From: Streptococcus anginosus
GTDB lineage: Bacteria; Bacillota; Bacilli; Lactobacillales; Streptococcaceae
DNA length: 64,000 nucleotides
Assembly (NCBI RefSeq): GCF_001697145.1
Contig: NZ_CP012719.1
Location: 344,501-408,500, forward strand
Direction of reading: 5' to 3'
A model generated the notes under the pieces. It was given only the letters and a program-made list of their open reading frames with translations. It ran no database searches and had not been told where the DNA came from. Below, piece after piece: positions 1-64,000 of the stretch. The number at the start of each line of letters is the position of its first letter. Position 1 is the stretch's first letter. The translations under genes were made by a program, and so were the position numbers.

Positions 1-956
1 CCTGTTGAAGTCAAGTCGTAGGGTTGAATTTGGATTTTTCGTAATAGTGCTCGTAGGTACTTATTAACTGCGGTATTGCTCGGAACTCCGTAATGCGGAT
101 TGATGAAGATGAAGTTCTCATCATTTGAAAAATTAATTCTCTTAAAATACCGTTCTTGTTCATTCTTCACTGCGCAAAGAATGTGGAGTGTCTCATCATC
201 TACAGGAATTTCACGAACGGATGTATCAGTTTTAGGAGGGCGCCATTGATATTTGGTACTATCGTAACGCCTATAAGTATAAATAACTTTTTCTTCCCAT
301 TTGATACAATCCCAAGTTAATCCAACAACTTCACCAAAGCGCATTCCCGTTTTAGATTGAATATATAATAAATAGGGAACTACACCTTTAGAATTAAATT
401 TATTTTTAACTGCAATTAAAAAAGTACGATAATCACTTAGACTAGATAAGTAATTTTTGTTAGCTAGTTTACCTGGGGCTTTTCCTGTAATGATAACCCC
501 TTTTGTAAAATCGTCTATTTTAATTTTATCTTGTCTTGCAAACTGAATGACCTTCCGCACTTCCGCATTTAAACGGCGAATGGTATCTTTTGTAACCTGC
601 TTAGCATAGTCATTGATTGCAGCCTGATAATCACTGGATTTAATTGAGCTGGCTGGTTGATTTCCAAAATAACGCTTGATTACTTTTCCTCTTAGTTCAT
701 GTTTTAGCATAGTTGATTCACTTTTATTAAGTGGTTTTACACGTAGTTCAAACCATTTTTTCCAAAGTTCATACAAGGGGGTTAGCTTGTCTATCGTAAC
801 TCCTCTCATCAGCCTCAACTCAATTTCTAGTGCTTCAATTTCCGCTTCCCTTTTGGTACGAAATCCTGAATTGCTAGCGACAACTTGCTTATGTTTGTCA
901 AAGACGCGATAGTCCCAAAGATTTTTCTTTCCTCTTTTTCTATATGATACTGCCAT
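1..956 (-). CDS. int: Tyrosine recombinase (integrase) of the mobile element, cut by the left edge
   Basis: Site-specific recombinase expected to integrate and excise the element. Reading the minus strand from the ATG at 956 gives 318 uninterrupted codons that run off the window. The first 50 residues (MAVSYRKRGKKNLWDYRVFD) fit an AP2-type arm-binding domain, residues about 60-165 fit a SAM-like core-binding domain, and the catalytic domain follows. Arg206 in TGMRFGE is the first catalytic Arg and Lys242 in RPPKTD the catalytic Lys. The visible end, QPYDLTST, is where the HxxR motif normally starts, so the second Arg, the His and the Tyr nucleophile (roughly the last 60 residues) are outside. 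The gene is transcribed toward the missing left attachment site, the usual arrangement for streptococcal elements. Family assignment is firm; completeness cannot be judged. Confidence 0.93.
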   Translation of the reverse strand, partial: MAVSYRKRGKKNLWDYRVFDKHKQVVASNSGFRTKREAEIEALEIELRLMRGVTIDKLTPLYELWKKWFELRVKPLNKSESTMLKHELRGKVIKRYFGNQPASSIKSSDYQAAINDYAKQVTKDTIRRLNAEVRKVIQFARQDKIKIDDFTKGVIITGKAPGKLANKNYLSSLSDYRTFLIAVKNKFNSKGVVPYLLYIQSKTGMRFGEVVGLTWDCIKWEEKVIYTYRRYDSTKYQWRPPKTDTSVREIPVDDETLHILCAVKNEQERYFKRINFSNDENFIFINPHYGVPSNTAVNKYLRALLRKIQIQPYDLTST

Positions 957-1015
957 TTGATTACCTCTTTCTATGATAAAAAAGCGATAACCAAGATTTT
1001 GTCTTGGTCATTATA

Positions 1016-1363
1016 TCACTTTTCTTTAAAAATTTCTGTAAAATTTTTTTCAAAAAATACTTTTGTTTTGCTGGCAAGGAAGAAATAACGTCCACCTTGA
1101 TTTTCTGGATACTTGACAAAACCATTCGGATTTTGTTCAATATCAATTTTTTTGCGGATAGCGGGCTTATAGAGGACGTTCTCAAGTAGCCAAGGACGAC
1201 TAACTGAAAGTAGGTTCAAAACCTCTGATAAGGTCATATAACGCCCTAAATCAGCCTGTTCTTTTAGTTCATGATATTTTTCTTTATTGACGACAATCAT
1301 CGTCTCTGGAAGAGAAATATGAATGTGTTCCAAGTTTACAATTAATTCAGTTGTTTCTGTCAT
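1016..1363 (-). CDS. DUF771 family protein, probable excisionase-like DNA-binding protein
   Basis: A 115-residue protein. The segment VNKEKYHELKEQADLGRYMT followed by LSVSRPWLLENVLY, then a KYPENQGGRYFFLAS stretch, is the signature of DUF771 proteins of streptococcal and lactococcal mobile elements. The middle resembles a MerR-like/excisionase winged helix (TLSEVLNLLSVSRPWL). Its ATG overlaps the stop of the upstream replication gene by four bases (ATGA), so the two are translationally coupled, and it sits directly before the integrase. That position suggests a directionality factor, but no catalytic residue proves it. Family recognition is good; the excisionase role is inference. Confidence 0.75.
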   Translation of the reverse strand: MTETTELIVNLEHIHISLPETMIVVNKEKYHELKEQADLGRYMTLSEVLNLLSVSRPWLLENVLYKPAIRKKIDIEQNPNGFVKYPENQGGRYFFLASKTKVFFEKNFTEIFKEK

Positions 1364-2565
1364 TGGTTAGTCTCCAGTTCTTTATTTTTTGTTAGTCTTG
1401 TAGTCTTTTCTGAAAAAATCAGAGCTTTCTCATGAGGGACGTTCTCGCTTGTTTGTACAGCTAGTTTCTTAATGTCATTTTGTGCCCATTTCTTAAATTG
1501 CTCTGTAGAAAAACTTAAGGTCGCATAATCATTAGAGGCATTTACAAAATGATAGACTACGGTTGAAATTCGTCTATAAAGCTGTTCAATTGGATCGCGC
1601 TGACGGTCTTCTAATCGTACCATTTTATTATATGCTTCTTCTGGTGAGAAAATAGAGGTGATATGTACTTCTGTCCACAAAGCATAGATGTTGGTATATC
1701 GTGCATGGATTTGTTGAGGGTATTTATCAAGTATTGTCAAAAGTTGCTTAAAACTCAATTCTCCTTTAAATTCATCTAAGAACAGAATCTGCTCCCCTTG
1801 GTAGTGGTCAAAACCACCATTTTGAAAATCAGATAAAACATATACTTCATCACGCCCATGTTCTTGTTGGAGTTGAATTTGTGCGTAGCTTTTGCCCGTA
1901 CCAGATTCTCCATAATGCCAATAGACTGTCATCTGTTTTTCTGTAGGAACAGCTTTTAATCTCGTCTGATAAAAATGTTCTTTGATAAGTTTAGAGTAAC
2001 GCCGAAAAGATAGGTTGGTCTCCATAATCTCTTCTGGTTTAAATCCTGTCTCTAATAACTCTTGAATTTGTTCTAAGTCTGTTCGTCTCCCCTGTTCATT
2101 GGCAAGAATATTTCCCGCCTCTTTCATGGGAACGATGATTGTATGGGCTTTTTCTTCATGTTTTCCTGTTTTATTTAGATAAGATTTAACTTCTTCTTTT
2201 GTTCCTTTAGTTATATCCACATGGATAGTTGGATAAAGCTTTTGAATGGATGACAGACGAACTTGCTGCTTATCTTCTAAAATCATATGGCAATGATGAA
2301 CTCCTTTGTCTCCAATTTCATAATTAATAGCGCAGGCTCGCAGTTCTTCTTTTCCTTGCATCCAAAGCTGTATAAGATGTTGTACAATTTCTTCAGGTGA
2401 GTAGTTTATTTTTTCATCTAACTTTTCTCGGAAATCGTGAATGAGTTTTCTTGTTTTCTCTTGAAAACGTTCAGTATCGTCAAAGAAATCTGATTCTTTA
2501 TCAAATAGCTTATCTACATTGTTTAAAGTAGCGCAAAAAGATCTTGATTTTAGTGTTGATTTCAT
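1360..2565 (-). CDS. Replication initiator/relaxase with HUH nuclease and SF3 helicase domains
   Basis: A 401-residue two-domain protein. The N-terminal part carries the rolling-circle nuclease motifs: motif 1 FCATLNN (10-16), metal-binding His91-Cys-His93 in VHHCHMIL, and a catalytic Tyr129 with Lys132 in SYLNKTGK. The C-terminal part is an RNA_helicase/SF3-like ATPase with Walker A GESGTGKS (219-226) and Walker B ILFLDEF (Asp264-Glu265). This Rep_2 plus RNA_helicase layout resembles CRESS-virus Rep proteins. As I recall, it has been reported as the relaxase type of many streptococcal integrative and mobilizable elements. It would nick one strand at the element's origin after excision and drive strand displacement for transfer or maintenance. 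A strong hairpin lies just upstream of its AGGAAAGGAAA ribosome binding site. Motifs are certain; the relaxase role is inference from context. Confidence 0.88.
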   Translation of the reverse strand: MKSTLKSRSFCATLNNVDKLFDKESDFFDDTERFQEKTRKLIHDFREKLDEKINYSPEEIVQHLIQLWMQGKEELRACAINYEIGDKGVHHCHMILEDKQQVRLSSIQKLYPTIHVDITKGTKEEVKSYLNKTGKHEEKAHTIIVPMKEAGNILANEQGRRTDLEQIQELLETGFKPEEIMETNLSFRRYSKLIKEHFYQTRLKAVPTEKQMTVYWHYGESGTGKSYAQIQLQQEHGRDEVYVLSDFQNGGFDHYQGEQILFLDEFKGELSFKQLLTILDKYPQQIHARYTNIYALWTEVHITSIFSPEEAYNKMVRLEDRQRDPIEQLYRRISTVVYHFVNASNDYATLSFSTEQFKKWAQNDIKKLAVQTSENVPHEKALIFSEKTTRLTKNKELETNQ

Positions 2566-2582
2566 GGAATGTTTCCTTTCCT

Positions 2583-2643
2583 AAAAATAAAAAAGCTAGT
2601 TATGCGGTGGCTCACGAAGTGAAAGCCACCAGCAATAACTAGC
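2583..2643 (-). terminator. Terminator-like hairpin (possible attenuator) directly before the rep/relaxase gene
   Basis: On the minus strand an imperfect stem of about 18 bp (arms at 2595-2612 and 2624-2643, outer bases GCTAGTTAT and ATAACTAGC) is followed by TTTTTTATTTTT and then at once by the ribosome binding site of the gene starting at 2565. It has the form of a rho-independent terminator. Its position between the upstream membrane-protein gene and rep suggests that it limits readthrough into rep, or acts as a copy-control or attenuation element. Confidence 0.7.
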
Positions 2644-2729
2644 CAGTATAAATATATATTGTGGGGAAAGGTTAGTATTACCCTTTCCCCACTTCTGAGA
2701 CAAAGACAGAAATGAGAAAAGGCGACTTA

Positions 2730-3269
2730 CTAACGGGTCCCTTTTAAAATGAAATAATGCTTTCTTTCTTCAAAATCTGAAAAGCTAAAAGCAGAGTAGC
2801 TATTGCTTACTCGAGATCTAATTGTAGAAAGTTCCTGTTTCAACAAGCTATAGGCTTGTTCATCGTTTGGGATAGCTAGATACAAAGTAACTCTGTCTTT
2901 TGTATTGATTAAAACTACCTTTCTAGCAGCTTTATTATAGCTATGTAAATAACTTGGTTTTGGGGATGTTAAACCTTGAGCAGATGTTTGTGGGCTTGCG
3001 TCCTTTCGGATGAGAAAAAGCCACATTCGTACTGTATCAACAACTGAGAATAAGAAATAAGAGAATGTACATTTCTTACTTCCTTGTATCACCAAATAAC
3101 ATTCGAACAGCAGTGAAATACATGTTATTCCGAATAAAGAGAATTGTAGTGTTGGAAATTGCAAATGGAATGGAGCTGTTAGTATTGCTATGAGGAGCAT
3201 AACTGTTTCAGTAACTAATAAAAGAACACCATTTAAGATGGTGTAGTGAATAAAATCTTTTAGTTTCAT
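2730..3269 (-). CDS. Small membrane protein of the element, function unknown
   Basis: A 179-residue protein. Two hydrophobic stretches near the N terminus (about residues 13-33 and 42-62) and a weaker one at about 70-87 predict a membrane anchor, followed by a polar cytosolic tail of some 90 residues with the segment KVVLINTKDRVTLYLAIPND. I do not recognise the family. It lies three bases after the coupling ATPase gene (3273-4343) and ahead of rep, in one minus-strand operon, so it may help place the ATPase or relaxase at the membrane during mobilization. That role is inferred only from position. Confidence 0.6.
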   Translation of the reverse strand: MKLKDFIHYTILNGVLLLVTETVMLLIAILTAPFHLQFPTLQFSLFGITCISLLFECYLVIQGSKKCTFSYFLFSVVDTVRMWLFLIRKDASPQTSAQGLTSPKPSYLHSYNKAARKVVLINTKDRVTLYLAIPNDEQAYSLLKQELSTIRSRVSNSYSAFSFSDFEERKHYFILKGTR

Positions 3270-3272
3270 TCT

Positions 3273-4343
3273 TTATAATTCCTTTCGTGTAGTATAGTAT
3301 GTTGGACATAGAAGCGGTAAGATTTGATACGGATGTTCATTGTCAATAATTTGAATAATACCCGTACCTTTACCGATTGGTATGACAATACCTTTAGGGT
3401 CTAAGTCAGGAAATAAAAACTGAGTTGTGTTTCGGTTAATATTTCCAATCTGGATTAGTACATTTGCTTGTTCTCGAACAGAGACAGGGATTGCAGTATG
3501 ATCAAATCGTTGACTGACCAAGACTAAATGAATCCTAGTTGCTCGACCTAGTAAAGCAATTTGAGATAAGAGGGCAAAGAATGAATCTTTGATAGCCTTA
3601 TTTGTTCCTTCAGAAATAGCCAAAACTTCATCAATCACAATCGTCAAATGTTTAAACAGTGTATTGGGTTTATCGTATAAAATAGCTTGACGTTGATGAA
3701 TCTTTTCTAAACATTTACTCAAATATGAGTTAATTTCAGAAACAAAGTCGCTCTTGGAGTGATTGGGATCGGGGTGAATAACAGGAAGTCCGTGTTCCCT
3801 TGCCCAACGGCTAGGAGTATCAAACTTTGGATCTACAATAACTAAATCAGACCGTTCTTTTAGTTGTCTAAGTAAATAAGTCAACATATAACTTTTTCCT
3901 GACCCGCTATTTCCTGCAATAAGGATAGATGTGACCGCATTATAATTGAGTGATAGATTATCCATAAGAGGAATTTTCTTTTCTTTATGGGAAGCGGCAT
4001 GACTGTCTAAGTCAGTAATGACCAATCGTTTGGATATTCCTTTTTTCCAAGGGAAGAAGAGAGCACGTTGGGTGCTGATTGATTTATTGTTTAGGGGGAT
4101 AAAATAGGCGGAGTTTTGTTTTAACAAAGTATATTGAGGATAAAGTGCAGCGCTAGCAATTGAAAAAATTTTTTGATATAAGTCATCATCAACTACATAA
4201 CCCGCAGGAAAGCGGGGAAGAAAGATGAAACCTTCTTCCCTAATCTCGCAACTGAAGCTGTTGTCGTAAGTCGTCTCTCCTTGGGTAGAAGCTCCCAATG
4301 CCATGTTTAAACATCGTTCGAGATATTCTTGAAGCACAGCCAT
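3273..4343 (-). CDS. FtsK/SpoIIIE-family DNA-pumping ATPase, TcpA-type coupling protein
   Basis: A 356-residue P-loop ATPase. Walker A is GNSGSGKS (144-151), followed by VIVDPKFDTPSRW, a typical FtsK_SpoIIIE segment, and Walker B is LTIVIDEV (Asp238-Glu239). The later stretch GRATRIHLVLVSQRFD matches the sensor motif of FtsK/TcpA proteins. In Tn916-like ICEs and streptococcal IMEs, proteins of this class feed the relaxase-bound DNA strand to the mating channel. This one lacks obvious N-terminal transmembrane helices, so it may rely on the adjacent membrane protein (2730-3269) for anchoring. It sits one base after the upstream unknown gene at 4345-4662. FtsK-family membership is firm; the coupling role follows from the neighbouring relaxase. 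Confidence 0.88.
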   Translation of the reverse strand: MAVLQEYLERCLNMALGASTQGETTYDNSFSCEIREEGFIFLPRFPAGYVVDDDLYQKIFSIASAALYPQYTLLKQNSAYFIPLNNKSISTQRALFFPWKKGISKRLVITDLDSHAASHKEKKIPLMDNLSLNYNAVTSILIAGNSGSGKSYMLTYLLRQLKERSDLVIVDPKFDTPSRWAREHGLPVIHPDPNHSKSDFVSEINSYLSKCLEKIHQRQAILYDKPNTLFKHLTIVIDEVLAISEGTNKAIKDSFFALLSQIALLGRATRIHLVLVSQRFDHTAIPVSVREQANVLIQIGNINRNTTQFLFPDLDPKGIVIPIGKGTGIIQIIDNEHPYQILPLLCPTYYTTRKEL

Positions 4344-4344
4344 A

Positions 4345-4662
4345 TTATTCTACCTCGTTGTACCCGTTGGCACGGAAATAGATATTGTTTCTAACTTCAC
4401 AAGCCACTAATTCATCAAAGGTGACGATTGCTTGAAAAGCTGGTAAGGCTATGTCTTCTGGGAATTTTACTTCAAAAGGAGGGAGCCCTTCTTGGACGAA
4501 CCAAGCGGCATGACCTACAACCTTGTTTGTACGTTTTCCATCTACATAATCATATTTTTCTTCAGTCTCTGTACTAAGGCTGAAGAATGGGAGATCAGGG
4601 CTAAATATCTCATTAGCGAGTTGTTTTGAATATCCACCTTTTTTTCTGAATTTTGTTTTCAT
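4345..4662 (-). CDS. Conserved small protein of the element, function unknown (weak DUF961/YdcP-like pattern)
   Basis: A 105-residue soluble protein with no signal peptide or membrane segment. After a basic start (MKTKFRKKGGYSKQLANEIF) come VDGKRTNKVVGHAAWF and LPPFEVKFPEDIALPAF, a spacing of charged loop, beta strands and a proline-led strand that loosely recalls the DUF961/YdcP proteins encoded near coupling ATPases in Tn916-type elements. The similarity is only a pattern seen by eye, so I do not assign the family. It directly precedes the FtsK-like gene in the same transcription unit. Confidence 0.55.
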   Translation of the reverse strand: MKTKFRKKGGYSKQLANEIFSPDLPFFSLSTETEEKYDYVDGKRTNKVVGHAAWFVQEGLPPFEVKFPEDIALPAFQAIVTFDELVACEVRNNIYFRANGYNEVE

Positions 4663-4739
4663 ATAATTTCTTTAATTCCTTTCTGTATTTTCGTTGTGTT
4701 AAGTCATATGCTCGGTTTAACGTCATGAGCTGGACGTGC

Positions 4740-4961
4740 TTAGAGTTGTTTTAGATATTTGATAATGTTGTTATAAGTATTCTCAACTTCTCTGTAATTG
4801 AGATTTAACATCCCTGCTAGTTCTGAAAAACTTTTTTCATCAGTCTCATATCCGATTAGAATTTGTAATTCTATTTCTGATAATTGTGATAAATGATAAA
4901 ATAGTTTTTTAAACTGTAGAGGTTGAGAGTTACCAATGGAAGAATAAATTTCTTTCAACAT
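4740..4961 (-). CDS. Small helix-turn-helix protein resembling sigma-70 region 4
   Basis: A 73-residue helical protein. LSEIELQILIGYETDEKSFS followed by ELAGMLNLNYREVENTYNNI reads as the region-4 HTH of sigma-70-like factors, in which the second helix (here NYREVENTYNNIIKYL) recognises DNA. No region 2 is present, so it is not a full sigma factor. Small sigma-like proteins are common in Firmicute mobile elements as regulators of transfer operons. It is the first gene after the hairpin-rich spacer and would be transcribed with the coupling-ATPase block. HTH assignment is by pattern only. Confidence 0.6.
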   Translation of the reverse strand: MLKEIYSSIGNSQPLQFKKLFYHLSQLSEIELQILIGYETDEKSFSELAGMLNLNYREVENTYNNIIKYLKQL

Positions 4962-5145
4962 AATTAGGAACTCCTTTCATAAGCGAAACGTAGATTTGTT
5001 TCTTTCACAAACACAACTCAGGAGTGTGAGGCGTAGCCTCATAATCAGGCTCGCGTGAGCGAGCCCGTAAGCGTAAAGCGCAAAATAATATACTGCGAGT
5101 GTTAACGAGCAGCACACGAAATCAAATGAAAATAAAATTTTAGAT
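4962..5145. other. Hairpin-rich spacer, candidate origin (oriT or replication origin) of the element
   Basis: No coding sequence was found here. Two perfect short hairpins lie back to back: GAGGC-GTA-GCCTC at 5028-5040 and GGCTCGC-GTGA-GCGAGCC at 5048-5065, followed by GCGTAAAGCGC at 5071-5081. The stretch lies upstream of the block containing the coupling ATPase and relaxase and is bounded on the other side by a terminator. Clustered hairpins like these are typical of nick regions recognised by HUH enzymes, but no nick site is identifiable by eye. Confidence 0.4.
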
Positions 5146-5181
5146 ATAAAAAAGCCACTAGAACTAAATAGTTCTAACAGC
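5146..5181 (-). terminator. Rho-independent terminator after the membrane-anchored protein gene
   Basis: Minus-strand stem with arms at 5154-5166 and 5169-5181 (core TAGAACTA/TAGTTCTA, three G-T wobbles near the base), followed by TTTTTTATA. It would end transcripts coming from the surface-protein block (7082-9745 and 5311-6444). Confidence 0.7.
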
Positions 5182-5310
5182 TTTATACTCCCAATTAAAG
5201 GAGTTGATTTTAAAAAACAGACTGGTATAGTTTTGCTGTAAATATAGAGCTACATTCTTCTGTTTATAGTAACGTGTGATTATTCTTTTGTCATCCATCA
5301 AAAGAGGTAG

Positions 5311-6444
5311 TTATTCAATCTTTGAATAACCAGTTAACTCTTTTTCTATTGAAGAAAGATTGTTATAGTGCATCCACCAATCTAACTCTCCAAGATGCTC
5401 TAAATCACTAATATTAATTGTATTATTTGATAGTGTAAGATTATCAAAGGATACAAACCTATATTCGACATCGGTCTTAATGCGATCTGCCATCTTGCTA
5501 TTTGTTGTTGTTACCACTTTAAAAACGACTTTTATAGAAATCAGATTGTCAGTATCACTTTTTACATACGAAGAAAGCTTTTCAATTTGATTGGTGATGC
5601 GCTCCACCGAGCTGTCATAATCCTTATTTCGTTTCCGAATAAGCTCTGTTGCGCGCTTTTCAATTTCTGCAAGATTTTTTAAATCAGAGATATTTTTTAG
5701 CCCTTTAACCTTAAGAGTTATTTTCTCATTCATGTTGCGAATTGCAAGACCGTACTTCTTAACGTGGCTTCTTGCTACATGTGAGTAAGTAACAGTAATC
5801 TTATCACCATTTTTAAGTTTATTTAGCGTATCACTGCCTTCTTGAATCGCAAGCACATTTGGGTTATAGTTGACTCTACTACTGCCTTCAAATCCTTCAA
5901 ATGTGATTGGATAGTATTTCATCGTTTTTTCTAAGGTTGCATCTGCATACTCTTTCAGACCGGATACTTTAAAGGTTTTTTTCTCTGATTTTATAGGTGA
6001 ATCTTTGAGAGAAGACGAAATGGTATAAGTAACAGTATCACCATTTTTTAGATTTTCCGTTTTATCAAAACCAGTTGTGATACTCAGCAAAATTTTTTGA
6101 GCTTTTACAAATTTTTCCGCATTTTCGAGTGAAGTTTCAACGATTGCTTTAACATTTGTTCCTTGCATAATACTATCAATCGTTTGCTTATCAAAACCTG
6201 ATTTTTGATAGACAATTCTACTGATTTCATTTTTTAAGGCTGTATCATTCATCTTAACTTCACCATCATCCGAATAGCCGACAAAGCTTGGTTTAACTTT
6301 GTTTATAACGCTAACTGGGCTATTGAATTGTACAATTAAAAAGACAAGTATTGCAAGAATAGTAGTAGCACCAATTACCACCGATATAGTATGCTTTTTT
6401 ATAAAGCTGATCAAAACCCGAAGTTGTTCTTTTGCTTTATCCAT
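5311..6444 (-). CDS. Membrane-anchored extracellular protein with a duplicated domain, function unknown
   Basis: A 377-residue protein with a short basic cytosolic start, one transmembrane helix (about residues 19-40, VVIGATTILAILVFLIVQF) and a large outer part without a lipobox or LPXTG. The outer part contains a repeated unit: NLKNGDTVTYTIS with KVSGLKEY in the first copy, and KLKNGDKITVTYS with KVKGLKNI in the second. Each is preceded by an F-x-G strand (KPSFVGYSDDG and ITFEGFEGSS). This organisation resembles the outer domains of zinc-ribbon/TcaA-like membrane proteins, but there is no zinc ribbon here. It lies 41 bases after the broken gene at 6486-7064 and in the same direction as the LPXTG gene. 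Function is not assignable. Confidence 0.65.
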   Translation of the reverse strand: MDKAKEQLRVLISFIKKHTISVVIGATTILAILVFLIVQFNSPVSVINKVKPSFVGYSDDGEVKMNDTALKNEISRIVYQKSGFDKQTIDSIMQGTNVKAIVETSLENAEKFVKAQKILLSITTGFDKTENLKNGDTVTYTISSSLKDSPIKSEKKTFKVSGLKEYADATLEKTMKYYPITFEGFEGSSRVNYNPNVLAIQEGSDTLNKLKNGDKITVTYSHVARSHVKKYGLAIRNMNEKITLKVKGLKNISDLKNLAEIEKRATELIRKRNKDYDSSVERITNQIEKLSSYVKSDTDNLISIKVVFKVVTTTNSKMADRIKTDVEYRFVSFDNLTLSNNTINISDLEHLGELDWWMHYNNLSSIEKELTGYSKIE

Positions 6445-6485
6445 AAAATCTCCTTTTTAAGTAGTTTTGCTAAATCAATAAACCT

Positions 6486-7064
6486 TTATTTTCTACGAAA
6501 AGAATTAATCGCTGAAATAGTTGAGCTGGCCGCTGCTTGACGGGCAGAACGGGCAACATCTTCCTGTAAAGAACGAATTTCTTCTTGAACAGATAATTGG
6601 TCTTCTTGAAAGTGTTGATTTTCTAAAACGTTATAGGCTTCTTTCAAATTATCTGCACGCCCTTCATCAATTAATGTTTATAAGCGATAGATGTCATGGT
6701 AGTTATAAAAACGCTCAGGGAAACCTTTTGCTCCTTCAATGTAAGCAGGATTCGATACTTCGGTGTTACACTGATTATTTGCTTCATCAAATTCTTGTTG
6801 AGCAGGTGGTAGCATAATAACATATTTTAAAACGATAAGAGCGATAGCAATAGCTGCAAATATTAATGCAGTCCGTACTCCGCTTGAGTCCATCATAAAG
6901 AAAAGTACTGATAAAATTGGAAAGATAATAATGGATTTTCCGAAACTATTCTTTACTTTTGTTAGTTTTTGTTCAGCAGCTGCATAACGCTGTCTAGCTT
7001 TAGCCATAGGAGCTGTAATTTGTCTTAAATCAATAAGATATTGTAGTATTTCTTCTTTATTCAT
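6486..7064 (-). pseudogene. Membrane protein gene interrupted by a single in-frame nonsense codon
   Basis: The open frame from the ATG at 7064 encodes 128 residues with a basic coil (PMAKARQRYAAAEQKLTKVK) and two adjacent hydrophobic helices (about 44-60 and 66-84). It ends at a TAA at 6678-6680. The same frame then continues without interruption for 63 codons (TLIDEGRADNLKEAYNVLEN to AINSFRRK) and ends at TAA 6486-6488. The second part is amphipathic coding sequence with normal codon use, so the original protein was about 192 residues and one base change can explain the stop. The gene follows the LPXTG gene by 17 bases. A truncated 128-residue product may still be made. I do not recognise the family. 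Confidence 0.72.
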
Positions 7065-7081
7065 AACTTTTTCTTTTCTAT

Positions 7082-9745
7082 TTATTTTTCTCTTTTCCGC
7101 TTTGTACCTGCTACTCCTAAACCAGTTAAGGCAAGCATTCCACCAAGTACAGCCATAGACAGGGAGCTGTGTTCTCCTGTTTGAGGAAGAGTTTCTTTTG
7201 TATCTTTTGCATAAACAACAGGAACAGGTTCTTGTTTTACTGAAGGTGCAGAAATTTTTGTTTCAGTTGCTTTTGGCTGAGGTACTTGATTCTTTTCTGC
7301 TTTTGGTTGTTCAGAAGGTTTATTTTCTTCTGGTTTCTTAGATTCATCTTTTGCTTTGTCAGAAGGTTTGCTTGGGTTGGATGGCTTGTCATCTTTTGGT
7401 TTGTCAGAAGGTTTGTTTTCTTCTGGTTTCTTAGATTCGTCTTTTGGTTTGTCAGAAGGTTTGTTTGGGTTAGATGGCTTATTGTCATCTTTTGGTTTTT
7501 CTGGTTCCGGTTTGTATTCTGGCTTGTCGTTGATTGGAGCATCGTTTGGAATAGCGGCTTCGTTGTAATCAATCAGTACACCGTCTTTGTAAACAGGAAC
7601 AGCTTTGTGTCCGCGTTCTTCAATAGCGATTTTCTTTGCTTCTAGTAAGTCTGCTTGGCTTGGCTTGTATTCTGGCTTGTCATTGATTGGAGCATCGTTT
7701 GGAACTTTTGCTTCTGTATAATCAATTACTACACCGTCTTTTAAGACTGGAACAGGGAGATTGCCGCGAGCAACAATATCATTGTATTTATCTTGTAAGT
7801 CTTGTTTTGCTTTGGCGTTGACAAGAGACAAGTAATCTTTCTCTGCTTTAACAGCCTTTTCACGAGCAGCAGCCAAATCAGCTTCCTTTTCTTTTAAGGT
7901 TGCTTTTGCAGCAGCTAGTTTTTGTTTTGCTTGTTTTTGAGCGACTTTTGCCAAGTCCAATTTGTCTTGAGCTAGTTTCAAGCGGTTAGCTGCGTCACCA
8001 GCTTTTGCTTTTGCAGCAGTAAGGTTTGCACTGGTAATTGCTAGGCGATTGTTCGCTTTAGCCAATTCTTGGTCAGCTTGGTCTTTAGCAACTTGGGCTG
8101 TTGCAACAGATTCAGCAAGGGTTTGCAATTCTTTAGCAGAAGAAGCTTTGTAAGCGTCTAGCGCTTCTTGGGCGGTATTATCTACGATTTCTTCGTCATA
8201 AGAGTAAGTGATGTTTGCTTTTGGTAGCATCTTAGCCTTTTCTTGACGATAACCCTTAGAAGCATCAGAGAAATTATTTGGCAAGTGCAATTCGTTGAAG
8301 CCGTCAATGTTGGTGAAAGTTTTTGGAAATACATAGTTCTTTTGGTTAGCATGAGAATCTGTAAAACGACCAATCATGTAAACATGATAAATGGTATGTC
8401 CATTTGGTAGCTTTTCAGCTTTTAAACTAATACCAATACCTGCAAGGTCATTAGCACCAAGTAATGTTTTTGCGTGACCCATTGGTTTGTTAGTGGCACC
8501 TGCGTCTGCTAAGAAGGTTTGAACAATATGATAAGCCATTTCTTCATCACTAGATATGTTCATATGATTTGAAAATTCACCAAATTTCAAATCACCTGTA
8601 GTACCTGTGGTAATGTCAAAGTTGTAAGCAATTTCGTTTCCTTGCCACAAAGCGCCGAGTTTTTGTAACTCTTCTTGGCGTTCTTTATTGAGCTTTTTGT
8701 ACTTAACTTTCTTGCCACGGAATTCTGTTTCTACTTCATCATAAAGAGCGTCAGTAGGGTCAGCTGTTGGGTCATTTTGATGTGCTTTGTACCAATCAAT
8801 GAGCCATTGTGGTGCTTTTACTCCTCCGTTAAAGTAATCCATTGGTTTGAGATTAGATTGATGAGTTAGTAAATCACGATCTGCATTTTCTTTTGCACGA
8901 AGATTAGCAGCAGCATTTAAGTTTTCATTTTGTTGAGCTTCAATATTGTTTCCATTGAGATTACGAGCTTTGTTGATGTATTCTGTTATCAAACGTTGAA
9001 TGTTTTGAATGTTTGGTGTGTAAGATTTAACAGCACCAGATTCTTTTAATTCTTTTGTTTGCTGTTTATTCAATTTTACATTGATGTCTGTTGAACCTTC
9101 GGCTGGTTGGATATCACGAATACCTTCCGCTTCTGATTTCGGAGTGTCAGCTTTACGGTAACTGTTAACATTTGCATCTTCAAATTTTGAATCTTTAGTT
9201 GGATCGACAGTTTTTGTAATGGTTTTTGGATGAGCTTTGGCATCAGTAGCAGTTTGTTCCAATTCAGCCGTTTTCTTTTCTACTTCGGCTTTCTTAGCAG
9301 CTTCGGTAGCTTTTGCAGCTTCTAATTCAGCCGCTTTCTTTGCTTGTGCTTGTTCAGCAGCTTCTTGTTGAGCTTTGGCTTCTTGTTCAGCAACGAGTGC
9401 TTTTTGCACATCTTCTGCGTCGCTTTCTTTTGCGACTTCGTTGACATGTGCTTCTTCTTTGGCAACAGTGTTATTAGCCGTTGCTTTTTCCGTTTCAGCT
9501 TTGGCAACATTTTGTTTTGCTTCTGCAACAGGAGCTTCTGCTTCAACAGCAGCTTTAGCGGTTGTTTCTTTTTCAACTTTAGCAGCTTCTATTTGTTGGT
9601 TCGTAATGGCTTTTGCTTCTTTAGCAACTTCTGTTGTCGGAGTTGTAGAAGCGGTTGCTTCATCAGCGTGGACGACACCGATACCAGATGCAGCAGCTAG
9701 TGTAATTGCAGTAGCGCTTGTGAGTTGTTTAGTGAGTGCTTTCAA
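7082..9745 (-). CDS. LPXTG cell-wall surface protein with SEC10/PgrA (CAP-like) surface-exclusion region
   Basis: An 887-residue sortase substrate. Signal peptide at 1-28 (cleavage near VVHADEA), Ala/Glu/Lys-rich coiled coil at about 40-170, a globular region at about 245-465, a second coiled coil at about 545-690, and two copies of a VPV-KDGV-IDY-PNDAPINDKPEYKP repeat. A Pro/Lys wall-spanning region, LPQTG at 853-857, a hydrophobic helix and a KRKREK tail complete it. The globular part has CAP-superfamily features (LITEYINKARNLNG, His295 in LLTHQSN, His424 in GHAKTLL, then DLAGIGIS and TIYHVYMIGRF). In this coiled-coil setting that matches the SEC10/PgrA surface-exclusion family of enterococcal plasmids. 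It may block entry of a second element or act in adhesion. It is first in its transcription unit, divergent from an XRE repressor. Confidence 0.85.
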   Translation of the reverse strand: MKALTKQLTSATAITLAAASGIGVVHADEATASTTPTTEVAKEAKAITNQQIEAAKVEKETTAKAAVEAEAPVAEAKQNVAKAETEKATANNTVAKEEAHVNEVAKESDAEDVQKALVAEQEAKAQQEAAEQAQAKKAAELEAAKATEAAKKAEVEKKTAELEQTATDAKAHPKTITKTVDPTKDSKFEDANVNSYRKADTPKSEAEGIRDIQPAEGSTDINVKLNKQQTKELKESGAVKSYTPNIQNIQRLITEYINKARNLNGNNIEAQQNENLNAAANLRAKENADRDLLTHQSNLKPMDYFNGGVKAPQWLIDWYKAHQNDPTADPTDALYDEVETEFRGKKVKYKKLNKERQEELQKLGALWQGNEIAYNFDITTGTTGDLKFGEFSNHMNISSDEEMAYHIVQTFLADAGATNKPMGHAKTLLGANDLAGIGISLKAEKLPNGHTIYHVYMIGRFTDSHANQKNYVFPKTFTNIDGFNELHLPNNFSDASKGYRQEKAKMLPKANITYSYDEEIVDNTAQEALDAYKASSAKELQTLAESVATAQVAKDQADQELAKANNRLAITSANLTAAKAKAGDAANRLKLAQDKLDLAKVAQKQAKQKLAAAKATLKEKEADLAAAREKAVKAEKDYLSLVNAKAKQDLQDKYNDIVARGNLPVPVLKDGVVIDYTEAKVPNDAPINDKPEYKPSQADLLEAKKIAIEERGHKAVPVYKDGVLIDYNEAAIPNDAPINDKPEYKPEPEKPKDDNKPSNPNKPSDKPKDESKKPEENKPSDKPKDDKPSNPSKPSDKAKDESKKPEENKPSEQPKAEKNQVPQPKATETKISAPSVKQEPVPVVYAKDTKETLPQTGEHSSLSMAVLGGMLALTGLGVAGTKRKREK
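7310..7500. repeat. Tandem low-complexity repeats in the wall-spanning region of the LPXTG gene
   Basis: Within the 7082-9745 gene, units encoding KPSDKPKD and ESKKPEENKPS are repeated several times with nearly identical DNA. A longer repeat of about 33 codons (KDGV-IDY to NDKPEYKP) occurs twice just upstream. Copy number here probably varies between strains by slippage. Confidence 0.75.
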
Positions 9746-9787
9746 TTTATACCCTCCTTTAAAGGTTGCTTTTTTCTTAACGTAAGA

Positions 9788-9820
9788 ATTGTAGCATATT
9801 TTGACAACTTTGTAAAGTTG
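9788..9820 (-). promoter_or_regulatory. Promoter of the LPXTG gene with an overlapping palindromic operator
   Basis: On the minus strand, TTTACA (9811-9816) and TACAAT (9788-9793) are separated by 17 bases. A dyad of seven-base arms, CAACTTT and AAAGTTG with two central bases, spans 9805-9820 and covers the -35 box. A CCTTTAAAGG palindrome lies closer to the start codon. The adjacent divergent XRE gene is the obvious candidate regulator. Confidence 0.6.
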
Positions 9821-9894
9821 ATTATAAATATTTAAACCTTTAAAGAAGTTACAAAATCTCTATTTTATCTGTATGATGATATAGAGGAAAAAAG

Positions 9895-10227
9895 ATGACA
9901 GAATTTGACTTACAAATGTTTATTGCTAAGCGGATCCGCCATTTGCGGCTGAAAAAAGGGATGACTCAAGAGGAACTAGAAGAAAAAGCAGACCTTGGAA
10001 CAAACTATGCTTATAAACTAGAGCATCTCAATACTAATATCAAGGTTAACACACTTCAAAAGGTTATCAAGGCACTTGATACTGATCTTGCGACCTTTTT
10101 TGACTTTAACGTGAGTGATGAAAATCCTGATATTATTGAGTTAATCACAAACCTTAAAAGGTTAACTAAAGAACAGCAAGAAGCAGTTATTCAGGCTATG
10201 AGCCTCTTGATGAAACAGATGAAATAG
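9895..10227 (+). CDS. XRE/Cro-CI family transcriptional regulator
   Basis: A 110-residue repressor-type protein. The HTH_3 domain spans about residues 8-66: IAKRIRHLRLKKGMTQEELE followed by EKADLGTNYAYKLEHLNTNI is the two-helix motif, and TLQKVIKALDTDLATFF closes the domain. The tail ends in a helix (TKEQQEAVIQAMSLLMKQMK) likely to dimerise. It is transcribed away from the LPXTG operon with 149 bases between the starts, and a dyad overlaps the opposing promoter. A plausible own promoter is TTACAA (9849-9854) with TATGAT (9872-9877). Such single regulators next to surface genes usually repress the divergent operon; that is inference here. Confidence 0.85.
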   Translation: MTEFDLQMFIAKRIRHLRLKKGMTQEELEEKADLGTNYAYKLEHLNTNIKVNTLQKVIKALDTDLATFFDFNVSDENPDIIELITNLKRLTKEQQEAVIQAMSLLMKQMK

Positions 10228-10249
10228 AGTTCATTGCTTTATATACAAT

Positions 10250-10288
10250 AAAGAATGGGGAATTCTTGTGCCGAATTCCCCATTCTTT
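10250..10288 (+). terminator. Perfect 16-bp hairpin after the XRE gene
   Basis: Arms 10250-10265 (AAAGAATGGGGAATTC) and 10273-10288 are exact reverse complements around a seven-base loop. It starts 23 bases after the XRE stop. There is no long T run beyond the stem on either strand, only the TTCTTT inside the arm, so termination strength is uncertain. Confidence 0.6.
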
Positions 10289-10405
10289 CATGAAAAGCCA
10301 CCTATATTATAGAAGATACAAGCGGCTTGTACATATTTAACTAAGTTTTCGTTTTTTTTTTTTGCTCCCTTCTAACACCTTGTGCAAACTTCACAAGCAA
10401 ATTAT

Positions 10406-10780
10406 TTGACAAGTGAATTTGAATTAGGTATATATAATATAGATTAAGAATTTAATTCTTAATACTTAATCTATTTTTTCAAAAATAAAATCTTTGAGTC
10501 TGAGCGAAGCTCATATGCTTCAGGCTGTACAGCCTGAAGCCGCGAAATTTAGAGCTAGAACCACTAAATTTAAAAAAGTATACATTTAGTATTAAGAATT
10601 AAATGTTCGCTTAGCAAAGCTAAGCGAAAGGGGTTAGTCTGTACAGACTAACCCCTAAATAGAAGAAAAGAATTTTCTTCCGCTTTGGCTTAAGGGGAAT
10701 TTTATTCATTTAACAGCTAGATTAATTTGAGAATAATTTAAAAGACTTCGCTTTAAAAATTTAATCGAAGTCTTTTAATT
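10406..10780 (+). ncRNA. Promoter followed by a chain of perfect hairpins: candidate structured RNA or single-strand origin
   Basis: No coding frame of note exists here. A promoter-like TTGACA (10406-10411) has TATATA 17 bases and TATAAT 21 bases downstream. Then follow: an outer pair 10450-10469 with 10585-10604 (18 of 20 bases complementary); inside it GAGC-GAA-GCTC (10502-10512), a perfect 24-base palindrome (10517-10540, half GCTTCAGGCTGT) and AAATTTAG/CTAAATTT (10545-10571). After it come CGCTTAGC-AAA-GCTAAGCG (10608-10626), a perfect 26-base palindrome (10630-10655, half GGGGTTAGTCTGT) and a terminator-like TTAAAAGACTTCG stem (about 10738-10778). Both palindromes share the centre CTGTACAG. 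The order promoter, folded body, terminator suggests a non-coding RNA. A plasmid-type single-strand origin is the main alternative. No known family is recognised. Confidence 0.45.
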
Positions 10781-10961
10781 ATATAAAAACTAATTTTTTA
10801 ATCATCAAAAAGTTGCCCTATTCAGAAATAGTTTTTACATTATGACTAAAGATGCTTTAAAATTGTATTCATCCAGTTGGATTTTGCAGGCAACAACCGT
10901 AGCATGTCAACTTGCTTGTTTTAATAAATAATGCTAGTATATGAGAAAAGAGGAAAACTCT

Positions 10962-11219
10962 ATGCAAATTAATCTTGAAAACTTGATTACGATTACAGAA
11001 GCCAACTGAAATTTTTCTAAAGTAGCTTGTATACTTGATAGGAAGGGTACAGTGGTCATCTTGAAGAATAATAAACCTAAATATGTATTAGTAGATTATA
11101 ATAACTTGATAAAGGTTGAGCAAGAAGAAACAGCAGTAGCAGAACGGTCAACAATTGATGAAGTTGCTAATTCTATTTTGTCACGTCATCTAGACGCTTT
11201 TAAGGAATTGGCTAAATGA
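10962..11219 (+). pseudogene. Phd/YefM-type antitoxin gene broken by a nonsense codon
   Basis: The frame from ATG 10962 reads MQINLENLITITEAN, stop (TGA 11007-11009), then NFSKVACILDRKGTVVILKN and on to a normal TGA at 11217-11219, 86 codons in all. ITEAN-NFSKV and KPKYVLVDYNNLIKV are hallmark Phd/YefM segments; the broken codon is usually Arg or Gln, and CGA to TGA would explain it. The end overlaps the start of a Doc-type toxin remnant by ATGA, the typical phd-doc coupling. Full-length antitoxin cannot be made without readthrough. Confidence 0.75.
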
Positions 11220-11349
11220 AACGATTAACAGTAAACCAAATTGTCGCCTTGCATAGTCAGTTGATAACTACTACAGGAGGCTTAGGCTAGGTGTAGCTTC
11301 TCTTGAATTATCGTATGCTGATATTTTAAAGTTTGTCCAAAACTGTTAA
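11216..11349 (+). pseudogene. Doc-type (Fic-fold) toxin remnant with a large internal deletion
   Basis: ATG 11216 overlaps the antitoxin stop. The first frame gives MKRLTVNQIVALHSQLITTT plus GGLG and stops at 11290. This is the N terminus of death-on-curing toxins (normally about 120-130 residues). In another frame the next bases give RLGVASLELSYADILKFVQN and stop at 11349, which matches the Doc C terminus. The whole centre, including the Fic-type HxFx(D/N) catalytic motif, is missing. An internal deletion with frame change has therefore inactivated the toxin, consistent with the broken antitoxin beside it. Confidence 0.72.
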
Positions 11350-11357
11350 ATAAAAAA

Positions 11358-11377
11358 TTGGTCAACTTTTGGTCAAC
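11358..11377. repeat. Two TTGGTCAAC direct repeats, candidate integrase arm-type sites near the element's right end
   Basis: TTGGTCAAC occurs at 11358-11366 and 11369-11377, 11 bases apart (one helical turn). Similar paired repeats lie near the attachment sites of many phage and ICE tyrosine integrases in lactic acid bacteria. The left end of the element is outside the window, so the core att sequence cannot be found by matching. Confidence 0.35.
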
Positions 11378-11598
11378 CAATTAAAATTTTATGCTATGTA
11401 GCATGTGACAAAACCTTGATTTAAAGCCTTTTTTAAACTTTATTTTTATTTAATTTAACGTCAGATTGACTATAATCGGCATCATTGAAGGTCTTCATTG
11501 ATTGAAGGCTTTTTGTTTATTGTTAAGCATTGTTGTGTAAAAAAAGCTAATCGCATCTGACCAGCTTATGAAAAACAAGTAGGATATCCAAATTTTAC

Positions 11599-11641
11599 AA
11601 CCACTTGCGTCTCGAAAGGAACCACTTACTGAAAATCACTT
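11599..11641 (+). promoter_or_regulatory. LytTR-type direct-repeat operator
   Basis: AACCACTT at 11599-11606 and 11620-11627 repeats with a 21-base period, and a related AATCACTT follows at 11634-11641. Two direct repeats spaced two helical turns apart just upstream of a promoter are the known binding layout of LytTR regulators, and the gene downstream encodes one. This suggests autoregulation. Confidence 0.5.
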
Positions 11642-11667
11642 GAATTTCACGAACCAATTGTTATAAT
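11640..11667 (+). promoter_or_regulatory. Promoter of the LytTR operon
   Basis: TTGAAT (11640-11645) and TATAAT (11662-11667) with a 16-base spacer, 29 bases before the LytTR start codon and adjoining the direct-repeat operator. Confidence 0.65.
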
Positions 11668-11695
11668 AAAATAAAGAAAAACGAGGGGAGCGTTT

Positions 11696-12142
11696 ATGAA
11701 AATTCGAGTTGAGCTAGATTCTAATCTGGAAGAAGCAGAAATTGTCATTAAGGCACCTCGCTTTGATGAACAGATAGAGCGCATTCAGCGTTCTCTGGAA
11801 GAAGTTGCTAAGCCGTCTATTCTTTTTTACAAAGATACGAGCGAATATTATGTTGATTTAGCAGATATTCTCTTTTTTGAGACAGAGGGAAATAAGATTT
11901 TTGCACATGCTCGAAAAAATGCTTATGAAGTAAAGCTGAAATTGTATGAGCTGGAAGAATGCTTGCCACGCTATTTCTGTCGTATTTCTAAGTCAACGAT
12001 TACGAATATTAAAGCAATTTATTCATTGGAAAAGTCTTTTTCAGGGACCAGCAGCATTCGCTTTTATGATACTCATAAACAAGTGCATGTGTCTCGGCAT
12101 TATTTTCAATTTTTAAAAGAAAAATTAAGTGAAATGAGGTAA
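11696..12142 (+). CDS. LytTR-domain transcriptional regulator
   Basis: A 148-residue DNA-binding protein without a receiver domain. After about 40 residues comes the LytTR domain (about 45-145): VDLADILFFETEGNKIFAHA, KLYELEECLPRYFCRISKST, ITNIKAIYSLEKSF and the closing VHVSRHYFQFLKEKL. Stand-alone LytTR proteins of streptococci are encoded with a membrane partner that inhibits them (the HdrRM and BrsRM systems of S. mutans), and here the next gene, five bases on, encodes a membrane protein. Targets in those systems include competence and bacteriocin genes; for this pair nothing is known from sequence. Ribosome binding site GAGGGGAG is well placed. The gene is the first chromosomal gene after the mobile element. 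Confidence 0.88.
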   Translation: MKIRVELDSNLEEAEIVIKAPRFDEQIERIQRSLEEVAKPSILFYKDTSEYYVDLADILFFETEGNKIFAHARKNAYEVKLKLYELEECLPRYFCRISKSTITNIKAIYSLEKSFSGTSSIRFYDTHKQVHVSRHYFQFLKEKLSEMR

Positions 12143-12147
12143 ATATT

Positions 12148-12810
12148 ATGAGAAAGACATTGTTTGGAGTGGGGCTTTTGGTATTGGCGGGCTGGGTGCT
12201 GCTACAAGGAAATTTTGGTATTCCGCTTATTGATTTCAATTTTTGGCCAATGCTTGTTGTGCTTGGATTTGCTTACTTTGCAATTGAAAATTTTTGGAGA
12301 GGAAATTTATCTGGCGGGATTATTTTAGCCATTATTTCCTTAATCGTTGCAAATAGTAGCTATCACTTTTTGCCAATCTCATCTGGAACGATTTTCTTAG
12401 CAGGGATTCTGGCTTCTATTGGTATTGGCTTAATTTTCAAACCAAAACGAATTTGGGGTGTTTATCGTGGTTCAAATGCTCATCGCATTATAAATGGGGA
12501 TATTAATTTTGGAAGTGGTACGCGCTACATCAATTCGGAAGATTTTACCTATGAAACGCTAGATTGTACCTTTGGTAATGCCACAGTTTATTTTGACAAT
12601 GCCACGATAAAAGGCGATTCCGCTACCTTTGATGTTGATGTATCTTTTGGGAATGCAACGTTATATGTGCCTAGTAATTGGCGTGTGGAGTTGGACGTAG
12701 ACAATGCTTTCGGCACAGTTACCAATCCCCGTAATATCAATGAGAAAGACAAGACCCTCTATGTAAAGGGAGATGTATCTTTCGGTCGTTTGGGAATTAT
12801 CTATATTTAA
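12148..12810 (+). CDS. Membrane protein with LiaF-like C-terminal domain, partner of the LytTR regulator
   Basis: A 220-residue protein. Three to four hydrophobic segments occupy residues 1-110 (starting VGLLVLAGWVLLQGNFGIPL, a DUF5668-like element). A beta-repeat tail follows with three similar strands: DCTFGNATVYFDNATIKGD, DVSFGNATLYVPSNWRVELD and GDVSFGRLGIIYI. This is the LiaF C-terminal (cell-wall-active antibiotic response) fold. Unlike LiaF of the LiaFSR system it is paired with a LytTR gene, five bases upstream, and no kinase. By analogy with HdrM/BrsM and LiaF it probably restrains the regulator and releases it on envelope stress; this is inference. Confidence 0.82.
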   Translation: MRKTLFGVGLLVLAGWVLLQGNFGIPLIDFNFWPMLVVLGFAYFAIENFWRGNLSGGIILAIISLIVANSSYHFLPISSGTIFLAGILASIGIGLIFKPKRIWGVYRGSNAHRIINGDINFGSGTRYINSEDFTYETLDCTFGNATVYFDNATIKGDSATFDVDVSFGNATLYVPSNWRVELDVDNAFGTVTNPRNINEKDKTLYVKGDVSFGRLGIIYI

Positions 12811-12943
12811 GACGGATGGATTGGACTGCCTTGCTAAATTTTGAAATATAAGGAAAATAGTCTTGCAAAATCTTAAAAATTGTGATAAAATTTTACGGTA
12901 TGTGGTATAAAGCCCGTGAAACTAATCAGGAGGACAAGTATAA

Positions 12944-13132
12944 ATGGCAAAAGTATGTTACTTTACAGGTCGTAAAACTGTATCAGGAAACAACCGCTCT
13001 CACGCAATGAACCAAACAAAACGTACTGTGAAACCAAATCTTCAAAAGGTGACAATCTTAGTTGATGGTAAACCTAAGAAAGTTTGGGCTTCAGCACGTG
13101 CCCTTAAATCAGGCAAAGTTGAACGTGTTTAA
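12944..13132 (+). CDS. rpmB: 50S ribosomal protein L28
   Basis: A 62-residue basic protein, the standard L28 length in streptococci. [20 protein letters not shown] and [20 protein letters not shown] are diagnostic, with the ending [15 protein letters not shown]. It belongs to the large ribosomal subunit. It has a strong AGGAGGA ribosome binding site, stands alone, and ends in its own terminator. It precedes the asp23-fakA pair, as in other streptococci. Confidence 0.97.
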
Positions 13133-13145
13133 TTTATGAAGAATC

Positions 13146-13166
13146 GGACCTCTGGGGTCCTTTTTC
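13146..13166 (+). terminator. rpmB terminator
   Basis: GGACC-TCTGG-GGTCC stem followed by TTTTTC, beginning 13 bases after the rpmB stop. Confidence 0.85.
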
Positions 13167-13307
13167 TTTTTGTACAAGAAAATAGATTTTTTTACGACAA
13201 GGAACCCCCCAACATTGACTGAATACTTTCTAATTATGTACTCTCTCTTTTACAGTCTGCGTAAAATATGGTAAAATAAACTATAAAATACTTTTGAGGT
13301 AGAAACT

Positions 13308-13673
13308 ATGACTGTAAAAATCAATACAAAAGATGGTCAAATCGAACTGACAGATGATGTCATTGCGACAATTGTTGGTGGGGCAGCAACTGAAATTTTT
13401 GGTGTAGTCGGAATGGCCAGCAAAAATGCCATTAAAGATAATTTCCAAGCTTTGTTGGGCAAAGAAAATTATGCGAAAGGCGTTGTAGTAAAAACAACGG
13501 AAGAAGGTAGCATTGCTGTTGATGTTTATACAGTTTTGAGCTATGGTACCAAGATTAGCGAAGTATCTAAAAATATTCAAGAGCGTGTGAAATTCAGTCT
13601 TGAAAATCAGCTTGGAATTACTGCTGAAACAGTAAATGTCTATATCCAAAATATTAAAGTTGTAGGAGAATAA
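13308..13673 (+). CDS. Asp23/Gls24 family envelope stress response protein (YloU-like)
   Basis: A 121-residue Asp23 (DUF322) protein. GQIELTDDVIATIVGGAATE at the start, IFGVVGMASKN, and the closing QERVKFSLENQLGITAETVN with VNVYIQNIKV are the family landmarks. It is encoded two bases before fakA, an arrangement kept through Firmicutes (yloU-yloV), so a link to lipid metabolism or envelope homeostasis is likely. Its biochemical role is not established. The rpmB gene lies upstream. Confidence 0.92.
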   Translation: MTVKINTKDGQIELTDDVIATIVGGAATEIFGVVGMASKNAIKDNFQALLGKENYAKGVVVKTTEEGSIAVDVYTVLSYGTKISEVSKNIQERVKFSLENQLGITAETVNVYIQNIKVVGE

Positions 13674-13675
13674 TC

Positions 13676-15343
13676 GTGTCAAATATTACTACTAGTTTAT
13701 TTCAAGAAATGGTGCAGTCTGCATCTACTCGTTTGAATAAACAGGCTGAATATGTCAATTCTTTAAATGTTTTTCCTGTGCCAGACGGTGACACAGGTAC
13801 CAATATGGGAATGACCATTGAAAATGGTGCAAAGGAAGTTGCGGACAAATCTGCTTCTACTGTTGGTGAAGTAGCTGGAATTTTTGCAAAAGGTCTCTTA
13901 ATGGGTGCGCGTGGGAATTCGGGTGTTATCACGTCTCAGCTTTTCCGCGGTTTCTCTCAAAGTGTAAAAGAAAAGGAAGAATTAACAGGACAAGATTTAG
14001 CCCTTGCTTTTCAATCTGGAGTAGAAGTAGCCTACAAAGCTGTGATGAAACCGGTTGAAGGAACGATTTTGACTGTTTCTCGCGGAGCTGCAATTGGTGC
14101 CAAGAAAAAAGCAGAAGAGACTAATGATGCTGTTGAAGTCATGAAAGCAGCCCTTGATAGTGCTAAGGTGGCTCTTGCTAAAACACCAGACATGCTTCCG
14201 GTCTTAAAAGAAGTTGGTGTTGTGGACTCTGGTGGTCAAGGTCTTGTTTTCATTTATGAAGGCTTTTTGTCAGCATTGACAGGCGAATACATTGCATCTG
14301 AAGAATTTCAAGCAACGCCTGCAACTATGACAGAAATGATCAATGCAGAACACCATAAGTCGGTAGCTAGTCATGTGGCAACAGAAGACATCAAATATGG
14401 CTATTGTACGGAAATCATGGTCGCTTTGAAAAAAGGTCCAACGTATGTAAAAGAATTTGACTATGATGAATTCCGCAACTATTTGAATGAACTGGGCGAC
14501 TCACTTCTTGTCGTAAACGATGATGAAATCGTAAAAGTTCATGTTCACACGGAAGACCCTGGTCTGGTCATGCAAGAAGGATTGAAATACGGAAGCCTTG
14601 TCAAGGTCAAAGTAGATAATATGCGCAATCAGCACGAAGCGCAGGTTGAAAAAGAAGAACGTGAAAATAGCCAGCCAACAGAAGAAAAAGAATATGCTAT
14701 CATTGCAGTTGTTGCAGGAGAAGGATTGTCAGATATCTTTAAGGCACAAGGTGTGGACTATATCATCTCTGGCGGGCAAACGATGAATCCTTCAACAGAA
14801 GATTTCATCAAGGCTGTTGAACATGTGAATGCTCGTCATATCATTATTCTGCCAAACAACAAAAATATTTTCATGGCGGCGCAATCAGCGGCGGAAGTGA
14901 TTGAACAACCTGCTGCAGTGATTGAAACAAGAACGATTCCGCAAGGTTTGACTAGCTTGCTAGCTTTTGATCCAAGCAAATCCATTGAAGACAACCATGA
15001 TCGTATGACTGCTGTTCTTGCTGATGTTGTCAGTGGTAGTGTGACGACAGCTGTTCGTGATACAACGATTGATGGTCTTGAAATTCATGAAAACGATAAC
15101 CTTGGTATGGTGGATGGAAAAATTGTTGTTTCCAATCCAGACATGTTGACGACATTGAATGAAACTTTTAGCAAAATGCTAGATGTAGATAGTGAGATTG
15201 TAACGATTTATATCGGTGAAGACGGTAGTGAAGACTTGGCTAATGAACTAGCGCAAGATATTACTGAAAAATTTGAAGATGTAGAAGTAGAAATACATAA
15301 TGGCGGACAGCCAGTTTATCCATACCTTTTTAGTGTTGAATAA
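13676..15343 (+). CDS. fakA: Fatty acid kinase catalytic subunit FakA (DAK2 domain, YloV)
   Basis: A 555-residue kinase that, with a FakB acyl carrier protein, phosphorylates fatty acids so that exogenous fatty acids enter phospholipid synthesis. The N-terminal DhaL (DAK2) domain carries the metal/ATP-binding VPDGDTGTNMG (Asp37, Asp39) and GARGNSGVI. A middle domain and a C-terminal YloV domain (EYAIIAVVAGEGLSDIFKAQ; ILPNNKNIFMAAQSAAE) follow. The start is GTG at 13676, overlapping nothing and two bases after the asp23 stop, with GGAG in the end of that gene as ribosome binding site. The length is normal for streptococci. Ends in a hairpin terminator. Confidence 0.94.
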   Translation: MSNITTSLFQEMVQSASTRLNKQAEYVNSLNVFPVPDGDTGTNMGMTIENGAKEVADKSASTVGEVAGIFAKGLLMGARGNSGVITSQLFRGFSQSVKEKEELTGQDLALAFQSGVEVAYKAVMKPVEGTILTVSRGAAIGAKKKAEETNDAVEVMKAALDSAKVALAKTPDMLPVLKEVGVVDSGGQGLVFIYEGFLSALTGEYIASEEFQATPATMTEMINAEHHKSVASHVATEDIKYGYCTEIMVALKKGPTYVKEFDYDEFRNYLNELGDSLLVVNDDEIVKVHVHTEDPGLVMQEGLKYGSLVKVKVDNMRNQHEAQVEKEERENSQPTEEKEYAIIAVVAGEGLSDIFKAQGVDYIISGGQTMNPSTEDFIKAVEHVNARHIIILPNNKNIFMAAQSAAEVIEQPAAVIETRTIPQGLTSLLAFDPSKSIEDNHDRMTAVLADVVSGSVTTAVRDTTIDGLEIHENDNLGMVDGKIVVSNPDMLTTLNETFSKMLDVDSEIVTIYIGEDGSEDLANELAQDITEKFEDVEVEIHNGGQPVYPYLFSVE

Positions 15344-15364
15344 AACAGAAGAATTATTGCGAAG

Positions 15365-15390
15365 GGCGACTCGATGGAGTCGTCTTTTTT
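15365..15390 (+). terminator. fakA terminator
   Basis: Stem GCGACTC-GATG-GAGTCGT followed by a run of six T, 22 bases after the fakA stop. Confidence 0.85.
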
Positions 15391-15449
15391 ATGACATTTG
15401 TCATGTTGAGTGATGACAAAATCATCTAGTGGCGATAAAAGAGTTGAGA

Positions 15450-15628
15450 TATAATGAAAGTAACAAGAGGAAATGTAGAGTTAGAAACCGAGTCTACAAC
15501 CTGTTTTATTCTTCTTGATGCAAGTAACTTTGTGGTAATCTAATCGTTGACCAGAAACTTCCTGAGCCAATTGCTAGGACTTCTGTATGTGTTGCATTTC
15601 CACCAATAAAAATAATGAGGAGAAAAAG
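15450..15628 (+). promoter_or_regulatory. Promoter -10 box and unusually long leader of the ABC/two-component operon
   Basis: TATAAT at 15450-15455 with a poor -35 region is the only clear promoter before the ATPase gene at 15629, giving a leader of about 165 bases without a coding frame or a recognised riboswitch. The weak -35 fits a promoter that needs an activator such as the response regulator of the same operon. Confidence 0.4.
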
Positions 15629-16504
15629 ATGAAGCTGATTGAGGTGAACCGTTTATCTAAAAAGATTCGTGGGAAAGAAATTTTGAAAGATATCTCTTTT
15701 ACTATTAACGAGGGAGAATGTGTGGCGTTGATTGGTCCAAATGGAGCTGGGAAAACCACGCTCATGGATTGTTTGCTAGGCGATAAATTTCTTACAAGTG
15801 GGCAGGCTAGTGTTCGAGGATTAAAGCCAACAGATGAGCAATTAAAGCAGATTGTTGCCATTTTACCACAAGAAAATACAGTTGTGGCAGATTTGAAGGT
15901 AAAAGAACTACTGAACTTTTTTCAAAGTATTTACCCACGTAGTTTAACTAATCAAGAAGTTGATGCCCTTTTGACATTTACGGATAAGCAAAAAGATCAG
16001 CTAGCCAGCAAATTATCTGGTGGGCAAAAACGGTTGTTTTCTTTTATTTTAGCTCTTATTGGCCGACCTAAAATTCTCTTTTTAGATGAGCCGACTTCTG
16101 CTATGGATACTTCCACTCGGCAGCATTTTTGGGAAATTGTGGATGAATTGAAGCAAAAGGGTGTGACCATTATTTACTCTTCTCACTATATTGAGGAAGT
16201 AGAGCATACAGCAGATCGGATTTTGGTTTTGCATAAGGGTGAATTGATTCGTGATACGACGCCTTACGCTATGCGCAGCGAAGAACAAGAAAAACACTTT
16301 ACTATTCCGCTTTCTTACCAAGCTATTTTGGAAAGGTTACCTGAAGTGACCGAAATTGAAATCAAGCAAAATGCTCTCTCCTTTGCAACTAGAAAGGCTG
16401 GTCAAGTGTGGCAAGTCTTGGTAGAGAATGGTTGTACGATTGAGGAAGTAGAAGTGCGCAACCGGACACTATTGGATAGTATTTTTGAGACAACGCAAGA
16501 GTAA
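15629..16504 (+). CDS. ABC transporter ATP-binding protein (drug/antimicrobial export type)
   Basis: A 291-residue ATPase. Walker A GPNGAGKTT (36-44), the Q-loop LPQE, signature LSGGQKR, Walker B ILFLDEPTSAMD and the H-loop SSHYIEEVE are all present. The start was set at 15629 (MKLIEVNRL) because AGGAG lies seven bases before it; a longer upstream frame lacks a ribosome binding site. It heads a four-gene unit of ATPase, permease, DesK-like kinase and NarL-like regulator, the same layout as yvfR-yvfS-yvfT-yvfU of Bacillus subtilis. ABC-2 exporters of this kind often move antimicrobial peptides or lipids; the substrate is unknown. Confidence 0.9.
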   Translation: MKLIEVNRLSKKIRGKEILKDISFTINEGECVALIGPNGAGKTTLMDCLLGDKFLTSGQASVRGLKPTDEQLKQIVAILPQENTVVADLKVKELLNFFQSIYPRSLTNQEVDALLTFTDKQKDQLASKLSGGQKRLFSFILALIGRPKILFLDEPTSAMDTSTRQHFWEIVDELKQKGVTIIYSSHYIEEVEHTADRILVLHKGELIRDTTPYAMRSEEQEKHFTIPLSYQAILERLPEVTEIEIKQNALSFATRKAGQVWQVLVENGCTIEEVEVRNRTLLDSIFETTQE

Positions 16505-16517
16505 AAGGAGATGTATC

Positions 16518-17252
16518 ATGAAAAATATGAGAAGTTTAATGAAGGTTGAATTGATTTTAATGAAGCGCCAAGCGGCTTATTATCTATTATCTATTGGATT
16601 GCCTAGTGTCTTTTATCTGATTTTCTCAGGTATGATGTCTGGGAGTGCCACCCCTACACTTGTACTCCAAACCTATCTCTTTTCTATGACAGTTTTTAGT
16701 ATTATGTCCAGTGCTTTCTTTAGTATTCCAAGCACCTTGCAGTCTGATAAAACTAATAATTGGCAAAAAATGCTTCAACACTCACCTGTTTCTATGGTAG
16801 AATATTATATATCCAAACTTTTCAGTGCTTTACTGACTTTCCTTCTTTCCATAGTCGTTGTATTTTCTGTTGGACATTTCGTTCGTGGAGTCAATCTTCC
16901 TGCAATGGATTGGTTAATCATCGCCCTAATTATTTTATTTGGAAGTTTGGTTTTCATTGCTATGGGAGTACTAGTGAGTTTGCTTCCCAGCGCTCAGCTT
17001 ATGTCTGTTGTGGGGAATATTGCCTATATGGCTTTGGCAGTCCTGGGTGGTCTTTGGTTTCCTTTGACCATGTTTCCAAAATGGCTCCAACCAATCGGTA
17101 AGTTGACTCCTAGTTATCAACTCATGCAGATTGTATCTTCTTATTTGGAACATCGCGAGTTTAATGCCATTGCAGCACTGATTGTTCTGGTTTACACAGT
17201 CGGTGTCAGCCTAGTGGTTCTTCAACTCAAAAAACGGATTGAGGTAAAATAA
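16518..17252 (+). CDS. ABC-2 type transporter permease
   Basis: A 244-residue membrane protein with six predicted helices, for example YYLLSIGLPSVFYLIFSGMM, VFSIMSSAFFSIPSTL and the pair around DWLIIALIILFGSLVFIAMG. The motif GLWFPLTMFPKWLQPIGKLTP is typical of ABC-2 permeases. The start at 16518 has AAAGGAG nine bases upstream. It partners the ATPase 13 bases upstream and is followed four bases later by the histidine kinase. Confidence 0.88.
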   Translation: MKNMRSLMKVELILMKRQAAYYLLSIGLPSVFYLIFSGMMSGSATPTLVLQTYLFSMTVFSIMSSAFFSIPSTLQSDKTNNWQKMLQHSPVSMVEYYISKLFSALLTFLLSIVVVFSVGHFVRGVNLPAMDWLIIALIILFGSLVFIAMGVLVSLLPSAQLMSVVGNIAYMALAVLGGLWFPLTMFPKWLQPIGKLTPSYQLMQIVSSYLEHREFNAIAALIVLVYTVGVSLVVLQLKKRIEVK

Positions 17253-17256
17253 ATTC

Positions 17257-18354
17257 ATGTGGAAAAAACTAAAAAATATTCACTATCTGTTTCATATTGC
17301 TTTAGTTTTTATTGTCTTTCCAATAGCGGGGGTCATCGGTGGGGACTACTCGCTTTTGCTCTTGTTGTGGACAGCATTTTTTATCGGAGCTTATTACAAT
17401 CTTCTACTCGATAATCATCCGTTTCACCAGTGGTTGTCTTGGTGGATAATGATTGCCTACATTTTTTATAGTTCTATTTGGTTAAATCCAAGTTTTGTTT
17501 GGTACATCTTTTATCTATCAAATCTACTAATCTATCACTTTAATGAAATTCCATTTAAATCTTGGCGCTTTTGGACCTTTTTTACCTTACAGCCAATCAT
17601 TCTGTTTTCTATTTTTCTGAAAAATCCGAGTGATTTATCCTATCTGATATTTTTGCTTGTGACCTTTATCTTTGTGGATTTACTCACATTCGGATTGTAT
17701 CGCATGCAGGTGGCTGAATTGCTTCAGGAGGAAAAAAGAAAGCAGAATGCTCAACTCAATCTGTTTCTAGCTGAAAATGAGCGCAATCGTATTGGACGAG
17801 ACCTACATGATAGTCTAGGACATACATTTGCTATGCTCAGTGTTAAGACAGAATTAGCACAACAGTTTCTTCAAATGAAAGCCTATGAGAAAGCTGGTAA
17901 AGAATTGCAGGAAGTGCATGAGATTAGCAAGCAGTCTATGGCAGATGTGCGACGGATTATTGATAATCTAAAAACACGAACCTTGGATGAGGAGTTAGTG
18001 ACTATTCAGGCTATGCTGGAAATGAGTGGGATTCGGGTACAAGTACAGTATCAACTCAATATTGCTAGCATCGCACCGAATATTCAATCAAGTTTAAGTA
18101 TGGTTTTACTAGAATTAGCAACGAATATCATCAAGCATGCTCAAGCAAGCAGTTGCCAAATTCATCTGTATTCTGAAAAAAATAGGTTAATAGCAGATGT
18201 TGAGGATAATGGGAAAGGTTTCAAAATTGCCACAGGAAAAGAGTTGCATTCTATTCGGGAGCGTGTAGAATCATTGTCTGGACAAGTAGAGATTTTAAGC
18301 TGTAAACAGCCAACTAAGATTCGAATAAACTTACCAATGGAGGGATACAAATGA
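17257..18354 (+). CDS. Sensor histidine kinase, DesK/NarL-type (HisKA_3)
   Basis: A 365-residue kinase. Residues 1-148 contain about five membrane helices with almost no outer domain, so it probably senses within the membrane or through the linked transporter. The HisKA_3 domain has [20 protein letters not shown] with phosphoacceptor His184. The HATPase domain has [15 protein letters not shown] (N box) and [11 protein letters not shown] (G1 box). It overlaps the response regulator gene by four bases (ATGA). The close link to the ABC exporter suggests that it controls that exporter. Confidence 0.92.
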
Positions 18355-18950
18355 AATTGTTAGTAGCCGAAGATCAAAGCATGCTACGGGATGCTTTGTG
18401 TCAATTGCTAGAACTGCAATCAGACGTGGAAACGGTTCATCAGGCTTCTAATGGGCAGGAAGCAATGAATCTGCTGCAATCTCAAAAGATAGATGTGGCT
18501 ATTTTAGATGTGGAAATGCCTAAGCAGACAGGTTTAGATGTGTTGGAATGGGTCAAGGAGAAGCAGCCAACTGTCAAAGTCGTTATTGTCACCACATTTA
18601 AACGTCCTGGTTACTTTGAGCGAGCGATTAAAGCAGATGTAGATGCTTATGTCTTAAAAGAACGCAGTATAGCCGACCTTATGAAAACGATTCATACTGT
18701 GTTAGACGGAAAAAAAGAATATTCTCCTGAGTTGATGGAAGTCATGATGACAAGTAAAAATCCCTTGTCCAATCAAGAAATTTTGGTTTTGCAAGCGGCA
18801 GCAAGAGGTCTATCTAGCAAAGAAATCGCTCAAAAGCTTTATCTGTCAAATGGTACCGTTCGTAATTATATGTCAAGCATTCTAACGAAATTAGCAGCGG
18901 AAAATCGATTGGAAGCGGTTCGAATTGCGCAAGAAAATGGTTGGATATAA
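18351..18950 (+). CDS. NarL/LuxR-family response regulator
   Basis: A 199-residue regulator. The receiver domain (1-120) has acidic residues Glu7-Asp8, phosphoacceptor Asp53 in VAILDVEMP, Thr at TTFKR and Lys in VLKERS. The LuxR-type HTH at about 135-195 includes [20 protein letters not shown] followed by [13 protein letters not shown]. It belongs to the DesR/YvfU group. It is the last gene of the ABC-kinase-regulator unit and likely activates the weak promoter near 15450. Confidence 0.93.
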
Positions 18951-19075
18951 ACTAGATATTGTGAGATATTGAAGAGAAATTTAACATAGTGATTTAACTA
19001 GTTTTTATCGCTTTTGTTTGATAAACTCTTATAAGTATGCTATAATTTTGAAAAAGAAGATAGGAGTTTCATATT

Positions 19076-19963
19076 ATGCTATTTTTAATAGTGCCAATTA
19101 TTATTGTCGTGCTGTTTCTCATTCTTTTTAGCTCGTTGTATGTCGTTCGTCAACAGTCTGTAGCGATTATAGAACGTTTTGGGAAATATCAAAAGTTAAG
19201 TAATAGTGGAATTCATTTGCGTTTGCCATTTGGTATTGATCATATCGCAGCGCGTGTGCAATTGCGCCTCTTGCAAAGTGAGATTGTGGTTGAAACGAAG
19301 ACACAAGATAATGTATTTGTCATGATGAATGTTGCTACACAATACCGTGTTAATGAAAATAACGTAACAGATGCTTACTATAAATTGATTCGTCCAGAAG
19401 CTCAAATCAAATCTTATATTGAAGATGCTTTGCGCTCATCTGTTCCTAAATTGACATTGGATGAATTGTTTGAAAAAAAAGATGAAATTGCACTTGAAGT
19501 ACAAAAACAGGTAGCAGAAGAAATGTCTACTTACGGTTATATCATCGTAAAAACCTTAATTACCAAGGTTGAGCCAGACGCAGAAGTCAAGCAATCAATG
19601 AACGAGATTAACGCTGCTCAACGGAAACGTGTTGCTGCTCAAGAATTGGCTGAAGCTGATAAAATTAAAATTGTAACTGCCGCAGAAGCAGAAGCGGAAA
19701 AAGACCGCCTTCATGGGGTAGGGATTGCAGAGCAACGGAAAGCGATTGTGGATGGTTTGGCAGATTCTATCAAAGAGCTGAAAGGTGCGAATGTTGAATT
19801 GAAGGAAGAACAAATCATGTCCATTCTTTTAACCAACCAATACCTTGACACGTTGAATAATTTTGCAGACAATAAGGGAAATAATACAATTTTCCTACCA
19901 GCAAATCCTGACGGAGTGGAAAGTATCCGAACACAAATATTATCAGCACTTAAAGCTAAATAA
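19076..19963 (+). CDS. SPFH/stomatin-family membrane protein (QmcA-like)
   Basis: A 295-residue protein with one N-terminal helix (VPIIIVVLFLILFSSLYVV), then the SPFH domain (QQSVAIIERFGKYQKLSNSG, DNVFVMMNVATQYRV, LRSSVPKLTLDELFEKKDEI) and a charged coiled coil rich in AEAEAEKDR. It ends with a conserved ILLTNQYLDTLNNFA segment. Such proteins form membrane scaffolds that organise microdomains or guard FtsH-type proteases. It is a single gene with a promoter -10 (TATAAT, near 19039) and AGGAG before the ATG. No partner protease or NfeD gene is adjacent. Confidence 0.9.
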   Translation: MLFLIVPIIIVVLFLILFSSLYVVRQQSVAIIERFGKYQKLSNSGIHLRLPFGIDHIAARVQLRLLQSEIVVETKTQDNVFVMMNVATQYRVNENNVTDAYYKLIRPEAQIKSYIEDALRSSVPKLTLDELFEKKDEIALEVQKQVAEEMSTYGYIIVKTLITKVEPDAEVKQSMNEINAAQRKRVAAQELAEADKIKIVTAAEAEAEKDRLHGVGIAEQRKAIVDGLADSIKELKGANVELKEEQIMSILLTNQYLDTLNNFADNKGNNTIFLPANPDGVESIRTQILSALKAK

Positions 19964-20072
19964 AGAATATTCTGAATTGCTTTATTCATCAAAATAGGCA
20001 TCCTTTTCCGTTGACAAAACAAACAAAAACCTTTACAATATTTAGTTAGAAATAATAAAATAGGAGAAGGAA

Positions 20073-20288
20073 ATGGCTAAATCTAACTTTGAAAAAGTAG
20101 AATCAGTTGTTAGCTGGGTTCGTGATAAGAAAATCACGGGTTATCGCATCAGTAAAGAAACGAACGCTCGTGAAATGTCTATCATTGCCCTTGCTCAAGG
20201 ACGTGCTAAAGTGAAAAATATTTCATTTGAAACCGCTCTAGGATTGATTGATTTTTACGATAAAAACCACGAAAAGTTTGAAAACTAA
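20073..20288 (+). CDS. Small conserved streptococcal protein, HTH-like, function unknown
   Basis: A 71-residue basic protein: KVESVVSWVRDKKITGYRIS then KETNAREMSIIALAQGRAKV and FETALGLIDFYDKNHEKF. The spacing of short helices recalls a minimal Cro/phage-repressor HTH, with GYRISKETN as first helix and turn. It has a strong ribosome binding site (GGAGAAGG) and its own terminator, so expression is likely. I do not recognise a named family. Confidence 0.7.
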   Translation: MAKSNFEKVESVVSWVRDKKITGYRISKETNAREMSIIALAQGRAKVKNISFETALGLIDFYDKNHEKFEN

Positions 20289-20303
20289 TCGTTGTATTTT
20301 TAG

Positions 20304-20326
20304 CAGGCTATCAGCCTGTTTTTTTT
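20304..20326 (+). terminator. Terminator of the 71-residue protein gene
   Basis: CAGGCT-ATC-AGCCTG followed by eight T, 15 bases after the stop. Confidence 0.88.
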
Positions 20327-20633
20327 GTTTGCGATTGTAAAATAGTATGATTTTATATGGAAATAACAAATAATTATAAAATATAAAGTTTATTTATTTG
20401 ATAGATGACTGATTCTTTAGAATGAATATTTTTACAAAAAAATGATAAATTGCTTTCTACAATACAATCTATTTTAAAAAATATTCTTAAAAATTAGAGT
20501 TTTATTTTTCACAAGAAAATGTTCTAATGAATGTGTATTCAAACATTCTGTTTTGTTTGAATAAAAATTAGTTTTTCAATTGAGTTCCTAAAGATTTTGG
20601 AGAGAAAATTATAGAGTTTGAGACAATAAAGAA
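20327..20633. other. Very AT-rich spacer without a gene
   Basis: About 300 bases of unusually AT-rich sequence with no coding frame. The only structure seen is a perfect 10-base inverted repeat, TATTCAAACA at 20536-20545 and TGTTTGAATA at 20554-20563, which has no T run and no clear role. Confidence 0.6.
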
Positions 20634-20658
20634 GAGACTAGAAGTGTGTACTAGTCTC
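20634..20658 (-). terminator. Terminator of the glutamine-type ABC operon
   Basis: GAGACTAG (20634-20641) pairs exactly with CTAGTCTC (20651-20658). On the minus strand it is followed by TTCTTTATT, 13 bases after the ATPase stop. Confidence 0.75.
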
Positions 20659-20670
20659 GTCGGTTGTAGA

Positions 20671-21411
20671 TTATCGTAAGTAACGTTGTAAAAATTCTTT
20701 TGTGCGTTCTTTCTTAGGGTGAGTAAAAATGTCTTCAGGTTTGCCTTCTTCAGCAATGATGCCTTTGTCCATGAAAATGACACGATTGGAGACATCACGC
20801 GCAAACTCCATTTCGTGCGTGACAACAATCATGGTTAAGCCTTCTTGAGCAAGGTCTTTCATGATTTTCAGCACTTCGCCGACCATTTCAGGGTCAAGGG
20901 CTGATGTTGGTTCGTCAAATAAAATGGCATCTGGGTTCATGGATAAGGCGCGTGCAATAGCAACCCGTTGCTTTTGTCCGCCAGAAAGTTGTTTTGGCTT
21001 TGCTTGCCAGTAAGGTTGCCCCATGCCAACTTTTTCAAGATTTTCTTTGGCGATTTTTTCGGCCTCTGCTCGTTCTCGCTTGAGAACAGTTGTTTGTGCG
21101 ACAATGGTATTTTCAAGAACATTAAGGTTTTCAAAAAGGTTAAAGCTTTGGAACACCATACCGAGTTTTTCACGGTAATGAGTGAGGTTATAGTTTTCTT
21201 CTAGTACATTTTCACCACGATAAAGGATTTCTCCTCCACTTGGCTCTTCAAGGAGATTGATAGAGCGTAAGAAAGTAGATTTTCCACTACCAGAGCTTCC
21301 GATGATAGAAATGACTTCGCCGGAGTGGACAGTGAGAGAAATGTCTTTTAAGACTTCATTTTGTCCGTAGGATTTTTTAAGATGATTGATTTCTAAAATG
21401 GTATCGCTCAT
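20671..21411 (-). CDS. Polar amino acid ABC transporter ATP-binding protein (GlnQ-like)
   Basis: A 246-residue ATPase. Walker [21 protein letters not shown] as Q-loop, signature LSGGQKQR, Walker [14 protein letters not shown] and H-loop VTHEMEF are intact and typical of the GlnQ/HisP family. Its ATG overlaps the end of the binding-protein/permease gene by four bases. Together they form a complete two-gene importer, most likely for glutamine or another polar amino acid. Confidence 0.94.
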
Positions 21412-22973
21412 GCCTTTACTCCTTTCGTTTGCATTTGATTAGCGCCCGTTGTGTAATCATCTGTATCAAAACGGCGTTCTACATAGCGGAGAATGCGAGT
21501 GACAGTAAATGTTAGGACAAAGTAGATAACGGCAATAATCGTAAAGGTTTGGAAATATTGGTAAGTTTGGGTGGCAATAGTATTTCCTGAGAAATAAAGT
21601 TCAACAACGGAGATAACATTCAGTACAGAAGTATCTTTAATGTTGATGACAAATTCATTCCCTGTAGCAGGTAGAATATTGCGTACGACTTGTGGAAGAA
21701 CAACTTTGCGCATGGTTTGATTATGTGTCATTCCTAGAGCGGTTGCGGCTTCAAATTGTCCTTTGTCAACGGCGAAAATTCCTCCGCGGACAATTTCACT
21801 CATATAAGCGCCGGTGTTGATTGAAACAATAAAGATAGCAGCGATTGTCCGATCAATAGAAACCCCAAAAGCTTGTGCTGTACCGTAGTAAATAACCATC
21901 GATTGAACAATCATAGGTGTTCCACGGAAAATTTCAATATAGATATTCAAGAACCAGCTGAATAAGGTTTGTAACATCGCTAGAACTTTATTTTTGGCAG
22001 TAGGAGCTGTGCGATAGACACCGATTAAGAGTCCAATGATGAGTCCTGCAATTGTGCCAGTAATGGAAATGAGAAGAGTTAAACCAGCTCCACGCAGAAA
22101 TTGGGGCCAGTTATCTTTTAGAATCTTTGTCACTTGTCCAAAGAAACTTGTCTTATCTTGGCTAGAGTCTGTCTCAACAGGCTGATTTCGAATCATCTTA
22201 TCCATTAAAGCGATTTGGTCTTTGGCACTGATTTTAGCGATAGCAGCATTAACTTGCTCTATACGATTGTCGTTTTTGCGCATTCCAATTGCAATGGTAG
22301 CGTCTTCTTGATTCACTTCAAAACCTTTTTTGAACTGAATCATTTTAAATTTTGAGTTCGCAGCTTCTGCAGTGAGGGCTTCAGGGCGCTCAGAAATGTA
22401 ACCGTCTATCACTCCTGACTCAAGTGCTTGGCGCATTTGAGCAAAGTCTCCCATTGCAGTTTCTTGCTTAGCACCAGTCAATTGTGAAATTAGATTATAA
22501 AGATAGACACCTTGCTGGGACGTGATTTTTGCCCCTTTGAAGTCATTTAAGGTTTTTGCATTGGCGTAGGCACTATCTTTTTTGACAAGTAGCACTGGCT
22601 CACTAGTATAGTAGCTATTTGAAAAAGCAATTTCTTTTTTCCGCTCGGCAGTTGGGCTCATACCTGCTATAATCATGTCCAATTTTCCTGATGTTAAAGC
22701 AGGAATCAAACCATTCCAAGACGTTTTGACCACTAACGGTTTTTTGCCTAATTCTTTTGCGACTTGTTTTGCAATTTGGACATCATAACCGTTGGCATAT
22801 TGATTGGTACCTTCGATTTTGACTGCGCCGTTTTTGTCATCGTCCTGCGTCCAGTTGAACGGAGCGTAAGCTGCCTCCATTCCGATACGTAAATATTCAT
22901 CGGCATGAACGGTATTTACAAATCCTAGACTGAACAGAAAAAATGTAAATAGAGATAAGCAAATTTTCTTCAT
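21408..22973 (-). CDS. Amino acid ABC transporter substrate-binding protein fused to permease (GlnP-like)
   Basis: A 521-residue fusion. Signal peptide 1-24 ([20 protein letters not shown]), one periplasmic-type SBP_bac_3 domain (about 27-265, with [12 protein letters not shown] and [20 protein letters not shown]), then a BPD_transp_1 permease (about 295-505) with the EAA-type loop [20 protein letters not shown]. Only one binding domain is fused, whereas lactococcal GlnP has two. No separate lipoprotein is needed. The ATPase gene follows. Confidence 0.94.
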
Positions 22974-23100
22974 ATTATTCTCCTAATTTTAAAATAGGTT
23001 CCTTGTATTATATCGAAAAAAGCAATGCTTTTCAATATTGGGTAAACCCTTACTTGAAAAAATGGTATAATAAATCTAACCAGTAAAAGGAGGTTGTCAG

Positions 23101-24990
23101 ATGAAAAAGTTCTTTTGGAGTGTGGTGATTTTTTTCTCGTGTTTGTTCATTAGCCAGCGAGTTTTGGCAGTGAGTTACGATATTGAATCCTATAAAGGCA
23201 ATTTACAGATTCATTCTGATAATACAGCGACATTTGTTGAAACAGTCAATTACCATTTCTCAAGCGGCTACAGAGGACAAATCATTACTTTGGGGACATC
23301 TGGTAAAGTTCCTCTGGGCTTTGATGTGGAAGGAAAGCCGACGATTCTAGCTTTAAGAAATGGACAACCAAAAACGGATATTACTGCTGTTCAGGAATAC
23401 ATTGCGGGTGGTTATAAATATAAAATTTATAATGCCGGTAATAAAGGAGACCGTGTAACCATTACGGTTACTTGGAAGTTGAAGAATATGTTGTTTGTCT
23501 ACAATGATATTGTAGAATTACACTGGATTCCAATCAGTGATTGGGATAAAAAATTAAATAATGTAGAATTTCGGATTACTCCTCCAGCTACTTCACAACA
23601 GACTGAATTGTATGCTCACACGGGTTATTTTATGAAGCCAGCTCAAGTGACACGAGAGGGAGATAGCTATCTGATCCGTGTCGCTAGTATTGCTAAAAAT
23701 AGAAATTTAGAATTTCATGCATATTGGGATCGATCGCTAGTAACTGTTCCTGAAAATAGTTTAGCTGTTACAAAACGCAATCGGTTGCAAGAGTTTCGTC
23801 AAGTTGAAAAGGAAGTTGCCACCAGTACAAAAAAATACCAGAGATTAGTAGACTGGGACTTACCACTTGCTTTGGTATTGGTTGGCCTAATTAGTTTGGC
23901 TTTTTACATTATTTTTCATCTTAGAACAAAATCCCGTGTAACGTTTCCTAAGCATGCTCGTTTGTATGAAATACCGCAAGATTTACCACCAATGGTCATT
24001 GCTTCAAATGTTTATTCAGTAGATTTGACAGAATTGGATCCGACTGAGCGACAAGCTACATCTCTGAAATTTGAAAATCTTGTCCAAGCTACTTTATTAG
24101 ATTTGATTGATCGAGGTAATCTTGTTTTTACAGATGATACGAAACAGCCAAAATTACAAAGAGTGACAGATAAGGGTTTAGCTGATTTTGAAAAAGAATT
24201 TTTAAAAATGGCTATGGGAAACAACAAGCAGTTGCTTGTGAAAAATTTATTTTCAGATTTTAAAATTGACGATAAGATATATAATAGTGGCGAGAAAGCT
24301 GTTCGTAGCGCAGGCAACAGAGTGAGACAACTATTAAAATGCTATTTAAAACTTATTACAGAAAATATACATGAAATTATTGAGCGTGAGCAATTACCAA
24401 ATAATTATCGCCCTGTTGCTAAAAAGGAGCTCTTGTGTTTATATCTTTCAATGCTCCTTATGAATCTTATTGTGTTTGCTTCTCTTGGCATCTTAGCTTG
24501 GATTTTCTTGGAGTATGGACTCGTATTTTATCAATTTGTAGTTAGCTTCTTCATTGCTGGCGGAATGCTGTATTACCTTTTGAGAAAATGCAAAATGGTG
24601 AAGCGTGATGGCGTTTTAAATGAAGAAGGGGCAGAAAACTATTATTACTGGAAGAGTTTTGCTAATATGCTGCATGAGATTGCTCATTTAAAGGATACAG
24701 AAGTAGAGGGAGTGATTTTGTGGAACAGATTATTGGTTTATGCTGCTATGTTTAATTGTGCAGATAAGGTGACCAAGACCATGAAACTACGCAAAATCAC
24801 AATTGATAATCCATCGATGAATGCTTTTGTTTATCAGGATATGGTGTATGATTTCCATGCGAGCTCACATGCTTTTGTTGGCTATGGGGCAGCAGCTAAT
24901 TCGGCTAGCAGTTTCTCTGTTTCATCAAGTGGCAGTAGCGGTGGCGGCTTCTCTGGTGGTGGCGGAGGCGGAGGAGGAGGTGCTTTTTAA
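23101..24990 (+). CDS. DUF2207 membrane protein with glycine-rich C terminus
   Basis: A 629-residue protein. Signal peptide about 1-23 (ends VLAVSYDIESY), an outer beta-rich DUF2207 domain to about 225, a transmembrane helix (about 252-272), a cytosolic domain and two further helices (about 450-500). The tail is Ser- then Gly-rich, with GGGFS followed by a run of nine glycines and AF. This architecture (YciQ-like) is common in Firmicutes and has no known biochemical role. Its own promoter region lies between it and the divergent amino-acid transporter. uppP follows 66 bases later. Confidence 0.85.
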   Translation: MKKFFWSVVIFFSCLFISQRVLAVSYDIESYKGNLQIHSDNTATFVETVNYHFSSGYRGQIITLGTSGKVPLGFDVEGKPTILALRNGQPKTDITAVQEYIAGGYKYKIYNAGNKGDRVTITVTWKLKNMLFVYNDIVELHWIPISDWDKKLNNVEFRITPPATSQQTELYAHTGYFMKPAQVTREGDSYLIRVASIAKNRNLEFHAYWDRSLVTVPENSLAVTKRNRLQEFRQVEKEVATSTKKYQRLVDWDLPLALVLVGLISLAFYIIFHLRTKSRVTFPKHARLYEIPQDLPPMVIASNVYSVDLTELDPTERQATSLKFENLVQATLLDLIDRGNLVFTDDTKQPKLQRVTDKGLADFEKEFLKMAMGNNKQLLVKNLFSDFKIDDKIYNSGEKAVRSAGNRVRQLLKCYLKLITENIHEIIEREQLPNNYRPVAKKELLCLYLSMLLMNLIVFASLGILAWIFLEYGLVFYQFVVSFFIAGGMLYYLLRKCKMVKRDGVLNEEGAENYYYWKSFANMLHEIAHLKDTEVEGVILWNRLLVYAAMFNCADKVTKTMKLRKITIDNPSMNAFVYQDMVYDFHASSHAFVGYGAAANSASSFSVSSSGSSGGGFSGGGGGGGGGAF

Positions 24991-25056
24991 AAAGTGCCTC
25001 TATTCTCTCACTTGAAATTATGCTATAATGAAACAAATCAACCTTAGGAGAAGAAA

Positions 25057-25899
25057 ATGTTTATCATTGAAATTTTAAAATCCATCATCTTTGGGATTGT
25101 GGAAGGAATTACAGAGTGGTTGCCTATTTCTAGCACAGGTCACTTGATTTTGATACAGGAGTTTATCAAGTATAAAAATCAGAATGCTGCCTTTATGGAA
25201 ATGTTCAATGTCGTTATCCAATTAGGAGCGATTTTGGCGGTTGTAGTGATTTATTTTGATAAATTAAATCCATTTAAGTCGGGAAAGACGGCGCGTGAAG
25301 TGCAAAAAACATGGCAATTGTGGGCAAAAGTAGTGGTTGCGGCTGCACCTGCTGCCATTATTGGCTTACCTTTGGATGATTGGTTTGATGCTCATTTTTA
25401 TAACTTCATTTCTGTTGCTTGTATGTTAATAATTTATGGTGTTGCCTTTATTTTGTTAGAAAAACGCAATAAAAACGTAGAACCGACAATTACCAGCTTA
25501 GATCGATTGCCTTATAAAACTGCTCTCTACATTGGGTTATTTCAAGTATTGTCACTCTTTCCTGGTACTAGTCGCTCTGGAGCAACGATTGTAGGGGGGC
25601 TTTTAAATGGTACTAGTCGTTCCGTGGTGACAGAGTTCACCTTCTTCTTAGGGATTCCTGTTATGTTTGGTGCAAGTGCTTGGAAGATTTTGAAGTTTAT
25701 CATCAAAGGAAACACACTTGGATTTGGGCAATTCTTCTTGCTGCTTGTAGCAATGGGCGTTGCATTTGGGGTCAGTCTCTATGTGATTCGTTTCTTGACG
25801 GATTATGTGAAAAAGCACGACTTTACGATCTTTGGGAAATATCGTATCGGGCTCGGTGTTTTGCTTATCGTGTACGGAATCTTTAAAGCTATTTTTTAA
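25057..25899 (+). CDS. uppP: Undecaprenyl-diphosphatase (BacA/UppP)
   Basis: A 280-residue integral membrane enzyme that dephosphorylates undecaprenyl pyrophosphate, recycling the lipid carrier of cell-wall precursors and giving bacitracin tolerance. Motif 1 is [20 protein letters not shown] with the catalytic Glu residues, and motif 2 is [11 protein letters not shown]. Length and eight-helix pattern are standard. A TATAAT at 25024-25029 and AGGAG precede the ATG. It ends in a strong terminator. Confidence 0.96.
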
Positions 25900-25905
25900 G
25901 TATTC

Positions 25906-25935
25906 AAAACTCAACAGTTTTTGTTGAGTTTTTTA
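25906..25935 (+). terminator. uppP terminator
   Basis: AAAACTCAACA (25906-25916) and TGTTGAGTTTT (25922-25932) form a perfect stem followed by more T. Confidence 0.92.
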
Positions 25936-25965
25936 TTGGTAAAAGAAAATGAGGTTGTCTATTTT

Positions 25966-25994
25966 TTGTAAAAAATCCGAAATTTTAGTATAAT
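25966..25994 (+). promoter_or_regulatory. Promoter of mecA
   Basis: TTGTAA (25966-25971) and TATAAT (25989-25994) with a 17-base spacer, 29 bases before the mecA start. Confidence 0.75.
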
Positions 25995-26022
25995 AAAAAG
26001 ACTAGAAGTATGAGGTAATGCT

Positions 26023-26778
26023 ATGGAAATGAAGCAAATTAGTGATACAACGATTAAAATCACAATAAAATTAGAAGATTTAGAAGAACGTGGAATGGAG
26101 ATGGCAGATTTTCTTGTTCCGCAAGAAAAGACAGAAGAGTTTTTCTATGCAATTTTAGATGAGTTGGAAATGCCAGAGAGTTTTTTGGATAGCGGTATGC
26201 TCAGTTTTCGTGTAACTCCTAAACCAGACCGACTGGATGTGTTTGTCACCAAGTCTAAGATTGATAAGAATCTGAATTTTGATGATTTGGCAGATTTACC
26301 AGATGTAGAAGAGCTGTCTCAAATGTCTCCTGATGAATTTCTAAAGACATTAGAAAAAAATATTTTTGAGAAAAGTAAAGACGATATGGAGGCTGTTCGT
26401 TCTTTGGAAACGGCGGAAGCAGACGATAACACAAGCACTTCTGATATGGAAGAACAAGAGGAAAATAGTGACGAGCTAACGCAAAAATATATCTATTACA
26501 TTTTGAAATTTTCCAGCCTGAAAGAAGCGATTGTCTTTTCTAAAACAGTAGACTATGCTGTTAACACTTCGGAGTTGTACAAAATGGATGGTTACTATTA
26601 TTTAACAATCTTGGTTGATATTGAAGGACATCCTAAGCGTTATCCAGCTTGGCTTCTGGCTTCTATGCGTGAACATGCAGAAGACACAGATGTGACAAGA
26701 GCTGTTTTACAAGAGCATGGTTATTTATTGCTTGTCAACGAGGCAGTTGCCAGTCTTAAAAAGGTTAAATGCTTATGA
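26023..26778 (+). CDS. mecA: Adaptor protein MecA
   Basis: A 251-residue adaptor that presents proteins such as the competence factor ComX to ClpC-ClpP. The N-terminal substrate-binding part (MEMKQISDTTIKITIKLEDL; ERGMEMADFLV) and the C-terminal ClpC-binding domain (KYIYYILKFSSLKEAIVFSK to LLVNEAVASLKK) are joined by an acidic linker rich in Glu and Asp, the usual MecA layout. It overlaps the next gene by a few bases, as in other streptococci where mecA precedes the polysaccharide-initiating transferase. Confidence 0.95.
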   Translation: MEMKQISDTTIKITIKLEDLEERGMEMADFLVPQEKTEEFFYAILDELEMPESFLDSGMLSFRVTPKPDRLDVFVTKSKIDKNLNFDDLADLPDVEELSQMSPDEFLKTLEKNIFEKSKDDMEAVRSLETAEADDNTSTSDMEEQEENSDELTQKYIYYILKFSSLKEAIVFSKTVDYAVNTSELYKMDGYYYLTILVDIEGHPKRYPAWLLASMREHAEDTDVTRAVLQEHGYLLLVNEAVASLKKVKCL

Positions 26779-27935
26779 TTCCCTTCCCTTTAAAATTCAT
26801 TTTGGTGTTGCTTGGAACCTTTTTCATTGGTGTGATTCTCACACCTTTGGTGCGTCTATTAGCATTTAAGATAGGTGCGGTTGATTATCCAAATGCACGA
26901 AGAATCAACAAAAAGCCGATGCCAAGCAGCGGCGGTTTAGCTATTGTCATTGCTTTTTCGGTTGCTACGCTTGTTTTTATGCCGATGATTGTACAGGCGA
27001 CCTTTCATGGAAAAAGTTATTTTGATTATATTTGGCCTGTTGTTTTAGGAGGCGGAATCATTGCTCTGACAGGATTGATTGACGATGTAAAAGAGTTGAA
27101 GCCCTTAGCCAAGATGTCAGGAATTGTGTTAGCTGCCAGTTTGATTTGGCTATTGACGGATTTCCGTTTGAATCATTTTAAAATTCCTTTTGGTGGGCCG
27201 CTGCTGCACTTTGCTCCTTGGTTGTCTTTCATCTTAACCGTTATCTGGATTATTTCGATTACCAATGCTGTTAATTTGATTGACGGGTTGGACGGATTAG
27301 TGAGTGGTGTATCCATTATTTCGCTGGTGACAATGGGGATTGTTTCCTACTTTTTCTTGCCAGATCACAATGTTTTTCTAACCTTAACTATTTTCGTCTT
27401 GGTCATGTCTATTGCAGGATTTTTCCCTTATAATTATCATCCAGCTATTATTTATCTAGGAGATACAGGAGCACTGTTTATCGGTTTTATGATTGCGGTT
27501 TTATCACTTCAAGGTTTGAAGAATGCGACAGCTGTCGCTGTGATTACTCCGATGATTATTCTGGGTGTGCCGATTACAGATACCTTTTTAGCGATTGTCC
27601 GTAGAACTTTATCTGGGCAAAAGTTTTACACACCAGATAAGCGACATCTTCATCATCGGCTGTTATCCTTGGGCTTAACACATCGTGGGACAGTCTTGGT
27701 TATTTATGGCATTTCTATGATTTTTGCCATGATTTCTCTTTTGCTAAATGTTTCGAGCCGTATCGGTGGGATACTGTTAATTATTGGACTACTTTTTGGA
27801 GTGGAACTTTTGGTAGAACTAATTGGTGTTCTGGGGCCAAATCGAACACCGCTACTCAATATCCTTCGTTTTATCGGAAATTCTGCTTATCGGGAAGAAA
27901 TCCGAACAAAGTTCAGAAATAGAAAAAAGAAGTAG
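26775..27935 (+). CDS. Undecaprenyl-phosphate N-acetylglucosaminyl 1-phosphate transferase (TagO/RgpG-type)
   Basis: A polytopic enzyme (386 residues from ATG 26775; an ATG two codons earlier is also possible) that links a sugar phosphate to undecaprenyl phosphate, the first step of wall polysaccharide or teichoic acid synthesis. Family motifs: PMPSSGGLAI, ALTGLIDDVKELKPLAKM with the catalytic DD, NAVNLIDGLDGLVSG, GDTGALFIGF and the C-terminal HHRLLSLGLTHR. The ATGA overlap with mecA and the spacing favour 26775. It matches rgpG of S. mutans in position and family. Which polymer it starts here is unknown. Confidence 0.93.
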   Translation: MIPFPLKFILVLLGTFFIGVILTPLVRLLAFKIGAVDYPNARRINKKPMPSSGGLAIVIAFSVATLVFMPMIVQATFHGKSYFDYIWPVVLGGGIIALTGLIDDVKELKPLAKMSGIVLAASLIWLLTDFRLNHFKIPFGGPLLHFAPWLSFILTVIWIISITNAVNLIDGLDGLVSGVSIISLVTMGIVSYFFLPDHNVFLTLTIFVLVMSIAGFFPYNYHPAIIYLGDTGALFIGFMIAVLSLQGLKNATAVAVITPMIILGVPITDTFLAIVRRTLSGQKFYTPDKRHLHHRLLSLGLTHRGTVLVIYGISMIFAMISLLLNVSSRIGGILLIIGLLFGVELLVELIGVLGPNRTPLLNILRFIGNSAYREEIRTKFRNRKKK

Positions 27936-27954
27936 ACTCGCACTTAAACAAAAT

Positions 27955-27977
27955 AAAAGCCTTTTTGGCTTTTTTTT
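27955..27977 (+). terminator. Terminator after the transferase gene
   Basis: AAAAGCC and GGCTTTT around a six-base loop, followed by more T, 19 bases after the stop. Confidence 0.85.
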
Positions 27978-28026
27978 GCTATACTTATAAGGTAAATGAA
28001 TGGTTACAAAGAAAGGAAAGTTTGCC

Positions 28027-28797
28027 ATGTCTGTGTTAGAAATCAAAGACCTCCATGTAGAAATTGAAGGAAAGAAAATCTTAAAGGGAGTCAATCTGAC
28101 TCTTAAAACAGGAGAAATTGCCGCCATTATGGGTCCAAATGGGACAGGGAAATCCACCTTATCAGCAGCGATTATGGGGAATCCAAATTACGAGGTAACC
28201 AAAGGAGAAGTTCTCTTTGACGGTGTCAATATTTTAGAACTGGATGTGGACGAACGAGCTCGCATGGGGCTTTTTCTTGCTATGCAGTACCCAAGTGAAA
28301 TTCCAGGTATTACCAATGCAGAATTTTTGCGTGCAGCCATGAATGCAGGTAAAGAAGATGATGAAAAAATCTCTATCCGTGATTTTATCATGAAATTGGA
28401 TGAAAAAATGGAATTGCTCAATATGAAAGAGGAAATGGCAGAACGTTATCTGAATGAAGGTTTTTCTGGTGGTGAAAAGAAACGTAATGAAATCTTGCAG
28501 TTGTTGATGTTGGAACCAACCTTTGCGTTACTGGACGAAATTGACTCTGGACTAGATATTGATGCACTGAAAGTGGTGTCTAAGGGCGTCAATGCTATGC
28601 GTGGTGAACATTTTGGTGCTATGATTATTACGCACTATCAACGTCTGTTGAATTATATTACGCCTGATGTGGTCCATATCATGATGGATGGGCGTGTAGT
28701 TGCTTCTGGTGGTTCGGAATTAGCTGTTCGTTTGGAGCAGGAAGGTTATGCCAAATTGGCTGAAGAACTTGGTTTTGATTACCAAGAAGAAGTTTAG
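28027..28797 (+). CDS. sufC: Fe-S cluster assembly ATPase SufC
   Basis: A 256-residue ABC-type ATPase of the SUF machinery, which builds Fe-S clusters on the SufB-SufC-SufD scaffold. Walker A GPNGTGKST, signature FSGGEKKRNEI, Walker B ALLDEIDSGLDIDALKVV (SufC's distinctive DEIDSGLDIDAL) and the H-loop ITHYQRLLNYI are complete. The start at 28027 (MSVLEIKDL) has AAAGGAAAG upstream and is preferred over an upstream in-frame ATG. It is the first gene of sufC-sufD-sufS-sufU. Confidence 0.97.
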   Translation: MSVLEIKDLHVEIEGKKILKGVNLTLKTGEIAAIMGPNGTGKSTLSAAIMGNPNYEVTKGEVLFDGVNILELDVDERARMGLFLAMQYPSEIPGITNAEFLRAAMNAGKEDDEKISIRDFIMKLDEKMELLNMKEEMAERYLNEGFSGGEKKRNEILQLLMLEPTFALLDEIDSGLDIDALKVVSKGVNAMRGEHFGAMIITHYQRLLNYITPDVVHIMMDGRVVASGGSELAVRLEQEGYAKLAEELGFDYQEEV

Positions 28798-28836
28798 TTA
28801 CCCCTTCTTTTTGCTTGAAAAAGATAGGAGAATGAA

Positions 28837-30099
28837 ATGACAAAAGAAACTATTAAACATTTTTCACAAATGCATGCGGAGCCTGAGTGGTTGGCGAATC
28901 TTCGTCAAGCTGCTTTTGATAAAATAGAAGAGTTGAAGTTACCGATTATTGAGCGTGTGAAATTTCATCGTTGGAACTTGGGAGACGGCACGCTGTCAGA
29001 AAGTGAGGCTCTTGCAAATGTGCCTGATTTTACAGCACTGAATAATCATTTGAAATTAGTTCAGATTGGAACGCAGACTGTTTTAGAGCAATTGCCGGCT
29101 GACTTGGCGGAGCAGGGTGTCATCTTCACAGACTTTTATTCTGCTCTTGAGGAAATTCCAGAAATTATTGAGAAACATTTTATGTCTTCTGTCAAATATG
29201 ACGAAGATAAGCTTGCTGCTTATCATACAGCTTATTTCAATGGTGGAGCGGTGCTATATATCCCGGATAATGTTGAAATCAATCAGCCCATTGAAGGCAT
29301 TTTTTACCAAGACAGTGAGAGCGATGTGCCATTTAACAAGCACATTCTAATTATTGCAGGGAAACACTCCAAGTTTACCTATTTAGAGTGTCTGGAGACC
29401 TATGGTTCTGGGACTGTTCCCGTGACTGCTAATATCACGGTGGAAGTCATTGCCCAAGCAGGATCACAGATTAAGTTTTCAGCTATTGATCGATTGGGTG
29501 AAAATGTCACAGCTTATATCAGTCGTCGGGGTAAGTTGGACGATGATTCAATGATTGACTGGGCAATCGGGGTCATGAATGAAGGCAATGTGATTGCTGA
29601 TTTTGACAGTGATTTGTTTGGTCGTGGCAGTCATGCGGATATGAAAGTGGTGGCTCTCTCTCGTGGTAGACAGATACAAGGGATTGACAGTCGCGTCACC
29701 AACTACGGTTGCAATTCAATCGGAAATATCCTCCAACATGGAGTTATTTTGGAAAAGGGAACTTTGACCTTCAATGGTATTGGACACATTATTAAGGGAG
29801 CTAAGGGAGCAGATGCTCAACAGGAAAGTCGAGTACTGATGCTATCTGACCAAGCACGTTCAGATGCCAATCCTATTCTTTTGATTGATGAAAATGATGT
29901 GACAGCAGGGCATGCGGCTTCTATCGGTCAGGTAGATCCAGAAGATATGTACTATCTCATGAGTCGGGGACTGGATAAGGCAACTGCAGAACGATTGGTT
30001 GTGCGTGGATTCTTAGGTTCTGTTATCGTTAAAATTCCAGTTAAAGAAGTCCGTGCTGAGATGATTGAAAATATTGATGAAATTTTGGCTAAGAAATAA
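28837..30099 (+). CDS. sufD: Fe-S cluster assembly protein SufD
   Basis: A 420-residue scaffold protein of the SUF system. The C-terminal half has the right-handed beta-helix typical of SufB/SufD (VTANITVEVIAQAGSQIKFS; DSRVTNYGCNSIGNILQHGV) and ends with the diagnostic TAGHAASIGQVDPEDMYYLM followed by SRGLDKATAERLVVRGFL. It is SufD rather than SufB by length (SufB is about 470 residues) and by lacking SufB's cysteine-rich N-terminal part. It normally pairs with SufB, which is absent downstream here. Confidence 0.94.
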   Translation: MTKETIKHFSQMHAEPEWLANLRQAAFDKIEELKLPIIERVKFHRWNLGDGTLSESEALANVPDFTALNNHLKLVQIGTQTVLEQLPADLAEQGVIFTDFYSALEEIPEIIEKHFMSSVKYDEDKLAAYHTAYFNGGAVLYIPDNVEINQPIEGIFYQDSESDVPFNKHILIIAGKHSKFTYLECLETYGSGTVPVTANITVEVIAQAGSQIKFSAIDRLGENVTAYISRRGKLDDDSMIDWAIGVMNEGNVIADFDSDLFGRGSHADMKVVALSRGRQIQGIDSRVTNYGCNSIGNILQHGVILEKGTLTFNGIGHIIKGAKGADAQQESRVLMLSDQARSDANPILLIDENDVTAGHAASIGQVDPEDMYYLMSRGLDKATAERLVVRGFLGSVIVKIPVKEVRAEMIENIDEILAKK

Positions 30100-31789
<1,690 letters not shown>

Positions 31790-31796
31790 AGCTAAA

Positions 31797-32055
31797 ATAA
31801 ATAAGCTGAGACAAAAGTGCTCAGCTTTCTTTGTTTATATCGTTAGCATTACAGACGCAGTAGCTAATTGCTCAAAGCACAGCGTTGAGGTTACGGATAG
31901 AAGTCTCAAGGCGATTCGCTTTTCAAGCTTGGAGGAGCACTTTTGACGAAAACTTTGTTTTCTTTATCTGCCACCTCGACAGTCTCTCAAGCTGTTGAGC
32001 AACCTTGTGGGAATGAGACTACAAACTAAAAATTTTTGATTTTGAGTTTTGTCAC
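31797..32055 (+). repeat. Dispersed intergenic repeat, copy A, starting with a terminator-like hairpin
   Basis: AAGCTGAG (31803-31810) and CTCAGCTT (31820-31827) form a stem followed by TCTTTG, which can terminate the suf transcript. The following 230 bases have no gene but align, with many mismatches, to the reverse complement of 37990-38257: shared blocks include AGTGCTCAGCTT, TTTATATCGT, AGGCGATTCGCTTTTCAAG (one mismatch) and ACTAAAAATTTT-type sequence near the end. It stands where sufB would be expected. Confidence 0.6.
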
Positions 32056-32230
32056 ATTCCCAATTACTATTGAATGAGCTATAATATGTTGCTATATCAA
32101 CTTTTACAGCCCATTTTGCCATCAAGTTACATTTGCTTTCCAACTATAAAAGTTCCTCAAGTCTTTCGAGCTATGCGGAGATGAACGATGAAATCAAGCA
32201 TCTACGAATACTGATTTTTATTTCGCTCGT
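32056..32230. other. Spacer between repeat A and dacA, no gene recognised
   Basis: About 175 bases with a TATAAT-like box (32091-32096) but no supported coding frame. A short plus-strand frame (32133-32348) runs into the antisense of dacA and has no ribosome binding site. Confidence 0.5.
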
Positions 32231-33472
32231 TTATAATTTTTCATTGACATATTGGACGAATTCATTCCACCATGATTTGAGGAAGAAAGGACGACCAATT
32301 TTCTCTGCTGAAAGCATGGAAATAGTTGGTGGTTTCTTGTCAAGATAGCCTTTTCCAATCAAATCATTATCAGTATAGGTCAATTTCCCAACAACGACAC
32401 CCTTTTTTAAAGGAGTGGGATAACCGTTTTTATCGGTTGTAAAGTGGACAGTAGGTTTTTTATGATTGTATCTCCGCACAATAGTGAGTTTCTTACTTGC
32501 AACAGCAGTGACTTCATCTTTTTTCCCGTTAATGACGCGGGCAGAGCTTTTATTGTAGGCTTCGCCTTTTTTCACAATAGTTTGGACTGTGAATTGTTGA
32601 TAAATATAGGTCATAAATCTAGAGGTAGCCGTAAAGCGGGCATTCTCATCCTCATCTGCATGATTAACATTGAGGAGAACCGTAATCAAACGCATCCCTC
32701 TTTGCTGGATTGTTCCGACAAAGGAAGAGCCTCCTTTATCAGAAGTTCCAGTCTTGAAGCCATCTACTCCAGCTCGAAAGGCGGGCATGTTTTTGAGCAT
32801 GTGGTTGGACGATGTAAGCGTCATGCCTGCAAAGTTAGACGTAGCTTTTTGGGTGATTTCTAGAACTTCTGGGTAATCAAGGATTAAACGCCGAGCAATA
32901 ATTGCAACATCGTGGGCGCTCATTTTATTTTCGTCTTCTTTTCCCGAACCAGGATAAATATGTTCTTCTCCTAAAACAGAATTATTCAGCCCAGAAGCAT
33001 TAACGATAGTAGCATCTTTGATTCCCCATTGCTGCAATTTAGCTTTCATCAAGTCAACAAATTTTTTCTCACTGCCAGCGACTTTTTCAGCTAAGGCAAT
33101 CGCGGGGCTATTGGCACTTGCTATTAAAGAAGTTTCTAACAGTTCTTCGACAGTATATTTTCTAGCTTCCAAAGGAACGTTACTGGCATCTGGATTAACG
33201 GTTAGTTGATAAGGGTAGTCAGAAATATCTACTGAAGTTTGTAAAGTGAATTTTCCTTGATGAATCGCTTCATAGACTAAATAGGCTGTTAGTAGTTTAG
33301 TAATAGAAGCAATTTCAACTGGCTGATTAGCATCTTTTTCATACAAAATTTTTCCGGTTGCAACGTCAACTGCGATAGCATGCTTAGCACCTACTTCAAA
33401 GTTGTCCGCTAAAACTGTAGGAGCTAGGAAGATCAAGAGAGTCGTTACAAGAGTAATAATAAATTTTTTCAT
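32231..33472 (-). CDS. dacA: D-alanyl-D-alanine carboxypeptidase (PBP3, DacA)
   Basis: A 413-residue low-molecular-weight penicillin-binding protein that trims the terminal D-Ala of peptidoglycan stem peptides. Signal peptide 1-22 (ending TVLADNFE), catalytic Ser56 in SITK, SAN (119-121), and KTGTSDKGG form the three active-site motifs. A PBP5_C domain follows (LTIVRRYNHKKPTVHF onward), and the C-terminal amphipathic helix (FFLKSWWNEFVQYVNEKL) attaches it to the membrane. The start at 33472 was chosen over 33478 because AAGGGA is correctly spaced only for it. It is convergent with sufU and divergent from the helicase gene. Confidence 0.95.
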   Translation of the reverse strand: MKKFIITLVTTLLIFLAPTVLADNFEVGAKHAIAVDVATGKILYEKDANQPVEIASITKLLTAYLVYEAIHQGKFTLQTSVDISDYPYQLTVNPDASNVPLEARKYTVEELLETSLIASANSPAIALAEKVAGSEKKFVDLMKAKLQQWGIKDATIVNASGLNNSVLGEEHIYPGSGKEDENKMSAHDVAIIARRLILDYPEVLEITQKATSNFAGMTLTSSNHMLKNMPAFRAGVDGFKTGTSDKGGSSFVGTIQQRGMRLITVLLNVNHADEDENARFTATSRFMTYIYQQFTVQTIVKKGEAYNKSSARVINGKKDEVTAVASKKLTIVRRYNHKKPTVHFTTDKNGYPTPLKKGVVVGKLTYTDNDLIGKGYLDKKPPTISMLSAEKIGRPFFLKSWWNEFVQYVNEKL

Positions 33473-33629
33473 GGTCATCCCTTTTTTGTAAACTTATTAT
33501 TATTGTATCATAAAATAAGGAGAGCTTCATAGAAAAGGGAGGAAATAAGAAGAGAAAAACATGATTCATTTTTATTTTTAAAGCAAGTTCTGGTATAATA
33601 GATAGGATAAGAGACGAATAGAGGAAAAC

Positions 33630-34973
33630 ATGAAATTTACAGAATTTAAGTTTAAAGATTATATCCAAGAGGCACTCAAGGATTTGAACTTTGTTGAGGC
33701 GACAGAAGTCCAGGAAAAACTCATTCCGGTTGTGCTTGCTGGTCGTGACTTGGTGGGAGAGTCCAAAACAGGTTCAGGGAAAACCCACACTTTCTTACTG
33801 CCGATTTTTCAAAAGCTGAATGAAGATGCAGATAGTGTTCAGGTTGTCATTACCGCCCCTAGTCGTGAGCTGGCTAGGCAGATTTATCAGGCTGCGCGTC
33901 AAATTGCTGCTTTTTCTGATAAAGAAATCCGAGTGGCTCATTACGTTGGTGGAACTGATAAAAATCGTCAGATTGGGAAATTGAGTTCCAGTCAGCCGCA
34001 CATTGTCATTGGTACGCCGGGACGTATTTATGATTTGGTTGAATCTGGTGACTTAGTCATTCATAAGGCGCATACTTTTGTCGTTGACGAAGCTGATATG
34101 ACACTTGATATGGGATTTTTAATGACGGTGGATAAGATTGCATCCAGTTTGCCGAAGGATTTGCAATTTCTAGTCTTTTCTGCGACCATTCCGCAAAAAT
34201 TGCAGCCATTTTTAAAAAAATATCTATCCAACCCGGTCATTGAGCAAATCAAAATCAAAACGGTTATTTCAGATACTATTGAAAATTGGCTGATTTCAAC
34301 AAAAGGACGTGATAAGAATGCGCAAATTTATAAAATCACACAACTCCTACAGCCTTATCTAGCTATGATTTTTGTCAATACTAAGACACGAGCGGATGAA
34401 TTGCATAGCTATCTGACAGCGCAAGGTCTCAAAGTGGCAAAGATTCATGGGGATATTGCACCGCGGGAGCGAAAACGGATTATGAATCAGGTGAAGAACC
34501 TAGATTTTGAATACATTGTTGCGACAGATTTAGCTGCGCGGGGAATTGATATTGAAGGCGTTAGTCATGTCATCAATGATGCGATTCCGCAAGATTTGTC
34601 CTTCTTCGTTCACCGAGTGGGACGAACTGGCAGAAATGGTCTACCGGGAACAGCCATTACACTTTATCAACCGAGCGATGATTCAGATATTCGTGAGCTA
34701 GAAAAATTGGGCATTCACTTCATTCCCAAGATGATTAAAAACGGAGAATTTCAAGATACCTATGACCGCGATCGTCGTGCCAATCGTGAAAAAACGCAGG
34801 AAAAATTGGATACGGAAATGATTGGTCTGGTTAAAAAGAAAAAGAAGAAAATCAAACCGGGCTATAAGAAGAAAATCCAGTGGGCTGTCAATGAAAAACG
34901 TCGAAAAACGAAGCGAGCTGAAAATCGAGCACGCGGTCGTGCAGAAAGAAAAGCCAAACGTCAACAGTTTTAG
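33630..34973 (+). CDS. DEAD-box RNA helicase (CshB-like)
   Basis: A 447-residue ATP-dependent RNA helicase. Motif Q (FVEATEVQEKLIPV), motif I SKTGSGKT, motif II VDEAD, motif III SAT, then in the second RecA domain RGIDIEGV and motif VI HRVGRTGRNG are intact. The basic tail (KKKKKKIKPGYKKKIQWAVN, then Arg/Lys-rich to KAKRQQF) probably binds RNA. Likely roles are ribosome assembly or mRNA turnover in the cold. Single gene with terminator. Confidence 0.94.
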   Translation: MKFTEFKFKDYIQEALKDLNFVEATEVQEKLIPVVLAGRDLVGESKTGSGKTHTFLLPIFQKLNEDADSVQVVITAPSRELARQIYQAARQIAAFSDKEIRVAHYVGGTDKNRQIGKLSSSQPHIVIGTPGRIYDLVESGDLVIHKAHTFVVDEADMTLDMGFLMTVDKIASSLPKDLQFLVFSATIPQKLQPFLKKYLSNPVIEQIKIKTVISDTIENWLISTKGRDKNAQIYKITQLLQPYLAMIFVNTKTRADELHSYLTAQGLKVAKIHGDIAPRERKRIMNQVKNLDFEYIVATDLAARGIDIEGVSHVINDAIPQDLSFFVHRVGRTGRNGLPGTAITLYQPSDDSDIRELEKLGIHFIPKMIKNGEFQDTYDRDRRANREKTQEKLDTEMIGLVKKKKKKIKPGYKKKIQWAVNEKRRKTKRAENRARGRAERKAKRQQF

Positions 34974-35035
34974 TCTTAAAATTTCTTTATCACTCCCATA
35001 AATAAAAACAATTATTCTTTAGAGAATGAATGTGA

Positions 35036-35066
35036 TAGACTAGTCTTGCTAGTCTATTTTTATCGT
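35036..35066 (+). terminator. Terminator after the helicase gene
   Basis: ATAGACTAG and CTAGTCTAT stem followed by TTTTTATC. Confidence 0.75.
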
Positions 35067-35132
35067 AGCAAATAATTGGTAAAATAAAAAAATTGTGATA
35101 GAATTAGACATTATCGAGAAAGGGAAGTTACT

Positions 35133-35942
35133 ATGATTGTTACAACAGTGATTTTAGCCTCTAATTGGTATCAAGAATTGGTTCAGAAGATTCCAGACGG
35201 ACAGCTTTTTAGCTGGCGATCTGTGTTTGACGGACTACCCAGAATTATTGAAAAATTACCGACAACTTTGCTATTGACTTTGGGAGGAGCTTTTTTTGGC
35301 TTGATTTTGGCTCTTATTTTTGCTATTGTCAAAATCAACCGTGTGAAAGTTTTGTATCCTTTGCAGGCTTTTTTCGTTAGTTTTTTGCGAGGGACACCAG
35401 TGCTTGTTCAGCTCATGCTGACTTATTATGGGATTCCTTTGCTTCTGAAGGCCATCAACTTGCGATTTGGAACGGGCCTGAATATCAATGCTATTCCAGC
35501 CTATCTATTTGCCATTGTAGCTTTTGCTTTTAATGAAGCGGCTTACGCTAGTGAAACCATTCGAGCGGCGATTTTGTCTGTTGATGCTGGAGAAATTGAA
35601 GCAGCTCGTAGTTTGGGAATGACAAACGGACAGGTTTACCGCCGTGTTATTATCCCCAATGCAGCTGTGGTTGCCACACCGACCTTGATTAACTCTTTGA
35701 TTGGCTTGACCAAGGGAACTTCTCTGGCTTTTAGTGCAGGAGTTGTTGAGATTTTTGCTCAAGCGCAGATTTTGGGTGGTGCAGATTACCGTTACTTTGA
35801 GCGCTTTATCTCAGTTGCTCTTGTCTATTGGGGCGTGAATATTGTGATTGAAGCACTTGGGCGGTTTATCGAAAAGAGAATGGCGATTGAAGCGCCTGAT
35901 AATCTCAATCCACAAATACAGGCGAAAGGAGATGTTCGATAA
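35133..35942 (+). CDS. Amino acid ABC transporter permease (HisM/ArtQ type)
   Basis: A 269-residue inner-membrane permease with about five helices, including TLLLTLGGAFFGLILALIFA, and the EAA loop EIEAARSLGMTNGQVYRRVI with AIPNAAVVATP-like continuation. YASETIRAAILSVDAGE is typical of the polar amino acid permease family. It overlaps the ATPase gene by one base (TAATG). No substrate-binding protein is encoded next to it, so the importer must borrow one encoded elsewhere. Confidence 0.92.
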   Translation: MIVTTVILASNWYQELVQKIPDGQLFSWRSVFDGLPRIIEKLPTTLLLTLGGAFFGLILALIFAIVKINRVKVLYPLQAFFVSFLRGTPVLVQLMLTYYGIPLLLKAINLRFGTGLNINAIPAYLFAIVAFAFNEAAYASETIRAAILSVDAGEIEAARSLGMTNGQVYRRVIIPNAAVVATPTLINSLIGLTKGTSLAFSAGVVEIFAQAQILGGADYRYFERFISVALVYWGVNIVIEALGRFIEKRMAIEAPDNLNPQIQAKGDVR

Positions 35943-36685
35943 TGATTCGTATTTCAAATCTCAGCAAATCCTTTTCTGGACAAATGGTTTTAAACAATCT
36001 TAGTTTAGAGATTCAAAAAGGAGAAGTAGTTGCTTTAATTGGCTCATCTGGTGCGGGAAAATCTACTTTCTTACGCAGCTTGAATTATCTGGAACAGCCA
36101 GACAGCGGCACGATTGTCATTGATGATTTTACTGTCGATTTTTCTAAGATTAGCAAGGAAGAAATCCTAAACTTGCGACGAAAGTTAGCTATGGTGTTTC
36201 AGCAGTTTAATCTCTTTGAGCGCCGAACGGCTTTGGACAATGTCAAAGAAGGTTTATTGATTGTAAAAAAATTCTCAGACCAAGAAGCAACGAGTCTTGC
36301 CAAAGAAGAATTGGCAAAAGTTGGTCTGTCAGACCGTGAAAATCACTATCCGCGTCATTTGTCAGGTGGACAAAAACAGCGTGTTGCTTTGGCGCGTGCG
36401 CTTGCGATGAAGCCAGATGTTCTGCTTTTAGACGAGCCAACATCAGCACTTGATCCTGAATTGGTAGGGGAAGTTGAAAAATCCATTGCAGATGCAGCCA
36501 AGGCTGGTCAGACCATGATTTTAGTCAGTCATGATATGTCTTTTGTTTCGCAAGTGGCAGATAAAGTGCTGTTTTTGGATAAGGGACACATTATCGAAAC
36601 AGGCACCCCTGATGAAATAATGAACCGCCCTAAAGAAGAACGCACAAAAGAATTTTTTGCCAGTTACAAACGGACATATATTTGA
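35942..36685 (+). CDS. Amino acid ABC transporter ATP-binding protein
   Basis: A 247-residue ATPase of the GlnQ/HisP group: Walker A GSSGAGKST, Q-loop VFQQFNLFERR, signature LSGGQKQR, Walker [15 protein letters not shown]-loop VSHDMSF. It is translationally coupled to the permease gene just upstream (one-base overlap) and ends in a terminator. Its substrate is unknown; cystine- and arginine-type systems have this layout. Confidence 0.94.
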   Translation: MIRISNLSKSFSGQMVLNNLSLEIQKGEVVALIGSSGAGKSTFLRSLNYLEQPDSGTIVIDDFTVDFSKISKEEILNLRRKLAMVFQQFNLFERRTALDNVKEGLLIVKKFSDQEATSLAKEELAKVGLSDRENHYPRHLSGGQKQRVALARALAMKPDVLLLDEPTSALDPELVGEVEKSIADAAKAGQTMILVSHDMSFVSQVADKVLFLDKGHIIETGTPDEIMNRPKEERTKEFFASYKRTYI

Positions 36686-36698
36686 TATAATAGGAAAA

Positions 36699-36735
36699 GA
36701 AGCCCAGTTGGCCTTGCTAGCTGGGTTTATTTTCA
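36699..36735 (+). terminator. Terminator of the amino acid ABC pair
   Basis: AAGCCCAG and CTGGGTTT arms, with a T-rich TTATTTTC tail, 14 bases after the stop. Confidence 0.75.
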
Positions 36736-36795
36736 AGTTTGCGGCATCCGTTTTGAATGCCTTCAATCATAAAGTTATGAAATAGGGGAGTGGCT

Positions 36796-37020
36796 ATGCT
36801 GTCTCAAGTTTTTTTACTCTATCTAGAGAGTTTACTGATTACGGCGCTATTGGTGGGGAGTTTTCTCGGATTATGGATTGGGCTTCGTGCCGTTCGACGT
36901 GTTGATAAAACAATCAAAGAGCGACAAGCTCATCTGTATGATATGCTATTGATTGCAGTGATGACGATTCCGATTTTATCCTTTGCAATGATGGGAATTC
37001 TGCTTATCCTCAGAGCATAA
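36796..37020 (+). CDS. DUF4059 family membrane protein
   Basis: A 74-residue protein with two transmembrane helices (about 3-25 and 48-70) around a basic loop (RAVRRVDKTIKERQAHLYD). This is the streptococcal DUF4059 family, of unknown function. The ATG at 36796 has GGGGAG at a good distance; the GTG six bases upstream would overlap that ribosome binding site. It lies upstream of trxB, as I recall for other streptococci. Confidence 0.85.
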   Translation: MLSQVFLLYLESLLITALLVGSFLGLWIGLRAVRRVDKTIKERQAHLYDMLLIAVMTIPILSFAMMGILLILRA

Positions 37021-37083
37021 TGTTTGAAAAAAGAGCTTAATAACGTTAGAATAACAGTGATTACAATAAAGGAAGTAAATTTT

Positions 37084-37995
37084 ATGTACGACACAATTAT
37101 TATTGGAGCTGGACCAGCAGGCATGACAGCTGCGCTTTATGCTGCTAGAAGTAATCTCAAAGTTGGTCTTTTAGAAAGAGGCATCCCCGGTGGCCAAATG
37201 AACAATACCTCAGATATTGAAAATTATCCCGGTTATGCTAATATCAGTGGTCCAGAGCTAGCCGAAAAAATGTTTGAACCGCTCGAAAATTTGGGAGTGG
37301 AGCATTTGTTTGGCTCTGTTGAAAAAATCGAAGACCAAGGAGCAATAAAAAAAGTCTTTACAGAAGATGAGGTTTTTGAAACGAAGACACTTATTATTGC
37401 GACTGGTGCCTTTCACCGTCATCTAGGAGTGCCTGGTGAAGAAGAATTAAACAGCCGCGGGGTTTCTTATTGTGCAGTCTGTGACGGCGCCTTTTTCCGA
37501 GATGAAGACCTACTTGTCGTGGGTGGAGGCGACTCTGCGGTAGAAGAAGCGATCTTTTTGACTCGTTTTGCAAAAACGGTGACCATTGTTCATCGGCGGG
37601 ATGAATTGCGAGCCCAAAAGTTACTGCAAGAACGTGCATTTGCCAATGAAAAGATTCATTTTATCTGGGACTCAGTGGTAAAAGAAATCAAAGGTGACAA
37701 CCGCGTTAGCAGCGTTGTGGTAGAGAATGTCAAAACAGGTGAAGTGTCGAAGCGTAAATTTGGCGGTGTCTTTATTTATGTTGGTTTAGACCCAGTTAGT
37801 GAGTTTGCCAAATATTTGGGCATTACCAATGAAGCAGGCTGGATTGTAACCGATAATCATATGGAAACGGCTATTTCTGGCATCTATGCTATTGGAGATG
37901 TTCGCGAAAAAGACCTTCGCCAAGTAACGACAGCTGTCGGTGACGGAGCAGTCGCAGGGCAAGAAGTCTACAAGTATATCACAGAGAATTTTTAG
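37084..37995 (+). CDS. trxB: Thioredoxin reductase
   Basis: A 303-residue flavoenzyme that reduces thioredoxin with NADPH. FAD-binding GAGPAGMTAALYAAR, redox-active Cys130-Ala-Val-Cys133, NADPH site VVGGGDSAVEEA and the C-terminal FAD motif AIGDVREKDLRQVTTAVGDG are all present. The start at 37084 follows GGAAG; the upstream extension lacks family similarity. The downstream spacer contains a dispersed repeat. Confidence 0.96.
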   Translation: MYDTIIIGAGPAGMTAALYAARSNLKVGLLERGIPGGQMNNTSDIENYPGYANISGPELAEKMFEPLENLGVEHLFGSVEKIEDQGAIKKVFTEDEVFETKTLIIATGAFHRHLGVPGEEELNSRGVSYCAVCDGAFFRDEDLLVVGGGDSAVEEAIFLTRFAKTVTIVHRRDELRAQKLLQERAFANEKIHFIWDSVVKEIKGDNRVSSVVVENVKTGEVSKRKFGGVFIYVGLDPVSEFAKYLGITNEAGWIVTDNHMETAISGIYAIGDVREKDLRQVTTAVGDGAVAGQEVYKYITENF

Positions 37996-38257
37996 AGCGA
38001 AAGACCAAAATCATCTTGAAAATTTTTAATTCATAGTCTCAGCCACGCAAGGATTTTCACTAATCTCTCAGACTGTTTAGGTTGTGGATAAAAAACGAAG
38101 TGTTTGACAAAAGTACTTATTTGAACTTGCAAAGCGAATCGCCTTTAGACTTTCGTAAAGCCTCAATTGTACTCTAATTGCCTAAAGGCAACAGAGTTTC
38201 TCCAAAACACACGATATAAACGAAAAGAAGCTGAGCACTTGTCCCAGCTTCTTTTCG
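37990..38257 (-). repeat. Dispersed intergenic repeat, copy B, in inverted orientation to copy A
   Basis: Read on the minus strand this stretch matches the spacer after sufU (31797-32055) in the same order of blocks. Its own end is a perfect 13-base stem, CGAAAAGAAGCTG (38221-38233) with CAGCTTCTTTTCG (38245-38257), able to terminate transcripts from either side. No coding frame lies in it. Copies A and B are about 6 kb apart and opposed. Confidence 0.6.
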
Positions 38258-38403
38258 TTTAATAAAAACACAGTGATGCATTGGAGGATTAGGAAAGGAA
38301 AGGGTTCTTTTGATTTGTTCAATTCTCGTGCCCTCATAAATGACTAGTGAAATTGTCAGAATTGTGGTACAATAGAAAAGTTCATGTGAAAAGGAGGCTT
38401 CGT

Positions 38404-39780
38404 ATGAGTGAAAAGAATTCTGAAAATAATAAGAATAAAATGGAACGTGGCTTAAAAAATCGTCATGTCCAAATCATTGCTATTGCTGGGACAATTGGAA
38501 CGGGTCTCTTTTTGGGAGCAGGACGTTCGATTAGCTTGACAGGACCATCTATTATCCTCATTTACATGTTGACCGGTGTCTTTATGTATTTGATGATGCG
38601 GGCGATTGGAGAGATGTTGTATTATGATCCAGACCAGCACACATTTATCAACTTCATTACCAAGTATCTTGGGAATGGCTGGGGCTATTTTTCCGGTTGG
38701 TCCTATTGGATTTCCCTCATTTTTATTGGTATGGCAGAAATCACGGCAGTTGCACAGTATGTCCAATTTTGGTTTCCGACTTGGCCGGCATGGTTGATTC
38801 AAATCGTCTTCCTTGCTGTTTTGAGTATGGTCAATCTGATTGCAGTCCGAGTCTTTGGTGAAGTTGAATTTTGGTTTGCTATGGTTAAGATTGTAGCGAT
38901 TATTGCTTTGATTGTGACAGCGATTTTTATGGTGTTGACAGGCTTTAAAGCGCCCAATGGTGTAGCCAGCATCAGCAATATCAGTCAAAATTTCCAATTA
39001 TTTCCTAATGGTTTTATGAGTTTTGTCATGGGCTTTCAAATGGTCTTCTTTGCTTATCAAGCTATTGAATTTATTGGAATCACAACGTCTGAAACGGCAA
39101 ATCCTCGGCAGGTATTGCCAAAGGCTATTAAAGAAATCCCCTTGCGGATCGTTCTTTTCTACGGAGGCTCTCTGCTTGCAATTATGGCGATTATCCCTTG
39201 GCGGGATTTGGCGACCACAGATTCCCCCTTTGTGATTGTTTTCAAGTTGGCAGGTCTCAAATGGGCTGCAGCTTTGATTAACTTTGTTGTATTGACTTCA
39301 GCTGCTTCAGCTTTGAATTCTACTCTGTATTCGACTGGGCGTCATTTGTATCAAATTGCACATGATTCACCTAATCGCTTTTTGAATGGAATCGGTGCTG
39401 GGAAATTATCCAGACAAAATGTTCCGCAAAACGCTATTTTGACCTCAGCGGTAGTGATTGCATTAGCTGCTTTTATTCAGGTGTTACCAGGAGTATCAGA
39501 CTCCTTTGCTTTGATTACTGCTTCTTCATCAGGAGTTTATATTGCTATCTATGCACTCACTATGATTGCTCACCTGAAATACAGAAAATCAAAAGAATTT
39601 ATGGCAGATGGCTATCTAATGCCAGCCTATAAGTTTCTCAATCCTCTTACTTTGCTCTTCTTTGCCTTTGTATTTATAACCCTCTTTTTACAAAAATCAA
39701 CCGTTGTAGGAGCAATCGGTTCAGCTATTTGGATACTTGTATTTGGTATTTATAGCCAATTGAAATTTAAGAATAAATAA
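38404..39780 (+). CDS. Amino acid permease (APC superfamily, AAT family)
   Basis: A 458-residue, 12-helix transporter. The N-terminal signature ERGLKNRHVQIIAIAGTIGT then GLFLGAGRSISLTGPSI is characteristic of the AAT family (AnsP, LysP, GabP, ProY relatives), as are GEMLYYDPDQHTFINF and TSETANPRQVLPKAI. It is a proton-coupled importer; the amino acid is not predictable by eye. The start at 38404 has AAAGGAGG seven bases upstream. Single gene. Confidence 0.92.
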   Translation: MSEKNSENNKNKMERGLKNRHVQIIAIAGTIGTGLFLGAGRSISLTGPSIILIYMLTGVFMYLMMRAIGEMLYYDPDQHTFINFITKYLGNGWGYFSGWSYWISLIFIGMAEITAVAQYVQFWFPTWPAWLIQIVFLAVLSMVNLIAVRVFGEVEFWFAMVKIVAIIALIVTAIFMVLTGFKAPNGVASISNISQNFQLFPNGFMSFVMGFQMVFFAYQAIEFIGITTSETANPRQVLPKAIKEIPLRIVLFYGGSLLAIMAIIPWRDLATTDSPFVIVFKLAGLKWAAALINFVVLTSAASALNSTLYSTGRHLYQIAHDSPNRFLNGIGAGKLSRQNVPQNAILTSAVVIALAAFIQVLPGVSDSFALITASSSGVYIAIYALTMIAHLKYRKSKEFMADGYLMPAYKFLNPLTLLFFAFVFITLFLQKSTVVGAIGSAIWILVFGIYSQLKFKNK

Positions 39781-39790
39781 TAATATAATA

Positions 39791-39846
39791 AAACCAAGGA
39801 TAAATTTGCGACTTTTTAAAGTTGTACCCAATGCACCTTGGTTTTT
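39791..39846 (+). terminator. Terminator of the permease gene
   Basis: AAACCAAGG (39791-39799) and CCTTGGTTT (39836-39844) enclose a small inner stem ACTTT/AAAGT; a T run ends it. Confidence 0.7.
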
Positions 39847-39994
39847 AAGATGTTTTAAAACTGAAAATTTAAACACCGCAATACAACGGAAAACTTGAGA
39901 ATAGTTATTTAAACACCTAAAGTTGAACAAGATTTCCTCTTGCTTGTTTGATTTGTGGTATAATAAGTGAAAATACATCTTATAAGGAGTCGTT

Positions 39995-41455
39995 ATGTAT
40001 CCAGATGATAGTTTAACCTTGCATACGGATTTGTATCAAATTAACATGATGCAAGTTTATTTTAGAAGAAATATTCATAATAAACGTGCTGTTTTTGAAG
40101 TTTATTTTCGGAAAGAGCCTTTTCATAGTGGCTATGCAGTTTTTGCTGGCTTGGAGCGGATGGTTCATTATTTAAATCATTTGACATTTTCAGATAGTGA
40201 TATTGCCTATCTTCGTTCTCTTGACTATGATGAAGAATTTTTAGACTATTTAGCAAATTTAAAATTGGAATTAACAGTGCGGTCTGCACAAGAGGGAGAT
40301 TTGGTCTTTGCGAATGAACCCATTGTTCAAGTAGAAGGTCCCCTTGCTCAATGTCAATTAGTGGAAACCGCCTTATTAAACATTGTCAACTATCAAACCT
40401 TGGTAGCGACAAAAGCAGCTCGGATTCGCTCAGTTATCGAAGATGAGCCTTTAATGGAATTTGGTACACGTCGAGCACAGGAAATGGATGCGGCTATCTG
40501 GGGAACTCGTGCGGCAGTGATTGGTGGAGCAAATGGAACCAGTAATGTTCGGGCTGGAAAACTCTTTGATATTCCAGTCTTAGGAACGCATGCGCATGCT
40601 CTCGTTCAAGTTTATAGAAATGACTATGAAGCTTTTAAGGCATATGCTGAAACGCACCATGACTGTGTTTTCTTGGTGGATACCTATGATACATTTCGTC
40701 TCGGTGTGCCTGCAGCGATTCAAGTGGCGCGTGAAATGGGGGATAAAATCAATTTCCTTGGAGTGCGGATTGACTCAGGGGATTTGGCTTATATTTCTAA
40801 AAAAGTCCGCCAGCAGTTGGATGAAGCTGGTTTTCCAAATGCTAAAATCTACGCTTCTAACGACTTGGATGAAAACACAATCCTCAACTTAAAAATGCAA
40901 AAGGCCAAGATTGATGTGTGGGGCGTTGGAACTAAGCTCATCACGGCTTATGACCAACCAGCACTGGGAGCCGTTTATAAGATTGTGGCTATCGAAGATG
41001 AACATGGCAATTTGCGTAATACGATCAAGCTCTCTAATAATGTGGAGAAAGTATCAACGCCGGGTAAAAAACAAGTTTGGCGGATTACTAGCCGTGCAAA
41101 AGGCAAGTCAGAAGGAGACTATATCACTTATGATGGCGTAGATGTGAATGCTATTGCCGAGTTAGAAATGTTCCACCCAACTTACACCTACATCAATAAA
41201 ACAGTGACAAATTTTGATGCAGTGCCTCTTTTGGTAGATGTTTTTAAACAAGGCCAACTCGTATACCAATTGCCAACCTTAACAGAAATCCAAACATATG
41301 CTCGCAAAGAGTTTGATAAGTTGTGGGATGAATACAAACGGGTTCTCAATCCACAAGATTATCCTGTGGATTTGGCACGTGATGTATGGCAAGATAAGGT
41401 GGATTTGATTGATCAAATGCGCAAAAAAGCAAGCCAAATGGGAGAAACAAAATGA
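39995..41455 (+). CDS. pncB: Nicotinate phosphoribosyltransferase
   Basis: A 486-residue enzyme of the Preiss-Handler pathway that makes nicotinate mononucleotide from nicotinate and PRPP. Family segments: [32 protein letters not shown] with the catalytic-loop residues, [20 protein letters not shown], and the phosphate site [16 protein letters not shown]. Overlaps nadE by four bases. Together they convert nicotinate mononucleotide precursors to NAD (the adenylyl transferase is elsewhere). A TATAAT box at 39959-39964 and AAGGAG precede it. Confidence 0.95.
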
Positions 41456-42276
41456 CCTTACAGGAAACGATTGTCCAGCAATTAGGTGTGAAACCTGTCA
41501 TTGATCCACAAGAAGAAATCCGTAAATCCATTGATTTTTTAAAGGATTATTTAAAAAAACATTCCTTTTTGAAAACCTATGTTTTGGGAATTTCGGGCGG
41601 ACAAGATTCCACTTTAGCAGGACGTTTGGCGCAATTAGCAATAGAGGAAATGCGAGCTGAGACTGGCGATGCTAGCTATCAATTTATCGCAGTGCGCTTG
41701 CCGTATGGAGTGCAGGCTGACGAAGACGATGCACAGCGAGCTCTTGCTTTTATCCAGCCGGATGTCAGTCTTGTGGTTAACATCAAAGAAAGTGCAGACG
41801 CTATGACAAAAGCGGTTGAGGCTACAGGAGCAACTGTTTCAGACTTCAATAAAGGCAATATTAAAGCTCGTAGTCGCATGATTGCGCAATACGCTTTAGC
41901 AGGCTCTTATAAAGGAGCAGTGGTTGGAACGGATCATGCCGCAGAAAACGTCACGGGATTCTTTACGAAATTTGGTGATGGTGGTGCAGACATTCTGCCC
42001 CTTTATCGTCTCAATAAACGGCAAGGTAAGCAACTGTTGGCTGCCTTGGGCGCTGATCCTGCCCTCTATGAGAAAGTACCGACTGCGGATCTGGAAGAAG
42101 AAAAGCCAGGCATTGCAGATGAAGTCGCTCTCGGTGTCACTTATAACGAAATTGATGACTATTTGGAAGGTAAGACCATTTCTGACCAAACGAAAGCAAG
42201 GATTGAATCTTGGTGGCATAAAGGGGAGCATAAACGCCATTTGCCGATTACAATCTTCGATGATTTTTGGAAATAA
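41452..42276 (+). CDS. nadE: NH3-dependent NAD+ synthetase
   Basis: A 274-residue ATP pyrophosphatase-fold enzyme converting deamido-NAD and ammonia to NAD. The PP-loop is [45 protein letters not shown] and [20 protein letters not shown] are family motifs. No glutaminase domain is present, so free ammonia is the nitrogen donor. Last gene of the pncB-nadE operon. Confidence 0.96.
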
Positions 42277-42339
42277 GCAGGAGAATTGTTCTGACTCACG
42301 TTTTTTAGAATACGAAGACTACTAAAATTAGTTGTATAA

Positions 42340-42370
42340 CAAAAAGTTAGGTGCGCCTAACTTTTTGTTT
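42340..42370 (+). terminator. nadE terminator
   Basis: CAAAAAGTTAGG-TGCG-CCTAACTTTTTG, a perfect 12-bp stem followed by TTT. Confidence 0.9.
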
Positions 42371-42396
42371 GAAGAATTTTGAAAATAAGCTATAAT
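42369..42396 (+). promoter_or_regulatory. pepC promoter
   Basis: TTGAAG (42369-42374) and TATAAT (42391-42396) with a 16-base spacer, directly abutting the nadE terminator. Confidence 0.7.
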
Positions 42397-42423
42397 AGTG
42401 TTTAGAATTAGAAGGAGGTATCT

Positions 42424-43761
42424 ATGAATTCTATAGATCAACAATTTACAGATAAATTATATGCAAATTATGAAGCAACTGCTAAGTATGCTGCAATTGA
42501 AAATGCAGTTAGCCACAATGGTTTATTAACATCGCTTGAAAAGCGCAGCAGTGCGATTGAAAACAATCCTGTGTTTTCTATTGACTTAACCAAAGATAAA
42601 GTCAGCAATCAAAAAGCATCTGGACGTTGCTGGATGTTTGCAGCACTCAATACTTTCCGTCATAAAATGATTGCAGGCTTTCAATTGGAAGAATTTGAAT
42701 TGTCGCAAGCACATACATTCTTTTGGGATAAATATGAAAAATCCAACTGGTTCTTAGAGCAAGTCTTAGCAACAGCTGACCAAGACTTAACTAGCCGCAA
42801 AGTGAAATTCCTCTTAGATACGCCTCAACAAGACGGCGGACAATGGGATATGGTTGTGGCACTTTTTGAAAAATATGGAGTTGTTCCAAAATCAGTTTAC
42901 CCAGAATCCATTTCATCTAGCAATAGTCGTGAGCTCAACCAATATCTCAATAAATTACTCCGTCAAGATGCACAAATCTTGCGTGACTTGGTTACTAGTG
43001 GAGCAGACACAGTAGCTGTCCAAGCTAAGAAAGAAGAGCTTTTGCAAGAAATCTTTAATTTCTTAGCAATGTCACTTGGACTTCCACCTCGTACTTTTGA
43101 TTTTGCTTATCGTGATAAAGACAACAATTTCCACAGTGAAAATGGCTTAACACCACAAGCATTTTACAAAAAATACGTGGATCTTCAATTAGATGATTAC
43201 GTTTCAATCATCAATGCTCCTACAACTGACAAACCGTACGGTAAATCTTACACTGTTGAGATGTTAGGAAATGTCGTAGGAGCGCGCGATGTCCGTTATT
43301 TGAATGTTAATATGGAGCGTTTGAAAGAGCTGGCTATTGCTCAAATGCAGGCTGGAGAAACTGTTTGGTTTGGTTCTGATGTCGGTCAATCTAGCAACCG
43401 CAAAGCAGGCGTTATGGTTAACGATATGTACGATTTCACATCAAGCATGGATATTGAATTGACACAAGATAAAGCGGGACGTTTGGATTACAGCGAAAGT
43501 CTCATGACCCATGCTATGGTCTTGACGGGTGTTGATTTGGATGAAAATGGAAAATCAACAAAATGGAAAGTGGAAAATTCTTGGGGAGATAAAGTTGGAG
43601 ACAAAGGTTATTTTGTTGCCAGTGATGACTGGATGGACGAATACACTTATCAAATCGTTGTCCGCAAAGAATTTTTAACGGCTGAAGAATTAGCTGCTTA
43701 TGAAGCAGAACCAAAAGTACTTGCTCCGTGGGATCCAATGGGAGCTTTGGCTAGCAAATAA
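42424..43761 (+). CDS. pepC: Aminopeptidase C (bleomycin-hydrolase family, C1B)
   Basis: A 445-residue cytosolic cysteine aminopeptidase. Active-site Cys69 (ASGRCWMFAALNTF), His363 (MTHAMVLTGVD) and Asn385 (VENSWGD) form the papain-type triad. The N terminus (MNSIDQQFTDKLYANYEATA) and the C-terminal ALASK tail, which reaches into the active site in this family, are intact. It serves in peptide utilisation. GGAGG ribosome binding site; single gene. Confidence 0.96.
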   Translation: MNSIDQQFTDKLYANYEATAKYAAIENAVSHNGLLTSLEKRSSAIENNPVFSIDLTKDKVSNQKASGRCWMFAALNTFRHKMIAGFQLEEFELSQAHTFFWDKYEKSNWFLEQVLATADQDLTSRKVKFLLDTPQQDGGQWDMVVALFEKYGVVPKSVYPESISSSNSRELNQYLNKLLRQDAQILRDLVTSGADTVAVQAKKEELLQEIFNFLAMSLGLPPRTFDFAYRDKDNNFHSENGLTPQAFYKKYVDLQLDDYVSIINAPTTDKPYGKSYTVEMLGNVVGARDVRYLNVNMERLKELAIAQMQAGETVWFGSDVGQSSNRKAGVMVNDMYDFTSSMDIELTQDKAGRLDYSESLMTHAMVLTGVDLDENGKSTKWKVENSWGDKVGDKGYFVASDDWMDEYTYQIVVRKEFLTAEELAAYEAEPKVLAPWDPMGALASK

Positions 43762-43832
43762 TAAGAATTAAAAAGAAGCGAGATAAAACTTTTAATCTTG
43801 CTTCAAAAGACTCTGCAAGAGAATGAAATATT

Positions 43833-43892
43833 AAAAACACGAGCAATCAAGACCAGTAAATAACTGGCTATAAGATTGTTCGTGTTTTTTAA
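43833..43892. terminator. Bidirectional terminator between pepC and pbp1A
   Basis: AAAAACACGAGCAATC (43833-43848) pairs with 43874-43889 with one wobble, with an inner CCAG/CTGG stem, and T runs on both strands. A weaker GAAGC/GCTTC stem lies at 43774-43803. Confidence 0.85.
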
Positions 43893-43957
43893 TTTTTACA
43901 AAACTCTGATTTGAAGGTGTTAACTTCTAAACGGCTTGGCTTTCAGAAACTTCTTCA

Positions 43958-46138
43958 TTATCGATTTCGTGCGGGAGGAGTTTCCGAATTTCTACTGTTA
44001 TTAGGAGAATTTGTAGATGTGGAAGCACTGGGTTCCGTACTTGATGAAGAACTGCTTGATGAAGAACTACTTGATGACTCTTGAGTAGAGCTTTCTTGAC
44101 TATTTGAAGATGTAGACGATTCTTCTAAGATAGAACTTGAAGTAGAATTATAATAATTTTGTTGATATCTATTAGTTGCATTGGCTAAAAAGACATAATT
44201 TCCGCTACGATAAAGGCCGCTAGGCATTTCCCAGTCTTCTGTCCCACTTTCAGACAAGTAAGACATCATCGCACGGTAAACATCTGTTGCAACTTTCACA
44301 CCGTCATCCAGAACAGGAGTAAGACGATTAGTGTAACCTGTCCATACCGCCATTGAATATTTCTGCGTATAACCAACAAAGAGTTCATCAGGAGTCACAA
44401 CACTAGAGCCACCATAAGGCTTCGTTAGTTTCGCCAATTCATCATCGGAATAGTTGGAAGTTCCTGTTTTACCAGCTTGATAGACACCAGATATAGCTGC
44501 ATTGGTCCCAGTACCAGATGTAAGAACTGTTTTCAGCATATTTGTCATCATGTAAGCTGTTGTTTCTTTCATTGCGGTTGTACCTTGATTAGAGAAATCT
44601 TTTGAGGTTCCATCGCTAAAGACAACACGGCTGACATATTGTGGTTTGTAATAAGTTCCACCATTTGCAAAAGCAGCATAGGCAGCAGCCATTTTTTCAC
44701 TGCTGGCACCATATTTTCGATCGGATTTTGTCGTGTTACTTGAAATGGCATTTGCATATACCATATCTGGATAATTAATGCCCAGTCCGCTTAGGAATTT
44801 CTTAGACTTGCTGAGTCCGACAGCTTCTAACGTCTTGACAGCTGGAACGTTCCGAGACTCTTGAAGTGCATACTGAATGGTGATGTTTCCAAAATAGCGC
44901 ATATCCCAGTTGTAGACTGGAGTAGTTGTTCCAGGATAATTATAAGGAGCATCACTAATATAAGCAGCTGTAGAAGTGTAAATGCCATTTTCAATGGCTG
45001 GAGCGTAATCCGTGATTGGTTTCATGGTTGATCCCCAGTCGCGATTGGTTTCAACTGCTTGGTTAGTACCAAAAGAAACATTTGAAGCTTGATTTCGGGC
45101 TCCTAGTTGAGCAATTACCTTACCAGTTGTAGCATCTATAATGGTAGAAGCTACTTGTAATTCATTATCTGGATAAGCAACATATTCATTGCTATTATAA
45201 ATGTTCCAAAGGCGTTCTTGAGCCGCTCTGTTTACGTTTGTATACACTTCCATTCCCGTCGTCAGCAAGTTATAACCCGTTTCTTCTTGGACTTGCTCAA
45301 TAACTTGCTTTAAGTAATTATCCATGTAAGCAGGATAAGAAGCTGAATTTTTTAAGCTTTGCAGACCATCTGTGACGGGTGTATTGACTGCTTTTTCATA
45401 TTGCTCAGCAGAGATGTATTTGAGTTTATACATTTCTGACAATACAAGATTGCGACGATTTTTGGCTGCTTCTGGTTTTGTATAAGGGTCGTATTGGTTT
45501 GGTGCCTGAGGCATCCCCGCCAATAAAGCAGTTTGAGCCAAGCTTAAATCTTTCAAATCTTTGCCGTAATAACTTTGAGCAGCTGTTTGCATACCGTAGT
45601 TACCATTTGACATATAGACCTTATTTACATAGTATGTAATAATTTCTTGCTTAGTGGCTTTGCGCTCCAATTGAATAGCTAACCAGGCTTCTTGAATTTT
45701 CCGTGATAGTGTTTGGTCGGCACTTGAAGTGGAGAAGTAGGTCAGTTTAATCAACTGTTGCGTCAACGTTGACCCTCCTTGTCGATTTCCTCTGTGCAGA
45801 TTATTCAAGAAAGCACCCAAAATACGAACAGAGTCCACGCCGCGATGGTTGAAGAAACGGTGGTCTTCAATTGCAACGATAGCTCGTACTAAGTCAGTTG
45901 GAATATCACTTGTTGCCGCATTGACCCTTTTTTCAGAACCTAAGTCAGCAATAAGATTGTTTTCACTATCATAGATTTTACTGGAAGTTGTGGCGACTAG
46001 TTTCTTTTCTGACAAGGCAGGTGCCTTGTGAACTTGATAGAGAAAAATTCCTCCACCAGCTACAACTCCAAGCATAAATAATGTAATGAGACCGATAGCT
46101 ACATATTTTGCAGCTGTCAGTAAAGATTGCTTATTCAT
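43958..46138 (-). CDS. pbp1A: Penicillin-binding protein 1A (class A, glycosyltransferase/transpeptidase)
   Basis: A 726-residue bifunctional peptidoglycan synthase. Membrane anchor at about 12-34. The glycosyltransferase domain has catalytic Glu91 in [12 protein letters not shown] and [13 protein letters not shown]. The transpeptidase domain has Ser370-Thr-Met-Lys373, SRN in [10 protein letters not shown], and [11 protein letters not shown]. Thr371 is the residue of beta-lactam-susceptible S. pneumoniae PBP1a, so these motifs look wild type. The C terminus is a Ser-rich low-complexity tail. It overlaps recU by eight bases, the standard streptococcal recU-pbp1A operon. Confidence 0.96.
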
Positions 46139-46733
46139 TTATTTTACCACCTAGTAAATTTTGTTGAATGATTTCAAGATAGGGAATGCTAGGAAGACCA
46201 TTCTGTGAGATAGAATATCCATGCTTTTGAATGTAGTCAAGCGGCATGGACTTTTTCCCCTTGTCAATCTTGAAAAAGTTAATTAAATAAGGAGCAGGAA
46301 GTAGATATGTCGATTTTAAGGCTGAAAAGTGCAATAAAACAAAACAAATTCCTCCTTGTTTGACGACTTGTTCCATGTGCTTGATTTGATGAGCATGAAA
46401 ATTTTTCATCGGCATGGAAGCCTTTTGATGTGTTTCTTTTGCTTCAAAATCTATATAATGTCCTTGATAGACACCAGAATAGTCTGTTGTAGAGGCTTGT
46501 CGAAAGTAGGCTTCAACAATTTTTGCTCGACTACGTCTGGGATAATCCACTTTTACAATCTGAATAGGGGTTGGTTTCTTGTGAATGACCGCTAAATCGT
46601 GACTAAGATAATAATCATTCGTTTCATTGATCATTTTTTCAAACGACATTCCCCGATTCGCAAAGTCAACGGACTTCTTTTTGGGAAGTCTTAATGAATT
46701 TCGAGAGGGAACTTTATGTGGATAGTTGACCAT
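46131..46733 (-). CDS. recU: Holliday junction resolvase RecU
   Basis: A 200-residue nuclease that resolves Holliday junctions in recombination and chromosome segregation. The N-terminal stalk-type segment ([20 protein letters not shown]) precedes the catalytic core with Asp/Glu/Lys in [20 protein letters not shown] and the HQIKHMEQV helix. First gene of the recU-pbp1A operon, divergent from ypsA with 69 bases between. Confidence 0.95.
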
Positions 46734-46802
46734 ATATCTCCTTATTGGTACAATAACATCACTCTATTATAACATAAAAAAGGAAATAAAGGGATAATTT
46801 AA

Positions 46803-47330
46803 GTGGTTAGCGTGTTAATAGTAGGTTATCGGAATTTTGATTTGGGAATTTTTAATGACAAAGACCCTCGAATCAAGATTATTAAAAAAGCCATTCAGCG
46901 AGATTTGACGCGTTTATTGGAAGAAAGTGCGGAGTGGCTGATTTTCACTGGGAACTTAGGTTTTGAAGTTTGGGCACTAGAGGTTGCAAAAGAATTGCAG
47001 CAAGATTACGATTTTCAAATTGCAACGATTTTTACTTTTGAGAATCAAGGTGAAAACTGGAATGAAGTCAATCAAGAAAAATTAAACCGTTTCAAACAGG
47101 TGGATTTTGTTAAATACGCCTATCCTCATTATGAAAATCCCAGCCAATTTCGTGATTACAATCACTTTCTACTCAGTAATACAGACGGGGCTTATATTTT
47201 TTACGATGAAGAAAATGAAACAAATTTAAAATATCTTTACCAAATGATGAAGAAACAAGAACAATACTTTATCAAACAATTAACATTTGATGACTTGAAT
47301 GAGGTCGCAGAAAATTTTTCCGAAAATTAG
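46803..47330 (+). CDS. ypsA: YpsA/DUF1273 family protein
   Basis: A 175-residue protein with a Rossmann-like (SLOG-related) fold: [40 protein letters not shown] and [13 protein letters not shown] are the family landmarks. In Bacillus subtilis and Staphylococcus aureus YpsA has been tied to cell division. It lies between recU-pbp1A and gpsB, the widespread arrangement. The start is GTG at 46803; the ribosome binding site is weak. Confidence 0.9.
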
Positions 47331-47399
47331 ATGTTTAACCTTGATTTTTGCGGTTCATTTTTTATATAATTAAAGTAATGAACGAGAATGGAGAGAGAA

Positions 47400-47744
47400 A
47401 TGGCTAGTATTATTTACACACCGAAAGATATTTTTGATCAAGATTTTAAAGTTGGTGTCCGTGGTTATAGCAAGGTTGAAGTGGACGAATTTTTAGATGA
47501 TGTCATTAAAGATTACGAGACATATGCTGCTTTGGTAAAGGAACTGCGTGAAGAAAATGCTCGTTTGAAAGCAGAACTCGCTAAAAAGTCAAATGAGGCG
47601 GCGACTTCACCTTTGACGCAATCTATCATGGAAACCCCTCATCAAGCGGCATCTGCTACGCTGACAAATTTTGATATTTTAAAACGCTTAAATCGTTTGG
47701 AAAAAGAAGTATTCGGCAAGCAAATCTTAAATAACGAAATTTAA
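47400..47744 (+). CDS. gpsB: Cell division protein GpsB (DivIVA-like)
   Basis: A 114-residue cytosolic protein that links septal and peripheral wall synthesis in ovoid cocci. The N-terminal membrane-binding DivIVA-type domain has [20 protein letters not shown], then a coiled coil ([18 protein letters not shown]), a flexible linker and the C-terminal trimerisation helix [20 protein letters not shown]. The start at 47400 has GGAGAG nearby; an in-frame ATG at 47388 gives four extra residues. rnpB follows. Confidence 0.95.
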
Positions 47745-47751
47745 TCAGTAA

Positions 47752-48133
47752 TGTGCAATTTTTGGATAATCGCGTGAAGAGTTCGTCTTTTCATGAGGAA
47801 AGTCCATGCTAGCACGGGCTGTGATGCCCGTAGTGTTTGTGCTAGGTGAAACAATAAGCCTAGGGACGGAAGTATCCGTTACGGCGACTGAAATGGCTAA
47901 GTCTTTGATAAGTCAAAATAGGTCTGAAAGTGCCACAGTGACGTAGTTTTTGCGGAAACGCAAGAAGTGGAACGCGGTAAACCCCTCAAGCTAGCAACCC
48001 AAACTTTGGTCGGGGCACGGAATGCGTGGAAACGAACGCAGCATTCTGACTGGTAACAGTAGACAGATGATTATCGAAGGAAATGATACCTAGTTATTTC
48101 TGGAACAAAACATGGCTTATAGAAAGTTGCATA
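47752..48133 (+). ncRNA. rnpB: RNase P RNA, class B
   Basis: The catalytic RNA that matures tRNA 5' ends. GAGGAAAGTCCATGCTAGCA near 47796 is the conserved P4/J region entry. AGGGACGGAAGTATCCGTTA, ACGGCGACTGAAATGGC, GTGGAACGCGGTAAACCCC, the GAATGCGTGGAAACGAACGC loop and the closing GGCTTATAGAAAGTTGCA are typical of Bacillus-type (B) RNase P RNA. The ends pair (TGCAA at 47753 with TTGCA at 48127). It lies between gpsB and the methyltransferase, as in other streptococci. Confidence 0.95.
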
Positions 48134-48140
48134 TAGGTTT

Positions 48141-48170
48141 AGCTAGCGTATTATGCTAGCTTTTATTTTG
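48141..48170 (+). terminator. rnpB terminator
   Basis: GCTAGC and GCTAGC pair around a seven-base loop, followed by TTTTATTTT. Confidence 0.7.
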
Positions 48171-48179
48171 AGAGGACGA

Positions 48180-49334
48180 ATGAAAACAAAATTTAAGTTG
48201 ATTGCGACTGCTGCGGCTGGTTTAGAGGCTGTGGTTGGTCGTGAAATCAGAAATCTTGGCATAGAATGTCTAGTAGAGAATGGGCGCGTGCGGTTTGACG
48301 GAACTGTTGAAACCATTATTGAAACGAATCTCTGGTTGCGCGCGGCAGACCGTATTAAAATTGTTGTTGGCAACTTTCCGGCTAAGACCTTTGAGGAATT
48401 ATTTCAGGGAGTTTTTGCGCTGGATTGGGAGAATTATCTACCGCTGGGAGCTAAATTTCCTATTGCCAAGGTAAAATGTGTCAAATCAAAACTTCACAAT
48501 GAACCAAGTGTGCAGGCTATTTCTAAAAAAGCAGTAGCCAAGAAGCTGCAAAAGCATTATGCTCGACCCGAAGGTGTTCCCTTAATAGAAAATGGAGCAG
48601 AGTTCAAAATTGAAGTTTCTATTTTGAAAGACGTGGCAACTGTCTTAATCGATACGACAGGTTCTAGTCTCTTTAAACGTGGTTATCGGACTGAAAAAGG
48701 TGGTGCACCGATTAAAGAAAATATGGCGGCTGCGATTTTGCTCTTGTCCAATTGGTATCCAGATAAGCCTTTGATTGATCCAACCTGTGGTTCAGGAACT
48801 TTCTGTATTGAAGCAGCTATGATTGGCATGAATATAGCACCGGGGCTTCATCGCCATTTTGCGTTTGAAGAGTGGAATTGGGTTGACTCAGACTTGATTA
48901 GGCGTGTTCGTGCTAGAGCTTTAGGACAGATTAAGCAAGACATTCAGCTTGATATTTTAGGGACTGATATTGATGCACGTATGGTGGAGATTGCCAAGCG
49001 AAATGCCGAAGAAGCAGGTGTTTCTGAGCAGATTGTTTTCAAGCAAATGCGTTTGCAAGATTTGCACACCGACAAGATAAATGGTGTCATCGTTTCCAAT
49101 CCGCCTTATGGCGAGCGATTGTTGGATGATGATGCTGTGACCAAGCTTTATCAAGAAATGGGACAGACTTTTGCGCCACTAAAGACGTGGAGCAAATTTA
49201 TCTTGACGAGTGATGATGCATTTGAAACAAAATTTGGCAGTCAAGCCGATAAAAAACGCAAACTCTATAACGGGACTTTAAAAGTTGATTTGTACCAATA
49301 TTTTGGTCAGAGAGTCAAACGCCAAATAGATTAG
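48180..49334 (+). CDS. THUMP-domain class I SAM-dependent RNA methyltransferase (YpsC-like)
   Basis: A 384-residue enzyme related to the N-terminal half of RlmL, predicted to methylate a guanine of 23S rRNA. THUMP domain in the first 160 residues (TAAAGLEAVVGREIRNLG onward), the linker IDTTGSSLFKRGYRTEKGGA, SAM motif DPTCGSGTFCIEAAMIG, and the N6/N2 methylase motif VSNPPYGERL. The start at 48180 has GAGGA and is preferred to an upstream in-frame start inside the rnpB terminator. Located between rnpB and mapZ. Confidence 0.93.
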   Translation: MKTKFKLIATAAAGLEAVVGREIRNLGIECLVENGRVRFDGTVETIIETNLWLRAADRIKIVVGNFPAKTFEELFQGVFALDWENYLPLGAKFPIAKVKCVKSKLHNEPSVQAISKKAVAKKLQKHYARPEGVPLIENGAEFKIEVSILKDVATVLIDTTGSSLFKRGYRTEKGGAPIKENMAAAILLLSNWYPDKPLIDPTCGSGTFCIEAAMIGMNIAPGLHRHFAFEEWNWVDSDLIRRVRARALGQIKQDIQLDILGTDIDARMVEIAKRNAEEAGVSEQIVFKQMRLQDLHTDKINGVIVSNPPYGERLLDDDAVTKLYQEMGQTFAPLKTWSKFILTSDDAFETKFGSQADKKRKLYNGTLKVDLYQYFGQRVKRQID

Positions 49335-49346
49335 AAAGGATTTGCC

Positions 49347-50849
49347 GTGAGTAAAGACGAAAAACATTTGCCAGAACAAGAAGAAAAAGAATCAATTCTT
49401 GATTTTGAAACAGCTAAAGAAATGACGATTGGTCAGGCTGCTCGAAAAAGTGAAGAACTTGAAGCAGGAGTGACGGAAGAGGACAATGTACTGGATAAAT
49501 ACATCAAACAGCATCGTCAAGAAATTGAAGCTGGAAAATTTTCGGCTCAATCTGCAGAAGAAATGCCTGAAGCAGAAGATCAAAAACAACTGAGCCAGTT
49601 AGACTTGGCAGAATTTATCCAAGAGATGCACGAGGAGGTTCAAGAGGAAAAAAACCTAGAATCTGCAGAGGTAGCGTCTGAGGAGTCTGCCTTTGATGAA
49701 ACAGTAGCTGCACTTGCAGCCAGCGAAGCAGAACCGCAAGAAACTTCGGAAGAAAACAGTACACAAACTCCAGAGGAGCTAGAGGCTGAGACAAAAATAA
49801 TGGAACCAATTCAGCCTGAAATGGATGATATTCCTGTGAGTTCAACTGAGTCAACGGAAAACTATCCGACTTTTACAGCGCTGGATGAAGAAATGGAAAC
49901 GGAGAAAGTTCCATTTTATAAAAATAAAAAAGTCGTGTATTCAGCAGTAAGTGTTATTTTACTGGCTTTAATCGGCGGAACAGCTTATCTGTCTTTGAAC
50001 AAAAAGCAAGCGAAAACAACCACAACTTCGACGAGCCAAACAAGTAAATCTTCTACCGCTTCTAGCTCTGAAAATAAGGATTTGAAAGCTTTCAATAGCC
50101 TTTATGATTCATTCTTTACAGATGCCAATAAATTGGCTTTGAAAAACAGCAGTTTCGGAAACTTAAACAAACTAAAAGCAGCATTGGAAAAATTAAAAAA
50201 TACCAACGAGTACAATGTTGCCAAAGCAAAATACGATAGCTTGGTCAAACAAGTTGAAGCTGTTCAAAATTTGAATGCGCAATTCACTTCAGCAGCTATT
50301 ACAGATGGTGTTTTGGATACTAAAGCAAAGGTTAAGGCTGATGCTAAATTTACAGATGTCACAACTGGAAATACGGACTTGGATAAGGTGTTGAAATCTG
50401 CGATTAGCTTAGGCAAGAGCCAGCAAGTAGCAACGCCAGCTCCTCAATCTGAGGCTGCCGCTGCACCGTCACAAAGCTCCGCTCAACCACCTGTAGCAGA
50501 ACAACCAGCTTCTGTACCAGCGCAAACAACTGCTCCAGCAGCACCAGCGTCAGGCACGAATTTACAGCGTCAGTTGAGCCGAGTGCCGTACGACCAAACT
50601 AAAATTAACGACAGTAATAATCCAGCTTGGAATTTCAATCCTGGTGTGTTAGAAAAAATCTTAGCAACCTCACGGGAACGTGGCTATTTCACAGGAGATA
50701 ATTATATTCTTGAACGTGTGAATATTATCAACGGAAATGGTTATTACAATTTATTTAGAACGGACGGCACCTACCTCTTTAGTATTAACTGTAAAACGGG
50801 TTATTTTGTAGGAAATGGCGCGGGTTACGCAGATGCTTTGGATTATTAG
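49347..50849 (+). CDS. mapZ: Division-site positioning protein MapZ (LocZ)
   Basis: A 500-residue bitopic protein that marks the cell equator and positions FtsZ in streptococci. The cytosolic part contains the conserved N terminus (ILDFETAKEMTIGQAARKSE; EDNVLDKYIKQHRQEIEAGK) and acidic stretches with Thr residues that StkP phosphorylates in S. pneumoniae. Helix at 196-217, a Ser/Thr linker, a helical outer domain and a C-terminal peptidoglycan-binding domain (NPGVLEKILATSRERGYFTG to GNGAGYADALDY), separated by a Pro/Ala/Gln linker. The start is GTG at 49347 with AGAAAGGA. Confidence 0.95.
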   Translation: MSKDEKHLPEQEEKESILDFETAKEMTIGQAARKSEELEAGVTEEDNVLDKYIKQHRQEIEAGKFSAQSAEEMPEAEDQKQLSQLDLAEFIQEMHEEVQEEKNLESAEVASEESAFDETVAALAASEAEPQETSEENSTQTPEELEAETKIMEPIQPEMDDIPVSSTESTENYPTFTALDEEMETEKVPFYKNKKVVYSAVSVILLALIGGTAYLSLNKKQAKTTTTSTSQTSKSSTASSSENKDLKAFNSLYDSFFTDANKLALKNSSFGNLNKLKAALEKLKNTNEYNVAKAKYDSLVKQVEAVQNLNAQFTSAAITDGVLDTKAKVKADAKFTDVTTGNTDLDKVLKSAISLGKSQQVATPAPQSEAAAAPSQSSAQPPVAEQPASVPAQTTAPAAPASGTNLQRQLSRVPYDQTKINDSNNPAWNFNPGVLEKILATSRERGYFTGDNYILERVNIINGNGYYNLFRTDGTYLFSINCKTGYFVGNGAGYADALDY

Positions 50850-50870
50850 GAAACGTTTTCAAGCAAGATA

Positions 50871-50921
50871 TTAGACACTAAAAATCTTATAGGCTATAAT
50901 GGGCTTATAAGATTTTTATTT
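50871..50921 (+). promoter_or_regulatory. Overlapping mapZ terminator and ahpC promoter
   Basis: AAAAATCTTATA (50880-50891) pairs with TATAAGATTTTT (50906-50917) and is followed by a T-rich tail, a terminator for mapZ. The loop contains TATAAT (50895-50900), which with TTAGAC (50871-50876) and an 18-base spacer makes a promoter for ahpC. Initiation near 50907 would leave only half of the stem in the new transcript. Confidence 0.55.
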
Positions 50922-50951
50922 TATTATAAAACTAATTTTGGAGGTAATCTT

Positions 50952-51518
50952 ATGTCACTTATTGGTAAGGAAATTGTCGAGTTTACAGCAGATGCTTATC
51001 ACGCTGGAAACGGGAAATTTATCACAGTTTCTAGTGAAGATTTAAAAGGTCATTGGAGCGTCGTTTGCTTCTATCCTGCTGATTTTTCATTTGTTTGTCC
51101 GACTGAGTTGGAGGATTTGCAAGAGCAGTATGCAGCTCTTAAAGAACTAGGTGTGGAAGTTTATTCTGTTTCAACAGATACGCATTTTACACATAAAGCT
51201 TGGCATGATCATTCAGATGCCATTGGAAAACTTGAGTACATTATGATTGGAGATCCATCTCACACTATTTCACTTGGTTTTGACGTGTTAGATGAAAGCG
51301 GGCTGTCTCAACGTGGTACCTTTATCATCGATCCAGATGGAGTTGTACAAGCACTTGAAATCAATGCAGACGGTGTTGGGCGTGATGCTTCTGTCTTGAT
51401 TGACAAAATCCATGCTGCACAATATGTACGTAGCCATCCAGGTGAAGTGTGTCCAGCTAAGTGGAAAGAAGGAATTGAAACGCTGACTCCAAGTCTTGAT
51501 TTAGTTGGTAAAATTTAA
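50952..51518 (+). CDS. ahpC: Alkyl hydroperoxide reductase peroxidase subunit AhpC
   Basis: A 188-residue typical 2-Cys peroxiredoxin that reduces H2O2 and organic peroxides. Peroxidatic Cys49 lies in [12 protein letters not shown] and resolving Cys167 in PGEVCPAKW, with the C-terminal helix of the sensitive type. AhpF, its reductase, is encoded 10 bases downstream. Streptococci lack catalase, so this pair is a main peroxide defence. GGAGG ribosome binding site. Confidence 0.97.
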
Positions 51519-51528
51519 GGAGGCTTAT

Positions 51529-53061
51529 ATGGCTTTAGATGAAACAATTAAAGCACAACTGAAGCAATACTTGGAACTTTTAGAATCTGATGTTGTATTT
51601 CAAGCGTCTTTAGGTCAAGATGAGCGTTCTGAGCAGGTGCGGGCTTTTCTAGAGGAAATTGTAGCAATGTCTCCACGTTTATCACTAGAAAATACAGAAA
51701 CTAACCGTAAACCAAGTTTTATCGTGACACAAGTTGGTCAAGCAGGTCGTGTTCAATTTGCAGGTCTTCCCTTGGGGCATGAATTTACATCTTTTGTGCT
51801 TGCTTTGCTACAAGTCTCTGGTCGCGCACCAAAAGTAGAAGATGCTGTTGTAAACCGAATTCAAGCTATTAAGCAATCACTTCATTTTGAAACTTATGTC
51901 AGCTTAACCTGTCATAATTGCCCAGACGTTGTGCAAGCTCTCAATGTGATGGCTATTTTGAATCCTAATATCAGCCACACAATGGTCGAAGGAGGCATGT
52001 TTAGACAAGAAGTTGAAGACAAAAAGATTATGGCTGTTCCAACGGTTTTTCTAAATGGTGAAGAATTTGCGAATGGTCGTATGACCATTGAGCAACTGCT
52101 TGACAAAATTTCTGGACCTGCTTCAAGTGAAGAATTTGACAAAAAAGAACCATTTGATGTGTTGGTCGTTGGGGGCGGACCTGCAGGAAATAGCGCAGCT
52201 ATTTATGCTGCTCGTAAGGGAATTCGTACAGGTATGGTCGTTGAAACTTTCGGTGGACAGGTGATGGAGACCGTTGGTATTGAAAATATGATTGGAACTC
52301 CCTATACAGAAGGACCTAAGCTGATGGCGCAAGTAGAAGAACATGCCAAGAAATATCCAATTGATATCATGAAGAATCAACGTGTGAAGAACATTGAGAA
52401 AAAGGAATTGATTGAAGTGGAACTTGAAAATGGAGCTGTTCTGAAAGCGAAAACGGCAGTTCTTTCTGTTGGTGCTCGCTGGAGAAATGTTAATGTTCCT
52501 GGTGAAGAAGAATTCCGAACAAAAGGTGTAACCAATTGTCCACATTGTGACGGTCCTATTTTTACAGGTAAAAAAGTAGCTGTTATCGGTGGAGGAAATT
52601 CTGGTATTGAAGCAGCGATTGACTTGGCTGGTCTGGCAGAGCATGTTTATGTGTTAGAATTTCTACCAACTTTGAAAGCCGATCAAGTATTGCAAGATCG
52701 GGTACACCAACTTGAAAACGTGACGGTTCTAACCAATGTAGCAACAAAAGAAATTCAAGGTTCTGATCAAGTGGAAGCCATTACTTATCTCAATCGTGCG
52801 AACAATGAAGAACATAAAATCGAACTCAGCGGTGTCTTTGTTCAAATTGGTCTTTTACCAAATACAGACTGGCTCAAAGATAGTTCAGTTGCTCTCAATG
52901 AACGTGGTGAAATTATTGTTGACAAACATGGTGCAACAAATGTTCCAGGAATTTTTGCGGCAGGTGATTGTACTGATAGTGCTTATAAGCAAATCATTAT
53001 TTCAATGGGGTCAGGAGCGACAGCAGCTTTGGGAGCGTTTGATTACTTAATTCGTCAATAA
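51529..53061 (+). CDS. ahpF: Alkyl hydroperoxide reductase flavoprotein subunit AhpF
   Basis: A 510-residue NADH:disulfide reductase that recycles AhpC. The N-terminal double-thioredoxin domain has Cys128-His-Asn-Cys131, the FAD domain GGGPAGNSAAIYAARKG, the core redox pair Cys337-Pro-His-Cys340 and the NADH site VIGGGNSGIEAAIDLA. FAD-closing motif FAAGDCTDSAYKQIIISMG. Start at 51529 (MALDETIKAQ) with AAGGAGG; the longer upstream frame overlaps ahpC and is not needed. Same operon as ahpC. Confidence 0.97.
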   Translation: MALDETIKAQLKQYLELLESDVVFQASLGQDERSEQVRAFLEEIVAMSPRLSLENTETNRKPSFIVTQVGQAGRVQFAGLPLGHEFTSFVLALLQVSGRAPKVEDAVVNRIQAIKQSLHFETYVSLTCHNCPDVVQALNVMAILNPNISHTMVEGGMFRQEVEDKKIMAVPTVFLNGEEFANGRMTIEQLLDKISGPASSEEFDKKEPFDVLVVGGGPAGNSAAIYAARKGIRTGMVVETFGGQVMETVGIENMIGTPYTEGPKLMAQVEEHAKKYPIDIMKNQRVKNIEKKELIEVELENGAVLKAKTAVLSVGARWRNVNVPGEEEFRTKGVTNCPHCDGPIFTGKKVAVIGGGNSGIEAAIDLAGLAEHVYVLEFLPTLKADQVLQDRVHQLENVTVLTNVATKEIQGSDQVEAITYLNRANNEEHKIELSGVFVQIGLLPNTDWLKDSSVALNERGEIIVDKHGATNVPGIFAAGDCTDSAYKQIIISMGSGATAALGAFDYLIRQ

Positions 53062-53062
53062 A

Positions 53063-53106
53063 AAAGAAAACGAGCAGGAGAATTTGCATTTCCTGTCCGT
53101 TTTTTT
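53063..53106. terminator. Bidirectional terminator between ahpF and luxS
   Basis: AAAACG..CAGGA and TCCTG..CGTTTT pair with small bulges. A T run follows on the plus strand (53100-53106), and an A-rich stretch before the stem serves the minus strand. Confidence 0.8.
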
Positions 53107-53109
53107 ATT

Positions 53110-53592
53110 TTATACAAGATGCCGCTCAAAAGGATCGTCAGAGATCCCTTGAGCTAAAATTAACTTGCACCATTCTTTGGCAGAAAAGAGACTGTGGTCT
53201 TTGTAATTTCCACAGGATTCAATGCTTGTTCCGGGAACATCAGTCCAGGTGGTTTCTCCAGCAATTTCCTCTAAAGCTGCCTTGATGACTTTGGCAATTT
53301 CGGTTGTACTATGTCGTCCCCACATAATCATGTGAAAGCCAGTACGACAGCCAAAAGGTGAGCAGTCAATCATACCGTCAATCCGAGTGCGGATGAGCTT
53401 AGCTAGCAGATGTTCAATCGTATGAAGTCCAGCGGTCGGAATGGCATCTTCATTAGGCTGTACCAGACGAACATCAAAGTTGGAAATGATATCCCCTTTA
53501 GGTCCCGCCTCTTCGCCAATCAAGCGTACGTAGGGGGCTTTGACAATCGTGTGATCCAACTCAAAACTTTCAACAATGACTTCTTTGACCAT
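53110..53592 (-). CDS. luxS: S-ribosylhomocysteine lyase LuxS
   Basis: A 160-residue metalloenzyme that splits S-ribosylhomocysteine into homocysteine and DPD, the precursor of autoinducer 2, in the activated methyl cycle. Metal ligands His57 and His61 with Glu60 in [10 protein letters not shown] and Cys127 in [11 protein letters not shown]; Cys82 in FGCRTGF is the catalytic thiol. Single gene with TATAAT on the minus strand (53620-53625) and AAAGGAG. Confidence 0.97.
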
Positions 53593-53807
53593 AAATAGAA
53601 CTCCTTTTACTTTTAATAAATTATACCATATTTTGCTCTAGCAAAGAAAAAAATTCTGCTTACCAAATCCAGACAGGAAAAAGGATTCGCGAAAAAGAAT
53701 GTGAAAACAGTCACGTATTTATAAGAATTTAGTTTGTGAAAAATCGATTTTTATGATAAAATAATTAAGAATTTTACAATTCAATATCAATAATTTGAGG
53801 TAAAAAC

Positions 53808-55415
53808 ATGGAAATGATTTTTGCAGGTGTTTTTGCCGTCATCATTGGTTTAGTCATTGGATATGTAAGTATCACAGTTCGCATGAAATCTGCGAAAGAA
53901 GCTGCGGAACTTACTCTTTTAAATGCTGAACAAGAAGCAACTAATTTACGTGGACAAGCTGAGCGCGAAGCGGATTTGTTATTAAAAGAAGTGAAGCGCG
54001 AAAGTAAATCCCTTAAAAAAGAAGCACTGTTAGAGGCAAAAGAAGAAGCCAGAAAATATCGAGAAGAAGTTGAGGCAGAATTTAAATCTGATCGTCAAGA
54101 ATTGAAGCAATTGGAAAGTCGTTTGACAGAACGTGCGACAAGTCTTGATCGTAAAGATGACAATTTGACCAACAAAGAAAAAACACTCGAGCAGAAAGAA
54201 CAAAGTATTTCTGATAGAAACAAAAACCTTGAGGCGCGTGAAAACAAACTGACAGAGTTGGAGCAGCACAAAGAAGCAGAATTAGAGCGTGTTGCTTCAC
54301 TTTCACAAACTGAAGCCAGAGATATCATTCTCACTCAGACTGAGGATAAGTTATCAAAGGAAATTGCGACGCGTATTCGTGAAGCAGAGCAAGAAGTCAA
54401 AGAACGTTCTGATAAAATGGCAAAGGATATTTTAGTCCAAGCCATGCAACGGATTGCAGGTGACTATGTTGCGGAGCAAACCAATTCAACAGTTCATCTG
54501 CCGGATGATACGATGAAAGGTCGCATTATTGGACGTGAAGGTCGGAATATTCGAACCTTTGAAAGTTTAACGGGTATTGATGTCATTATTGATGACACAC
54601 CAGAAGTGGTGACTTTATCTGGTTTTGATCCTATTCGACGTGAAATTGCACGCATGACAATGGAAGCCCTGCTGAAAGACGGTCGTATCCACCCAGCTCG
54701 CATTGAAGAATTAGTGGAGAAGAATCGTCTGGAAATTGACCATAAGATTCGTGAATATGGTGAAGCAGCGGCTTATGAAATCGGTGCACCAAACTTACAT
54801 CCGGATTTGATGAAGATTATGGGACGCTTGCAATTCCGTACGTCATATGGGCAAAATGTATTGCGTCATTCTGTTGAAGTTGCTAAGTTGTCTGGTGTCA
54901 TTGCAAGTGAACTCGGTGAAAATGCTAACTTAGCTCGCCGTGCAGGCTTCCTTCACGATATTGGAAAGGCTATTGACCGTGAAGTGGAAGGTAGCCATGT
55001 GGAAATTGGGACAGAATTGGCTCGTAAGTATAAGGAACATCCAATTGTGGTCAATACAATTGCCAGTCATCATGGTGATGTAGAACCTGAAAGTGTGATT
55101 GCAGTTATTGTTGCAGCAGCCGATGCGCTTAGTGCGGCTCGTCCAGGTGCTCGTAGCGAATCCCTTGAAAGCTATATCAAGCGCCTGCAAGATTTGGAAG
55201 AAATTGCCAATAGTTTTGAAGGTGTGAAAAATAGTTTTGCCTTACAAGCAGGTCGTGAGATTCGGATTATGGTCAATCCTGGTCAAATCAAAGACGATAA
55301 GATTACTATCTTGGCTCATGATGTGCGTGAAAAGATTGAAAACAACCTCGAATATCCAGGAAATATCAAAGTAACGGTCATTCGGGAAATGCGTGCTGTA
55401 GATTATGCCAAATAG
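53808..55415 (+). CDS. rny: Ribonuclease Y
   Basis: A 535-residue membrane-anchored endoribonuclease that starts mRNA decay. N-terminal helix ([20 protein letters not shown]), a long charged coiled coil to about residue 215, a KH domain ([20 protein letters not shown]), and an HD domain with [20 protein letters not shown] and [13 protein letters not shown] providing the metal ligands. Ends in the conserved [16 protein letters not shown]. Length and layout are standard. Its gene precedes gmk as in other streptococci. Confidence 0.97.
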
Positions 55416-55542
55416 ACCTTGCTTAACATGAGCTACTCATCTATGATGTGCAGCTCCCTGTAAGCAAATGATACCTATATTGATTTTCAAAAACAAGCAC
55501 ATATCTATGCGAAAAAGCAGTTGAAAAAATACTGCTTTTTTG
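55416..55542 (+). other. Spacer after rny with terminator
   Basis: The first 95 bases hold no gene. A hairpin AAAAGCAGT/ACTGCTTTTTT at about 55513-55541 with a T run ends the rny transcript. Confidence 0.7.
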
Positions 55543-55555
55543 TTACACTAGATAG

Positions 55556-56203
<648 letters not shown>

Positions 56204-56228
56204 GAATTTAGAAATTAGGTAAAGAATT

Positions 56229-56543
56229 ATGATGTTAAAACCTTCAATTGACACCTTGCTTGATAAGGTGCCTTCAAAATACTCCTTGGTAATTCTTGAA
56301 GCAAAACGTGCTCATGAATTGGAAGAAGGAGCAGCTCCGACTCAAGAGTTTAAGTCCGTCAAATCAACACTTCGTGCTTTAGAAGAAATCGAATCTGGCA
56401 ATGTCGGGATTCACCCAGATCCTGAGGGCAAGCGGGAAGCAGTTCGTCGACGTGCTGAAGAAGAACGCTTACGCAAAGAAGAAGAAGAACGTAAAATTAA
56501 AGAACAAATTGCCAAGGAAAAAGAAGAGGGTGAAAAGATTTAA
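56229..56543 (+). CDS. rpoZ: RNA polymerase omega subunit
   Basis: A 104-residue subunit that helps RNA polymerase assembly. [20 protein letters not shown] followed by [11 protein letters not shown] is the conserved core. The C-terminal half is a charged helix ([20 protein letters not shown]) typical of streptococcal omega. It follows gmk by 25 bases. Confidence 0.95.
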
Positions 56544-56601
56544 GGTTGGGTCAGCTCAATCTTATTTTTTCTTTTAATGAGAAATGAGAGGTGGTGAGAA
56601 T

Positions 56602-58983
56602 GTGCAACTTGCAAAAGTCATTGTGGATGTCCCTTTAATGCAGACCGATAAACCTTACAGTTATGCGGTTCCGAAAGAATTTTCAACTATGCTAGAAGTT
56701 GGTATGCGTGTGCATGTGCCTTTTGGGAAAGCCAATCGCTTGATTCAAGGGATTGCCGTAGAGCTGACAGAAGAAACGACACCAGAATTGAAAGAGATTG
56801 TAGAGGTTTTGGACTTTACGCCAGTTTTAAATGAGGAGCAACTGTGGTTGGCAGAAGAATTGAGAAAATCTGTCTTTTCTTACAAAATTTCAATTTTAAA
56901 AGCTATGTTGCCGGGATTTTTGAATTCTAGCTATGATAAGATTCTCCATGCGCAACCTTCTTTGAATGAACAAGATCGACTGCTTATTTTTGGCAATGCA
57001 GAGCAGCAACATTTCTCATCGCTTGATAAAGAGCTGCAAGCTAAGGTAATGCGTTTGACACGGCAAGGGGCGATTCAGGTAGAATACCAAGCGATAGATC
57101 AAAAGCATATTAAAACAGAAAAATGGTATCAAGTTAATCAAGGAATTTTGGAGCAGCTAGTCATTCCCCAACGGGCGAAAAAAAAGCAAGCCTTGCGAGA
57201 CGTTTTGCAAGGTCAGACTGACATGTACCGTTTGGCGGATTTGAAAGAGCATTTTTCAAGAGAGGTCATTCATTATTTTGTGGAGCAAGAGGCTGTACAA
57301 ATCATCGAAAAAGAAGTTAGTCGTTCTGAGGCTTATTTTGAAAATGTTGCAACGGATTCTGCACTGGTGCTAAATGAAGAGCAAGGAGTTGCGGTTCAAG
57401 CTATCACGCAGCAAATCGGGCATGGTGGTAAGCCATTTCTACTAGAAGGAGTGACAGGTAGCGGTAAGACAGAGGTTTATTTGCAGGTCATTCAAGAGGC
57501 GCTCAGCCGTGGCAAGACAGCCATTATGTTAGTGCCTGAAATTTCCTTGACACCACAAGTTACCAATCGTTTTGTTGCGCGTTTTGGAAAGAAAGTTGCC
57601 ATTCTTCACTCAGGCCTTTCAAATGGAGAAAAGTATGATGAATGGCGCAAAGTTGAGCGAGGAGAAGCGCAAGTTGTTGTTGGCGCCCGTTCTGCCATTT
57701 TTGCTCCGTTAAAAAATATTGGTGCAATTATCATTGATGAAGAGCATGAAGCGAGTTACAAGCAAGACTCCAATCCACGCTATCATGCACGAGATGTCGC
57801 TTTACTACGTGCAAAGTACAATCAAGCCGTTCTGGTGTTGGGGTCGGCGACGCCGAGTTTAGAAAGCAGAGCGCGGGCTGGCAAAGGTGTGTATCACTTT
57901 TTGCAATTGACCAAGCGAGCCAAGCCGCAAGCTCAGATTCCTGAAGTGGAAATTGTGGATTTTCGTGATTATATTGGGCAAAATGAGGCTAGTAATTTCA
58001 CTCCGGTTCTGTTAGAGGCAATCCAAGATCGACTAGATAAGAAAGAACAGGTTGTTTTGATGTTGAACCGACGGGGCTATTCTAGTTTTGTCATGTGTCG
58101 TGAATGCGGAACGGTTGATACCTGTCCAAACTGCGATATTTCCTTGACCTTGCATATGGATACGAAAAGTATGAATTGTCACTATTGTGGTTTCTCAAAA
58201 GGGATTCCTCATACTTGTCCGAATTGCTCCAGTCGGAGCATTCGATACTATGGAACTGGGACACAAAAAGCCTACGGTGAATTAGCAGAAGCCTTTCCGC
58301 AAGCTCGAATTTTGAGAATGGATGTTGATACCACTCGTAAAAAGGGCAGTCACGAACAAATCTTAAAAGAATTTGGGGAAGGGCGTGCAGATATTTTACT
58401 GGGAACGCAGATGATTGCAAAGGGGCTGGATTTCCCGAATGTCACTCTCGTTGGAGTGCTCAATGCAGACACGGCTTTGAATTTGCCAGATTTTCGTTCA
58501 TCTGAGCGCACCTTTCAACTCTTAACTCAGGTTGCTGGGCGTGCAGGACGAGCTGAAAAGGAAGGTCATGTGATTATTCAAAGTTACAATCCGAAGCATT
58601 ATGCGATTACTTTTGCGAAAAATCAGGATTATGAGGGCTTTTATGCTTATGAAATGAGTATCAGAAAGCAGTTGGCCTATCCACCTTATTATTTTACGGT
58701 GGGTCTTACCTTGTCTCATAAAATAGAAGCAGAGGTCGTCAAAAAGTCATACGAAGTCTTGAATATGATACGTTCTGGCTTGTCAGATAAGGTTCAGATA
58801 TTGGGACCAACTCCTAAGCCGATTGCCCGCACTCACAACCTCTATCACTATCAATTGATTATTAAATACCGTTTTGAAGAACACTTGCAAGATGTGTTGA
58901 ATCAGATTTTGGATTGGACGCAAGAAAAGGTCAATAAAGACTTACGCTTGAGTATTGATCATGAGCCACAAAGTTTTATGTAG
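56602..58983 (+). CDS. priA: Primosomal protein N' (replication restart helicase PriA)
   Basis: A 793-residue 3'-5' helicase that reloads the replisome at stalled forks. N-terminal DNA-binding domain (LAKVIVDVPLMQTDKPYSYA), Walker A EGVTGSGKTEVYLQV, DEEH in IIIDEEHEASYKQDSNPRYH, then eight zinc-binding cysteines in CRECGTVDTCPNCDISLTLH and CHYCGFSKGIPHTCPNC, and GTQMIAKGLDFPNVTLVGVL. GTG at 56602 is preferred (MQLAKVIVD matches family N termini, GGTGGTGAG upstream); ATG 56584 would add six residues. Confidence 0.94.
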   Translation: MQLAKVIVDVPLMQTDKPYSYAVPKEFSTMLEVGMRVHVPFGKANRLIQGIAVELTEETTPELKEIVEVLDFTPVLNEEQLWLAEELRKSVFSYKISILKAMLPGFLNSSYDKILHAQPSLNEQDRLLIFGNAEQQHFSSLDKELQAKVMRLTRQGAIQVEYQAIDQKHIKTEKWYQVNQGILEQLVIPQRAKKKQALRDVLQGQTDMYRLADLKEHFSREVIHYFVEQEAVQIIEKEVSRSEAYFENVATDSALVLNEEQGVAVQAITQQIGHGGKPFLLEGVTGSGKTEVYLQVIQEALSRGKTAIMLVPEISLTPQVTNRFVARFGKKVAILHSGLSNGEKYDEWRKVERGEAQVVVGARSAIFAPLKNIGAIIIDEEHEASYKQDSNPRYHARDVALLRAKYNQAVLVLGSATPSLESRARAGKGVYHFLQLTKRAKPQAQIPEVEIVDFRDYIGQNEASNFTPVLLEAIQDRLDKKEQVVLMLNRRGYSSFVMCRECGTVDTCPNCDISLTLHMDTKSMNCHYCGFSKGIPHTCPNCSSRSIRYYGTGTQKAYGELAEAFPQARILRMDVDTTRKKGSHEQILKEFGEGRADILLGTQMIAKGLDFPNVTLVGVLNADTALNLPDFRSSERTFQLLTQVAGRAGRAEKEGHVIIQSYNPKHYAITFAKNQDYEGFYAYEMSIRKQLAYPPYYFTVGLTLSHKIEAEVVKKSYEVLNMIRSGLSDKVQILGPTPKPIARTHNLYHYQLIIKYRFEEHLQDVLNQILDWTQEKVNKDLRLSIDHEPQSFM

Positions 58984-59045
58984 CCTTTTTTAAAGAAATA
59001 CACGACTTCTTCTGATATAATAGTAAAAAAGAATATGAGGAAACC

Positions 59046-59981
59046 ATGACAAACATTATTTTTATGGGAACGCCAGATTTTTCTGCAACGGTGCTTAAAG
59101 GATTATTGGAAAGCAAGCAGTACGAGATTTTGGCAGTTGTAACCCAGCCAGATCGTGCAGTAGGGCGCAAAAAAGAAATCCGTATGACGCCTGTTAAAGA
59201 ACTGGCTTTAGACTATGGCTTACCCGTCTATCAGCCAGAGAAATTGTCTAAAAGTGCTGAATTAGATAGTTTGATGAATTTAAACGCTGATGGTATCGTC
59301 ACAGCAGCTTTCGGTCAATTTCTACCAAGCAAATTGCTAGATTCAGTTTGTTTTGCCGTTAATGTGCATGCTTCTCTATTACCCAAATACCGCGGAGGAG
59401 CTCCCATTCACTACGCCATTATCAACGGTGACAAAGAAGCCGGTGTGACTATTATGGAAATGGTTAAAGAGATGGATGCGGGGGATATGATTGCGCATCG
59501 AGCGATTCCTATTGAGGAAACAGACAATGTTGGGACGATGTTTGAAAAGTTAGCACTTGTAGGACGCGATTTGTTGCTGGACACTTTGCCGAGCTATTTG
59601 TCTGGGGATATAAAGCCTGTTCCGCAAGACAAAAATCAAGTTACTTTTTCACCAAATATTTCACCAGAAGAGGAGAGAATTGACTGGACCAAGACCAATC
59701 GACAACTTTTTAATCAGATTCGAGGCATGTATCCATGGCCAGTCGCGCATACGCTTTTAAATGGAGACCGTTTTAAAATTTACGAAGCCACTCCAGTAGA
59801 AGGAGCTGGTCAACCAGGAGAAATTCTTGCTATTGGGAAAAAAGAATTGATTGTAGCAGCTGGTGAGGGTGCACTTTCTCTGAAAACAGTACAGCCAGCT
59901 GGAAAGCCCAAAATGACTATCGTTGATTTTCTGAATGGTCTGGGACGGCAATTATCAGTAGGTGATTTCTTTGGTCAATAA
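59046..59981 (+). CDS. fmt: Methionyl-tRNA formyltransferase
   Basis: A 311-residue enzyme formylating initiator Met-tRNA with 10-formyltetrahydrofolate. [20 protein letters not shown] at the start, the catalytic Asn-His-Asp set in [20 protein letters not shown] and [15 protein letters not shown], and a C-terminal OB-fold tRNA-binding domain ([20 protein letters not shown] onward). Overlaps rsmB by 11 bases. Confidence 0.97.
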
Positions 59982-61284
59982 AACAAAAACAGCGCGGCAA
60001 ACGGCTCTTGCAGTTTTAGAAGCAGTTTTTTCAGAAGGAGCTTATTCCAATATCGCTCTCAATCAGGCTTTGCTAGAAGTGCCTTTAAGTTCTGCAGACA
60101 AAGGACTTGTAACAGAAATCGTATATGGTACCGTTGCACGTAAAATCACTTTAGAATGGTATTTGTCTCATGTTATTGAAGATCGAGATAAGTTAGATTC
60201 TTGGCTTTATTTTCTCTTACTGATGAGCTTGTATCAGATACTGTATCTTGATAAAATTCCGGCGCATGCGGTCGTCAATGAAGCGGTAGAGTTGGCAAAG
60301 GTGCGAAAAAAGGGAAGCGAAAAGTTCGCCAATGCAGTACTGCGAGGATTATTGCGGGACGGTGTGGCAGATATAGGCAGTATTAAACGTAAAAACAAAC
60401 GCTATTCCATTCAGTATTCTCTACCAGTTTGGCTGGTTAAAGTGCTGATTGAAGAGTACGGTGAAAAACGAGCTCTAGCCATTTTTGAGAGTTTATTTCT
60501 TCGGAATAAAGCCAGTGTTCGAGTGGGGGATTTAAGCCGTAAAGAAGAGTTGAAACAAGTGTTGCAGGCAGAAGATTCGCTATTAGCTCCGAGTGCGCTG
60601 GTGAAAAACCACGGTCATTTTGCAGGGCATGCCTTGTTTGAAGAAGGAGCTATTACTATTCAAGACGAGTCTAGCCAATTGGTTGCGCCAAGTCTTGAAT
60701 TGCGCGGCGATGAAAAAGTGCTAGATGCATGCAGTGCGCCGGGTGGCAAAACCATGCACATTGCTTCTTACTTAACGACAGGGCAGGTCACGGCATTAGA
60801 TCTCTATGAGCATAAGTTGGCTCTGATAAAAGAAAATGCACAGCGCTTAGGTGTGGCAGATAAAGTGATTACGAAAAAGCTAGATGCGAGAAAGGTTTTT
60901 GAAACTTTTGGGGCAGATGCCTTTGATAAAATTTTAGTCGATGCACCATGTTCAGGAATTGGCCTGATCCGACGGAAACCAGATATTAAATACAATAAAG
61001 AAAATGCAGATTTTGCCTCGTTGCAAAAAATTCAGCTTGAGATACTGGATAGTGTTTGTCAAAGCTTGCGAAAAGGTGGTATAATAACTTACAGTACCTG
61101 TACGATTGTTTCGCAAGAAAATTTTCAAGTTGTTGAGCAGTTTTTAACAGCTCATCCAGATTTTAAACAGGTAAAACTAGAACATAATAGACAGGATATT
61201 CTAAAAGATGGCTGTATTTTAATTACGCCAGAATTATATGGAAGTGACGGATTTTTCATCAGTCAATTCAAACGAATATCCTAA
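59971..61284 (+). CDS. rsmB: 16S rRNA (cytosine(967)-C(5))-methyltransferase RsmB (Sun)
   Basis: A 437-residue enzyme with an N-terminal NusB-like RNA-binding domain ([40 protein letters not shown]) and a C-terminal SAM methyltransferase domain ([50 protein letters not shown] with the two catalytic cysteines). TTG at 59971 is chosen because AGGTG is well spaced and [10 protein letters not shown] fits family N termini; a GTG at 59962 in the same frame is the alternative. Confidence 0.93.
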
Positions 61285-61301
61285 AGGAGGAAACTGACAG
61301 T

Positions 61302-62042
61302 ATGGAAATTTCATTATTAACAGATGTTGGTCAGAAGCGTACAAATAATCAAGATTATGCCAATCAATTTGTTAATCGTGCTGGTATGACAATGATTCTT
61401 TTAGCAGATGGTATGGGAGGTCACCGTGCCGGTAATATTGCTAGTGAAATGGCAGTAACAGACCTCGGTGCCGCTTGGGTGGATACTCAAATTGATTCTA
61501 TTAATGGTGTCCGTGAGTGGTTCGCAGAACATCTCGAAACAGAAAATCAAAAAGTTCACCAATTTGGTCAAGATGAAGAATATAAAGGCATGGGAACGAC
61601 GCTTGAAGCCTTAGCAATTATTGGCAATCAAGCAATTTATGCTCATGTAGGGGATTCTCGTATTGGTTTGGTGCGTGGTGACAGTTACAAGCAATTGACA
61701 AGCGACCATTCCTTGGTGAATGAATTGCTCAAAGCAGGACAAATTACGCCTGAGGAAGCAGAACGTCACCCACAACGCAACATCATCACACAATCAATCG
61801 GTCAAAGAGGCGAAGTGCAGCCTGATGTTGGCATGATTAGCTTAGAAGATGATGATTACATTATTTTGAATAGCGATGGTTTGTCCAATATGATTTCAGA
61901 AAGTGAAATTTATGATATTATGACAAGTGATATTGCTCTTTCAGAAAAAGCGGAAACCTTGATTCGCTTTGCAAATAATGCAGGTGGTTTGGACAATATT
62001 ACAGTTGCCCTGATTCATTATCATAAGGAGGATGCAGAATGA
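61302..62042 (+). CDS. phpP: PP2C-type serine/threonine phosphatase (PhpP/Stp)
   Basis: A 246-residue metal-dependent phosphatase that reverses StkP phosphorylation. Motifs: [34 protein letters not shown] with the metal-binding Asp, [37 protein letters not shown] and [10 protein letters not shown]. Overlaps stkP by four bases (ATGA), the universal Gram-positive phosphatase-kinase pair regulating cell division. Confidence 0.96.
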
Positions 62043-63913
62043 TTCAAGTCGGCAAGATATTTGCCGGACGATATAGAATCATCAAACAAATTGGTCGAGG
62101 AGGCATGGCAGATGTCTACTTGGCGAAAGACTTGATTTTAGACGGGGAAGAAGTCGCGGTTAAGGTTCTAAGAACCAATTACCAGACAGATCCGATTGCT
62201 GTAGCACGTTTTCAAAGAGAGGCGCGAGCCATGGCAGATTTGGATCATCCTCATATTGTCCGGATTACCGACATTGGAGAAGAAGAAGGCCAGCAATATC
62301 TAGCAATGGAGTATGTGGCTGGACTTGACTTGAAACGCTATATCAAAGAGCATGCTCCTTTGTCCAATGAAGAAGCGGTGCGAATAATGGGACAAATCCT
62401 TTTGGCGATGCGTTTGGCGCATACGCATGGGATTGTTCACCGTGATTTAAAACCTCAAAATGTCCTTTTAACTCCAGATGGCGATGCAAAAGTAACAGAC
62501 TTTGGGATTGCAGTAGCTTTTGCAGAAACGAGCTTAACGCAAACCAACTCTATGTTGGGATCTGTACATTATCTATCACCAGAACAAGCGCGTGGTTCAA
62601 AAGCGACCGTTCAGAGCGATATTTATGCCATGGGGATTATTTTCTATGAAATGCTGACAGGACACATCCCTTATGATGGAGATAGTGCTGTTACGATTGC
62701 CCTACAACATTTCCAAAAGCCCCTACCGTCCATTATTGCTGAAAATCCAAACGTTCCACAAGCATTGGAAAATGTAGTCATCAAGGCAACGGCAAAAAAA
62801 TTGACGGATCGTTATCAGTCAGTTGCAGAAATGTATGTGGATTTATCAAGCTGTTTATCTGCTGACCGTCGAAATGAGAAAAAGCTAGTTTTTGATGACA
62901 CTGCTAAAGCAGACACAAAGACACTGCCGAAAGTATCACAAAATACCTTGACTTCTGCGACGAAGTCAACACCTGCTCCTACAAAAGAAGTAGTCAGTAG
63001 TACGCCTACGCCTACGCCAAAAGCAAAAAAGAAGCGCCGTTTAAGAACGCGCTATAAAGTTTTGTTATCAGCGGTGGTTTTAGTCATCGTAGCTCTGGTG
63101 GCTTTAGTCTATTTGAGTCCGTCAAATGTAAAAATCCCAGATGTTACTGGAAAAACTATTGCCCAAGCACGTTCTGCAATCGAAACTGCAGGTTTGAAAG
63201 TTGGCAAGGAAAAAGACGAATACAGTGATTCTGTTAAAAAAGATTCAGTTATTCGCACCAATCCAGAAGCGGGAACGCAACGTCGTGAGGGCAGTACGGT
63301 GGATCTGATTGTCTCAAAAGGGACTAAAACTTTTATTATGGAAGATTATAAAGGTCAGAAAAGAGCAGATGCTATCAACAATCTGGTACAAAAATACAAG
63401 GTTTCAAAAGGCTTAATTAAAACAGAAGAAGTTGAAAGTAGTGAGTATGCGGCAGGAACAGTTGTTGATCAAACACCAGCAGCAGGCAGCTCTTATGATT
63501 TGACTTCAAAGACACGTATTACGTTAAAAGTAGCGAAGTCCGTTTCAAGTGTCACGATGCCAAGCTATATCGGCTCAACCTATGAATTTGCTTATAATAA
63601 TTTGACGGAAGTGATTGGTATTCAAGGTGCGAATATTGAAAAACGTACGGTTACAACAGCTCCAGCGGGTACACAGGCAAATACGATTATCAGACAAAAC
63701 CCAGAAGCTGGTCAGTCTTTGAATTTGAAGAGTGATCGCATTGTCTTATATGTATATGAGCCAAAAACCGAAGATTCTTCAACATCTGAAAGTAGTTCAC
63801 AATCTGATAGTAGCTCAGGTAAAACTAGCCCATCCTCTAGTAGTTCGTCAACTAGTGGTAATGATGGAAGCAGCTCAAAAACACCAGACACAAGTGCTAG
63901 TGCAAGTAATTAA
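62039..63913 (+). CDS. stkP: PASTA-domain serine/threonine kinase StkP (PknB)
   Basis: A 624-residue membrane kinase coordinating cell-wall synthesis and division. Kinase domain about 11-275: glycine-rich [14 protein letters not shown], Lys42 in [18 protein letters not shown] with catalytic Asp136, VTDFGIA. A juxtamembrane Thr/Pro/Lys linker precedes the helix (about 341-362, [20 protein letters not shown]). Outside are three PASTA repeats, starting near [23 protein letters not shown] and [12 protein letters not shown]. They are followed by a Ser-rich tail of about 45 residues instead of the fourth PASTA domain found in S. pneumoniae StkP. Ends in a terminator. Confidence 0.95.
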
Positions 63914-63971
63914 AAAAGAGAGAGGATAAAATCGTAGTTTTGTTAAATCGATTTTCCCTCCCTCTTTTTTT
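63912..63971 (+). terminator. stkP terminator
   Basis: AAAATCG (63928-63934) pairs with CGATTTT (63949-63955), extended by AAAAAAGAG against CTCTTTTTT. A T run ends it. Confidence 0.8.
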
Positions 63972-64000
63972 GCACTCGTTTTACATCATTGGTAAACATT

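Follow-up and report, generated by a model that had tools for sequence, protein, structure and literature searches.

The stretch of DNA analyzed here, referred to as the window, comprises 64,000 nucleotides (64 kb) of Streptococcus anginosus (contig NZ_CP012719.1, positions 344,501 to 408,500, forward strand), and all coordinates are positions in this window. An element of ~11.75 kb is integrated in a tRNA-Thr gene and contains the intergenic hairpin block that is the subject of this analysis. The element is bounded by a 13-bp att repeat, CTATAATCGGCAT, the left copy of which, 282 bp to the left of the window, is where the tRNA-Thr gene ends, while the right copy lies at 11470–11482 on the + strand; a 22-bp repeat, TTGGTCAACTTTTGGTCAACCA, is found inside both element ends. 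The gene content includes an integrase (PF00589), a DUF771 protein, a Rep, an FtsK-like ATPase, an LPXTG protein, and an HTH regulator. The Rep (1360–2565, − strand) is a 401-residue protein with CRESS-type motifs, the PF02407 score of which (23.7 bits) falls short of the cut-off of 26. The FtsK-like ATPase (3273–4343, − strand), a possible coupling protein, has a strong PHROG match and a Pfam match below the cut-off, and the HTH regulator is encoded at 9895–10227 on the + strand. With an integrase, att repeats at a tRNA gene, an HUH Rep, and a coupling-type ATPase, the element has the composition of an integrative mobilizable element (IME) with a CRESS-type Rep. Near its right end, a gene remnant with an in-frame stop (10962–11219, + strand) appears by eye to be Phd-antitoxin-like; Pfam returned no match for the intact 3′ piece of this remnant. 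Across 10962–11349, the antitoxin-like frame with its in-frame stop is followed by broken toxin-like frames, the pair being Phd/Doc-like by eye.

The HHCH, YLNK, and GxxGxGKS-type motifs of the Rep, which represent the HUH, YxxK, and Walker motifs familiar from proteins of this type, are mostly conserved among 11 aligned sequences. The meaning of these three motifs for CRESS-type Reps follows PMC6668415 and general background. At E ≤1e-20 the Rep is found in 15 of the 284 genomes of the genus, the window's own included, with 15 loci in the 14 other genomes, and it is 52–57% identical to its nearest relatives; an alignment-based search found 10 loci in genome contigs, all from Streptococcus, and no match in viral contigs. 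An origin-like hairpin with TTAGTATTAC in its loop (2661–2692, + strand), located upstream of the Rep gene, is the predicted double-strand origin and is adjoined by TGTC-type repeats at 2696–2708 on the − strand (TGAGACAAAGACA on the + strand). Loops of the TAGTATTAC type occur in CRESS-DNA virus origins, and CRESS-type Reps nick within TAGTATTAC. Upstream of the Rep gene, on the strand opposite Rep, the related loci carry GTAATACT (14 of 15) or GTAACACT (1 of 15) with adjoining TGTC repeats, and the origin-like sequence is enclosed by a perfect stem of ≥9 bp in the window's own element and in 11 of the 15 related loci. The origin hairpin and TGTC repeats are inverted relative to Rep in the own element, whereas a single orientation is seen in all 15 related loci; an inverted origin module would switch the displaced strand. 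A TAGTATTAC-type loop beside a CRESS-type Rep was thus observed in a series of streptococcal integrated elements, comprising the own element and the 15 related loci.

No open reading frame of at least 40 residues is present within 10228–10933, in agreement with the gene-free stretch of the original prediction. The hairpin block itself (10439–10680) contains six perfect stems of 8–14 bp, and a 16-bp hairpin just 3′ of the HTH gene (10250–10288), terminator-like in the − strand listing, forms a boundary outside it. From left to right, the block is composed of an AT-rich hairpin with a 10-bp outer stem (10439–10474) that contains a perfect inverted repeat of 10 bp (10443–10463); a 5-bp TGAGC-GAA-GCTCA hairpin (10501–10513); a perfect 24-bp palindrome with a 12-bp stem and zero loop (10517–10540); an 8-bp hairpin with an 11-nt loop (10545–10571); a 10-bp hairpin with an AAA loop (10606–10628); a perfect 28-bp palindrome with a 14-bp stem and zero loop (10629–10656); and an 8-bp hairpin with a 3-nt loop (10662–10680). 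The long-range pairing around three hairpins that had been proposed was also recovered: a left arm at 10450–10486, which is an alternative to the AT-rich hairpin, and a right arm at 10568–10604 are 81% complementary and enclose three hairpins in the DNA fold. Both palindromes are centered on CTGTACAG, which occurs in 15 copies in the 2.0-Mb genome, the two in the block lying 114 bp apart. The original prediction had the 24-bp palindrome, the common center, and the AAA-loop hairpin right, but the second palindrome measures 28 bp rather than 26 and the AAA-loop stem 10 bp rather than 8. The proposed promoter is doubtful (10406–10438, + strand): TTGACA is present at 10406–10411, but it is followed by TATATA at a spacing of 17 nt (10429–10434) and by TATAAT only at 21 nt (10433–10438), and the pair is not listed by a promoter scan whose rule requires T at position 6. 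The proposed terminator-like stem exists as an inverted repeat at 10738–10778 with 19-nt arms that are 89% complementary, but its T-run is weak and it is absent from a terminator scan, the permitted loop length of which it exceeds.

The claim that exact pairing in this region exceeds chance was borne out. When 10406–10780 was dinucleotide-shuffled 1,000 times, perfect stems of ≥8 bp numbered 0.3 on average and 3 at most, against the six observed, and the RNA fold z was −9.2 on the + strand (10438–10790) and −11.5 on the − strand (10430–10790). Of 255 scan windows covering the 64 kb (+ strand, 10 shuffles each), the block gave the lowest fold z, followed by the Rep origin region. The block also ranked first in perfect stems per 250 bp, with 4 versus 3 for the runner-up, among 119 sequences (600,779 bases) that were chosen for relatedness rather than as a random sample, the window's own duplicates and overlapping Rep loci being excluded. 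When 2,062 scan windows from the 64 kb, the own element, and relatives were compared, two fell below the block, one in locus L058 (z of −9.1) and one in locus L027 (z of −8.6). Both were rejected as relatives of the block, since the strong fold of L058 is that of the RatA and rli28 RNAs and the high score of L027 is due to a single 31-bp hairpin. The latter (L027:2270–2335) is perfect, has a 4-nt loop, and is intergenic in another genome of the genus. The hairpin structure of the block is real; its function is a lead.

Searches for relatives of the block covered sequence, structure, and gene neighborhood. Rfam, which the original prediction had proposed to search, gave no credible match in the block at gathering or relaxed thresholds. 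No BLAST match to the block was obtained at 1e-5 among 72,556 plasmid records or among phage records; at an E value of 10, 15 plasmid and 76 phage records matched, always with pieces shorter than 80% of the query. In genome collections that may omit records very close to the window's genome, a DNA search at 1e-5 matched that genome alone among 197, and a search at 0.01 matched 45 of 284 genomes, own included, the others with pieces of 19–81 nt (best E 6.5e-5). A 144-nt covariance model, built from one sequence and run with strict filters, reached E ≤1 in 9 of 284 genomes, with 3.5e-41 for the own genome and 0.12 or worse for the others. Exact palindrome patterns had zero occurrences in genome contigs (26 bases) and in viral contigs (22 bases). 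Among the 15 Rep-related loci, some stretches of which stop at contig ends, none contains a similar block, and such stems number at most two per 250 bp. The HTH regulator has matches in 159 of 284 genomes, and the block is absent from 29 loci of its relatives by fold scan of one strand and by short-word BLAST; viral contigs yielded two distant loci of HTH relatives, 29% identical. The Phd-like piece has matches in 31 of 284 genomes, and these loci show no counterpart of the block, their similarity starting at ~10912 at the earliest. The statement that no known family fits therefore stands across the Rfam, plasmid, phage, and genus-wide sequence and structure-model searches, and the collection of homologues that had also been proposed came to nothing, as neither the sequence search nor the structure model yielded any across the 284 genomes of the genus. 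A retron, a group II intron, and a CRISPR tracrRNA were considered and dropped by eye, with Rfam as the only search bearing on them.

The second-densest stem cluster of the 119-sequence set, L084:1459–1614, proved to be a separate conserved element rather than a second copy of the same design, and it had entered the set through a 23-nt match that is at chance level over 284 genomes. It is composed of three hairpins with closing arms, has a DNA fold z of −10.5, and in L084, the one locus where gene context was read, is flanked by genes that we take to be yhbY and yqeH. At E <1e-50, the element matches 67 of the 284 Streptococcus genomes, the window's genome not among them, with matches 87–98% identical to L084 (L084's own genome excluded) and only a partial match in G184. 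In 22 of the 67 sequences, chosen for spread and with kinship ignored, 4 of 65 predicted pairs are changed on both sides with pairing kept. It has no Rfam match at thresholds and nothing credible below them, and yqeH is unmentioned among the matches listed in a literature search on yqeH and structured RNA. A further locus (G115:C1:1496228–1496296, L223) contains only the two ends of this element, as would result from loss of the middle hairpins. The L084 element is a candidate unannotated structured RNA and is better supported as such than the hairpin block.

For the block, the original prediction had put forward a large non-coding RNA, a single-strand origin, or sites for a dimeric protein. 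The reading that we tentatively favor, at somewhat less than even confidence, is a single-strand origin (sso) of no known sequence class. In its favor, the element has a CRESS-type Rep gene and a hairpin resembling an origin, and it may form single-stranded DNA by rolling circle; the block, as is characteristic of an sso, is non-coding and forms several stem-loops in a single-stranded DNA fold. The predicted rolling-circle Rep would nick the strand carrying TAGTATTAC, here the + strand, and therefore it is the + strand that would be displaced and become single-stranded. The block would then fold on the displaced strand and prime complementary-strand synthesis, with host RNA polymerase or a primosome presumably starting on the folded DNA. 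Along the + strand of the circle, the block would lie ~7.9 kb after the nick, att a further ~0.9 kb on, and the nick again after another ~3.0 kb, such that copying from the block would reach att only after circle closure. The block folds about equally on both strands and under DNA parameters, which, together with its perfect Watson-Crick stems, is expected if DNA pairing matters. The DNA fold z ranges from −7.7 to −10.6 for two overlapping ~200-nt pieces of the block and from −3.5 to −5.9 for the two published sso stretches that the comparison covered. An sso works in one orientation only, and because the block folds well on both strands, folding does not tell which strand is used. TAGCGT, the ssoA-type hexamer, is absent from both strands of 10300–10900, and the plasmid search at 1e-5 showed no similarity to the sequence classes ssoA, ssoU, ssoT, ssoW, and ssoL; for these reasons the block is filed in none of the known sso classes. 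Against the sso reading, none of the 15 Rep-related loci has a similar block, a distance of 7.9 kb separates the block from the presumed nick, the antitoxin-like gene adjoining it is broken, and present-day excision, replication, and transfer of the element are putative.

A somewhat unlikely alternative is that the block encodes a structured non-coding RNA of ~340 nt, transcribed rightward from near 10441 to the stem at 10738–10778. The strong + strand RNA fold, the TTGACA upstream, and the terminator-like stem downstream are consistent with such a gene, and the two zero-loop palindromes, having the same self-complementary center, could kiss as RNA loops. However, the second promoter hexamer and the T-run are both weak, neither signal is listed by the scans, and the − strand folds as strongly as the + strand. 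The counted stems are Watson-Crick perfect and G-U-free by the definition of the count, and G-U pairs make up only 6 of 119 in the whole + strand RNA fold. The lack of an Rfam match also argues against this interpretation, as does the lack of a homologue by sequence or structure model, and with no homologue found there is no covariation to support it.

That the block is without present function is a little less likely still: its palindromes may have been perfected by mutation, through template switching in replication, or the block may be a decaying insert. Recent mutation would leave perfect stems, conservation was not found in genomes, plasmids, phages, or with the structure model, and the adjoining antitoxin-like and toxin-like reading frames are broken. 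Yet six separate stems and long arms within ~240 bp are much for mutation alone, and no empty site, a locus lacking the block, was found, similarity to other loci starting only at ~10912. An interspersed repeat or MITE was rejected because the block is single-copy in its own genome at E ≤1 apart from short pieces.

It is improbable that the CTGTACAG palindromes are bound by a dimeric protein of the element or host, for example in partition or regulation; the two dyads do share an 8-bp center with only 15 copies in the genome, and a perfectly symmetric site on double-stranded DNA would not depend on a single-stranded form, but CTGTACAG is absent from 13 of the 15 related loci and present once each in the other two, and the other hairpins and long arms are left unexplained. 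The neighboring HTH family has a different upstream dyad, ACYTTNNAARGT, of which the block holds one poor match only, and for this reason the HTH regulator is unlikely to be the ligand of the palindromes. Dyads like ACYTTNNAARGT were found in 28 of 30 upstream regions (own HTH gene and 29 relatives), 23 of them 74–96 nt before the gene, using a loose pattern chosen after viewing the own site and with no shuffle control, some of the relatives being nearly identical. The ACYTTNNAARGT dyad upstream of 9895 and of the related HTH genes (L011–L039) has the appearance of the operator for this family of regulators.

The single-strand origin reading can be carried further, to a composite model that we regard as a long shot. 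In this model, the block would be the first of a new sso class that doubles as a single-stranded promoter and is built on two kissing-capable CTGTACAG hairpins, in a CRESS-Rep element whose double-strand origin is inverted, keeping att single-stranded up to circle closure. If the block works as an sso, it would provide a compact, testable part for second-strand synthesis after transfer of an element whose Rep is virus-like (CRESS), and hairpin density could reveal such origins that sequence similarity misses; otherwise, it serves as a warning that strong exact folding alone does not equal function.

The element as a whole resembles known systems. It has in common with the CRESS-Rep integrated plasmids described in PMC6668415 an integrase, att repeats at a tRNA gene, an HUH Rep with a helicase-type P-loop, and an FtsK-like protein, and its overall build is like that of the streptococcal IMEs with Rep-like relaxases presented in PMC5357655. 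It differs from both in that its Rep is only 52–57% identical to its nearest relatives and in that the hairpin block is found in the own element alone. The Frpo and ssi promoters are folded single-stranded DNA that can serve RNA polymerase (PMC11541004); the left arm of the block has a weak promoter-like match, TTGAAA-16-AAGAAT, but unlike those promoters the block is outside the leading region. This promoter-like sequence (10482–10455, − strand) matches at only 9 of 12 bases, with a count at chance level (14 found versus 8.8 ± 3.3 expected).

A putative lagging-strand origin has also been proposed in IMESag-rpsI, the relaxase of which belongs to a MobV-type family. As described in PMC5090054, this origin resides in a streptococcal integrative mobilizable element, as is proposed for the block, but it is of the ssoA type and positioned just downstream of the relaxase gene, whereas the block is far from Rep and without the ssoA hexamer. 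According to PMC5703833, an sso need not occupy a fixed place with respect to rep. In ICEBs1, an sso of three stem-loops is functional, sso sequences vary widely, and structure can outweigh sequence (PMC4595007). The ICEBs1 sso is downstream of the nick, and its authors suggest that att is thereby single-stranded until the circle closes, which would be favorable (PMC4595007). The relative place of the block is as that of the ICEBs1 sso given the inverted origin and would not be so if the origin had the orientation seen in the 15 related loci; as one case, this may be coincidence. Compared with ICEBs1 sso1 and the pTA1060, pTA1040, and pBAA1 origins as given in PMC4595007, the block has exact stems of greater length, two of them loopless, and the plasmid search found no sequence similarity; like these origins, the block is non-coding and forms several stem-loops within ~200 nt, and like ICEBs1 sso1 it belongs to an element predicted to pass through single-stranded DNA and is positioned downstream of the presumed nick and before att.
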